From assembly GCA_947627755.1 (NCBI GenBank), contig CANQXD010000010.1:1-42452 (forward strand): a stretch of 42,452 nt of DNA. The letters are read 5' to 3'. Position 1 is the first letter of the stretch. Each line of letters opens with the position of its first letter. The notes beneath the pieces are model-generated. The model was not told where the DNA came from and did not search any database. It saw only the letters and a program-made list of their open reading frames with translations. The DNA is from an uncultured Clostridia bacterium (GTDB lineage: Bacteria; Bacillota; Clostridia; TANB77; CAG-508). Made by a program: the position numbers and the translations under genes. Shown here one piece after another: positions 1-42,452 of this stretch.

Positions 1-95
1 CTCTTTGGCATGGGATTTTTTCCAATTTTTTATTTTTTTTACAAAAGGTCTTGACTTTTAATAGTTAGTCTCCTTTTTTTCTTTTATACTTATGT

Positions 96-124
96 ATTCT
101 AAAAGATTTTTTACAATTTTGCAA
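96..124 (-). promoter_or_regulatory. leftward sigma-A-type promoter near window edge
   Basis: On the minus strand TTGCAA is separated by exactly 17 bases from TAGAAT. An AAGGAG Shine-Dalgarno-like sequence follows at about 69-76. The transcript would run leftward out of the window. The only nearby minus-strand start is ATG at 11-9, which leaves three codons before the edge, so the gene it serves cannot be identified. Short AT-rich matches occur by chance, so confidence is moderate. Confidence 0.45.
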
Positions 125-204
125 GTATTTTATGCTTTTTCTTTTATTTTTATGATAATTTTTATAATTGTTATTATAAATAATGTGCAAGACCTGTATA
201 ATAA

Positions 205-245
205 AAATCCCTCCTTGGTATTTGTATTTTATCATGGAAGGATTT
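205..245 (-). terminator. possible intrinsic terminator
   Basis: On the minus strand a 10-bp stem (AAATCCTTCC with GGAGGGATTT, one G-U wobble) closes a loop of about 21 bases and is followed by TTATTATA. It would end a leftward transcript started at the promoter at 438-466. A second perfect hairpin (9-bp arms, AGGGTAGAA) lies at 277-296 within the same interval. The long loop and imperfect U-tract make this a moderate call. Confidence 0.4.
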
Positions 246-432
246 ATTCACACAACTTTTATATAATCTCAATTTGAGGGTAGAATTTTCTACCCTTCTT
301 AATACTTTAATTTTACAAAATTTATCTTAATTTTTGGACAACTGTTTTTTTGTAATTTTATATTATTTTAATTTATTTATGAAAAATGAACTTATAAAAA
401 CAAAAATAATTATCTAGGTTTTAGATTACATA
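207..432 (-). ncRNA. candidate small RNA, leftward
   Basis: No convincing protein gene is visible in 1-504. A good sigma-A-type promoter at 438-466 points leftward and a stem-loop with a U-rich tail lies at 205-245, which would give a transcript of about 225 nt containing the perfect hairpin at 277-296. I do not recognise it as 6S RNA, tmRNA, SRP RNA or a known riboswitch. It could instead be an untranslated leader or readthrough region. This is inference from signals only. Confidence 0.3.
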
Positions 433-437
433 ACTAT

Positions 438-466
438 ATTATACAAGAGGTTCACGTTATTTTCAA
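438..466 (-). promoter_or_regulatory. leftward sigma-A-type promoter
   Basis: Minus strand: TTGAAA, 17-base spacer, TATAAT. It lies just beyond the stop of the prepilin-like gene at 505 and fires away from it into an interval without clear coding sequence. The -10 is perfect and the spacing ideal, so it is one of the stronger promoter matches in the window. Confidence 0.55.
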
Positions 467-504
467 AATTTGCTCTTTCCACCTCACATTATACCTCTTT
501 ATTC

Positions 505-1807
505 TTATGCGGTTCTTTCAAAAATGTTAACAACATAATATGGATTCATCACATTTATAGCTGAACCATTACCGGTTGTACCTGTTGTGGTGGCTGCAGT
601 AGTTTGTCCACTCACATTAATCGTCGTAGTTTCAGTATTTTTGGCTTCTTCCCACGTCAGAGTCCAATCATCAAATCCCCTATTTCTGAAATTGAATGTA
701 CCGTCATTTATTACACCATATATAACTCTGTAACCAGTCCTCTCCACGAACGTGGGCATCCTACCGTATTGAACATGGGAATGGCTTCCAGACCAACTCG
801 AAACACTTGTTGATGGCACGCTATGACTATGACTTGGTAAATTATTTGTATTTAGAGTCACTGTACTGGCTCCACCGTGTTGATTTCAATGTATAACCGC
901 CCCCACTACTTACAAGCCCTTGTCCAGCACTCAATTGTTTCCATGTTCCACCGAATTTTCGTTGTACTTCTGTAGCATTTGTCAAAGTCGACGATATTAA
1001 AATACTTCCCACTGGATATATTTTATCCAACAAAGCACTTGTACTGGTTGCTGTTTCTACTTTAGCTAATTTAGTTTCTATTTCACTCAATTTACTCTCA
1101 GTTTCACTCTGTTGTGACTCCACTTGGCTTCTTAATCCCTCCAACTGCGATTGTAAACTAGCTACTTTCTCGTTTGTCTCACCTGAAGCCGCTAAGCTCT
1201 CTTGTAACGATTTTATTTGTGCATCTAAAGATTCTATCGCCGCTGAGTTTTCACTAGTAGTACTTGCCAATTCAGTTACTTGGTCTCTTAACGCTCCTAA
1301 TTCTGCACTTGTTATTCCGCTTTCTGGTCCTGTACTTCCACCGCCTTCTCCTTCTGCACCACCACTTGCTGTTTCTCCGTTTTCTATTTCGTCAAATGTT
1401 ATTACTTCGTCTCCTCCATTTGGTTTCACTCCTGTTACGGTTCCGTCGTCGTTTTTTTGTACTTCACCAAATTTTCCTAATGCATCTGCTACATCTTCAT
1501 TTGTTAGGTCTGCTCCTTTTTCTAGTTTTTTATCTAACATTGCTAGTCGCATTTCTTCTAGTAGCGCTTCTCTTTCATATAATGTTTTTGCTTCTTTTGC
1601 TCTTGAAAATATTCCGTTATGCCCTATTGTTAAGTTAATTGTTACTCCCGCTAATAACAACAGCACTATTATTGTTACTACTAATGTAATTAAAGTAATT
1701 CCTTTGTAATTTATACTGTCATTCTCTTTGTTATTTTTTCCAACTTGATTTTGGCTTTTTCCTATTGTTTCTACTTGTCTTTGCTTGTTTGTTTGTTTCT
1801 TTCTCAC
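505..1807 (-). CDS. prepilin-like surface protein with phage tail-collar-type C-terminal domain (frameshifted)
   Basis: The GTG start at 1807 has a GGAGG Shine-Dalgarno 9 bases upstream. After about 34 polar residues comes a prepilin-type segment, KGITLITLVVTIIVLLLLAG, with a G/I cleavage point but no Glu at mature position 5. A helical charged stretch, a Gly/Glu-rich linker and a coiled coil (about residues 165-255) follow. The C-terminus resembles phage tail-collar or receptor-binding domains: YPVGSI, GGTWKQL, STGG, LPSHSHS and a final NPYYVV...ERTA. The frame breaks near 877; removing one base gives GYTLKSTGGASTVTLN and a continuous 433-residue protein. The upstream frame otherwise ends about 20 residues past the break. 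Family knowledge suggests a membrane-anchored or pilus-associated surface protein. Its function is unknown. The frameshift may be a sequence error or a real lesion. Confidence 0.75.
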
Positions 1808-2089
1808 TTTTTAGTTCCTCCTTTATTTCTTTTAGCTTTTGCTTTTCTCCTTGTTTTATTCTTCTTTTTTTATTTTTTGTTTTGTAAACCATTTATAAAT
1901 AGCGTACTTATAAATATAAATTTACTTTTTTACATAAATCTTTACTCTTATATATTATGTTTATAAGTTATTACTATTTGTGACATCATTCTACTATTTT
2001 TTTACTTCTTAGTCAATGTTATTTTACAAATTGTAATATAATTGTAATATTTTTTATAATCATTTATTTGATTCATCTGTTATATTACC

Positions 2090-2127
2090 AAAAATAAGAA
2101 GTACTTTTTTTAGTACTCCTTATTTTT
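2090..2127 (-). terminator. intrinsic terminator after murG
   Basis: A 16-bp stem with one mismatch (2090-2105 with 2112-2127) and a T-rich loop lies about 57 bases past the murG stop. On the minus strand the 3' arm ends in a run of T. It fits as the end of the murE-mraY-ftsW-murG transcript. Confidence 0.75.
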
Positions 2128-2183
2128 TACTATGAAATTTACTAATGTGAAATTCCTAATTTTAATAATGCAAATAGTAAAAA

Positions 2184-3305
2184 CTATTTATCTTTTACTA
2201 CTTCTTTTATTTGCTTATAAATTTTATTTTCCACATCTTTTACAGCAATTTTTTCTGCATTTTTTCCCATTTTTTCCATTACTTTTGGATAACTAACAAT
2301 ATTCATAATTTCCAAATTTAGCTTTTCATCAGTTAAATCTTTATTTAAGATAATTTTTGCTGCATTTACCTTTTCTAATACTTTAGCATTATATAATTGG
2401 TGGTCATTGCTTACATTTGGAAGTGGTACTAAAATTGATGGTTTTCCTAAGTTAGATATTTCGGTTATTGTCATTGCTCCGCTTCTTGCTACAATAATAT
2501 CAGCCAAATTCATGATTTCTTCCATGTTATAGATATATGGAACAATTTTCATATTTTTAATATTATTTATATTTAATTCTTCTTGTTCCATTTTTTCTTT
2601 TATTAAGTCATATTGTTTTGGACCTGTTGCCCACATAATTTGATAGTCTTTATTTAATTTCTTTTTGGCAATTCCTATAATAGTTTCATTAATTGCTTGC
2701 GCTCCTTGGCTTCCTCCAAATACAAGTACAAGTGGTTTTCTCTCGTCAAACCCAATTCTTCTTTTTTTGCTTGCTTTTTCTTCTTCACTGTATTCTTGTT
2801 TTATTATTTTAACTGGCGTCCCTGTATAAACCACTTTTTTGGTATTTTTTATGCGTGAAATAGCATCTTCAAAAGAAACTAAAATACAATCTGTTTTTTT
2901 GGCAAGCATTTTTACTGCTTTTCCAGGAAATGCATTACTTTCATGTAACATAGTTGGAATTTTTAATTTATGTGCTGCCATAATGGTAGCTCCACAAATA
3001 TATCCACCTGTTCCAATTACAATGTCTGGTTTGAATTCTTTTATAATTTTTTTTGCTTCGCTATAGCCCTTTGCTGTTTTTATCATCTTTTTTATATTTT
3101 CTATAGAGATTTTTTTACTTAAACCATAAGCATCTATAGTTTTTAATTCATATCCTGCTCTTGGTACTAAGTCATTTTCTAATCCTCGGTTAGTACCAAT
3201 AAAGATAATTTGTGAGTCTTTTTCTTCTTCTTTTATTTTATTTGCAATGGCAACACCAGGATTTATATGCCCTCCTGTTCCTGCTGCCGCTATAATTACT
3301 TTCAT
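2184..3305 (-). CDS. murG: UDP-N-acetylglucosamine--N-acetylmuramyl-(pentapeptide) pyrophosphoryl-undecaprenol N-acetylglucosamine transferase
   Basis: MurG adds GlcNAc from UDP-GlcNAc to lipid I to make lipid II on the inner face of the membrane. The N-terminal glycine-rich loop AAAGTGGHINPGVAIA and the C-terminal donor-site stretch (FGGSQGAQAIN, then RSGAMTITEI) are typical of this GT28-type enzyme, and 373 residues is the usual length. I chose the ATG at 3305 because MKVIIAAAGTGGH is the family N-terminus and GGAGG lies 11 bases upstream; an in-frame start 10 codons earlier lacks both. It is the last gene of the murE-mraY-ftsW-murG run and is followed by a terminator. No residues appear missing. 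Confidence 0.95.
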   Translation of the reverse strand: MKVIIAAAGTGGHINPGVAIANKIKEEEKDSQIIFIGTNRGLENDLVPRAGYELKTIDAYGLSKKISIENIKKMIKTAKGYSEAKKIIKEFKPDIVIGTGGYICGATIMAAHKLKIPTMLHESNAFPGKAVKMLAKKTDCILVSFEDAISRIKNTKKVVYTGTPVKIIKQEYSEEEKASKKRRIGFDERKPLVLVFGGSQGAQAINETIIGIAKKKLNKDYQIMWATGPKQYDLIKEKMEQEELNINNIKNMKIVPYIYNMEEIMNLADIIVARSGAMTITEISNLGKPSILVPLPNVSNDHQLYNAKVLEKVNAAKIILNKDLTDEKLNLEIMNIVSYPKVMEKMGKNAEKIAVKDVENKIYKQIKEVVKDK

Positions 3306-3336
3306 TCTGTTTTTTTCCTCCGTCTCCGAAAACAAG

Positions 3337-4494
3337 TTAAACTTTTGAACTTGATCTTGAAATATTTAGCAAGACTCCCATACTGCATAATAGAATTAAA
3401 AGTGCTGTTCCTCCATAGCTAAAGAATGGTAATGACATTCCTGTTGCTGGCATTGAAGATGTTACAACTGCTATATTAATAATAGCTTGAATTCCCACAA
3501 GTGAGGTAATTCCTATTGCTAATAAGCTACCAAAAGAGTCTGGTGCTTTCATTGCAATTAATATACCTCTCCAAATGAATAAAGCAAATAAGGCAATGAT
3601 AATAGTACAACCTATAAATCCTAGTTCTTCTGCAATAATAGCAAAAATGAAGTCATTATGTGGCTCTGGTATGTATAAATATTTCTGCCTACTTTGCCCT
3701 AGACCTACTCCAAATAGGCCTCCTGAACCAATAGCATAAAGTCCTTGAATTACTTGCCATCCATCTCCAGTTGGATCTTGCCATGGGTCTAAGAAAGTTG
3801 CTAATCTAGCTAAACGGAAATTTCCTTTATCTGTAAAAGTTGCAAGCAAAAACATTCCTGCTGCCGCTAATGATCCTCCTGTAATTCCAATACTTAAAAA
3901 ATGTCTTAACTTAGTTCCTGCCATAATCATCATAATTGAAACAATAGCAACTATTACAACTGATGCACTTAAGTGGTCTTGCACAAAAAATAGAATTCCA
4001 ATTGGAAGTATTAGTAGTGCAAAACATGCCATACAACCTTTCCAAAAATATGGTAAATTTTTTTTATATTCTGTTAAGAATCCTGCATAAAATAAAATTA
4101 ATGCTACTTTTGCAATTTCTGATGGTTGAAAAGGTCCAAAGCCTATGTTTACCCAACGTTTTGCTCCATTTACGCTACGTCCAATACCTGGTATAGCTAC
4201 TGATATTAGGGCAACAATGGCAACTATATAAGCTATTATATAAAATTTTTGATACTTATGATAGTCTATTTTTGAAATAAAGAACATTAGTGCAACTCCA
4301 ACTACAGCAAATATAAATTGTTTTTTTACATACTCATAACTATTTCCTTCTATTGAAAGAGAAGATGGCGCACTTGCTGAAAGTACCATAACAATTCCTA
4401 GTGACAATAATAAAAGTATAATAATACATAAAACAAAATCAAATGGCTTCTGTGTATTTTGCTTTTGCTGTTTCTTTTTTCCTTTTTTTTGCAC
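3337..4494 (-). CDS. ftsW: SEDS-family peptidoglycan polymerase FtsW (or SpoVE)
   Basis: A membrane glycan polymerase of the SEDS family, which works with a class B penicillin-binding protein at the septum. After a very basic cytoplasmic N-terminus there are about ten membrane segments. Family landmarks are GRSVNGAKRWVNIG and FQPSEIAK, the pore-loop stretch PEPHNDFIFAIIAEELG, and the C-terminal PFFSYGGTALL. I place the start at GTG 4494, where GAGAGGAAGGG lies just upstream; the TTG eight codons earlier has no Shine-Dalgarno. It lies between mraY and murG, where FtsW or SpoVE is usual in Firmicutes. Without knowing whether the organism sporulates, FtsW and SpoVE cannot be told apart. The gene murD, often found between mraY and ftsW, is absent here. 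Confidence 0.92.
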   Translation of the reverse strand: MQKKGKKKQQKQNTQKPFDFVLCIIILLLLSLGIVMVLSASAPSSLSIEGNSYEYVKKQFIFAVVGVALMFFISKIDYHKYQKFYIIAYIVAIVALISVAIPGIGRSVNGAKRWVNIGFGPFQPSEIAKVALILFYAGFLTEYKKNLPYFWKGCMACFALLILPIGILFFVQDHLSASVVIVAIVSIMMIMAGTKLRHFLSIGITGGSLAAAGMFLLATFTDKGNFRLARLATFLDPWQDPTGDGWQVIQGLYAIGSGGLFGVGLGQSRQKYLYIPEPHNDFIFAIIAEELGFIGCTIIIALFALFIWRGILIAMKAPDSFGSLLAIGITSLVGIQAIINIAVVTSSMPATGMSLPFFSYGGTALLILLCSMGVLLNISRSSSKV

Positions 4495-4591
4495 TTTTTT
4501 CCCTTCCTCTCTTTTCAAAATTTTTTCTTACTTAAATTTTCTTTATATATTTTTATTAATATTTGCTAACTTTCTAAATAACAGTTATATT

Positions 4592-5575
4592 TTATATAGA
4601 AAGTAAGCCTACTACACATACAACTAATGTGATAACACTAAATACAGATACTATTTTATTTTCTTTCCAACCAGACAATTCAAAATGATGATGAAGTGGT
4701 GCCATTTTGAAAACTCGATTTCCCGTTCTTTTGAAGTGTGCTACTTGAATCATTACTGATAAAGTTTCTAAAATTGGAATAAGAGCAATAATGACTAATA
4801 ATAGTGGCATTTTTAAGTATAATGCCATAGCTGCTACTGCCCCACCAAGCATTAAAGAACCTGTATCTCCCATCATTACTTTAGATGGATATAGGTTAAA
4901 TAATAAAAATCCTAAGCATGCTCCTGATAAGGCACTTCCAAATAAAGTTACTTCTTTACAGTCAAAAATGATAGCAATTACAGTAAGGCAAGTTAAAATA
5001 ATGGTTGTTACACTACTAGATAGTCCATCAATTCCATCTGTTAAGTTTATAGCATTTGTTGTTGCTAACATAACGAAAATAGCAAATGGAATATAAATCC
5101 AAATTGGTAGTGTAATACTCGTTTTTATGAATGGTATGTATATATCTGTTCCTATTTTTAAAACATTTGTTAAATAAACGGTATAACCTACTGCTACAAT
5201 AAGCAAGCCTATCATTTTCGCTGTTGGGCTTAAGCCTTTGGTATTTTTTAATACTAATTTTTTAAAATCATCTATAAAACCAATTAAACCAAATCCTACA
5301 GATACTAATAATAATGGTATGATGTTTTTAGCAATAGCTACTTCTATTCTGTATCTTGTATAATATATATACAGTCCTGAACATATAACTATCATACTTA
5401 AAATAATAATGATTCCACCCATAGTTGGTGTACCTTGTTTTTTTAGATGTGATTGTGGTCCATCATCTCTTTCCATTTGTCCTACTTTTCTTTTTCTTAA
5501 TATAGGAATAACCACAAAGGAAAGAATTGTCGTTAATAAAAATGATAAGAATAATACTTTTACTTGAAATTCCAT
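4592..5575 (-). CDS. mraY: phospho-N-acetylmuramoyl-pentapeptide-transferase
   Basis: MraY transfers phospho-MurNAc-pentapeptide from UDP to undecaprenyl phosphate, making lipid I. The 327-residue protein has about ten membrane helices and the family motifs: KKQGTPTMGGIII near the N-terminus, GFIDDFKKL (catalytic Asp pair), NAINLTDGIDGL, GDTGSLMLGG and the C-terminal APLHHHFELSGW. AAGGAG lies before the ATG. The gene starts 16 bases after the murE stop, so the two are probably co-transcribed and coupled. MurF, common between murE and mraY, is missing from this locus. Confidence 0.96.
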   Translation of the reverse strand: MEFQVKVLFLSFLLTTILSFVVIPILRKRKVGQMERDDGPQSHLKKQGTPTMGGIIIILSMIVICSGLYIYYTRYRIEVAIAKNIIPLLLVSVGFGLIGFIDDFKKLVLKNTKGLSPTAKMIGLLIVAVGYTVYLTNVLKIGTDIYIPFIKTSITLPIWIYIPFAIFVMLATTNAINLTDGIDGLSSSVTTIILTCLTVIAIIFDCKEVTLFGSALSGACLGFLLFNLYPSKVMMGDTGSLMLGGAVAAMALYLKMPLLLVIIALIPILETLSVMIQVAHFKRTGNRVFKMAPLHHHFELSGWKENKIVSVFSVITLVVCVVGLLSI

Positions 5576-5591
5576 TTGTTTCTCCTTGTTT

Positions 5592-7073
5592 TTATTTCAT
5601 TTGCGTTCCATTGATAATACTATTTACAATGACTCTTTCGTCAAAAGGATATTTAATTCCGTTAATTTCTTGATATGGCTCATGTCCTTTTCCAGCAAGT
5701 ACTACAATATCCTTTTTATCTGCCATTTTAATAGCTTCACGAATAGCTTCAATTCTATCTACTACTACAATATATTTTCCTTTTGTCTTTTTTATGCCTT
5801 CTTCTATTTGTTCTACAATTTTTTGAGGATCTTCTGTTCTTGGATTGTCTGAGGTAATAATGGTAAAGTCTGCTATTCTTCCTGAAATTTCTCCCATAAT
5901 TGGACGTTTTCCTGGGTCTCTATCTCCTCCACAGCCAAATACAGAAATAACTCTTCCTCTTGTATAGGATTTAACTGCATTTAAGATATTTTCTAAACTT
6001 TCTGGTGAATGAGCATAGTCAATCATAATTGTTAAATCTTTTTTATTATTTACTAATTCTGACCTTCCTGGTACACGTACTTCTTCTAATGCTTCTTTCA
6101 TTTGCTCTGCTGTAACTCCTAATTTTTCTGCTACACAGATAGCAGCTAGTGAGTTATAAACGCTAAATCTACCTGGGATACAGGTTTTCATTCTTTCATT
6201 CTTCATTCCAATTTTTACTTTGAAATCTACATACGAATTAGTAATGGTAATGTCTTTTGCAAGTACATTACAGAAATTATCAATTCCATAAGTTGTAATA
6301 TTGCATTCTGGCACTAATTTTGGTAATTTTGCTACATGGTAATCATCGGCATTTATAAATGCTGTTTTGCACATTTTGAATAATTGTACTTTAGAAGAAT
6401 AGTAATCTTCCATATCTGGATGTTCTTTTGGACTTATATGGTCTTCTGAAAAATTGGTAAATATACCAATATCAAAATCACATCCTGCTACTCTATGTAA
6501 TTTTAAACTTTGTGAAGATACTTCCATAACAACTGTATCACAACCTGCTTCTACCATTTGCGCAAAAATAGCTTGTAATTTATTGCTTTCTGGTGTAGTT
6601 CTGTCACTATCTTCTAATTTTTTATCTCCAATGTAAGTAGCAATAGTTCCAATTAAACCTACTTTTTTGCCTGCTTTTTCTAAAATTTTCTTAATCATAA
6701 AAGTAGTAGTGGTTTTTCCTTTGGTTCCAGTTACTCCAATTAGTTTAAATTTTCTAGATGGATTTTTGTAAAAGTTGCAAGAACAAATAGCTAGTGCATA
6801 TCTTGTGTCTTTGGCAACAACTACTGTTATTTCTGCTGGAATTTTTTTAATTAAGTCTGTTGTTACTCCTTCTTGCAAAATAACAGCTTTTGCTCCTTGT
6901 GAAATTGCCGTTTCTACATAGTCATGCCCATCACTATCAAAGCCTTTAATTGCAACAAATAATCCGCCTTCTTTTATATTTCTTGAGTCTTTATCTAAAT
7001 GTGTAATTTCTACGTCTAAATTTCCTCTTACTTTTAATCCTTCAATTCCTACTAAAATTTCTTTTAATTGCAT
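5592..7073 (-). CDS. murE: UDP-N-acetylmuramoyl-tripeptide synthetase, probably meso-diaminopimelate-adding
   Basis: MurE is a cytoplasmic ATP-dependent Mur ligase that adds the third stem-peptide residue to UDP-MurNAc-L-Ala-D-Glu. The 493-residue protein has the ATP loop GVTGTKGKTTTT (about residues 114-125), the central-domain stretch TTPESNKLQ and the C-terminal DNPRTEDP. The DNPR motif is the recognised signature of meso-DAP-adding MurE, so a DAP-type wall is likely; this is inferred from the motif. AGGAGG precedes the ATG, and a TTTACA-17-TATAAT promoter lies just upstream. It is the first gene of the late dcw operon, followed closely by mraY. Confidence 0.95.
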   Translation of the reverse strand: MQLKEILVGIEGLKVRGNLDVEITHLDKDSRNIKEGGLFVAIKGFDSDGHDYVETAISQGAKAVILQEGVTTDLIKKIPAEITVVVAKDTRYALAICSCNFYKNPSRKFKLIGVTGTKGKTTTTFMIKKILEKAGKKVGLIGTIATYIGDKKLEDSDRTTPESNKLQAIFAQMVEAGCDTVVMEVSSQSLKLHRVAGCDFDIGIFTNFSEDHISPKEHPDMEDYYSSKVQLFKMCKTAFINADDYHVAKLPKLVPECNITTYGIDNFCNVLAKDITITNSYVDFKVKIGMKNERMKTCIPGRFSVYNSLAAICVAEKLGVTAEQMKEALEEVRVPGRSELVNNKKDLTIMIDYAHSPESLENILNAVKSYTRGRVISVFGCGGDRDPGKRPIMGEISGRIADFTIITSDNPRTEDPQKIVEQIEEGIKKTKGKYIVVVDRIEAIREAIKMADKKDIVVLAGKGHEPYQEINGIKYPFDERVIVNSIINGTQMK

Positions 7074-7107
7074 AGGATACCTCCTAAATTTCTAATTTCA
7101 CAAATAC

Positions 7108-7136
7108 ATTATATAACTAAAGTTTTTATTTGTAAA
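7108..7136 (-). promoter_or_regulatory. promoter of the murE operon
   Basis: Minus strand: TTTACA, 17-base spacer, TATAAT, ending 34 bases before the murE start. Together with the terminator at 7149-7186 just upstream, it shows that the late dcw genes form their own transcription unit, independent of the early dcw genes about 17 kb away. Confidence 0.7.
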
Positions 7137-7148
7137 TTATATTACTAA

Positions 7149-7186
7149 AAAAAATAATCATTACTGTTTTGTAATGATTATTTTTT
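7149..7186 (-). terminator. intrinsic terminator after the flavodiiron gene
   Basis: A perfect 16-bp stem (7149-7164 with 7171-7186) with a 6-base loop and A/T tracts at both ends. It lies about 80 bases past the flavodiiron stop. A second, imperfect AT-rich inverted repeat is present at about 7199-7232. Its symmetry would allow it to stop transcription from either side. Confidence 0.8.
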
Positions 7187-7264
7187 ATATGCTTGTTATA
7201 TTTATGTTTTAAATAATATTTTAAACATAAATATTTTAAACAATTTGTTACAACTATTTTTTAT

Positions 7265-8431
7265 TTATTTTTTTAAAATTGCCTTTGCTAGTTGTTTCAT
7301 TTCCTCTTCGTTTTCTTTGCTCATAGTTGTTTTTATATGAATAATAGGCTCTACGATTGTAATATCTTTCATTTGTTCTAGTATTTCTTGCATATTTTTG
7401 GCAGCAGCTGGTGCCCAAGAACCATTTTCAATGATACCTACTGTTCTGTTTTGGAAATTTTTGTGTTTCAAATGTCTTAAGAATTTTTCCATAAAAGGAA
7501 ATAATCCTGCATCATAAGTAGGACATGCTAAAATCATTTTATCGTAGCGAAAAGCATCTTCTATAACTTCTGCCATATCTTCTCTTGCTAAGTCAGCAAG
7601 AATTACTTTTTTTGCTCCTTCTTCTTTTAGAATTTTTTCTAATGTTTCCATGGCTTTTGCAGTGTTTCCATGAATGGAATTATAGGCAACTAATACGCCC
7701 TCGTCTTCTGGTTTATAACTGCTCCATACATCATATTTGTTTATATAATATGATAAATTTTCTTTTAAAATTGGTCCATGTAGAGGACATATCATTTGAA
7801 TATCTAGGGTAGCTGCTTTTTTTAGTAATGCTTGCACTTGCATTCCATATTTTCCTACGATATTAAAGTAATACCTTCTTGCTTCACAAGTCCAATCTTC
7901 GTCTGTATCTAGTGTTCCAAACTTTCCAAAGCCATCGGCTGAAAATAATATTTTTTCACTTTGCTCATAAGTTACCATTACTTCTGGCCAATGTACCATT
8001 GGAGCCATAAAGAATTGAAGCGTGTGCTTTCCTATATTTAAAGTATCTGCTTCTTTTACTAAAATTTGCTTTCCATCTAAAATTATGTCAAAAAATTGTG
8101 GCAACATTTTAAATGTTAACGCATTTCCTACTAATTTCATATTAGGATACTTTTCTACTAATGCCTTAATACTTGCAGAGTGGTCTGGCTCTAAATGTGA
8201 AACAACTAAATAATCTACTTCTTTTCCCTCTAGTTCTTCTTCTAAATTATGAAGCCACTCCTCTGTTTTTCTCTTGTCGACTGTATCCATAACAACAATT
8301 TTTTCATCTTTTATCACATAAGAGTTATAAGAAACTCCATTTGGAACGACATATTGACTTTCAAATAAATCGATGGTTTTGTCATCTACTCCAATATATT
8401 TTATTGCATCTGTTACTTCTATTTTTTCCAT
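7265..8431 (-). CDS. FprA-family A-type flavoprotein (flavodiiron protein)
   Basis: Flavodiiron proteins reduce O2 to water, or NO to N2O, and protect anaerobes. The 388-residue protein has a beta-lactamase-like diiron domain followed by a flavodoxin domain. Diiron ligands are visible: SHLEPDHS (HxExDH), the His of APMVHWPEV, the Asp of LFSADGFG and the His of CPLHGP. The FMN phosphate loop is YNSIHGNTAKA (about residue 255), and the length matches the core family with no extra rubredoxin domain. Its promoter (TTGACC-17-TATTAT at 8467-8495) and two identical 14-bp palindromes farther upstream suggest regulated, monocistronic expression. It lies between the cohesin gene and murE with terminators on both sides. 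Confidence 0.93.
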   Translation of the reverse strand: MEKIEVTDAIKYIGVDDKTIDLFESQYVVPNGVSYNSYVIKDEKIVVMDTVDKRKTEEWLHNLEEELEGKEVDYLVVSHLEPDHSASIKALVEKYPNMKLVGNALTFKMLPQFFDIILDGKQILVKEADTLNIGKHTLQFFMAPMVHWPEVMVTYEQSEKILFSADGFGKFGTLDTDEDWTCEARRYYFNIVGKYGMQVQALLKKAATLDIQMICPLHGPILKENLSYYINKYDVWSSYKPEDEGVLVAYNSIHGNTAKAMETLEKILKEEGAKKVILADLAREDMAEVIEDAFRYDKMILACPTYDAGLFPFMEKFLRHLKHKNFQNRTVGIIENGSWAPAAAKNMQEILEQMKDITIVEPIIHIKTTMSKENEEEMKQLAKAILKK

Positions 8432-8466
8432 AATTACTAATTTTCCTTTCTTGTTCTCCTTGTTTT

Positions 8467-8495
8467 ATAATATAATAAATGTTAAATTTGGTCAA
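8467..8495 (-). promoter_or_regulatory. promoter of the flavodiiron gene
   Basis: Minus strand: TTGACC, 17-base spacer, TATTAT, about 36 bases before the ATG. The -35 matches the consensus at five of six positions. The paired palindromes at 8531-8580 lie 36-85 bases upstream of this -35 box. Confidence 0.7.
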
Positions 8496-8530
8496 GTTAC
8501 TTTATTATTTTTTTCTTTGCCATGAAATTT

Positions 8531-8580
8531 TGTTGAATTAATTCAATATATTTTTAATATTTTATTGAATTAATTCAACA
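8531..8580. promoter_or_regulatory. paired 14-bp palindromes upstream of the flavodiiron promoter
   Basis: Two identical perfect palindromes, TTGAATTAATTCAA, lie at 8533-8546 and 8565-8578 with centres 32 bp apart, about three helical turns. They sit inside an 18-bp perfect inverted repeat (8531-8548 with 8563-8580). The position upstream of the -35 box and the helical spacing fit an operator bound by two dimers or a tetramer. The regulator is not known. The repeat could also fold in RNA, but the cohesin-gene terminator lies between it and the cohesin gene. Confidence 0.5.
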
Positions 8581-8616
8581 AAAAGAGAAAGTAAATTTTT
8601 TCTTACTTTCTCTTTT
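8581..8616 (-). terminator. intrinsic terminator after the cohesin gene
   Basis: A perfect 14-bp stem (8581-8594 with 8603-8616) lies seven bases past the cohesin stop and is followed on the minus strand by a short T-run. It ends the dockerin-cohesin transcript. Confidence 0.8.
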
Positions 8617-8622
8617 ATCTAA

Positions 8623-9513
8623 TTATCTTTTATTTTTAAGTAATCTAATTCTAATTAAGCAAATTATTGCTAGTATTACCAATATACCAATAGTTAAAAA
8701 TATTGCTATATTAGAGTTTCCTGTTTGTGGTAATGTACCCTGTTTAATATCTTCTTTATTGTTGTTTGTTCCACCATTTTGATTAGCACTATTGCCATTT
8801 ACATTTCCAGATGCGTTTTCATTTTGGCCTTCGTTTCCACTTTGATTTCCACTTCCACTTTGTCCTTTATCTCCGCTTTGACTTCCGCTTCCACCTTGGC
8901 CTTCATTTCCGCCTTGACTTCCGCTTCCACCTTGGCCTTCGTCTCCGCTTTGGCTTCCATTTCCACCTTGGCCTTCGTCTCCGCCTTGGTTTCCACTTTC
9001 TCCTTGATTTTCTGCATCTTTACTTACTATTGTTATTGTAATAGAACTATCTTCAGCAGTTATATCAAATTCTGCATTTGTACCAGAAAAATGAGTTAAT
9101 TTGATGGTTGTTTCACCTAATTTTGCATCATCTTTTACCTTAAGGGTAATGCTTCCAATATCTTGAGGTGTTTTTACAACTTCACCATCTTCCGTAATTC
9201 CTTCTATATAAGCATCTTGATAAAGTGGTGTTTCCCAGTTACTTGTGCCGTTTGTTTCCACATATTCGAAAACAGAAGAATCAAAATCAAGATATGCAGT
9301 ATATGCACCAATTCCTTTTTCTCCGCTTTCAATAGCAATTTCACTTAATGCAATTGTAACTGTGATATTTTCTCCTTTTTTTACTGTGGAGTTATTTACA
9401 CTTAAAGATGTTTTAAAGCTATCGGTACTTGCATATACGTTTGTTGTTAATACGAATAATATTGAAATTAGTATTATACAAATTATGTTTTTAGCTTTTA
9501 TACTATTTTTCAT
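8623..9513 (-). CDS. LPXTG-anchored single-cohesin surface protein
   Basis: The 296-residue protein has an N-terminal signal peptide (cleavage near VYAS, about residue 29). One cohesin-type domain (about 34-165) shows characteristic stretches such as VKKGENITVTIAL, AYTAYLDFDSSVFEY and GSITLKVKDDAKLG. A Gly/Gln/Ser linker (about 170-250) is built from 12-residue repeats of the form GGNEGQGGSGSQ. LPQTG at about 261, a hydrophobic helix and a basic tail form a sortase signal. Cohesins bind dockerins, and a dockerin protein is encoded 48 bases upstream on the same strand, so this is probably its wall anchor. AAGGAG precedes the ATG. Whether the adjacent class B-type sortase or the one at 26862 attaches it is unknown. 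Confidence 0.88.
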   Translation of the reverse strand: MKNSIKAKNIICIILISILFVLTTNVYASTDSFKTSLSVNNSTVKKGENITVTIALSEIAIESGEKGIGAYTAYLDFDSSVFEYVETNGTSNWETPLYQDAYIEGITEDGEVVKTPQDIGSITLKVKDDAKLGETTIKLTHFSGTNAEFDITAEDSSITITIVSKDAENQGESGNQGGDEGQGGNGSQSGDEGQGGSGSQGGNEGQGGSGSQSGDKGQSGSGNQSGNEGQNENASGNVNGNSANQNGGTNNNKEDIKQGTLPQTGNSNIAIFLTIGILVILAIICLIRIRLLKNKR

Positions 9514-9561
9514 ATTTTTTTCTCCTTAATTTCTATTATTTATATTGCATTTTTAATAATA

Positions 9562-12500
9562 TTACTGTTCTTTCTTTTGCTTCAATACAAGTCTTTTCAT
9601 TAATAATAAATCAGTTACTGTTACTTTTCCGTCTCCATTGATATCTGCTGCCTTTAATTCTTCTTCTGTTAAAATCCATTCTTGTTTTAAACCTGCTACT
9701 AAATGTCTCTTTAATGCTAAAAGGTCAGTTGAATCAATTTTTCCATCTTTATTAGTATCTCCTACAACGTCTTCACTTGGTTTTTCTTCTTGTTTTTCTT
9801 CAATCCAGTTTACTGTTGCTATTGCTTCACCTTCGTTTCCAGCTTCATCTTTAAACTTAAATGTAAAGCTTCCGTTTTCTGTGAAGGTATATTCTCTGTT
9901 CATACTATTATTAGTAATAATGATAGATTCACTTTCGTCTACTAAACTTGCAGTAACTGGTTCATTTGTAGTTGTATCTATACTATATTTTATTGTTGCT
10001 GTTGGAGCATCTTTATCAATCCAATCTACTTTTGCTGTGTGCTCTTTTACTTCTACATCATCTTTATCAGAAGGATCTTTATATTTGAATACAAACTCTC
10101 CATTATTTTCAAACTTGTATTCTTTTACAGCGTTATCGTTTACCATTTTAACATCTAGTTTTTCACCTTCATTATTGATGATATATGGATTAATTGTTGC
10201 TACTACGTCTTTATTTGTTAGTTTTGTAATGTCATAAGATATATCGCTTGCAATAATGTTGTTGTCCTCCAAATAATCTGCTTTTATACTTTTATATGCT
10301 ATGTTGCTTGCTTTATCTAAAAGTTTGAACTCATAATTTCCGCTTTCTTCAAATGTATATTCTAAAGGATTTGTTCTTACTTGTTGTAATTTTCTTAATG
10401 TTTCTTTTTCGTTTTCGCTTAATTCTACACTAACACCATTTTCATCAAGGAATTCTTCCTTAGTTATTTCTCCATTTGTTAATGTTGTAACATAAGTATC
10501 AACTGTTGGAACTTTTCCTGTTGTGTTTGTATATGTAGTTTTTAAGATATTTCCATCTGCATCTAATTCTGTTACTTTATATACATTGCCTGAAGAATCT
10601 AAATAAGCAATATTTGATACTTTATTGTCTTTTACTTGAATGTAATTGATTTTGTTATTATCTTTGTCTAATAAATATACGTCTTCACTAATGCTGTCTA
10701 ATAAAATACGTAATTTTTTGTCTCCGTCTAGTTTATAATTTACATCTGCTGTTGGAGCACTTTTGTCAATCCAATCTACTTTTGCTGTTGCTGAACCTTT
10801 ATTTCCATTTTTGTCTTCAAATTCAAATGTAAATTCTCCGTTTTCTGTGAATACGTAAGTGTCGTGTCCGTCATTATTAGTTATAATAATTTCAGTACTT
10901 GGATCATCAAGTCTTGCAATTACATAATCGCTTGTTGGTTCTTGTGTACTATAATAAATTCCTGCTGTTGGTTTGCTTCTATCTATTTTTGTTACATCTT
11001 CAAATAGATTTACCATTGCAATTGAAGCAAACATATTATATGTTCCTATATCTAATTTTATATATTGTGCTTGAATGCTTTCATTGAAGTCAATCTTTTG
11101 CCATTCACCATAATTTGTACAGTTTTCTATTCTTCCTGCTTCTGTCCAATCTTCTCCATTCATACTAACATATACTACTACGTCTTTAATATCATCTGGA
11201 TCATTTACTTTATATTTTTGTTGTATAAATTCTACTGCTGAAACATATTTTGGTTCATTTAATTTTATTGTATAGAATGGTTTTGTGTTTTCTGTTATAA
11301 CATTATATCTAAAGTCTGTATGCCATATTGTATGAATATTTCCGTCAATTGCATTTGGAGCATAATATGGTCTCTTGCCGTCTACTGATTGACTTAAGTA
11401 TTCATGAACTTCTAAGTCGGAAATTCTAATATATTTTCTTGTATCTGGTTGATTGTCCTCTGTAAATGTATATACTTCTGATGCTGAACTTGCAAGTTTT
11501 GTTCCTGTTGCTCCTTGTCTTACTTGCACTGTTTTGTTTCCTGTTAGGTCTGGTGAAGCTACATTATAAGAAGTCCATTGGTCATTTTCTGTATAACGCC
11601 AATGTGTATCTGTGTTAACTCCTACTATGCGGTTTTCTAAATCATTTGCATAAAGGTTTTCTAATGGTTGTTGTCCTTCAATATCAATTTTATATACGTT
11701 ACTCTCTGAATAATCTGTTCCAACGATATGAATATAAATATCATTTTCTGCTGTTATGCTTTCTATTTCTTCCTCAGTTAATTGCCATTTATGTGGCTTA
11801 TCTGCATCAAAAGATACTTCTTTCCAAGTTTGTTTTCCGTCTAAACTGTAGTCCCAACGAACTCCAGTGTTATCATAACGACTAGAAAGTACAATTTTAT
11901 TTGCGTCTAATCCGTCAAATGAGAAACTAGCAAGTGCTGTATCTGTTTGACCAAGTAAGAAAGTAGCTACTGTTCTTGTAATACTTGGTTGTAATACTAC
12001 ATCTGTTGAATCGTAAGTTTTTCCTTCATTTAATAATTTGGTTTCTAAAAGTGTAAATTGGAATGAATATTCTACACTTGTTATTTTTTCTGAAATTTGG
12101 TCTAATAGGTTTTTCATTGGTAGTGGGAATGGCATTAGTGCCTCTCCTAAGTCTTCTGCTAATTTGTAATAATCGGCTTCTGTTTTAGCGCTATTTGCTT
12201 TATAGCTATTAATTAAACCCCACCATGCATCAAGGTTAATTTTTTGTACTTTTAATGCTTCTCTATAAATTTGTTCTTGTTTTACTGGATCTCCTTCATA
12301 TAAGTTTGCTGTCATCATAATTTTTTCTGCTTTTTCATAGTTTGCATTATCATTCATTGCTTCTTGTGCTAAAACAATATATGTTGCAGCATAACCATTA
12401 ACATAGCTATCATTTCCCCAGCCTAGAGGCATTCTAATTGCTAATCTTTCGGTTTTTCCAGATTGTGCCCAGCCAGAAACGTCGTTATCTATTGTCCAGT

Positions 12501-14226
12501 ATCCTTTACCGTCTTCTGTTTTTCTATAGTAAATAAGTGCTGCGTGTCCCGGTTGACCAATAACAGATGCTGGTGTACCATGAGCTGCTCTAATGTGTGT
12601 ACCTAATTTTGAAATACCACCACAAACAGCTCCTGTTTCTTCTATATCATTTCTCATACTCATCCATGCTTTATATACATGGTCATTTTCTGTACTATAT
12701 GTTACATGATATACAGAAAAGATTCCTTCAAATAATTTATCCCAATGGTCTTTTAATTTTTCATCATGGAAAATTGGGTTTTCAAAGTTTGGCCATATAT
12801 ATGCAATATATGTATGTGGTTGTAAATATTTTTCTTCTTGACCTGGATTAGCATCTATTCTTTTTTGTGTATATTCATTGAACCAAATAAGTTCTTCGTC
12901 GTCTGTAATGTTATTCATAACATAACGCATTTCTTCTACAGTTAATGCTTCAAACCATGGTGTATGGTCTTGTACTGGCGAACCATCCTCTTTTAGTCTT
13001 GGAGTAATTGTTCCATCTTCACTTACATTTCTAGCTACTATAAATTTTCCATTATCATATAAATATTTATAGATTTCATAACGTTTTACTGAATCAGATC
13101 TGTTGCTTGGATGGTCTATTTGAGCCCAGTAACCAACTTTTGTTGCGTGTGTTAAAGAAAGAGAAATTGCCATTTTTTTATAGACTTCACCTTTTGTAAG
13201 CTCTGGATACCATTTATTATTGGTTGGAGTGGTATCTTCGAAGTCTTTTTTATATGTACTGTAAAGTCTAGAAAGTTCTTTGATTGAATTATAATAACTT
13301 CCTCCGTCAGGTTCTCCTCCTAATACATATAAACGAAGATTTTCTACGTCTTGCATTAACCATTTTACTGCTTCCATATAGTCTGCATTTTGATTGACAA
13401 TGGCTTGTAAAAGATTGTATCCTATATTGTTTACTAAAGTTCTTTGTAATAATAGTAATTCATTTTCTCCTGTTATCTGTTCTTCTAACGTTTTATCTTT
13501 AAGAATTGCATCGTATTCTTGTACTTTTTTAAAGAAATCTACATTTTCTGGTTGTGTTTCGTCATATCCTTCTTTATATAATTTTGCGTCTGCATAAACA
13601 GCATGATCTGACGCATTGTTGCCATTATTGTAACAGTATAGTTTTAAATAATTAGCATCTTTAATATCTATTTTTACGAATACGGCATCATCTGTTCCTT
13701 TTAGTACTTTTGGGGTCTCTTCTGTTTTTAAAGTCCAATTCGTTCCATCTACTGATGTGTAGATAGAAAATTTTACACCATTTCCATTCGCTTGACGACT
13801 TTCATCTACACCAACATAGGCACTAAAATAATCATAGTCATAATTACTAATATTGTAGATTAGTGTTGATGTAGCATGGGCTGATATACCCTTTAAAAAG
13901 TGGGTTTTCTCTCCTTTTAGCAATAAGGTAATTAGTCCATTGTTGTATTGTGTTTCTAAGTTACTATCTAATGTAATACTTCCCCACTCTACTTTTGATT
14001 GTTGTGTATCATACGCTATATCTGATAGATATTCGCACATATCATTATCTCTTGATAAATAATAAACAGCTTCTTTATTTTCCATTTTTTTAGGTTGATT
14101 TTGCTTTAATATTCCTAAATTTTCTACTGTACTTTTAAGTGATAAAAATAATATTAAGAATAAAATAAGACTACTCATTGCTATGAATAGTAAGTTTCCT
14201 GTTTTATTTTTGATATTCTTTTTCAC
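9562..14226 (-). CDS. secreted multidomain dockerin protein with transglutaminase/papain-like core
   Basis: A 1554-residue exported protein with a GTG start and GGGGGAG seven bases upstream. Domains in order: signal/anchor helix (about 12-31); NPCBM-like carbohydrate-binding module (80-222; KGISAHATSTLIYNI); helical region; cysteine-peptidase or transglutaminase-like core with C535 in GAVCGGIS, H561 in GQPGHAAL and D580 in WTIDND as a candidate triad; beta-rich linker; discoidin-like domain (about 930-1075); Ig-like repeats ending TAKVDWIDKSAPTA; and a dockerin (about 1486-1550) with two calcium loops, DTNKDGKIDSTD and DINGDGKVTVTD. It is followed 48 bases later by the cohesin gene. The likely role is a glycan-targeted enzyme displayed on the wall through cohesin-dockerin binding. 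The catalytic chemistry is inferred, not known. Confidence 0.87.
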   Translation of the reverse strand: MKKNIKNKTGNLLFIAMSSLILFLILFLSLKSTVENLGILKQNQPKKMENKEAVYYLSRDNDMCEYLSDIAYDTQQSKVEWGSITLDSNLETQYNNGLITLLLKGEKTHFLKGISAHATSTLIYNISNYDYDYFSAYVGVDESRQANGNGVKFSIYTSVDGTNWTLKTEETPKVLKGTDDAVFVKIDIKDANYLKLYCYNNGNNASDHAVYADAKLYKEGYDETQPENVDFFKKVQEYDAILKDKTLEEQITGENELLLLQRTLVNNIGYNLLQAIVNQNADYMEAVKWLMQDVENLRLYVLGGEPDGGSYYNSIKELSRLYSTYKKDFEDTTPTNNKWYPELTKGEVYKKMAISLSLTHATKVGYWAQIDHPSNRSDSVKRYEIYKYLYDNGKFIVARNVSEDGTITPRLKEDGSPVQDHTPWFEALTVEEMRYVMNNITDDEELIWFNEYTQKRIDANPGQEEKYLQPHTYIAYIWPNFENPIFHDEKLKDHWDKLFEGIFSVYHVTYSTENDHVYKAWMSMRNDIEETGAVCGGISKLGTHIRAAHGTPASVIGQPGHAALIYYRKTEDGKGYWTIDNDVSGWAQSGKTERLAIRMPLGWGNDSYVNGYAATYIVLAQEAMNDNANYEKAEKIMMTANLYEGDPVKQEQIYREALKVQKINLDAWWGLINSYKANSAKTEADYYKLAEDLGEALMPFPLPMKNLLDQISEKITSVEYSFQFTLLETKLLNEGKTYDSTDVVLQPSITRTVATFLLGQTDTALASFSFDGLDANKIVLSSRYDNTGVRWDYSLDGKQTWKEVSFDADKPHKWQLTEEEIESITAENDIYIHIVGTDYSESNVYKIDIEGQQPLENLYANDLENRIVGVNTDTHWRYTENDQWTSYNVASPDLTGNKTVQVRQGATGTKLASSASEVYTFTEDNQPDTRKYIRISDLEVHEYLSQSVDGKRPYYAPNAIDGNIHTIWHTDFRYNVITENTKPFYTIKLNEPKYVSAVEFIQQKYKVNDPDDIKDVVVYVSMNGEDWTEAGRIENCTNYGEWQKIDFNESIQAQYIKLDIGTYNMFASIAMVNLFEDVTKIDRSKPTAGIYYSTQEPTSDYVIARLDDPSTEIIITNNDGHDTYVFTENGEFTFEFEDKNGNKGSATAKVDWIDKSAPTADVNYKLDGDKKLRILLDSISEDVYLLDKDNNKINYIQVKDNKVSNIAYLDSSGNVYKVTELDADGNILKTTYTNTTGKVPTVDTYVTTLTNGEITKEEFLDENGVSVELSENEKETLRKLQQVRTNPLEYTFEESGNYEFKLLDKASNIAYKSIKADYLEDNNIIASDISYDITKLTNKDVVATINPYIINNEGEKLDVKMVNDNAVKEYKFENNGEFVFKYKDPSDKDDVEVKEHTAKVDWIDKDAPTATIKYSIDTTTNEPVTASLVDESESIIITNNSMNREYTFTENGSFTFKFKDEAGNEGEAIATVNWIEEKQEEKPSEDVVGDTNKDGKIDSTDLLALKRHLVAGLKQEWILTEEELKAADINGDGKVTVTDLLLMKRLVLKQKKEQ

Positions 14227-14262
14227 TAAAACTCCCCCCTTTTTTTCATATTTGACATATAT

Positions 14263-14291
14263 ATTATAACATATTTTTCTTGTTCTGTAAA
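14263..14291 (-). promoter_or_regulatory. promoter of the dockerin-cohesin operon
   Basis: Minus strand: TTTACA, 17-base spacer, TATAAT, about 37 bases before the GTG start. No separate promoter was noticed in the 48-base gap before the cohesin gene, supporting a two-gene operon. Confidence 0.65.
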
Positions 14292-14352
14292 TATTTTCAG
14301 GAATTATTTTATATATTTTATGTTACTTTTTGCTTTTTTCTTGTAAGATTGT

Positions 14353-14385
14353 AAAAAGAGACAAATCGTTGATTTATCTCTTTTT
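14353..14385 (-). terminator. intrinsic terminator after the LtaS-like gene
   Basis: A 15-bp stem with one G-U-type mismatch (AAAAAGAGATAAATC type), a three-base loop and a T-run lies about 50 bases past the LtaS-like stop. A smaller GC-richer hairpin (14427-14446) overlaps the stop codon itself, so two stacked signals separate this gene from the dockerin operon. Confidence 0.7.
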
Positions 14386-14433
14386 GGTATTTTTTACTTA
14401 TTATACCTTAACATCCATATTAAATAAAGCCCC

Positions 14434-16296
14434 TTATGGAGCTTTACCTAATAAATTATGTTTAATGATAGCATCTGACAAATAAATTTCATCTTCCATT
14501 CTTTGTAATAATGTTTGCAATTCTTCAGTTTCTTCTATTTCTTCCAGAGTCTGTCTAGCATAGTATTTGCCGTGAAGATAATAGTTTTGACTTGTGATAT
14601 ATCCTAATCCTTTAATAAATGCTTCGTCTTTATTAGAAAAAATACTTTTTCCTAAAGAAAATTTATCTTCTATTCCTAATAAATCTAAAATTGTTGGTTT
14701 TATATCAATTTTAGATAATGTCCTTTCTATTACTTCTTGCTGTGTTACTCCAGGTATTTTCATTCCAAATGGGACATGTACTTCTTTTGTTGTGTTTTCG
14801 AATTCTGTGTAAATCATTCCATTGTCTTCGTATAATTTTTTAATATCATTTATATTACTATTTCCTGCTCCATGGTCTCCATATACTACAATGATGCTAT
14901 TTTCTAGTAATCCTGTTTCTTGTAGTTCTTCTATAAATTTACCAAATGCATAATCTACAAAATTACAAGATAGTAAATAACGCCCAAATGTTTCATCTTC
15001 ATAGTCTTGCACATCTTCTTCTGTAATGGTTAATTTTTCTTCTAAATTTGAAATTCCTGTTAAATAGAATGGAATGTGCGTGGTTACACTAACTAATGTA
15101 GTACAAAATTTGCCTTGGTATAAATTCATTTTTTTCACAGCTTCGTGCAAAAAGCCTTCATCTGAATAGAATTCTCCTGCATATTCAATGTTTGGAAATT
15201 GGTTTATATCATGATATTCGTCTATATGATAGCCTGTTTTATATACTTCTTCTCTATTCCAAAAAGTACTGGTATTTGGATGCATAAAAGAAGTATAATA
15301 GTCATTTTCTCTTAAGGTTGTGTAAATATCAAACCAAGTATTATTATAATATTTTTGGAATACATAACCATTTACTAACGGATACAAAGAATTTTCCATT
15401 TCAAATTCTGAGTCTGCTGTGGTTCCAAGACCTTGATTATACATATCTTTGGCATAAATATTTTCTCTAAAAAATTGGTTTAGGTTTGGCATAATTTCTT
15501 TGCCATTTACCTTTTTTCCAATAATGTATTCATTTAGACTTTCTAGTTGCAAAATAATTACATTACTATCTTTTGCAATTCCTGTATATGGCGTGTTTTC
15601 TACTTTTTCCTGTTGCAATTTTTCGTAGATATTTTTTAATTTTTCTTCATCTAGTTTATCCTTGCCTAATAAACTTGTTACATAGTCCTTTGCATCTTCA
15701 TAATGATAATAGTAAATAGAGCCATCTTGCACCATAAGCGATTTATTATATGTTTTTGCAATATAAATTCCATCTATGTCTTTTGTTACAAGGCGGATAT
15801 TCAAAAACAAAATTAGAACAATACAAGCAAATTTTAATGCTTTATTTTTGTAAACAGAAGGTTTGCTTTTTCGATAGATAATAATGCTAAAAATAAGCAA
15901 TATTAGATTATCTACCCACAATATGGCTATGTTACTTATATTTATCATAGTAAGCACACCACTTCCTATTTCTTTAGCATATTTTAAATTTTCTATTTGG
16001 TAGAAGGATAAGAAGTTTGTAGAATAATGGTAATATAAGAAATCGGCATATAAAATTAGTGTAACTATTGCATACACAACGTTTAAATACCATATAGCAA
16101 ATTTATCTTTATGATTTATAATTGGGCACATAATTAACATGCTTGCTGTTAAAATATAAAAGATTATTTCAGTTTTTATTTCTAATTGTAATACATAGTT
16201 TATAAAAATTCCTTTATAAATAAGAAAGATGATTCCTATAAAAAAGAATATATTATTTTTTAATATTTGAGTTATTTTTTCCTTTACTTGCTCCAT
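14434..16296 (-). CDS. LtaS-family sulfatase-fold phosphoglycerol transferase
   Basis: The family transfers glycerol phosphate from phosphatidylglycerol to build or prime lipoteichoic acid on the outer face of the membrane. Five or so N-terminal membrane helices (about 1-175) precede the extracellular alkaline-phosphatase-like domain. Visible motifs: NVIILQLESLNEYIIG (metal-binding Glu), GLGTTADSEFEMENSLYP (the second Thr aligns with the catalytic Thr of LtaS), a TTHIPFYL histidine stretch and VVYGDHGAGN (metal Asp/His). At 620 residues the length is usual. It has its own extended -10 promoter and its own terminator, and is divergent from the TPKTG surface protein. It could instead be a primase or a related cell-surface phosphotransferase; no polymerase-specific residue can be assigned by eye. 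Confidence 0.87.
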   Translation of the reverse strand: MEQVKEKITQILKNNIFFFIGIIFLIYKGIFINYVLQLEIKTEIIFYILTASMLIMCPIINHKDKFAIWYLNVVYAIVTLILYADFLYYHYSTNFLSFYQIENLKYAKEIGSGVLTMINISNIAILWVDNLILLIFSIIIYRKSKPSVYKNKALKFACIVLILFLNIRLVTKDIDGIYIAKTYNKSLMVQDGSIYYYHYEDAKDYVTSLLGKDKLDEEKLKNIYEKLQQEKVENTPYTGIAKDSNVIILQLESLNEYIIGKKVNGKEIMPNLNQFFRENIYAKDMYNQGLGTTADSEFEMENSLYPLVNGYVFQKYYNNTWFDIYTTLRENDYYTSFMHPNTSTFWNREEVYKTGYHIDEYHDINQFPNIEYAGEFYSDEGFLHEAVKKMNLYQGKFCTTLVSVTTHIPFYLTGISNLEEKLTITEEDVQDYEDETFGRYLLSCNFVDYAFGKFIEELQETGLLENSIIVVYGDHGAGNSNINDIKKLYEDNGMIYTEFENTTKEVHVPFGMKIPGVTQQEVIERTLSKIDIKPTILDLLGIEDKFSLGKSIFSNKDEAFIKGLGYITSQNYYLHGKYYARQTLEEIEETEELQTLLQRMEDEIYLSDAIIKHNLLGKAP

Positions 16297-16323
16297 TTTT
16301 TCTCCATTTTTCGATTTTTTTGT

Positions 16324-16352
16324 ATTATAGCATAAGAATAGCTATTTGAGAA
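16324..16352 (-). promoter_or_regulatory. extended -10 promoter of the LtaS-like gene
   Basis: Minus strand: TTCTCA, 17-base spacer, TATAAT, with TG one base before the -10 (TGCTATAAT). It lies about 28 bases before the start codon. The 290-base divergent region up to 16590 is otherwise very AT-rich; a TATAAT at 16518-16523 could serve the rightward gene but no clear -35 is seen for it. Confidence 0.6.
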
Positions 16353-16589
16353 GTGTCCTTGTAATTGTTTTATTTTATTGTGAAAAAATGTGATAATGTC
16401 TCAACATTTATTCTTATTATGATATTCAAAATGAAATTTAATACAAAAAATTTAAAAGCGCGAAAAATGTAGAAAAATAACAAATTTTCTATAAAAAAAA
16501 GAGAATTTGTATAAAAATATAATATTAAGAAATAATAATAACAAATACAAATGTATTTCAAAAAAATAAAAAAGAAAGGAAAAAAAATT

Positions 16590-17720
16590 ATGAAACATTT
16601 TAAAAAAATAACTTTATTTTTTATGGCAGCAATTTTAGGACTAATTTTAAGTTCTAATTTTAGTTATGCTGCAACTGCTTCTGCAAATAATGAAGCTACT
16701 TTAAGAGAAGCAATTAATGGTGCTACTGAAGCAACTGTTATTGAGCTTCAAAATGATATTTCTTTAACAAGTCCTATTGAAATAACAGATAAGACAATTA
16801 CTATTAACGGAAATGGACATACTATTACAAAGGACGCTACTACTTGGAATGATAATGGTCCAAATGGTAGTTTATTAACAGCTGGTGCAGGTGCAAAACT
16901 TACTTTAAATAATCTTAGTTTAACAAATAGCCATAAATATGGTGTTCAATCTTATAACGGAGGTTATGTTGTATTAAATCAAGTAAAAGCTATGAATAAC
17001 GGATTTGGTGGTGTTCTAGCTAATGGTGGTACTATTGAAGTTATAGACTTATATTTAGGACACAATGGACAAGCAGATTCTAATAATGGTATTGAAATTT
17101 CACAAGGTCAAGCAGTTGCTGAAGAAAATAAATCAACTGTAAAAATGAATGGTAAAATTTCTTCTAACCAAACAACTAATGTTGTTTATGTAGATATGCC
17201 AGAAGATTCTCATGGTTTTGATATTGTAAATGACGAAAACAGTGAAAATAAAATATTCGTAAGTGGTAATCAATTAGTTGTAACTGACCCTCAAAATAAT
17301 ATTTTATATTCAAGCAATGAAATTGAAAATATTGGCAATAATGTTGAAGCAGAATCTTACATTGAAAATATGGTTGTAACGCTTCATATAAACGACAAAA
17401 CTGTTAATATGAGCGTAATATATGGTCGTGTTATTACTAAAGAGCAAGTAGAACAAAAAGCTGATTTAGCTAATTTAGGCCTTGAAAACTACACTATCGC
17501 TGGTTTTTATAGTGATGCAGAGTATAAAAACGAATTTGATTTTTCAAAAGGAATTATAACAAATACAGATATTTATTTAAAACTTGCTGAAAAACCTACT
17601 GTAGCACCAGAGAAGGATAATACACCAAAAACAGGAATTGTTGATTTTAGTTTAGTTGCTATGTTTATTTTTGCTACTTCTAGCATTTCACTTGTTGCAT
17701 TAAGAAGAAAAGAAAAATAA
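16590..17720 (+). CDS. TPKTG-tailed surface protein with right-handed beta-helix
   Basis: A 376-residue secreted wall protein. A signal peptide ends near FSYAATA (about residue 28). Residues about 30-215 show hydrophobic-Asn ladder repeats (ITDKTITINGNGHTIT, LTLNNLSLTNS) typical of a pectate-lyase-like beta-helix. A single InlB B-repeat-like domain (about 255-335; IAGFYSDAEYKNEFDFSKGI) follows. The C-terminus is TPKTG, a hydrophobic helix and RRKEK, an LPXTG-variant sortase signal. I chose the ATG at 16590, which has AGAAAGGA upstream and begins the signal peptide; an in-frame ATG 13 codons earlier adds only lysine-rich residues. The next gene on the same strand is a sortase, likely its anchoring enzyme. 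Ligand unknown. Confidence 0.8.
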   Translation: MKHFKKITLFFMAAILGLILSSNFSYAATASANNEATLREAINGATEATVIELQNDISLTSPIEITDKTITINGNGHTITKDATTWNDNGPNGSLLTAGAGAKLTLNNLSLTNSHKYGVQSYNGGYVVLNQVKAMNNGFGGVLANGGTIEVIDLYLGHNGQADSNNGIEISQGQAVAEENKSTVKMNGKISSNQTTNVVYVDMPEDSHGFDIVNDENSENKIFVSGNQLVVTDPQNNILYSSNEIENIGNNVEAESYIENMVVTLHINDKTVNMSVIYGRVITKEQVEQKADLANLGLENYTIAGFYSDAEYKNEFDFSKGIITNTDIYLKLAEKPTVAPEKDNTPKTGIVDFSLVAMFIFATSSISLVALRRKEK

Positions 17721-17744
17721 CATTGTGCCTAATAATGTATTAAG

Positions 17745-17785
17745 AAGCCTACAGGAAAATTTAATTTTCATTATGTGGGCTTTTA
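17745..17785 (+). terminator. intrinsic terminator between surface protein and sortase
   Basis: AGCCTACA pairs with TGTGGGCT (one wobble) around an inner GAAAATT/AATTTTC stem and is followed by TTTT on the + strand. It separates the surface protein from the sortase, so the sortase probably has its own promoter in 17790-17870, though no clear -35/-10 pair is visible there. Confidence 0.6.
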
Positions 17786-17875
17786 CATACTAACTTTAAA
17801 ATAACTATCAAATTACTAAAAACTTTATTATATTCACCATTGTATATAAAATTTTAAATATGATATAGGAGAAAT

Positions 17876-18691
17876 ATGAAGAAAAAAAATTTTAAAAAAG
17901 TGGCTATTGCTATTATTTATATAATAGCAGCTATGTTAATGGTTGGTTCCTTGTTTTATCTTATTCAATATTACAATGCCCTTCATAATGCAAAAAAGCA
18001 AACAGATTTATTAAATGAAGTTTCATTGGAAGAAAATATAATTGAATCAGAAAATATTGCAAGTGAAAATTCAGAAAATTTTACTAAGCAAAATACAGAG
18101 CGAATGTTAAAATTAGCGGAATTACAAAAAGAAAATTCCGACATTATTGGTTGGCTTGAAATTGAAGGCACCAATATCAATTACCCTGTTTTACAAGGTT
18201 CGGATAATGATTTTTATATGGATCATGATTACCAAAAAAAGAATACTATGGTTGGTTCTATTTTTTTAGATAAAGATTATGAGTGGGAGCCTGCTAGTAG
18301 TAATTTATTGATTTATGGTCATAATATTAAAAATGGTACTATGTTTCAAAATTTATTAAATTATAGAGAAAAAAGTTATTATGAAGAGCATTCTACTATT
18401 CGTTTTACTACAAGTAAAGAAGATGTATATTATGAAATTATTGCTGCATTTCCTTCAAGAGTTTACAACAAGTCTGATAAAAATGTATTTCGCTATTATA
18501 GCTTTATTAATGCTCAAAATGAAAATGAATATAACGAATTTGTAGAAAATGCCAAAAAAGCCTCTTTATATGATACTGGAAAAACAGCTATATATGGAGA
18601 GCAATTAATGACATTATCTACTTGTGCTTATCACGTAACTGACGGAAGGTTTGCTGTTGTTGCAAAGAAAGCCTCTGTTGTAAAACCTTAA
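17876..18691 (+). CDS. class B-type sortase
   Basis: A membrane-bound transpeptidase that attaches proteins carrying LPXTG-like signals to the wall. One N-terminal membrane helix (about residues 9-29) is followed by a charged stalk and the sortase barrel. Catalytic residues are visible: His in LLIYGHNIKNGTMF, Cys in LMTLSTCAYHVTDGR (the TLSTC signature of class B) and the downstream Arg of DGRFAVVAKK. TAGGAG lies before the ATG; 271 residues is normal. It follows a TPKTG-tailed protein on the same strand and lies 8-9 kb from the LPQTG cohesin protein, so these are its likely substrates. Class assignment rests on the motif pattern and the extra helix before the catalytic Cys. Confidence 0.9.
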   Translation: MKKKNFKKVAIAIIYIIAAMLMVGSLFYLIQYYNALHNAKKQTDLLNEVSLEENIIESENIASENSENFTKQNTERMLKLAELQKENSDIIGWLEIEGTNINYPVLQGSDNDFYMDHDYQKKNTMVGSIFLDKDYEWEPASSNLLIYGHNIKNGTMFQNLLNYREKSYYEEHSTIRFTTSKEDVYYEIIAAFPSRVYNKSDKNVFRYYSFINAQNENEYNEFVENAKKASLYDTGKTAIYGEQLMTLSTCAYHVTDGRFAVVAKKASVVKP

Positions 18692-18720
18692 TGGCTTCCT
18701 AGAGTAAAAAAATATAAAGA

Positions 18721-18765
18721 AGGGGTGTCCCCAGCGTTCCAAAATGGAACGAAAAGGGGCGTCCC
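18721..18765. repeat. REP-like palindromic element
   Basis: Between the convergent sortase and penicillin-binding protein genes lie three nested palindromes: GGGGTGTCCCC, GTTCCAAAATGGAAC and AGGGGCGTCCCT. The GGGACG core is shared with the elements at 31761-31868 and 36257-36472. It may act as a bidirectional terminator as well. No transposase is present in the window. Confidence 0.5.
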
Positions 18766-18776
18766 TACTGTTCTTT

Positions 18777-21059
18777 TTACCAATCTACGTACACATTACT
18801 TCCTTCTTTTACTTTTACACTTGGTTTTGGTGTTTGCTCTTTTACTATAGTGTTTTCCTTATCTACGTTTTCTTGTTGTTCTTCTGGTAATACCATTTTT
18901 AGATTATTTTCTTTTAATATGTTTTCTGCTTCTTTCAAAGTTTTTCCCTCAATATTTGGCACTTCAATTTCATTTACTTGCTCTTCTTGTACCTCTGCAT
19001 CTTTTATAACTTCTAAATATGGCAAAACTTCTCCAAAAATTTGCGCTCCTATTGGAGCTGCAACACCACCTCCTTGGTGTCCTCCTTCTCCTGTTGGGTT
19101 ATAAAGAGTTATTAAAACTGCTACACTTGGGTCTGAAATCGGAGCTACTCCTATGAAGGAGGTAACGTATTTGCCTGTGTTAACACCATCCTCGGAGGTT
19201 CCTGTTTTGCCTCCAATACGATAGCCTTTTACTTGCGAATTTTTTCCAGTTCCTTCTGCTACTACTGATTCCATCATACTTAATACATTTTTTGATGTTT
19301 CTTCTGAAATAACACGTTCTTTGTTAATTACTTCTATTTCTTTTCTTTCTTTGGTTTGACTATCTATAGTGGCTTTTACAATTCTTGGCTGAACATAAAT
19401 TCCGCCTCTTGCTATGGTTGATACCATAGTTATCATTTGAATTGGAGTTACCTCGAATCTTTGACCAAAGGCAATTGTTCCAAGTTCTACTGGTCCCACT
19501 TTTTCTTCTTTTAAGAAAATACTTCCTGCTTCTCCTGGTAAATCTACCCCTGTTTTTCTTAAGAAACCAAATTTATTTAAATATTGATAATATTTAGATA
19601 CTCCTAATTTTTGTCCTAAACCAATAAATACAGGGTTGCAAGAATTCATAAGTGCTTGCCTTAAAGATTCTGATCCATGAGGCCTATAATACCTCCAGCA
19701 TTTCATACGCACACCTGCTACTTCAATAGAACCTATGCAACAAAATTCTCCTGCTTTATCCACTTCTGCTATTTTTTCTTCTAACGCGGCCGATGCTGTT
19801 ACTAATTTAAAAGTAGAACCTGGCTCATAAGTATCTGAAATTGCTTTGTTTCTCCACATTGCCTGCAGATTTTTTGTTTTTTCTGCCTGTGGTAAACTAT
19901 CCCAAATATTTTTTAATTCTTCTGTATTAGGAGAATATGGATCATTTAAATTGTAATTAGGATATCCGGCTAGTGCCAAAATGTCACCATTTTTAGGATT
20001 CATTATAATTATATTTCCACCATCAGTACATGCATTATCAATGCATGCTTCTTTTAAATATTTTTCTGCAATTCCTTGAATAGTACTATCTATAGTTAAT
20101 ATTAAATCATCTCCATCAATTGCTTCTACATATTCCTCTGAAGTATTGCCAATATCGCCTCCTTTGGCATCCCTTAACTTTATAATTTTTCCTTTGCTTC
20201 CCTTTAAAGTTTCGTCATATAATGCCTCTATGCCGTCTAGTCCTTGATTGTCTGTTCCACAAAAGCCAATAATTTGAGAGGCTAAATTGTTAAATGGATA
20301 GTATCTTTTGGTATCTTCGTCGATATTTATACCACTTTTAATATTGTTGTTTTGCATCCAAATTCTAAGCTCATCTGCTTTTTCTTTATCTACTTTTTTT
20401 ACAATGGTTTCAATTGAGCTTCTTTTACTTACTTTTTTTAGTACAGTTTCATAATCTAATGAAAAAATATTAGCTAATGCTGTTGCGATTTTTTCTCTAT
20501 CTTCTTTAGCAATATTAGTAGGAGTTACGCTAACTGTTTCTACAGTAGAGCTTACAGCTAAAATTGTTTTCCCTGTGCTATCATAAATGGTCCCTCTTTT
20601 TGGATTAATGCTTCTATCTAAAGTTTGTTGGATGTATGCCATTGACTGGAGTTCACTACCTTGTACAAATTGAATAAAGCCAATTCTCCCTGTTAGTGCA
20701 AATAAAAGAGATAATGCGATAATCATTTCCCATTTCATTCTTTTTTTCTTTGACAGAGTTCCAATTGGCTCGTTTATGTTCTTATTTTTCTTATTTAATT
20801 TATTAAAATTGATTGTTTTTTTATTTTTTAATTTTCGAATTTCTTTTTCTGTATCTTGCTTTTTTAATTTTTTTTCTATTTTTGTTTTTATTTTTTGGCG
20901 TTCTGTTTTTTTTCTTTTTCCTTTTGTATCTCTTTGTGTTTCTATATTAGTCTTTATGTTTTTTCTATTGTTTTTTGCCTCTGTATAATTATTTATACGT
21001 GTTTTTTTATTTTGCATTTCTATGTTAGAATTTTTTTTCTTGTTTCCTTCATTCATCAC
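18777..21059 (-). CDS. class B penicillin-binding protein with one PASTA domain (FtsI/SpoVD type)
   Basis: A DD-transpeptidase that cross-links septal or spore peptidoglycan. A long Lys/Asn-rich cytoplasmic N-terminus (about 110 residues) precedes one membrane helix. Then come the PBP dimerisation domain (RGTIYDSTGKTILAVS) and the transpeptidase domain with SxxK in PGSTFKLV, SxN in MNSCNPV and KTGT in IGGKTGTSEDG, followed by one PASTA domain (about the last 60 residues). GTG at 21059 and ATG three bases later are both possible starts. Position after ftsL and before the mur genes is that of ftsI or spoVD, but McrBC lies between it and ftsL, so it probably uses its own weak promoter (TTGTCA at 21121-21126). 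A close paralogue is at 28666. Confidence 0.9.
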   Translation of the reverse strand: MMNEGNKKKNSNIEMQNKKTRINNYTEAKNNRKNIKTNIETQRDTKGKRKKTERQKIKTKIEKKLKKQDTEKEIRKLKNKKTINFNKLNKKNKNINEPIGTLSKKKRMKWEMIIALSLLFALTGRIGFIQFVQGSELQSMAYIQQTLDRSINPKRGTIYDSTGKTILAVSSTVETVSVTPTNIAKEDREKIATALANIFSLDYETVLKKVSKRSSIETIVKKVDKEKADELRIWMQNNNIKSGINIDEDTKRYYPFNNLASQIIGFCGTDNQGLDGIEALYDETLKGSKGKIIKLRDAKGGDIGNTSEEYVEAIDGDDLILTIDSTIQGIAEKYLKEACIDNACTDGGNIIIMNPKNGDILALAGYPNYNLNDPYSPNTEELKNIWDSLPQAEKTKNLQAMWRNKAISDTYEPGSTFKLVTASAALEEKIAEVDKAGEFCCIGSIEVAGVRMKCWRYYRPHGSESLRQALMNSCNPVFIGLGQKLGVSKYYQYLNKFGFLRKTGVDLPGEAGSIFLKEEKVGPVELGTIAFGQRFEVTPIQMITMVSTIARGGIYVQPRIVKATIDSQTKERKEIEVINKERVISEETSKNVLSMMESVVAEGTGKNSQVKGYRIGGKTGTSEDGVNTGKYVTSFIGVAPISDPSVAVLITLYNPTGEGGHQGGGVAAPIGAQIFGEVLPYLEVIKDAEVQEEQVNEIEVPNIEGKTLKEAENILKENNLKMVLPEEQQENVDKENTIVKEQTPKPSVKVKEGSNVYVDW

Positions 21060-21139
21060 TTTTCTTCTTCACATCCTTACGTTTTCTTATTTTAAGAATA
21101 TGAAAGAATATGCGAATTAATGACAAGTTTAAAATGCAT

Positions 21140-21185
21140 AAAAAGAAAAATACCTCTTAAAATATAAGAGATATAGTTCTTTTTC
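21140..21185 (-). terminator. probable terminator after mcrC
   Basis: An imperfect stem (ATACCTCTTA with TAAGAGATAT, flanked by AAAAGAA with TTCTTTTT) begins just past the mcrC stop. On the minus strand it ends in T-rich sequence. It would separate the McrBC unit from the penicillin-binding protein gene. Confidence 0.5.
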
Positions 21186-21189
21186 ATAT

Positions 21190-22443
21190 TTATTCTTCTA
21201 TTACATTTTGTAGAGTATTTAGTAATTTTTGAATATTTTCTTTTTTTGAGAAAGTTCCATTTACTAAACTTTTTAAATCTACTTTAAAAGTATAAATTTT
21301 TTCATACAATTCTTCTTTATTTGTTTTATTGGTATCTTTCCAACTTTCCTTTGCATAACCTATGTATTCAATAAAGTTATTTTTATTACCATTAAACGGA
21401 ATTAAGAAAATATTATATGTTTTCTTTTTCTTCGTTTTTGCTACATATTCGCCGTAAATTACTTGTTTTTCAATAGATGCAGTATTTGGAAGTTTATCGG
21501 CTCTTCTTGGTTCTTTTATATATGCATATTTATAATATTTTGCATCTAAAATATAGATAGCATCTTTTTGCTTTAATATAGCATCTTCTCTTAAATAAGA
21601 AGATTTAAATGGTTCATTTTCTCCCTTTATATACCAATTTGCATAAGGATAATATTCTTCCAAATTTTCTTCATTTCCAAAATTATCGTAAATTAGATTT
21701 TCAAAAACCACCTGAAATTTACTTTCATGTATGCTAAACATATCATAACTCGTTTTTTCATCAGAAAGCCATTCTAGCATTTGTATCATATTCATTAATA
21801 ATTCTTTTTTTGAATCTAAAAAAGATTTTGTATATTCTACTCTAAGAATAGCAAGCATTTCTTCTATTTTTATATTGATACTTGGTGCTTCTACACTGTT
21901 TTCATTGATATTGCATAAAAACCAAAATGCTTGAACTGCCACATAAACACAATATTTATGAATAAGTGTAATGATATTGGTTTCATTTGTAATGGCTTGT
22001 TTTGTAATGAATTTATTGTAGATAATGTTTAAATCGTTGTCTATTAAACATTCATTGTTCTTTATAGTTTTTTTCCAGTTAATTTTTCCATTATTTTTCT
22101 TTGTATAAATAATTTCTTGCTCTATATAATATCCTTTTTGAATATAGTTGTTAATAATCCATATATATGTATCAATAGGACATACTTTTTCTTTTGCTTT
22201 ATTATTACTATATACCTCTGAAATATTTGCTTTATATATGGCTTTTAATAAATTTTTTATATCATTTTTTAATTGTTTTTCACTTATTGTGGCATACTCG
22301 TCTTTTGTATAATAATTTACTGGAAATATAAAATGAAATTTTTGATTGTTATTTTTTTCTATTTTTAGTCCTATATATGGTGGCTCTTCATTGTTTATTT
22401 TTGGAAATTCACAATACTTTTCTTTTAATTTGATTGTTTCCAT
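21190..22443 (-). CDS. mcrC: McrC-like nuclease subunit of a type IV restriction system
   Basis: McrC pairs with the GTPase McrB to cut DNA carrying modified cytosine. The 417-residue protein shows the McrC layout: an N-terminal beta-rich region, a helical middle (MLEWLSDEKTSYDMFSIHESKFQVVFENLIYDNFG) and a PD-(D/E)xK nuclease core. In that core, LREDAILKQKDAIYILDAKYYKYAY supplies the D...DAK catalytic residues, and IEKQVIYGEY the usual helix after it. It starts 39 bases after the mcrB stop with AGGAAAGGA upstream, so the pair is an operon. Residues needed for cutting appear intact. Assignment as McrC rather than another LlaJI/McrC-type nuclease rests on the McrB neighbour and the motifs. Confidence 0.85.
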   Translation of the reverse strand: METIKLKEKYCEFPKINNEEPPYIGLKIEKNNNQKFHFIFPVNYYTKDEYATISEKQLKNDIKNLLKAIYKANISEVYSNNKAKEKVCPIDTYIWIINNYIQKGYYIEQEIIYTKKNNGKINWKKTIKNNECLIDNDLNIIYNKFITKQAITNETNIITLIHKYCVYVAVQAFWFLCNINENSVEAPSINIKIEEMLAILRVEYTKSFLDSKKELLMNMIQMLEWLSDEKTSYDMFSIHESKFQVVFENLIYDNFGNEENLEEYYPYANWYIKGENEPFKSSYLREDAILKQKDAIYILDAKYYKYAYIKEPRRADKLPNTASIEKQVIYGEYVAKTKKKKTYNIFLIPFNGNKNNFIEYIGYAKESWKDTNKTNKEELYEKIYTFKVDLKSLVNGTFSKKENIQKLLNTLQNVIEE

Positions 22444-22482
22444 TTCTTTATTCCTTTCCTGTTTTACTTAAAGAGACACATT

Positions 22483-24276
22483 TTATTCTTCTGATTCTTC
22501 TAACGTTTCGTTTTCATCATCTATAGTATCTTCTACTTTTTCAAATATTTCATTTGCAAATATTTTCAAACCTTTTTCTTTATAGGTATTTATTAGTTTT
22601 TCAAATGTACTTATTTCTTGTTCTCCTATTTTTAAGTTAAATAAACTACTTCTGTCTGTTTTTGTTACATCGTTCCATAAATATAATAATACTTTTTGTG
22701 CAAATTCATCAGCACTTTTAAGTTCTTCTAGTGTTACGAAGTAAGGACCTATTAATTTATCTTCACTATTCATACCTCTATTTAGTTTAGGTATAGCTAT
22801 ATTTATACTTTCTACAAATTCTTGCCATGTTACTTCTTTATTGCTACTATTTTCTGGCAATGGAATATTCTGTTTGAATAATTCTGAGTTTTTGGCTGAA
22901 AAATCTATTGGTACATATTTTAAATTCCATCTTCTTTTAAATGCTGTGTCTAAAATAAATACATTTTGATCACTTGTATTCATAGTTGCATAAATTGATA
23001 AGTTGTTAGGAATATAAATTTTTTCTCCTTCTACTAATTTTTCACGATTTACGCCTTCTTTTATTAACCAATCGTATATATCTTGGTTTGTAATTGGGTA
23101 TTCACTATCTCCAACTCTACAGCCAGCTTTATCCCCTTTTTGCTCTTTTCTTCTATCTAACAGTTGAAAAATATCTCCAAAAATTGCAGAAGCACTTCCT
23201 CTATTAATTTCTTCTATAATAAGGATATATTCACTTTTTTCATCGTTTAATGCCTTTTTTAATATTCTTGTAAAAGGTCCTGCTTTGAATTCATATTGTA
23301 CACTTTTGTTACCATTTTTTTCTTTTACAGTTGGCAAAATTTGCCCAATAAAGTCTGAATAGCTATATTCTGGATGGAATAAAATTCTTTCTACATTTTT
23401 TTCTGCATCTTTTTCTTTCAATTTTCCTTCTACAATTTTTTGGACTAAATAGCTTTTTCCACAACCAGGAACTCCATAAAATATAATATTTTTTCCTGTT
23501 TGTTGTTTTAGTATATCGTTAAAAATTTCTTTCTGTTTTTCTCCTAAGGATGATGTTTTTTCTAATTTATTTACTTCTTCTTTTGTTGATTTTTGTTCTT
23601 TTTCATTATTTTCATTACTTTTACTATCATTATTTTGTTTATTATTTTCCTTTGTTTTATTATAGATTACTTCATTAATTTCTGCGAAATTTACTTCTTT
23701 GCCTTCTTTTTGAATATCTTTGTCTATTGCTTTGTCTATTGCTATTTGCTTAATTTTTTCACATAATTCCTGATATACTGTATATTCTTTATTGGCCTTA
23801 TTTTTCAGTTTCTTTTTATCAATAAATTCTAGAATTGCGTTATTTATGATAGCATATTCGTTTGGATGTAAATAGCATAAAATTTCACTTTTAAATCCTA
23901 TCTGTAAGCCACTTACCTTAAAGTTATTCCATCTATCTTTAATATCTTCTTCACCATATAAGAATTTGACTAATTCAGTTCTTAACTTTTCAATTCCTAT
24001 TGACTCTTCAGCAGTATTTACATTATGTCCGTTACGTGGATCGGTTGCAAAAAATTTTTTTAATTCATCTTTTAATTGTGTTACATTCATATTTTCTATA
24101 TTTTCTTTAGTCCATATTTTTTGATATATTCTTACTCTTACTTTTACTTCACATTCTTCCCTTTCTTTAAAGTTTGTTTTCATTAGTTTTTCAATTTTTA
24201 AATTTTCTATTTCGTCTAATGTTAATTTAGATAATTTGTTTATTTCTTCCGTTGATTCAGATAATTCTTGTTCCAT
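22483..24276 (-). CDS. mcrB: McrB-like AAA+ GTPase subunit of a type IV restriction system
   Basis: The motor subunit that binds modified DNA and drives translocation with McrC. I place the start at ATG 24276 (597 residues) because AGGAGG lies eight bases upstream; the ATG six codons earlier would place that Shine-Dalgarno inside the gene. Residues 1-210 form a family-variable DNA-recognition region; an Asn/Lys/Glu-rich linker follows. The AAA+ domain has Walker A GVPGCGKS (268-275), Walker B YILIIEEINRG, the McrB signature ATMNTSDQN (GTP specificity) and the sensor/arginine stretch DTAFKRRW. It has its own promoter and lies between ftsL and the dcw penicillin-binding protein, an unusual place for a defence module. 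The target modification cannot be read from the sequence. Confidence 0.88.
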   Translation of the reverse strand: MEQELSESTEEINKLSKLTLDEIENLKIEKLMKTNFKEREECEVKVRVRIYQKIWTKENIENMNVTQLKDELKKFFATDPRNGHNVNTAEESIGIEKLRTELVKFLYGEEDIKDRWNNFKVSGLQIGFKSEILCYLHPNEYAIINNAILEFIDKKKLKNKANKEYTVYQELCEKIKQIAIDKAIDKDIQKEGKEVNFAEINEVIYNKTKENNKQNNDSKSNENNEKEQKSTKEEVNKLEKTSSLGEKQKEIFNDILKQQTGKNIIFYGVPGCGKSYLVQKIVEGKLKEKDAEKNVERILFHPEYSYSDFIGQILPTVKEKNGNKSVQYEFKAGPFTRILKKALNDEKSEYILIIEEINRGSASAIFGDIFQLLDRRKEQKGDKAGCRVGDSEYPITNQDIYDWLIKEGVNREKLVEGEKIYIPNNLSIYATMNTSDQNVFILDTAFKRRWNLKYVPIDFSAKNSELFKQNIPLPENSSNKEVTWQEFVESINIAIPKLNRGMNSEDKLIGPYFVTLEELKSADEFAQKVLLYLWNDVTKTDRSSLFNLKIGEQEISTFEKLINTYKEKGLKIFANEIFEKVEDTIDDENETLEESEE

Positions 24277-24307
24277 TTTATATGTCCTCCTCATATTATT
24301 TTTTAGT

Positions 24308-24337
24308 ATTATATAACAAATTAGTATTGTATGTAAA
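24308..24337 (-). promoter_or_regulatory. promoter of mcrBC
   Basis: Minus strand: TTTACA with an 18-base spacer (or TTACAT with 17) before TATAAT, about 32 bases upstream of the mcrB start. With the ftsL terminator immediately upstream it makes McrBC an independent unit. Confidence 0.65.
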
Positions 24338-24380
24338 CTAATTTATATCATTTTCTTTTATATCATAGTTTGAGGCATAA

Positions 24381-24419
24381 AAAAACGACTCTTATGAATT
24401 TATTTCATAAAAATCGTTT
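24381..24419 (-). terminator. probable terminator after ftsL
   Basis: AAACGACTCTTATGAA pairs with TTCATAAAAATCGTTT with a few mismatches around a four-base loop, overlapping the ftsL stop, followed on the minus strand by a T-run. It would end the mraZ-rsmH-ftsL transcript. Confidence 0.6.
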
Positions 24420-24909
24420 ATTGTATGAATTTTAAAATTCCTTGCCAAATTTGTTGCCATAAACTTTGTTGTTCTTCTATAATAACCTCCTCTGTTGGTG
24501 TTTCAATATAATCTTTTTTTGGCAAACTAATATATATTTTTTGGCTATTATCTAGCTTTTGCATACCCAATAATTCTTTTGCAGATTGCTCTACACTATT
24601 TAAATTTAAACTTTTTTCAATATTAACCTTTAATTGTTCATTTTCCTTTTCAATTGTACTTAAGGTTTTCTTTTTAGCTTCTTTTTCATTAAAGTTTTCT
24701 GTAATTAGTGAGCTTTGATAACTAATGGCAAATAAAATCATAAAACTAATTGCAAGATATAACACTAATTTTCTTTTCGCTTGATTTTTCTTTTTTACTC
24801 CTACTTTTACATTCTTTCCAGTAGAAGATTTTTTCTTTTTATAAGGATTTTTCTTTGGTGTATATTCCGGTTGTAATTTTCTTGGGCTAGTTTCATATTG
24901 ATATGCCAT
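24418..24909 (-). CDS. ftsL: FtsL-like cell division protein
   Basis: A small bitopic membrane protein of the divisome. The 163 residues comprise a basic cytoplasmic N-terminus (about 1-47), one membrane helix (LVLYLAISFMILFAISYQ), an extracellular coiled coil (STIEKENEQLKVNIEKSLNLNSVEQSAKELLGM) typical of FtsL/DivIC septum-formation initiators, and a short C-terminal tail. AGAGGTGA lies before the ATG. Position directly after rsmH is the classic place of ftsL; sequence alone is weakly conserved in this family, so the name depends on context. The usual next gene, a class B penicillin-binding protein, is displaced by McrBC. Confidence 0.82.
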   Translation of the reverse strand: MAYQYETSPRKLQPEYTPKKNPYKKKKSSTGKNVKVGVKKKNQAKRKLVLYLAISFMILFAISYQSSLITENFNEKEAKKKTLSTIEKENEQLKVNIEKSLNLNSVEQSAKELLGMQKLDNSQKIYISLPKKDYIETPTEEVIIEEQQSLWQQIWQGILKFIQ

Positions 24910-24956
24910 AGTTTTTTACTCACCTCTTTTCGTTTGTTTTTTCTTGTAAGCCTGTG

Positions 24957-25892
24957 CTAATTGCTATTTTTTTCAAATATTCTTAGTTTTGCACTTTTAC
25001 TTCTTGAATTTTCTGCTTGTTCTTGTTCTGATGCTATAATTGGTTTTTTATTTATTATTTTTCCTTCGGAATGATAGCCACAAATGCAATATGGTAAGTC
25101 TTTTGGGCAAGTGCACTTACCTTGCGCGTCTAAATAAGCTTGTTTTACTGCTCTATCTTCTAAAGAGTGAAAGGTTATAATGCATAGTCTTCCGCCTTCT
25201 TTTAAACATGAAATACATTGTTTTACTGTTTCTTTTAATGGCTCTATTTCATTATTTACTTCTATACGAATGGCTTGAAAAGTTCTTTTTGCTGGATGTC
25301 CATCTTTTTGTTTTGAAAGTGGAATTGATTTTTTTATGATTTCTACTAATTGCATTGTTGTTTGAATTGGCTCTATTTGCCTTTGTTTTACAATATTTCT
25401 TGCAATTGTTTTTGCAAATCTTTCTTCCCCATATTCTTCTATTATTGTTGCTAGTTTTTCTTCTGGATACTGGTTTATTACTTCTTTTGCTGTCAAAGTT
25501 TGTGTTTTATCCATACGCATATCTAGCATAGTATCTGCCATATAACTAAAGCCTCTTTCTCTTTCGTCTAATTGATAGGAAGATACACCTAGGTCTAGCA
25601 ATATTCCATCAACTTGTTCTATTTGAAGGTCGTTTAATATTTTTCTTATGTCATCATGATTTCCATGTATATAAGTTACATTTTTATATTGTTTTAGCTT
25701 TTCTTTGGCTGCTTTTAATGCTTCTTCGTCACGGTCTATGCCAATTAGCCTTCCCTTTTCTGATAATTGTTTTACAATTTCACTACTATGTCCTGCCCCA
25801 CCTAAAGTTCCATCTACATATATGCCATCTTTTTTTATTTTTAATGCTTCAATACATTCTTCTAATAATACAGGTTTATGCTTAAATTCCAC
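24957..25892 (-). CDS. rsmH: 16S rRNA (cytosine1402-N4)-methyltransferase RsmH
   Basis: RsmH (MraW) methylates N4 of C1402 in 16S rRNA using S-adenosylmethionine. The 311-residue protein has the family start HKPVLLEECIEAL, SAM motif I YVDGTLGGAGHS, the LLDLGVSSYQLD motif, RGFSYM, HPAKRTFQAIRIEVN and the C-terminal FHSLEDRAVK. The start is GTG at 25892 with GAGGG ten bases upstream. It follows mraZ, but an unusually long 412-base gap containing a 49-nt hairpin separates the two. Confidence 0.95.
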   Translation of the reverse strand: MEFKHKPVLLEECIEALKIKKDGIYVDGTLGGAGHSSEIVKQLSEKGRLIGIDRDEEALKAAKEKLKQYKNVTYIHGNHDDIRKILNDLQIEQVDGILLDLGVSSYQLDERERGFSYMADTMLDMRMDKTQTLTAKEVINQYPEEKLATIIEEYGEERFAKTIARNIVKQRQIEPIQTTMQLVEIIKKSIPLSKQKDGHPAKRTFQAIRIEVNNEIEPLKETVKQCISCLKEGGRLCIITFHSLEDRAVKQAYLDAQGKCTCPKDLPYCICGYHSEGKIINKKPIIASEQEQAENSRSKSAKLRIFEKNSN

Positions 25893-25978
25893 TAATTTTA
25901 ACCCTCTATTTTTATAATTTATTTTCGGTAATTTTTAATTTGCAGTGTGAAAAATTTTTTAGCTATAAAATATGTTAC

Positions 25979-26027
25979 AGTAGCACAATCAGTTGGTATT
26001 TTAAAAATACCAACTGTTTATGCTACT
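25979..26027. repeat. 49-nt near-perfect hairpin in the mraZ-rsmH intergenic region
   Basis: Arms of 23 bases with only two mismatches (25979-26001 with 26005-26027; AGTAGCA...TGCTACT outside, AGTTGGTATTT inside) surround a TAA loop. In the rsmH leader RNA this would form a very stable stem about 87 bases before the start codon. No long T-run follows on the minus strand, so a simple terminator is less likely than a processing or attenuation structure, or a small REP/MITE-type insertion. Confidence 0.6.
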
Positions 26028-26072
26028 TTCTTCTTTGGTTTTGCTTTTTTATTTTCTTCAGTTTGTTTTAGG

Positions 26073-26283
26073 TCTTTCGTAAATTAAATTTTTTACTTTT
26101 TAAATTTCTTTTGTTTTTTCTTTTTAATGTATTTTTTTATTTTGTCTTTCGTAAATTTAATTTACTCTTTAGTAACTATTAAAATTTTATCTTTTGTATC
26201 TTTTTAATTTTTCTTTTGTATAATTTAATCTTTTGTAATACTTAAAATTTTATCTTTTGTGTTTTTAGGTTTTATCCTTTGTA
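26073..26283 (-). repeat. degenerate direct-repeat array between mraZ and rsmH
   Basis: Read on the + strand, the 9-base motif TCTTTTGTA and close variants (TCTTTCGTA, TCTTTAGTA, TCCTTTGTA) starts at 26073, 26145, 26166, 26190, 26212, 26229, 26253 and 26275, with a weaker copy near 26108. From 26145 on the spacing is 17-24 bases. A 17-base block, AAAATTTTATCTTTTGT, is identical at 26181 and 26244 (63 bases apart). The minus-strand transcript would carry repeated ACAAAAGA units. All frames have stops, so it is not coding. Function unknown. Confidence 0.5.
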
Positions 26284-26304
26284 TTTTATATAAACTTTTG
26301 CAAG

Positions 26305-26736
26305 TTATATACCAAGCATTGTCATATTTTCTGCAATTTCGTCAGCAGAAATATTTTCATCGCTATTATATGCTTTCCATTTTTCTCTGTTCCATATTTC
26401 TAGTCTTGTTCCTACTCCTATAATAACAACATCTTTTTCCATATTTGCATATTCACGTAAGTTACTAGATATTAAGAATCTTCCTTGTTTATCTATTTCA
26501 CATTCCATTGCGCCAGATAGGAAAAATCTTACAAAGTCTCTCGCATTTTTATTCGTAAGTGGAAGTGTTTTTAATTTTTCCTCAAAGTTTGTCCATTCAT
26601 TTTGGGAAAACCCAAATAAACATCCATCTAATCCTTTGGTTATGATGAACTTTTCTCCCATGTCATCTCTTAATTTTGCAGGCATAATTAATCTGCCTTT
26701 TACATCTAGAGAATGCTCATATTCACCGATTAGCAC
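26305..26736 (-). CDS. mraZ: transcriptional regulator MraZ
   Basis: MraZ is an AbrB-like DNA-binding protein that represses its own dcw operon by binding short repeats upstream of itself. The 143-residue protein has two SpoVT/AbrB-like modules: [25 protein letters not shown] at the N-terminus and [22 protein letters not shown] in the second half, each with the DxKGR or DxQGR core. The start is GTG at 26736, with AGGAGGTGA six to eight bases upstream. Three AAGTGGA boxes with a 10-base period lie at 26761-26790. First gene of the early dcw unit. Confidence 0.95.
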
Positions 26737-26760
26737 TTTGATTCACCTCCTGTGCATTTT

Positions 26761-26790
26761 ATTCCACTTTGTTCCACTTCGCTCCACTTT
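26761..26790 (-). promoter_or_regulatory. triple MraZ-type binding box upstream of mraZ
   Basis: On the minus strand AAGTGGA occurs three times with an exact 10-base period (AAGTGGAGCG, AAGTGGAACA, AAGTGGAATA). MraZ operators known from E. coli (TGGGN repeats) and from mollicutes (AAAGTG-type boxes) have the same three- or four-fold, 10-base-period layout. It lies 25-54 bases before the mraZ GTG, so autoregulation is likely. Confidence 0.8.
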
Positions 26791-26820
26791 TATTAAATTT
26801 TAATATAAGAACAAAAAAAA

Positions 26821-26856
26821 AGCAATACTTTTTTTAAAATTTTTTTAAGTATTGCT
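26821..26856. terminator. intrinsic terminator after the second sortase
   Basis: AGCAATACTT pairs with AAGTATTGCT, extended by A/T-rich inner pairs, with T-runs on both strands. It lies six bases past the sortase stop on the minus strand and insulates the sortase from mraZ. Confidence 0.8.
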
Positions 26857-26861
26857 TTTTT

Positions 26862-27596
26862 TTATTTAATTTCTTTTGCTTTTACTACTAATCTTTGTGT
26901 TCCATAATTGGTACAAGTTATTAATGTAACTTCTCTTCTACCGTTTGTTAATTGGCTCGTGCAAGAAGTATCTGTTGGATTTACTACATATTTGTTATAA
27001 ACAGAATATTTTACTACTTTTCCATCTACTCCTTCAAGCTCTATAATATCGTCGTTTACTATTTCAGATAAACGTCCAAACATTGTTTTATTTTTATAAT
27101 TATGTCCTACAATACAATAATTTCCTACTTCATTAGGACCTTTTCCCCAATATTTATTTACTGATCTTTTTAGAAGCTCCTCTGATGTTTCTGAAAATAC
27201 AGGATAGTCTATTCCTAAACGTGGAATTCGAAGGAAAGCTTCAATATTATATGTAACATTATTTATAGTATATTCTAAGTTAGCAGGTGGTTCATCTAAT
27301 ACTACATAATCTTCGGGTTCTTCATTATCTTCCAATGCTACTACGATAATATCATCTACTTTTTTTATGGTAGTATCTACAGTAGTGTTTTCTGTTTCTT
27401 TTTGTTTTGCTAACCCTGCTAATATTTCTTGAGATACTTCCTCGCTTTTAGTTCTATCGTATTCTGCATAAATATAATAAGAAAATAATAAACATGCTAA
27501 AAATACGCAGCAAAAAAATTGTAATTTATACAATTTCTTTTTTCTACGTAATTCTGGTGTTACATATATTTTTTCTGTAACCAAAATTTGATTCAT
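26862..27596 (-). CDS. sortase family protein (second sortase)
   Basis: A 244-residue membrane-anchored transpeptidase. A basic N-terminus and one helix (about residues 25-44) are followed by an acidic stalk and the sortase domain from about residue 110 (IEAFLRIPRLGIDYPVFSE). Catalytic His is in YCIVGHNYKNKTMF, Cys in VTLITCTNYGTQRLVV (TLxTC), and the Arg of TQRLVV completes the site. It lacks the extra length of the class B-type enzyme at 17876 and resembles class D/E or a short class B enzyme; class is uncertain. It lies between rsmA and mraZ with its own terminator. No substrate gene is adjacent; the LPQTG and TPKTG proteins are the only candidates in the window. Confidence 0.85.
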   Translation of the reverse strand: MNQILVTEKIYVTPELRRKKKLYKLQFFCCVFLACLLFSYYIYAEYDRTKSEEVSQEILAGLAKQKETENTTVDTTIKKVDDIIVVALEDNEEPEDYVVLDEPPANLEYTINNVTYNIEAFLRIPRLGIDYPVFSETSEELLKRSVNKYWGKGPNEVGNYCIVGHNYKNKTMFGRLSEIVNDDIIELEGVDGKVVKYSVYNKYVVNPTDTSCTSQLTNGRREVTLITCTNYGTQRLVVKAKEIK

Positions 27597-27687
27597 GCAA
27601 TGTTTTCCTTTCTTATTAGGATAATTCTATTATAACATATTTTTCGGTTTTTGCAATGCTTCTTGCTAATTTTAATAAAGGAAATTT

Positions 27688-28540
27688 TTACAATTCATTC
27701 GCAATTTGTGCAAATTGTTCTAAGCTTAATGTTTCCCCTCTAACATTTTCTTCAATTCCTAATTTTTGTAGAACTTCTTTTAGTTTTTCTTTATTTGCAA
27801 ACCCACTATTAGATACTCCATTTAAAAAAGTTTTTCTTCTTTGCATAAAAGATTTTTTTATAAGTTCGAAAAAGATGGTTTCATTTTTTACTTCTACTTT
27901 TGGCTTTTCTCTTAACTCTAATTGAATAACGGTTGAAGCTACCTCTGGTGCAGGAATAAAGCTTTCTTTTGGCACTTGCACGATTCTTTTGGCTTTCGCA
28001 TAATAATTTACGCTATAAGTAATTGCTCCAGCAAGCTTTCCCCCTGGTTCTTCTGTTAATCTATCTGCTACTTCTTTTTGTATCATAACGGTAATAGTTT
28101 TTATATCTAATTTGTCTTCTAATAATTTCATAATAATTGGTGTTGTTATATAGTATGGAAGGTTTGCTACTACTTTTACTTCTTTAATGTGATTTTCTTC
28201 TTTTTCTTTTTGAATAAGTGCATTTAAATCTACCTTTAAAATATCTTTTTCTATAATTTCAAAATTAGAGTATAAATGAAATCTCTCTTTTAAAATTTCT
28301 ACCATTTTACTATCTAATTCAATGCTAATTACTTTTTTTGCTTTTTCTAGTAAGTGCTTGGTTAGTGTTCCTAAGCCGAGGTCCTATTTCTAATACAAGA
28401 TCTTCTTTAGTAATTTGAGCCGCCTCTATTGTTTGATGTATTACATCATCATTAATTAAGAAATTTTGCCCTAATTTTTTATTTGCGCTAATATGATATT
28501 TTTTTAATAAAAACATTGTTTCTTGGTATGCACTTTCCAT
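27688..28540 (-). CDS. rsmA: 16S rRNA (adenine1518/1519-N6)-dimethyltransferase RsmA (frameshifted)
   Basis: RsmA (KsgA) dimethylates A1518 and A1519 of 16S rRNA. The start region KKYHISANKKLGQNFLINDD and the SAM motif are in one frame, which then runs off at LVLEIGPRLRNTNQ; the rest (VKVVANLPYYITTPIIMKLL, the NLPY catalytic motif, and FIPAPEVASTVIQL) is in another. Removing one base near 28378 gives LEIGPGLGTLTKHLLEKAKK, exactly the family motif, and a continuous 283-residue protein of normal length. I choose ATG 28540 over the GTG four codons upstream because AGAAAGGG lies before it. The enzyme is usually intact in bacteria, so a sequence error is the simplest explanation. Divergent from the PASTA penicillin-binding protein. 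Confidence 0.88.
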
Positions 28541-28567
28541 TTTGACTAACACCCTTTCTATTGATTT

Positions 28568-28596
28568 ATTTTAGCATATTTTACTATGTTTGTCTA
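28568..28596 (-). promoter_or_regulatory. promoter of rsmA
   Basis: Minus strand: TAGACA, 17-base spacer, TAAAAT, about 28 bases upstream of the rsmA start. It lies back to back with the rightward promoter at 28604-28632. Confidence 0.6.
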
Positions 28597-28603
28597 TTTC
28601 CTC

Positions 28604-28632
28604 TTGCTTTTTCTTTTGTTTTTCTATACAAT
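28604..28632 (+). promoter_or_regulatory. promoter of the PASTA penicillin-binding protein
   Basis: Plus strand: TTGCTT, 17-base spacer, TACAAT, 33 bases before the ATG at 28666. It supports that start rather than the in-frame ATG at 28561, which lies upstream of the promoter. Confidence 0.6.
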
Positions 28633-28665
28633 ATTACTAGAAAAAAAGAAAAGTCGGTGAATGGA

Positions 28666-30924
28666 ATGGAAAGAAAGAAAAAAAATTCTAATTCTAATAA
28701 ATATATTTCAAAAGAAAAAGGAAATAAGAAACAAAAAAAGGTTGAAAATGTAGTGAAACCTAAAAGATTGCTTATTGTTTTTGCTTTATGCTTTTTGGTT
28801 CTTCTTCTTTTAATCGTTAGGCTTGCCTTTTTACAATTAATACAAGGTCCAGAGTTAAAGGAAGCTGCAAATCGTCAGCAAACTGCTACCCGAATTATTA
28901 GTGCAAAGAGAGGAAATATTTATGATTCTACGGGGAAACTTCTTGCTGCTAGTGCTTCTGTTGATACAATTACAATTAATCCTTCTAAAATTAAAGATGA
29001 AAATAAAGAAGCAGTAGCCAAAGCCTTTTCTACTATTTTTGAGTTAGATTATAATCAAGTTTTAGAACAAGTTAATAGTGAAAATTCTATTGAAACAATT
29101 ATAAAAAAAGTGGAAAAAGATAAAGTAGATGAGCTAAAAAATTGGATGGAAAAAACTGAAATTTCTTCTGGTATAAATATTGATGCAGATGTTAAAAGAT
29201 ATTATCCTTATGGAAATTTAGCTTCTAATTTAATAGGATTTTGTAATACAGATAATGTTGGTCAAGAAGGTTTAGAGCTAAAGTGGGATAGTGTTTTAAG
29301 TGGAACACCTGGAAAATTACTTAGTCTTGAAGATGGAAATCGTTCTCTTGTACCAGACAATAATGAAACTTATGTGCCTGCACAAAACGGAAGTAATGTT
29401 ACTTTAACGATTGATGCTAATATTCAAACTATTGCAGAAAAATATTTAAAACAGGCTTGTTTGGAAAACAAATGTGGAAATGGTGGAACAGTTGTTATTA
29501 TGCAACCTTCTACTGGTGATGTTTTAGCAATGGCTACTTATCCTGATTTTGATTTAAATTCTCCTCGTGAGCCAAATGAAACTTTACAACTTACATGGGA
29601 TACTTTGTCACAAGAAGATCAATTAAATTCTTTATATAAAATGTGGCGAAATAGAGTTGTTTCAGATACTTATGAACCTGGCTCTACTTTTAAAATGATT
29701 ACTGCAGCTACCGCTTTAGAAGAAGAAATTACTACTACCGATACTCCAAATGATTTTATTTGTAGAGGTAAAGAAACTGTAAATGGAATTGATATTAAAT
29801 GTTCTAGATATGAAACTACACATGGTTATCAAACTTTAAGGCAAGCTTTAATGAATTCTTGTAACCCTGCTTTAATTCAACTTGGTCAAAGAATTGGCGC
29901 ACCTACTTTATATAAATATTATGATGCTTTTGGTTTCTTTAATAAAACAGGCATTGCTACCTCAGGTGAAGCAAATAGCTATTTTTGGGATTTAGAAGAT
30001 GTAGGAAATGTAGAGCTTGCTACTATGTCCTTTGGGCAACGTTTCCGTATTACACCAATTCAGCTGATTACTGCTGTATCGTGTATTGCAAATGATGGTA
30101 TATTAATGCAACCACGCATTGTAAAAGAAATTGAAAATCCAGATACTGGTGCTATTACTACAATTGATTCTTCGCAAGTAAGACAAGTCATTTCAAAAGA
30201 AACTGCTGATAAGATGATGGATATGCTTGAATCTGTTGTTACAGAAGGCGGTGGAACTAATGGACAAGTACAAGGTTATAGTGTTGCGGGAAAAACAGGT
30301 ACTGCAGAACCAGATGAAAACGAAGGTTCTTACTATGTTGCTTCATTTGTTGGAATTTCTCCAGTAGAAAATCCAGAAGTTGTAGTTCTTCTTGCTTTAC
30401 ATGATCCACAAGGAAGTAGCCATTTAGGCGGTACCATTGCTGCTCCTGTAGTATCACAAATTTTATCTGAAGTACTTCCTTACCTTGGTATTCCATCAGA
30501 TGATTTATCTTCAGAAGGTGGCAATAATACTATTGAAACAATTACTTTACCAGATGTTAGAAATAAAACTGTAGCAGAAGCAAAGAAAATATTAGAAAAT
30601 GCTGGCTTTACTTGTAAAATTTCTGGCGATGACACTACTGCATTAGTAACCGACCAAATGCCAAAACCAGGAACTGCTCTTATAAAAGGAGCTAGTGTTA
30701 ATATTTATTCTGTCGGAAATGATACCCGTGTATCTCAAGAAGTTCCAGATTTAAAAGGAATGAGCTATGCACAAGCTAGAAATGCTTTGAAGGCAAAGAA
30801 TTTAAATATTCGTATTACTGGTACAGGATATGTTCTTTCACAAGACCCAATGGCAGGAACTTTAGTTGAAGAAGGAACTGTGGTAAATGTTACTTTAAAG
30901 AAGCAGATTGATAGTACACATTAG
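28666..30924 (+). CDS. class B penicillin-binding protein with two PASTA domains
   Basis: A 752-residue DD-transpeptidase closely similar in layout to the dcw-linked protein at 18777. Lys/Asn-rich N-terminus, one membrane helix (about 40-60), dimerisation domain (RGNIYDSTGKLLAASAS), transpeptidase domain with SxxK in PGSTFKMI, SxN in MNSCNPAL and KTGT in VAGKTGTAEPD, then two PASTA domains (about 625-750; LPDVRNKTVAEAKKIL and VPDLKGMSYAQARNAL). I chose ATG 28666 because the TTGCTT/TACAAT promoter lies upstream of it and GGTGA precedes it. The two paralogues probably divide labour, for example vegetative septation (FtsI) and sporulation or elongation (SpoVD), but which is which cannot be settled here. 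Monocistronic, ending in a strong terminator. Confidence 0.9.
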   Translation: MERKKKNSNSNKYISKEKGNKKQKKVENVVKPKRLLIVFALCFLVLLLLIVRLAFLQLIQGPELKEAANRQQTATRIISAKRGNIYDSTGKLLAASASVDTITINPSKIKDENKEAVAKAFSTIFELDYNQVLEQVNSENSIETIIKKVEKDKVDELKNWMEKTEISSGINIDADVKRYYPYGNLASNLIGFCNTDNVGQEGLELKWDSVLSGTPGKLLSLEDGNRSLVPDNNETYVPAQNGSNVTLTIDANIQTIAEKYLKQACLENKCGNGGTVVIMQPSTGDVLAMATYPDFDLNSPREPNETLQLTWDTLSQEDQLNSLYKMWRNRVVSDTYEPGSTFKMITAATALEEEITTTDTPNDFICRGKETVNGIDIKCSRYETTHGYQTLRQALMNSCNPALIQLGQRIGAPTLYKYYDAFGFFNKTGIATSGEANSYFWDLEDVGNVELATMSFGQRFRITPIQLITAVSCIANDGILMQPRIVKEIENPDTGAITTIDSSQVRQVISKETADKMMDMLESVVTEGGGTNGQVQGYSVAGKTGTAEPDENEGSYYVASFVGISPVENPEVVVLLALHDPQGSSHLGGTIAAPVVSQILSEVLPYLGIPSDDLSSEGGNNTIETITLPDVRNKTVAEAKKILENAGFTCKISGDDTTALVTDQMPKPGTALIKGASVNIYSVGNDTRVSQEVPDLKGMSYAQARNALKAKNLNIRITGTGYVLSQDPMAGTLVEEGTVVNVTLKKQIDSTH

Positions 30925-30931
30925 TTTTTAG

Positions 30932-30976
30932 AAAAGAAGGAAAGATTTGGGACACGTCCAAATCTTTCCTTCTTTT
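30932..30976. terminator. bidirectional intrinsic terminator
   Basis: A perfect 19-bp stem (30932-30950 with 30958-30976) with a seven-base loop and A/T-rich flanks lies between the convergent penicillin-binding protein and dehydrogenase genes. It overlaps the dehydrogenase stop codon by two bases and serves both transcripts. Confidence 0.9.
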
Positions 30977-31742
30977 AAATTTTTCTTTTTTGCATTTTGT
31001 AGCATACTTTTGCAAGTACGCTATCTGGAGTTATTTTGCTAAAAAATCTTGCTATTTTTATTTTCCACCCTACTGAGATAATGGTTTTATTTTTTAACAT
31101 TTTATCAATTGCATATTTTGCAACATACTCACTACTTAAACCTTTTATTGCAAATTTAACATTTGCTACTTTGTCAAAATTGGTGTTTACTGGACCTGGG
31201 CATAAAACGCTTACTTTTACATTTGATTTGTTTTTATTTAATTCTTCTTTAATGGCTTGCGTTAAGCGTAAAACATAATTTTTTGTTCCATAATAGGTTG
31301 CCATTAGAGGTCCTGGCATAAAACCTGCAATAGATGATACATTTAAGATTCTTCCTTTATCTTTTTCTACCATATCTTGTAGAAATAATTTGGTTAAAAT
31401 ATGCACTGCTTTTATGTTGGTATCTATCATAGCTAGCTCTTTTTCTAAATCAGTTTTTGTAAATTCTCCACACAAACCAAAACCTGCATTGTTTATTACT
31501 AAATCTACAAAATTATGCTTTTGCTTGATTTCTTCATGTAAAGAAATACATTCTTCTGTTTTAGATAAATCTTTTACAATAATATCTACATTTTTGTTAT
31601 TTTTGCTATTTAATTCTTTTTTTAGTTTTTCTAAATTTTGTTTGTCTCTAGCTGTAATGATTAAATCATATCCTAATTCGTTTAAATAACGTGCCATATC
31701 TCTTCCTATTCCGGAAGAACTACCAGTAACTAAAGCTAACAT
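30975..31742 (-). CDS. short-chain dehydrogenase/reductase
   Basis: A 255-residue classical SDR enzyme, NAD(P)-dependent, substrate unknown. Cofactor loop TGSSSGIGRDMA near the N-terminus, NNAGFG at about residue 85, the catalytic Ser in LNVSSIAGF and YxxxK in YYGTKNYVL, then CPGPVNTNF. I chose ATG 31742 because MLALVTGSSSGIG is the family N-terminus and GAGGAG lies seven bases upstream. Upstream in-frame codons to 31847 fall inside the palindromic element and are not expected to be translated. It follows ftsH on the same strand, with the element at 31761-31868 filling the gap. Confidence 0.88.
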   Translation of the reverse strand: MLALVTGSSSGIGRDMARYLNELGYDLIITARDKQNLEKLKKELNSKNNKNVDIIVKDLSKTEECISLHEEIKQKHNFVDLVINNAGFGLCGEFTKTDLEKELAMIDTNIKAVHILTKLFLQDMVEKDKGRILNVSSIAGFMPGPLMATYYGTKNYVLRLTQAIKEELNKNKSNVKVSVLCPGPVNTNFDKVANVKFAIKGLSSEYVAKYAIDKMLKNKTIISVGWKIKIARFFSKITPDSVLAKVCYKMQKRKI

Positions 31743-31760
31743 TTTATTTCTCCTCACTGT

Positions 31761-31868
31761 TACCATTAGGGACGTTTCCTTTTGGTATCTCTGTCCCTTT
31801 TGGTACATTTTACATATTTTATACTCCAAAAGGGACAGAGATACCAAAAGGAAACGTCCCTAATGGTA
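31761..31868. repeat. 108-bp element with perfect 43-bp inverted repeats
   Basis: Arms 31761-31803 and 31826-31868 are perfect reverse complements around a 22-base AT-rich loop. Each arm contains GGGACGTTTCCTTTTGG and its own short palindromes (TACCA...TGGTA, GGGAC...GTCCC). It begins two bases past the ftsH TAG stop and ends 18 bases before the dehydrogenase start. The GGGACGTTTCCT core is shared with the element at 36257-36472, so they appear to belong to one non-autonomous palindromic (MITE/REP-like) family. In RNA it would form a long hairpin between ftsH and the dehydrogenase. Confidence 0.75.
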
Positions 31869-31869
31869 C

Positions 31870-33672
31870 CTATTCTCCAAAAATAGCGTCGAATTCGTCA
31901 CCATCGATTTTTTCTTTTTCTAATAGAATTCCTGCTACTGTGTGTAGTTTGTCGATGTGTGTTTTTAGAATTTCTGCTGCTCTGTTGTAGGCTTTATCTA
32001 CAATTCTCTTAACTTCTTCGTCAATTATGCCAGCTGTTTCTTCAGAATATTCTTTCGCTTGTGCAAAGTCTCTTCCTAAGAATACTTCTTCTTGTCCAGA
32101 ACCTAGCATAATTGCTCCTATTCTTTCACTCATTCCGTATTTTGTTACCATATTTCTTGCAATACTAGTTGCTCTTTGAATGTCGTTGCTTGCGCCTGTT
32201 GAAATATCGTCTAAAATTAGTTGTTCTGCTACTCTACCACCAAGTAGTGATACAATGGTTTCTTCCATTTCTGATTTTGACATGAAGTTTTTGTCTTCTG
32301 TTGGACGATACATTGTGTATCCTCCTGCCATGCCTCTTGGTACAATTGAAATTTGATGTACTGGGTCTTGGGTTGGTAAGTATCTGCTTACTACTGCGTG
32401 GCCTGCTTCATGGTATGCTACTAGTTTATTTTCTTTTTCGCTTCTTACTCTTGTTCTTTTTTCAGGTCCCATAGTTACTTTTACCATAGCATCTTCTATT
32501 TCTTTCATTCCTATTTCTGAAAGGTTACGTCTTGCAGAAAGTAAAGCTGCTTCGTTTAAAATGTTTTCTAGGTCTGCTCCTGCAAAGCCTGATGTATTTT
32601 TTGCAATGACTTTTAAGTCTACATCATCTGCTAATCTTTTCTTTCTACTATGAACTTCTAGAATTTGCTCTCTTGCTTTTACATCTGGCGCTCCTACTAT
32701 AATTTGTCTGTCGAATCTTCCTGCTCTTAATAAGGCTTTATCTAAAACGTCTGGTCTATTGGTTGCAGCAAGTACAATAACGCCTTCGTTTTCTGCGAAA
32801 CCATCCATTTCGACTAATAATTGGTTTAACGTTTGCTCTCTTTCGTCGTGTCCTCCACCTAGGCCTGCACCTCTTTGACGTCCTACTGCATCAATTTCAT
32901 CGATGAAGATGATACATGGTGCTTTTTTCTTTGCTTCTTCGAATAAGTCTCTTACACGAGAAGCACCAACACCAACAAACATTTCTACGAAGTCTGAACC
33001 ACTTATAATAAAGAATGGTACTCCTGCTTCTCCTGCTACTGCTTTGGCAAGTAAGGTTTTACCAGTACCTGGTTGACCTACAAGCAATACTCCTTTAGGA
33101 ATCCTTGCTCCCATTTCTGTGAATTTTTTAGGATTCTTTAAGAATTCTACAATTTCTTCTAATTCTTCTTTTTCTTCGTCTACTCCTGCTACATCTTTAA
33201 ATGTAACTTTTGCCTTATCTTGTGGATTCATCATTCTAGCTCTACTTTTTCCAAATGTCATGGTTTTGCTTCCACCTGCTTGGTTTCCATTCATTAGGAA
33301 GAACCAGAAAATAACAAAGATAATTAATATTCCAAATGGTGTAAGAAGGCTTAAGCCTACCATCCATATTGATTCTGATTTTTCTGTTACTTTAATTGTG
33401 TCTAGCTTCATGGAATCTTGTAAGTTATCCATTAAACTATCTATACTTGGAATGTTGACTTCTTTTGCTATATTATCATTTTTTAGCATAACCTCTGCAC
33501 TGGTACCGTCAGAAGATATTTCAATTTCTTCTACTTCTCCTGCTTCTATTTTTGAAATTAACTCTGAATAGGCTAATTTATTGTTTGTGTTATCTAATAT
33601 AGATGTAATAACTACTATAAAGATAACAAAAATAATTAACCACATCGCTAATGTTTTTATACTATTTTTCAA
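31870..33672 (-). CDS. ftsH: ATP-dependent zinc metalloprotease FtsH
   Basis: A membrane-anchored hexameric AAA+ protease that removes misfolded membrane and regulatory proteins. Two N-terminal membrane helices (about 7-25 and 107-127) flank an extracytoplasmic domain. The AAA+ domain has Walker A GQPGTGKT (about 193-200), Walker [12 protein letters not shown], and the second region of homology [20 protein letters not shown]. The M41 protease has HEAGH (about residue 420). At 600 residues the length is normal. The start is TTG at 33672, supported by AGGAGG nine bases upstream and by a TTGCCA-17-TATAGT promoter. It follows tilS, a conserved Firmicutes order; the hpt gene often between them is absent. 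Confidence 0.97.
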
Positions 33673-33724
33673 TTTTGTTTTCCTCCTTTTCCATTTTCCA
33701 ACAAATGGATTTTTCTACTTTTGC

Positions 33725-33753
33725 ACTATACCATATAAATTTTGACTTGGCAA
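33725..33753 (-). promoter_or_regulatory. promoter of ftsH
   Basis: Minus strand: TTGCCA, 17-base spacer, TATAGT with an extended TG (TGGTATAGT), 53 bases before the TTG start. It gives ftsH a transcription start separate from tilS. Confidence 0.7.
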
Positions 33754-33825
33754 GTGTTTTTTCAAAAGTTTTTTGCTTCAAACGTTGTCATATCAAGGCT
33801 TTTCCTACGGAACGTCGTTATAGAC

Positions 33826-34887
33826 TTATTTTATTTTTTGAAAAAAAATTTTTCCTTTGTTTACCAATATTTTTATTTTTTTGTTTGGTGTTAAGTATTT
33901 GTTTCCAATATTATTTTCACAAAGCTTTATAATGTCTGTAATATGTATCATTTCAATATTTTGGCTAGTTCCTAATAGTTTATTTATAGTATATAACACA
34001 AGCCTATTTTTTATGACTTTCTCTTGTGCGTTAAACTTTTTTAGGTCTAATTCTATCTGATTTTTTGATTGAATATTTTGTTCAATTGCTTCATTCCCTA
34101 AGATTTCTTTCGTTCCTTGTTCTATATCTTCTTGTAAATGTTCTTTTATGCATACTTTCTTATAAATTTCTTCTACTTGCTTTTGAATATATCCATTTTC
34201 TTCCTTAATTATTTGAGACATACGATTTAAAGAAGTAACAATATTAGGATTAAATTCTCTTTTTAATAATGGAATAAGAATGTTTCTTACTTTATTTCTT
34301 GTATATATATTTTCTTCATTGCTTTTATCATATTTTGGATCTAACTTTTTTTCTTTGCAATATTCTTCTATTTCTTCTCTTTCACATTCGATAAGTGGTC
34401 TTATATATTTTTCTCTTTTTACTTCAATTCCTTTTAACCCTGTTAAACCGCTTCCTCTTATCAAATTCATTAATACAGTTTCGCTATTGTCGTTGGCATT
34501 ATGGGCAGTTGCGATTTTAACATTAGTGAATTTTTTGGCTACTTCTTCAAAAAATTCGTAACGAAGTTTTCTTCCTGCTTCTTCTACTCCTATTTTTTGT
34601 TTTTTTGCTAGTTCTTCTACTTTTTCCCTTTTTACAAAGCAGGAAATTTCTTTTTCTTTGCAAAAATCTTCTACATATTTTGTTTCTTCTTCTGCTTCCT
34701 TACGAATACCGTGATTTACGTGCGCAACAACTAGATTTGCTTCAATCTGTTTTTGCTGTTTTAAAGAATAAAGCACGTTTAATAACGCCATAGAGTCTGG
34801 CCCGCCAGATACACATATAACGATATTATTTCCATTTTCTATTAAATCATACTTCTGCAGTGTTTTTAATACTTTTTCTTCTAACAT
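33826..34887 (-). CDS. tilS: tRNA(Ile)-lysidine synthetase
   Basis: TilS converts C34 of tRNA-Ile2 (CAU anticodon) to lysidine with ATP. The 353-residue protein has the PP-loop motif VCVSGGPDSMALL (about residues 24-36), AHVNHGIRKEA, the ATAHNANDNSETVLMNLIRGSG motif and RPLIECEREEIEEYC. The C-terminal substrate-binding part is shorter than in many TilS proteins but ends in the usual TPNKKIKILVNK region. AGGAGC lies three bases before the ATG. It starts 25 bases after the dnaB stop and is followed by ftsH. Confidence 0.93.
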   Translation of the reverse strand: MLEEKVLKTLQKYDLIENGNNIVICVSGGPDSMALLNVLYSLKQQKQIEANLVVAHVNHGIRKEAEEETKYVEDFCKEKEISCFVKREKVEELAKKQKIGVEEAGRKLRYEFFEEVAKKFTNVKIATAHNANDNSETVLMNLIRGSGLTGLKGIEVKREKYIRPLIECEREEIEEYCKEKKLDPKYDKSNEENIYTRNKVRNILIPLLKREFNPNIVTSLNRMSQIIKEENGYIQKQVEEIYKKVCIKEHLQEDIEQGTKEILGNEAIEQNIQSKNQIELDLKKFNAQEKVIKNRLVLYTINKLLGTSQNIEMIHITDIIKLCENNIGNKYLTPNKKIKILVNKGKIFFQKIK

Positions 34888-34912
34888 ATTGCTCCTAATA
34901 ATTGATGTGATA

Positions 34913-36241
34913 TTATCTATGTTTGTCTAAATTGCCAAATTTTGTATAGTTTCCCAGCCATCTTAGCTCTATAGTGCCTGTTGAACCTGAACGTTGTTTT
35001 GCAATAATTACTTCTGCTACGTTTGGCTTTTCTGTAGCTTCATTATAGTAATCATCACGATATAAGAACATTACAATATCAGCATCTTGCTCAATAGAAC
35101 CAGATTCACGAAGGTCTGAAAGCATTGGCCTGTGATCAGTACGTTGTTCTGGCGCTCTTGATAATTGTGATAGTGCAATAACAGGAACCTGTATTTCTTT
35201 TGCAAGAATTTTTAGTGAACGGCTAATTTCTGCAATTTCCTGCTCTCTACTTCCTACTCTTTTATTTGTTCCTTGCACTAATTGTAAATAATCTATTACT
35301 ACTAAACCAATATCTTGCTCTAGTTTTAGCTTTCTAGCTTTTGCCCTTATTTCCATAACAGACATACCTGGGCTATCGTCAATAAATATTTTTGATTCTG
35401 ATAATATTCCAGATGCCTCTGCAAGCTTTTGCCAATCTTCTTCATCTAATTTTCCTGTTCTTACTTTGTTACTATCTACCATTGCCTCACTACATAAAAT
35501 TCTGTTTACCATCTGCTCTTTTGACATTTCTAAACTGAAAATAGCAACTGGTTTATTGGCTCTAGTTGCAGCATAACTTGCAATATTTAAAGCAAATGCT
35601 GATTTTCCCATAGCTGGTCTTGCAGCAACTAAAATTAAATCTGTATTGTGAAGTCCTGCTGTTAAATCGTCTAAATCTGCAAAACCTGTTGGCACACCTG
35701 TAATATGTTGTTTTTGGTTATATAATTGTTCTAACTCTGTAAAAGTATCTACTAAAATGTCTTTTATTGCGAAATAACCTTTTTGGTTTCTTGATTGGAT
35801 ACAATCAAAAATTTTCTTTTCTGCTTGATCCATTAAAAAATCTACTTCTTGTGTTTCGTCGTAACCTAGCTTTATTATTTCGTTTGCAGTTTTTAATAGA
35901 TTTCTAAGTAATGATTTTTCTTCTACAATTTTAATATATTTTTCTACATTTGAAGTAGTTGGTACTTTTTCTGGAAGTTCTGCTAAATATTCCAAGCCAC
36001 CAATTGCTTCTAATTTTCCCATTGAACCAAGTTCTGCTTTTACTGTAATAATGTCAACTGGCTCTGCACGATTATATAAATTTAAAATGGCAGAATAAAT
36101 TGTTTTATTATCTTCTCTATAAAAATCTTCTTCTTTTAGTACTTCTATTGCAGATATAATTGCATCCTTATCAGTAAGCATACTTCCTATTACTGCTTGC
36201 TCTGCTTCTGTATCGTGTGGTGGTACTTTTCCAACTTCCAT
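34913..36241 (-). CDS. dnaB: replicative DNA helicase DnaB/DnaC
   Basis: The hexameric 5'-3' replicative helicase. Residues 1-150 form the N-terminal domain (PPHDTEAEQAVIGSML). The RecA-like core has Walker A AARPAMGKSAFALN (about 207-220), the DDSPGMSVMEIRAKARKL stretch, Walker B VVIDYLQLV and the DLRESGSIEQDADIVMFLYRD motif. The 442-residue length is standard and there is no intein. AAAGGAG precedes the ATG. It follows rplI, a conserved pairing, but here the 216-bp element at 36257-36472 sits between them. Confidence 0.97.
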   Translation of the reverse strand: MEVGKVPPHDTEAEQAVIGSMLTDKDAIISAIEVLKEEDFYREDNKTIYSAILNLYNRAEPVDIITVKAELGSMGKLEAIGGLEYLAELPEKVPTTSNVEKYIKIVEEKSLLRNLLKTANEIIKLGYDETQEVDFLMDQAEKKIFDCIQSRNQKGYFAIKDILVDTFTELEQLYNQKQHITGVPTGFADLDDLTAGLHNTDLILVAARPAMGKSAFALNIASYAATRANKPVAIFSLEMSKEQMVNRILCSEAMVDSNKVRTGKLDEEDWQKLAEASGILSESKIFIDDSPGMSVMEIRAKARKLKLEQDIGLVVIDYLQLVQGTNKRVGSREQEIAEISRSLKILAKEIQVPVIALSQLSRAPEQRTDHRPMLSDLRESGSIEQDADIVMFLYRDDYYNEATEKPNVAEVIIAKQRSGSTGTIELRWLGNYTKFGNLDKHR

Positions 36242-36256
36242 TTGCTTCTCCTTTAT

Positions 36257-36472
36257 TGTCTCTTTGGGGACGTTTCCTAAAGAGACATTTGTCTTTTTAT
36301 TTTTGTCTTGTATTTTTGTTTTTATATATTATTTTGCATGTCTACTAATACAATTTTTTCTTATTTATCTTTTTTTTCTTATTTATTTTTTGATTGTTTT
36401 CTTAAGCTTTATACTAAAACTTTTAATTTTTTGTTTTAGTATGTCTCTTTAGGAAACGTCCCCAAAGAGACA
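36257..36472. mobile_element. 216-bp MITE-like element with perfect 32-bp terminal inverted repeats
   Basis: The ends 36257-36288 and 36441-36472 are perfect 32-base reverse complements. Each end is itself a near-palindrome (TGTCTCTTT...AAAGAGACA) around GGGGACGTTTCCT. The 152-base interior is extremely T-rich on the + strand, has no gene and carries one further perfect 10-bp hairpin at 36411-36442. TTTA flanks both sides and could be a target duplication. It lies between rplI and dnaB, supplies the last residues and stop of rplI and ends just before the dnaB Shine-Dalgarno. No transposase is present, so it would be non-autonomous. Confidence 0.75.
36411..36442 (-). terminator. possible terminator or hairpin inside the element
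   Basis: ATACTAAAAC pairs perfectly with GTTTTAGTAT around a 12-base AT-rich loop, overlapping the rplI stop. It could attenuate transcription from rplI into dnaB, though no strong T-run follows on the minus strand. Confidence 0.35.
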
Positions 36473-36897
36473 TTTAATTTGCCAACTACACCTTCATATA
36501 ATTTAATATCTACTGTTGTGTTTCCTAATGTTTTAATTGTTTCTGTTAGATTTATTTTCTTTTTATCTATTTCTATGTTATATTGGTTTTTTAAGTTTTC
36601 TGCGATTTCCTTTGCTGTTACTCCTCCAAATATTTTTCCATTTTCGCCAGCTTTTACTTTTATTTGTAAAGTAATTTCTTTTAATTTGTTTGCTAGCTTA
36701 ATTGCTTCTTCTTTTTCTACATTCTTTTTATACTCTATTCCATTTTGCTTTGCTTTTAATTTTAACATATTTTCATTATTGGCTTCTATTGCTAATTTTT
36801 TAGGAAATAAATAATTTCTAGCATATCCGTCACTTGCATTTATAACTTGATCTTTTTTTCCTACTCCTTTTATATCTGCTAATAAAATTACTTTCAT
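36436..36897 (-). CDS. rplI: 50S ribosomal protein L9
   Basis: L9 binds 23S rRNA at the base of the L1 stalk. The 153-residue protein has the family start MKVILLADIKGVGKKDQVINASDGYARNYLFPKKLA, the long connecting helix and the C-terminal domain (GKIFGGVTAKEIAENL). The natural C-terminus would lie near GKLNVSL; the last ten or so residues (GTFPKETY) are encoded by the inverted-repeat element at 36257-36472, which supplies the stop. AAGGAGG precedes the ATG and an extended -10 (TGATATAAT) lies upstream. Order gdpP-rplI-dnaB is conserved in Firmicutes. Confidence 0.95.
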   Translation of the reverse strand: MKVILLADIKGVGKKDQVINASDGYARNYLFPKKLAIEANNENMLKLKAKQNGIEYKKNVEKEEAIKLANKLKEITLQIKVKAGENGKIFGGVTAKEIAENLKNQYNIEIDKKKINLTETIKTLGNTTVDIKLYEGVVGKLNVSLGTFPKETY

Positions 36898-36922
36898 ATT
36901 TTTTCCTCCTTAATATGTGTTG

Positions 36923-36931
36923 ATTATATCA
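36923..36931 (-). promoter_or_regulatory. extended -10 promoter of rplI
   Basis: Minus strand TGATATAAT, a perfect -10 with the TGn extension, about 25 bases before the rplI start. The -35 region is poor (TTTCTA at 17-base spacing), as is common for extended -10 promoters. Confidence 0.5.
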
Positions 36932-37090
36932 TATTTTTTGTAGAATAGAAAGAGTTTCTTTTATTTTTGTTTTTAAAGTTTTACTGAACTTTTTAAAAAA
37001 ACTATTTAAATTTAGCTATTAGAATATTGATTTTCTTAATTTTATTTTTTATCTTAAGACCTGTCCAAAATCACAGTTTATTTTCAAAAA

Positions 37091-37119
37091 AAGGGCGTCC
37101 AAAATGTTAATTAGGACGC
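37091..37119 (-). terminator. intrinsic terminator overlapping the gdpP stop
   Basis: GCGTCC (37119-37114) pairs with GGACGC (37100-37095) and on the minus strand is followed by CCTTTTTTT. The TTTTGGACGCCC sequence and a nearby TTTTGGACAGGTC (about 37066-37078) echo the GGACG palindrome family seen elsewhere in the window, so it may be a decayed element serving as terminator. Confidence 0.6.
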
Positions 37120-39156
37120 TACTTCATTAAAATATTCATTTATACAATTTATTAATTCTTCTTTTACTTCTTCTATACTCTTTCCTTCTACTTGGGCACC
37201 AGCAAGTGTAATATGTCCGCCACCGCCTAATTTTTCTAAGATTACTTGTACGTTGATGTCTCCTATAGAACGTCCACTAATGCAAACTTTTTCTCCTAGG
37301 TTTCCAATTACAAAGGATGCTGTAATGTCACTAATGGTTAGTAGTTCATCTGCTGCTTTGGCACAAATAATATTACAATTTGCGTCTTCTTGATTATAAA
37401 TAGAAATACCAATCGTCTCATTTACAATTTCAGCATTTGCAATAATTTCTGATATTTTATGATAGGTTTGTAAGTCACTTTGGAACCATTTTTTAACTTT
37501 GATGATATCTACACCACATTTACGAAGGTAGGCTGCTGCTTCAAAAGTTCTTACACCTGTTTTAAATGTAAAGTTTTTAGTATCCATCATAATACCTGCA
37601 TATAATCCTTCTGTTTCTATCTCTGTTAGATTAATGTCATTTTCAGAATATTCAATTAACTCTGTTACTAACTCACAGGCAGAAGATGCATATACTTCAT
37701 GGAAGGTTAATATTGCATTTTCAATAAAGTCTGTACTTCTTCTATGGTGATCTATTACTACAATTTTATTGGTTTTTTCTAATAGTTCTGGTACTTCTAC
37801 ATAGCTTGTTTTGTGCGTATCTACAACTACTAATAAGGTTTCTGGCGTGATTTTTTCGATTGCTTCTTGTTTTCCTATAATTGCTTTTTTGTATTCTTCC
37901 TCTTGTTTTGCAGTTTCAATAAAGCTATCTAATCCAAAGCTTGCTGTTTCATTTACAATATAAGCTTCTTTTCCAATTGTTTTTGCTAATCTATAAATAC
38001 CAAGGCTTGAACCTATTGCATCTATATCACTATTAGCATGACCCATTACTATAACATTTTCTGCTTCTAATATTACTTCTTCTAAGGCATGTGCTACAAT
38101 TCTTGCTTTTACTTTTGTTCTTTTTTCTACTTCTTGAGCTCTTCCTCCAAAGAATGTGTACTTTCCATCCTTCTTTAGAATTGCTTGGTCGCCACCTCTT
38201 CCTAAAGCAATATCAATCATAGCTTGTGCTGTTTTATATTTTTCATAATTTGAATTTCCTTCTGTGGAAATAGCAATGCTTAATGTTGATTGCAATTTTC
38301 CTTGAATCGAAATTTCTTTAATTTGGTCTAATATATGAAATTTTTCTTCTTCTAATTTTGTGATATATTTTTGTTCTAATACAACAACAAAGGTATCACG
38401 TTCAGATTTTATAATTAACCCTTCAAACCCTGTTGCCCAATCATATAAGTTTCTTTCAATTTGTGCCATTATAATTGGCTTTTCCTCATCTGGAATACGT
38501 TGCATAATTTCCTCATAGTTGTCTATCATAATAATTCCTACACAGAGTTTTGAAGCTTCATAATTTTGTTGCAATTCTAAGTATTCTGTTTCATCCATAA
38601 AATATAGAGTAGTCATATATTCGTGCTCTTTTTTCTTATTATTTTCTTTGGATTCTACATATTCACCTACTATTTTATAATTTTTTTCTCCTATTTTTAC
38701 TTGTTTTAATATTAAGTCTTTTTGTTCTTTTGCACTATTTTCTTTGTTTTCATTTTTATTTTTTTCTACTTCTAATTTTATTTCTTTTGCTATGTTGTTT
38801 AAATAGTCGTTTACATCTATATTTGCAAATTCATGAATGAATTTTGAACTTTTCCATATAATGTTTCCATCTGTTTCGATAATTACTAATGGAAATGGTG
38901 AATTTATAAGCGTACTTTTGGCTGCACTATCTACTGTTAAAGTTAAGTCTTTAATATGTTCTGATAGCTCCGCTTTTCTTTTGTTGTTGGTCCAATATGC
39001 ATACATTAAAATAAGTACATATATTAAAATAGCTGGCGTTATGAAGTTTACCTCATAGAAGCATATAATAACTAATAAAATTGCTATTATAATTAAATAT
39101 ATTTTTGTTTTTGATATGAATCTATCAAAAATTTTTCTGTTTGTGTTATTCGGCAT
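37111..39156 (-). CDS. gdpP: cyclic-di-AMP phosphodiesterase GdpP (DHH/DHHA1 family)
   Basis: GdpP hydrolyses c-di-AMP to pApA and so controls osmotic and cell-wall homeostasis. The 681-residue protein has two N-terminal membrane helices (about 15-55), a PAS-like domain (about 75-170), a degenerate GGDEF domain (about 195-330) and the DHH/DHHA1 domains. DHH motifs are VMGHANSDIDAIGS, VVVDTHKTS and VVIDHHRRST; the C-terminal DHHA1 motif is GGGGHITLAGAQ. All metal-binding positions appear intact. AAGGAGA precedes the ATG and a TTGACA-17-TAAAAT promoter lies upstream. Followed by rplI and dnaB. Confidence 0.95.
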   Translation of the reverse strand: MPNNTNRKIFDRFISKTKIYLIIIAILLVIICFYEVNFITPAILIYVLILMYAYWTNNKRKAELSEHIKDLTLTVDSAAKSTLINSPFPLVIIETDGNIIWKSSKFIHEFANIDVNDYLNNIAKEIKLEVEKNKNENKENSAKEQKDLILKQVKIGEKNYKIVGEYVESKENNKKKEHEYMTTLYFMDETEYLELQQNYEASKLCVGIIMIDNYEEIMQRIPDEEKPIIMAQIERNLYDWATGFEGLIIKSERDTFVVVLEQKYITKLEEEKFHILDQIKEISIQGKLQSTLSIAISTEGNSNYEKYKTAQAMIDIALGRGGDQAILKKDGKYTFFGGRAQEVEKRTKVKARIVAHALEEVILEAENVIVMGHANSDIDAIGSSLGIYRLAKTIGKEAYIVNETASFGLDSFIETAKQEEEYKKAIIGKQEAIEKITPETLLVVVDTHKTSYVEVPELLEKTNKIVVIDHHRRSTDFIENAILTFHEVYASSACELVTELIEYSENDINLTEIETEGLYAGIMMDTKNFTFKTGVRTFEAAAYLRKCGVDIIKVKKWFQSDLQTYHKISEIIANAEIVNETIGISIYNQEDANCNIICAKAADELLTISDITASFVIGNLGEKVCISGRSIGDINVQVILEKLGGGGHITLAGAQVEGKSIEEVKEELINCINEYFNEVAS

Positions 39157-39190
39157 AAAAATCTCCTTTTTCTATATCTCCACAGTTTTT

Positions 39191-39219
39191 ATTTTACTCT
39201 TTTTTTATGTATTTGTCAA
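39191..39219 (-). promoter_or_regulatory. promoter of gdpP
   Basis: Minus strand: consensus TTGACA, 17-base spacer, TAAAAT, 35 bases before the gdpP start. It is one of the best -35 matches in the window. Confidence 0.75.
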
Positions 39220-39260
39220 TTATACAGACGTTTTTCCTTTGAAAGTTCATACCATAAAAT

Positions 39261-39300
39261 AAAAGTAGGAAAATTTACTCAATAAAATTTCCTACTTTTT
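39261..39300 (-). terminator. intrinsic terminator after the large surface protein
   Basis: AAAAGTAGGAAAATTT pairs with AAATTTCCTACTTTT with one bulged base and a short loop. It lies about 25 bases past the surface-protein stop with T-runs on both sides. Confidence 0.7.
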
Positions 39301-39324
39301 ATAGTATTCATCGTAATTCATTAA

Positions 39325-42271
39325 CTAAAAGTTGCATCCAAATCCAGTATAATATGTATTATTGATATAAACATGGCACCAATAGTCATTTCCACCATTT
39401 TTAAATTCTGTATATTCAACATAACAGTATGCCAATTGGTCATCTTGGTTCCAGTGATGTGGTTTCTTAATTACCTGTTTTTCTGCAGGGCATTGATCAA
39501 TGTCACCAAATCTAGCGTCAATACTATTTGGATCTATATTTGTAGGGTAATGAATAATAACTTGAATACCCTCACCACTATATAACTTTAATAATATAAC
39601 ATATCCAGAATCAGAATTATTAAATGAATTTTCTTTTCCTAATAATCCATCACAACTTAAAAGTCTTATGTCTTTGCTACTCATATTTGAAACCTTAGGA
39701 GTTATTACGGATTGGACTGCTAAAACTTCTGCTGTATTTCTATTTAGAATTGCATAACCATTTGTACTTTTTACAGTAGCTTTACTAACCGTAGTCAGTC
39801 CTCCTGCATTTAAAATGGCTGTTCCAGTTGCACTTACTGTTGACCCTTCATGAATTGTAAATGTTCCATAATTTATACATGCAACGTTATTACTATTAAT
39901 ATTTGATACACTGTAGGAATTCCATGTTCCATAATTAGTTAATGTAGTAGATCCATTTGATGCTTTCATCGTACTATTTGCGTTCATAGACCCTGTACCA
40001 TTATTGTTAAAAGCTCCATCTAAGATTCCTCCACCTGTAATAAGAATTTGTCCTTTATTTGTTCCATTTCCAGTTAATGTATTTTTATTTAAATTTAATG
40101 TAATATTTTTTCCAGAGTCTATTGTAAAATTTTCTTTCGTTGACATATTTAATATTACTGTTCCCTGATTTGTTGAATTGATCGCAGTTTGTACGGATGG
40201 ATAATCTTTATTATTACAACTTGCTACTCCTTTATTTACCGTTACACTACATGATTTAGTTGCTACTGTATTATCATAGTTTGTCATTGTTACTTTTATT
40301 GTTACCGTGTCCGTATTTACTGTAGATGCTGTTACTAATCTACTGTTATTAATACTTGCAACATTAGGATTACTACTACTATAACTTGTCGTTTTTGGTG
40401 TTCCTGTATAGGTTAAACCTAAAGTAGTGGTATTTCCTCTTAAAATGGTTGCCCCTGTAAATGCAGTAATATTAGCTTTATCTACTAAGTTTGTTATTTT
40501 TACACTTGCTACGTTTGTTCTTCCTGTTGCATCTTTTGTCCAGAAATAATAGGTTTTATTGGCACCTTTTCCGCTTATTTCTTTTTTTTGTGATATTTGA
40601 CCATTAGTTTGATTAACAGGTGTCCATTGTGTTGGTTTATCACTTGTTTCCATCCATGCATAACCAACAATTCCACTTTCTGTATCTTTTGATGTTCCTG
40701 TTATGATTGCTCCGTTTGATATATTGTCAATTGTTTTCTTATTGGTTTCTGGGTTCGTTGTTTCTGCTGATATACTAATTGTTGGATCTGTTGTATCTGC
40801 TATGGTTACAGCAACACTTTTTTTACTTACATTCTTTGCTTGGTCTTTTACATAGAAATAATAGGTTCCACTTTTTGTTACATCATGCGTTTGGGTTGTA
40901 CTATTTGTTTCATTGATATCTGTCCATCCGCCTGAATTCTCATCTAAATTATCACTTGTGCTAAATTGATATGATTTTATTTTTGATTCGTTATCTTGTG
41001 CACTTGCTGTTAGTTTTACTGTTCCTGTACTTCCACTCCATGTTATTCCACTTTTTTGTATATCTCCCATAGTTGGTGGATTTTTATCAATTATCGTTAC
41101 TTTTGTGCTAGCTATTCCATTTGTTTGATTTGTACTATCTACTAACCTTGCATATACAGTTTTGTTTTCACTTATTGTTACACTTTTTACTTCTTTTGCC
41201 GTATCTGGAAATGTTTCTGTTTCACTTACCTGTACTATATAACCCGTAGTTGTACTTGCACTTACTACTACATTTGTTTTAGTCCATGAATCTGGGCTAA
41301 GTGAAAATTTAATATTTCCATCTGATGCAAGTACTGTCTCTGTGGTTACTTCTTTCATGTCTGTTATGGTTTCATTGTCTGCATTGTCAATTACTTTTAC
41401 TTTTATTTCATAGTTTGTAGTTTGTGTTAAATTTTCATAAGTATAACTCTTTTTTGTTTTTTCTTCGTTATTTATTTGCCAACTTTCTCCATCATTTATG
41501 CTATACCATATTTCTTTTATATCACTTTTTTCATATTGTTCTGTTTTTTCATGGTCTTGTGCATTACTTGCATCTATTGTAATACTATTTGTTGTAGTTG
41601 TAATACTAGGTTCAAACTTTACTGGATCTAATTTATCTATAATATTTATTTTTGTACTTGCATGATTACTTCTTTCATATATTGCATTTCTTATACAAGC
41701 ATAAATAGTTTTATTTTCTCCTACTTTCAATGGTTCTGTATAGTCTTCCCATTTTTCTCCATCAAAACTATATTGCAATACAAAGTTTCCTTCGATGTTT
41801 TGTTTACTTATTGTTACTTCTACATCTTCTTTTGTCCAAGTATTTTTATCAAGAGCAATTTTAATATTTCCTTCTATTACTTCTGGTTCCGGTATTTTAT
41901 CTATTACTCCTCGTCCTTCATACTTTTCTGCATCTGCTGTAATAATAAACATATACCCTTCATCTGTTACCATTTGGGCTTTTTCTTCATCTATTTTATG
42001 TATTCTTCCTTCTGGCACTACTTTATCGTCATATATTTGTTGTATTAAGTTATCTAATGTTACTTGACCTTCATTTGCAACTTCTACTCCTCCGTCTTGC
42101 TACTTCAATTCTGTCTAAGTATACTGCTACTTCTTGTTTTTCTTTTGCAGATTTCGCTTTTTCAAATAACCCGTTCTTTCCTATTACCAAGCTTAAAGTT
42201 ATACTTGATAAAATGATTAATACAATTATTGTTATTACTAATGCAATTAATGTAATACCTTTATTTTTCAT
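39325..42271 (-). CDS. large prepilin-like surface protein with Ig-like, BIG2-like and beta-helix regions (frameshifted)
   Basis: The start MKNKGITLIALVITIIVLIILSS is a prepilin-type leader and helix, again without Glu at position 5, with GGAGGAG before the ATG. The frame breaks near 42094; removing one base joins LDRIEVA to VEVANEGQVTLDNLI and gives a 981-residue protein. The remainder has a PEGRIHKIDEEKAQMVTDEGY-type segment, several Ig/fibronectin-like repeats (WYSINDGESW, TYYFYVKDQAKN, TYYFWTKDATGR), a BIG2-like domain (SSNPNVASINNSRLVTA) and Asn/Gly/Thr-rich beta-helix repeats. A cysteine-containing tail ending YTGFGCNF closes it. It shares the N-terminal plan with the gene at 505-1807. 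Probably a surface adhesin or minor pilin; ligand unknown. Confidence 0.75.
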
Positions 42272-42347
42272 CTTTTGCTCCTCCGTCTTTTATGTTATTA
42301 ATTGGTTTTACCTATTTTTTATTTTTGTCTTTATCTTTTTTTGCATT

Positions 42348-42402
42348 TGTCTTTTTATTGTTATTTTTGGTTTACGTGTTTGTCTTTTTTATTGTTATTT
42401 TT
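42348..42402. repeat. short direct repeat upstream of the surface-protein gene
   Basis: TTTGTCTTTTTATTGTTATTTTT occurs twice about 32 bases apart (about 42350 and 42382, the second with one extra T), separated by GGTTTACGTG. On the minus strand this gives an A-rich, U-poor leader. The interval 42272-42452 is otherwise AT-rich with no gene or clear promoter. Function unknown; it may be simple low-complexity sequence. Confidence 0.35.
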
Positions 42403-42452
42403 TTATATATTTGAGTTTTCTTTTATCTATTTTCTATAGTAAAATCATAAGC

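Follow-up and report, generated by a model that had tools for sequence, protein, structure and literature searches.

A dockerin enzyme and its adjacent single-cohesin wall anchor as a probable two-piece display system in an uncultured Clostridia bacterium

Two neighboring genes in a small, uncultured gut bacterium of the Clostridia probably encode a cognate, two-piece system for displaying a secreted enzyme, with each such pair privately matched. They lie in a 42,452-nucleotide stretch of contig CANQXD010000010.1 (assembly GCA_947627755.1), which we refer to as the window. Cellulosomes are the familiar setting of cohesins and dockerins, and there a single dockerin type meets many cohesins. In the mechanism proposed here, a 1554-aa enzyme would be exported without a C-terminal anchor of its own, and its C-terminal type I dockerin would bind the lone cohesin of the neighboring gene's product. 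A sortase would attach this cohesin protein to the wall through its LPQTG signal, so that a strong, non-covalent and presumably Ca-dependent link would keep the enzyme on the cell surface. The pair would replace the C-terminal LPXTG or TM segment used by other homologs of the same enzyme. With its own recognition type, and with dockerin and cohesin changing together, each pair would provide a private docking site per enzyme instead of a shared scaffold.

The features of the two genes and their surroundings are as follows:

8623–9513, minus strand: single-cohesin wall-anchor protein, 296 aa (ORF and Pfam)
8626–8736, minus strand: LPQTG sorting signal (8722–8736), hydrophobic stretch and positive tail RIRLLKNKR
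8740–9021, minus strand: low-complexity G/S/N/Q linker, by sequence, across the wall
9088–9405, minus strand: cohesin domain, aa 37–142 (PF00963, E 8.4e-8, 32.9 bits versus 24.1)
9514–9561, minus strand: 48-bp intergenic gap, dockerin gene to cohesin gene
9562–14226, minus strand: secreted dockerin protein, 1554 aa, GTG start, the protein to be anchored (ORF and Pfam)
9586–9762, minus strand: type I dockerin, aa 1489–1547 (PF00404, E 3.8e-15, 56 bits versus a cut-off of 22.9)
11014–11364, minus strand: F5/8 type C (CBM32-like) domain, aa 955–1071 (PF00754, E 1.4e-14)
11617–13539, minus strand: unnamed core, aa about 230–870, papain/transglutaminase-like by motif only
12622–12624, 12544–12546 and 12487–12489, minus strand: core Cys535, His561 and Asp580, in motifs GAVCGGISK, GQPGHAA and YWxIDNDVSGW
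13579–14031, minus strand: NPCBM domain, aa 66–216, carbohydrate binding (PF08305, E 4.3e-25)
14263–14291, minus strand: best promoter-like site of the region, TTTACA-17-TATAAT with extended -10 (consensus match only)

The initial annotation had placed a one-cohesin LPQTG protein directly after a 1554-residue dockerin protein, and both coordinates and features are confirmed. The sorting region scores 20.5 bits against Gram_pos_anchor PF00746 (versus 20) and 18.4 against TIGR01167 (versus 15.9). Pfam finds no catalytic domain in the 296-aa protein, which has the makeup of ScaE-like anchors: one cohesin, an LPXTG or C-terminal TM, and no dockerin. An AF2 model of the cohesin (pLDDT 71) has as its top Foldseek match 3ul4_A, the OlpA cohesin (E 2.9e-6), suggesting that the modeled fold is closest to this single-cohesin anchor. 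The 48-bp gap holds a Shine-Dalgarno sequence, AAGGAG (9527–9522), before the cohesin gene and no terminator-like site, and the promoter-like site stands directly upstream of the dockerin gene.

By alignment, the dockerin of the 1554-aa protein contains two Ca-binding repeats, DTNKDGKIDSTDLLALKRHL and DINGDGKVTVTDLLLMKRLV. Pfam detects no glycoside hydrolase domain in this protein, in agreement with the earlier description, and its C terminus carries neither a wall nor a membrane anchor. Orthologs occur in 8 other genomes of the genus, and relatives of the core in 106 of the 385 genomes of the order. The core Cys-His-Asp is invariant in 10 orthologs and retained by nearly all further homologs read. 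A transglutaminase-like assignment of the core would follow from motifs only: Pfam searches with six members gave no usable transglutaminase support, hhalign comparison with the genus's own transglutaminase family returned a probability of 0.2%, and an AF2 model from four sequences (pLDDT 40) yielded nothing usable for this identity. Profile search of the PDB produced weak TPR-like matches only. The core was not found in the viral contigs searched, and the phage search returned a single NPCBM match and nothing else. Our best guess, about evenly balanced, is that the core is a Cys-His-Asp hydrolase or transferase that would act on glycan-bound protein.

The pair does sit, as initially annotated, within the dcw cluster, with MurG (2184), FtsW (3337), MraY (4592) and MurE (5592) on one side and a PBP (18777), RsmH (24957) and MraZ (26305) on the other; MraY and MraZ were identified from sequence. 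A search of related genomes for the same gene pair, as had been proposed, recovered it in identical order in other species and genera, which argues that the window pair did not arise by chance. The class B sortase reported a few kilobases away is also real, and adjoins a candidate substrate of its own:

16551–17720, plus strand: secreted protein p16551, 389 aa, ending in TPKTG, TM and a positive tail (sequence and synteny)
17876–18691, plus strand: class B sortase (TIGR03064, 161.6 bits versus 153.75), possible enzyme for the anchor

p16551 is likely the substrate of the adjacent SrtB. The same sortase is a possible enzyme for the LPQTG anchor; to our knowledge, LPQTG differs from the classical SrtB signal. 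The window contains another sortase, at 26862–27596, and the genome 9 in total. SrtB, p16551 and the cohesin-dockerin pair remain linked in several genera; elsewhere the pair is found without SrtB nearby, within the stretches examined.

The description of the system as "one of each" holds at the locus and fails for the genome, which is 1.64 Mb and in which Pfam identifies 5 cohesins and 4 dockerins. The genome has four dockerin-then-partner gene pairs, the window pair among them; the dockerin proteins of the other three are two autolysin-like proteins and one transglutaminase-like protein. The dockerin proteins of this genome comprise the NPCBM/core/CBM32 enzyme, two autolysin-like, one transglutaminase-like and one phage tail protein. 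Several dockerin-bearing plant-polysaccharide glycoside hydrolases, as in a cellulosome, were not found in the window genome, to which this search was confined. At C16 of this genome are the transglutaminase protein, which has both a cohesin and a dockerin, and one cohesin-LPKTG protein without an adjoining dockerin gene.

The arrangement extends across the genus. In 27 genomes, Pfam identified 26 pairs in which a dockerin gene is followed by a cohesin gene, where about 0.16 would be expected by chance, along with 4 pairs in reverse order and 0 on opposite strands. With an HMM built for the genus, the next gene encodes a cohesin for 51 of the 110 dockerin genes that have a same-strand next gene, and 41 of these 51 cohesin genes carry an LPXTG or C-terminal TM; for 31 more of the 110, the next gene encodes another TM/LPXTG protein. 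A C-terminal hydrophobic anchor was not seen in 128 of 129 dockerin proteins, 22 of which are cut by contig or segment ends. An LPXTG DNA pattern was too unspecific to be informative, its count equaling the control. Dedicated wall display by one cohesin and one dockerin, as first proposed, finds good support in the comparison, and its restriction to a single enzyme is not: the window genome has three more pairs and the genus dozens of dockerin-then-partner pairs.

Many cohesins and dockerins elsewhere in the genome had been named as the sign of an ordinary cellulosome. More were found, yet an ordinary cellulosome is ruled out by low per-genome Pfam counts in the genus (cohesins 0–9, dockerins 1–18) and by the lack of any multi-cohesin ORF: none of the cohesin loci examined from the 27 genomes has an ORF with more than one cohesin, which argues against a cellulosome, with the proviso that cohesins too divergent may escape the models and that the MAGs are incomplete.

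As a separate observation on this bacterial family, CGG codons act like +1 frameshift sites throughout. Odd tRNA-like genes at C8 were considered as a cause and rejected, being whole in two genomes only.

Alternative anchoring among homologs of the window enzyme points to the same function. In 40 homologous loci selected for spread, non-randomly, the 31 complete homologs that end in a dockerin have no anchor of their own, the 7 with their own LPXTG or TM have no dockerin, and none has both (Fisher p 8e-8). A cohesin gene comes next in 24 of the 31; the dockerin-less homologs, which have the substitute anchor, are not accompanied by the cohesin gene. In a set of 31 pairs, similarity between dockerins goes with similarity between their neighboring cohesins (rank r 0.80; partial r 0.82 with the enzyme core controlled for, p at its floor, 0.0005), compared with r 0.10 between dockerin and its own enzyme core. 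Co-variation also appears among orthologous autolysin-like proteins (23 pairs; partial r 0.40 at p 0.0005) and is not significant in a smaller autolysin cluster of 11 pairs (partial r 0.29, p 0.08). Part of the co-variation between neighboring stretches of DNA could stem from their being inherited together as one segment and not from binding. Taken together, the alternative anchors and the co-variation support an anchoring role for the pair, as judged from sequence comparison.

Joint inheritance is the core of one alternative, in which the two modules are relics or bind other partners and their correlation arises from gene ends traveling together. The modules form one contiguous stretch of about 0.7 kb, and linkage by itself could yield the correlation; we nevertheless regard this reading as quite improbable, since both Ca-binding repeats and the cohesin are intact in nearly all pairs though the sequence type changes, dockerin-less homologs have a substitute anchor and no cohesin gene, and unrelated enzyme families show the same pattern. 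A reduced, shared mini-cellulosome, whose anchors and dockerin proteins would all bind one another freely, mixing enzymes, with adjacency serving co-regulation only, would accommodate the coexistence of several anchors and dockerin proteins in one genome, the dockerin genes without a cohesin neighbor, and the C16 protein, whose cohesin and dockerin would make chaining possible. It is unlikely, if less so than the relic explanation, given that no multi-cohesin ORF was found in the loci examined, that dockerin type tracks the neighbor's cohesin, and that the four non-phage dockerins of the window genome differ clearly in their recognition segments (STDLLALKRH, SIDLLRVQRH, TLDSLKALKQ and TNDIVLFKLD). 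Least credible is the proposal in its strict original form, one unique pair per genome attached by the nearby class B sortase: SrtB and p16551 do accompany the pair in several genera, but a unique pair is ruled out by the three further pairs, and against the sortase stand the 9 sortases of the genome, the LPQTG signal and the occurrence of the pair elsewhere with no SrtB close by in the stretch examined.

The privately matched pair remains our preferred reading, its specificity being predicted from sequence motifs; some cross-binding within a genome may occur. More tentatively, and at somewhat less than even confidence, the cohesin-dockerin of this family may be an exchangeable cassette, in which the contiguous DNA made up of the dockerin gene's 3' end and the cohesin gene's 5' end is swapped or re-specified together, standing in for a covalent anchor and giving several mutually orthogonal pairs per genome with no scaffold; other dockerin-bound Ig-like domains may have taken the place of the cohesin in some autolysin pairs. 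We do not call those divergent partner domains cohesins because their hhalign match to cohesins is weak (probability 33–72%, control 0.3%). A lineage of one-to-one anchors with dozens of co-changing pairs would be a natural experiment on the evolution of protein-interaction specificity and would offer engineers a collection of pairs that are probably orthogonal. Because fused and separate states both occur among the homologs, it also suggests a route by which a wall- or membrane-fused enzyme splits into an enzyme and a separate anchor.

Among known systems, the pair, with its predicted binding and putative enzyme activity, corresponds to ScaE/OlpA-like anchors without scaffoldins. OlpA and OlpC of Clostridium thermocellum are anchored by SLH. 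As predicted for the window anchor, each has a single type I cohesin able to bind an enzyme dockerin (3ul4, 4dh2), but they belong to a cellulosome host and are not encoded one-to-one beside each enzyme. Published classes include the "non-SLH anchoring scaffoldin", with at least one cohesin and an LPXTG or C-terminal TM, and the "single-cohesin protein", with one cohesin and unknown function (PMC11557425); these occur beside multi-cohesin scaffoldins and DocGH enzymes, whereas here they are the sole cohesin anchors found. According to PMC12997984, citing Adams 2008, Clostridium perfringens uses single cohesins in pairwise cohesin-dockerin enzyme complexes with no scaffoldin, and its cohesin rides on another glycoside hydrolase, in contrast to the non-catalytic wall anchor of the window. 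The Limousia mucinolysome (PMC12997984) likewise belongs to gut Clostridia and has dockerin peptidases and a sortase-anchored cohesin protein, cSca5, but it includes multi-cohesin scaffoldins and many dockerin glycoside hydrolases. Some dockerin proteins of Ruminococcus flavefaciens are predicted to be transglutaminase-like, with no known role (PMC2930009); the window core showed no profile similarity to a transglutaminase-like family when compared with the genus's transglutaminase proteins. ScaE of the same species (PMC2930009), with one cohesin and a sortase signal, holds the dockerin proteins ScaB and CttA at the wall. ScaE, however, underlies a large cellulosome, holding a scaffoldin and an adhesin, whereas the window anchor lacks a scaffoldin and has the next-door enzyme as its presumed partner.

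The two genes of the pair lie on the reverse strand, with these features (residue ranges refer to the dockerin protein):

9562-14226 (-), open reading frame for the dockerin protein, 1554 aa
N-terminus, hydrophobic segment, a signal peptide or N-terminal transmembrane (TM) segment
aa 66-216, NPCBM domain
central ~640 aa, core domain without a Pfam name
aa 955-1071, F5/8C (CBM32-like) domain
Ig-like repeats, recognised by eye
aa 1489-1547, C-terminal type I dockerin
8623-9513 (-), single-cohesin anchor protein: signal peptide, cohesin (aa 37-142 of this protein), low-complexity linker, LPQTG, hydrophobic stretch and positive tail

The cohesin gene starts 48 bp after the dockerin gene and has its own Shine-Dalgarno sequence; no terminator is present in the 48-bp gap. 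When the cohesin was modelled with AF2 (pLDDT 71, four sequences), the top structural matches were cohesins, the best being OlpA of C. thermocellum (3ul4). By alignment, the recognition positions of the dockerin repeats are of the ST/KR type, as in classical type I dockerins.

The initial annotation had proposed one cohesin and one dockerin serving a single enzyme, a view abandoned here because Pfam finds five cohesins and four dockerins in the same genome (a bin of 1.64 Mb in 69 contigs, 97% complete, with the window as contig C10). Among named relatives, those nearest to it are MAGs of 'uncultured Clostridia bacterium' from the rabbit gut ('rabbit' being taken from the isolate name Lapin). 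The other loci of this genome are:

C28, autolysin (glucosaminidase-like, SagB/AtlE-like) with SH3 domains and a dockerin, then a partner gene
C28, partner protein with a divergent Ig-like domain, SH3, cadherin-like domains and TM segment
C16, second autolysin-like dockerin protein, then a cohesin-like protein with TM segment
C16, TGase-cohesin-dockerin protein, then a cohesin protein with TM segment
C16, L010 6436-8268 (+), single-cohesin LPKTG protein with its own sortase directly after
C42, L012 6548-14326 (-), M60/ZmpA-like metalloprotease, 2592 aa, with N-terminal cohesin and internal TM segment
C32, L014 2510-3988 (-), gp58-like phage tail protein with a weak dockerin

The dockerin of the C16 TGase protein was missed by Pfam and detected by an HMM built from the genus. 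No dockerin gene lies immediately upstream of the LPKTG gene, whose product is possibly an anchor with a dedicated sortase. Strong dockerins also occur next to tail-type genes in two relatives (L119 6977-7654(-); L132 6578-7192(+)), so that dockerin-like modules are found in prophage tail-region proteins of this genome and two others; surface cohesins might act as phage receptors through them.

The same kind of gene pair, which the annotation had suggested seeking in related genomes, recurs across the genus. Among 27 genomes, with 0-9 cohesins and 1-18 dockerins each, a cohesin gene lies downstream of a dockerin gene, on its strand and no more than 800 bp away, in 26 cases, where random placement expects 0.16; the reverse order occurs four times and opposite strands never. 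Counted with the genus HMM, 110 dockerin genes have a same-strand next gene, which encodes a cohesin in 51 (27 with LPXTG, 14 with TM segment, 10 without a called anchor) and another TM or LPXTG protein in a further 31. None of the cohesin loci fetched from these genomes has an ORF with two cohesins.

The window pair is flanked by LtaS-like and PBP genes on one side and by genes for a flavodiiron protein (FDP), MurE, MraY, FtsW and MurG on the other. Gene order is conserved in L015 (PBP-LtaS-[pair]-FDP-MurE-MraY-FtsW-MurG) and L016 ([pair]-FDP-MurE-MraY-FtsW-MurG), while L017 has MraZ-RsmH-FtsL-PBP, then the pair, then a class B sortase. In several loci from other genera, dcw genes, or the class B sortase and the sortase-signal protein at 16551-17720(+), stay close to the pair. 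In L017 a transposase gene (6683-7828(-), IS30-like by eye) separates the pair from the PBP gene and might provide a means of moving the pair.

Dockerin proteins generally lack an anchor of their own: 128 of 129 in the genus have no called C-terminal anchor, 22 of these being cut by a contig or fetch end. The core domain, present in 106 of 385 genomes of the order (17 genera), allows a comparison of alternative anchors, for which 40 loci were fetched, yielding 38 homologues with a complete C-terminus. Thirty-one end in a dockerin without an own anchor, and 24 of these have a cohesin gene next; the other seven carry their own LPXTG (LPYTG, LPQTG, LPETG, LPQTG) or TM segment, with neither dockerin nor cohesin neighbour (Fisher p = 8e-8). 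In L182, the sole dockerin protein flagged as TM, the flagged stretch is by eye the dockerin itself.

Dockerins also co-vary with their neighbours. In the window family (31 pairs), the more alike two dockerins are, the more alike are the adjacent cohesins: the rank correlation is 0.80, and 0.82 after controlling for the enzyme core, with p at the minimum that 2000 permutations allow. Between a dockerin and its own enzyme core the correlation is only 0.10. For example, TATDLLLxKRHLV dockerins pair with 'IxIESGEKGIGAYTA'-type cohesins, FxDILQINKHRL dockerins with 'DGINGIDTTYSYD'-type cohesins and TPTDLADAIQ dockerins with 'DDGIRSIKVGK'-type cohesins. Partial r is 0.40 (p 0.0005) for a set of 23 autolysin pairs, orthologous and each from a different genome, and 0.29 (p 0.08) for 11 pairs of a second autolysin cluster. 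Most of the 27 genomes have an orthologue of the autolysin partner L013 8788-10305, and the N-domains of these proteins form three Ig-like classes that differ greatly from one another, are only weakly related to cohesins and correspond to dockerin type; it looks as though non-cohesin domains had taken over as the dockerin's receptor. Because dockerin and cohesin are neighbouring DNA, part of their correlation could come from linkage alone. However, the pairing recurs in unrelated enzymes and dockerins alternate with own anchors, which argues for function. Most likely, each enzyme has a private two-piece anchor, in which its dockerin would bind the neighbour's cohesin and the cohesin protein would be attached by sortase.

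In the core of the window enzyme, Cys535, His561 and Asp580 are unchanged across orthologues and retained by nearly all further homologues; the order and spacing of these residues are those of papain/transglutaminase-like enzymes. TGase proteins of the genus have a similar pattern (VCEGFARAF / EEHAWN / YAVDVTWD); profile tests of the core against TGase-like proteins, including these, gave no support, and its AF2 model was of poor quality. Given NPCBM and CBM32, our guess is that the enzyme modifies proteins and acts on glycosylated substrates.

A side finding concerns CGG, very rare in frame in this bacterial family. At many CGG codons an in-frame stop follows soon after, and a reading that omits the C and continues at GGN (Gly) restores the product that intact homologues span. 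Such sites account for 54 of the 169 in-frame CGGs in the loci of the genus (27 genomes) and for 6 of 14 from other genera, compared with 1-8 of 164-1435 (~0.3-1.6%) for CGA, CGC, CCC, CTC, GGG and ACG and 25 of 1116 (2.2%) for AGG. Examples are:

875-877 of the window, in 505-1807 (-)
L010 927-1911, housekeeping gene gpsA, at the GpsA LSGPS motif
L156 and L185 (PBP) and L171 (MurE), housekeeping genes
L031, L033, L066, L071, L074, L081 and L086, both genes of an autolysin-dockerin/cohesin-TM pair

Sequencing errors are unlikely because sites are common to different species, gpsA in four and both genes of the autolysin pair in seven. In those seven genomes, translation gets to the second dockerin repeat, and to the anchor half of the cohesin protein, only by way of the +1 shift; what is encoded past it is conserved at the protein level. 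The window pair itself has no CGG. In this family CGG codons behave like +1 frameshift sites. The incomplete set of tRNAs found in the window genome includes Arg-ACG and Arg-CCT and no CGG-reading tRNA. According to ARAGORN, two adjacent odd tRNA-like genes (L218 1398-1575; G000:C8:16021-16198) have anticodon loops of 8 and 6 bases; one resembles tRNA-Gly with CCG in the loop, and has a whole match in just one other genome of the genus. In some low-GC bacteria CGG is reported to be unassigned or reassigned (PMC8629427); the literature searched contained no report of CGG as a +1 site, and this pattern possibly outweighs the dockerin-cohesin finding in importance.

The window genome has nine sortases, two of them in the window:

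17876, class B sortase
26862, second sortase, closest to classes C/D/E, under their cut-offs

In the open-access literature searched, we found no system made solely of adjacent enzyme-dockerin and cohesin-anchor genes with many specificities. Its elements have precedents. Anchoring scaffoldins with LPXTG or TM segments are known (PMC11557425), and pairwise links without a scaffold are described for C. perfringens (PMC12997984); the cohesin of the M60/ZmpA-like protein is enzyme-borne, as in that species. ScaE, a known single-cohesin LPXTG anchor (PMC2930009), shares with the window anchor its single cohesin and LPXTG signal.
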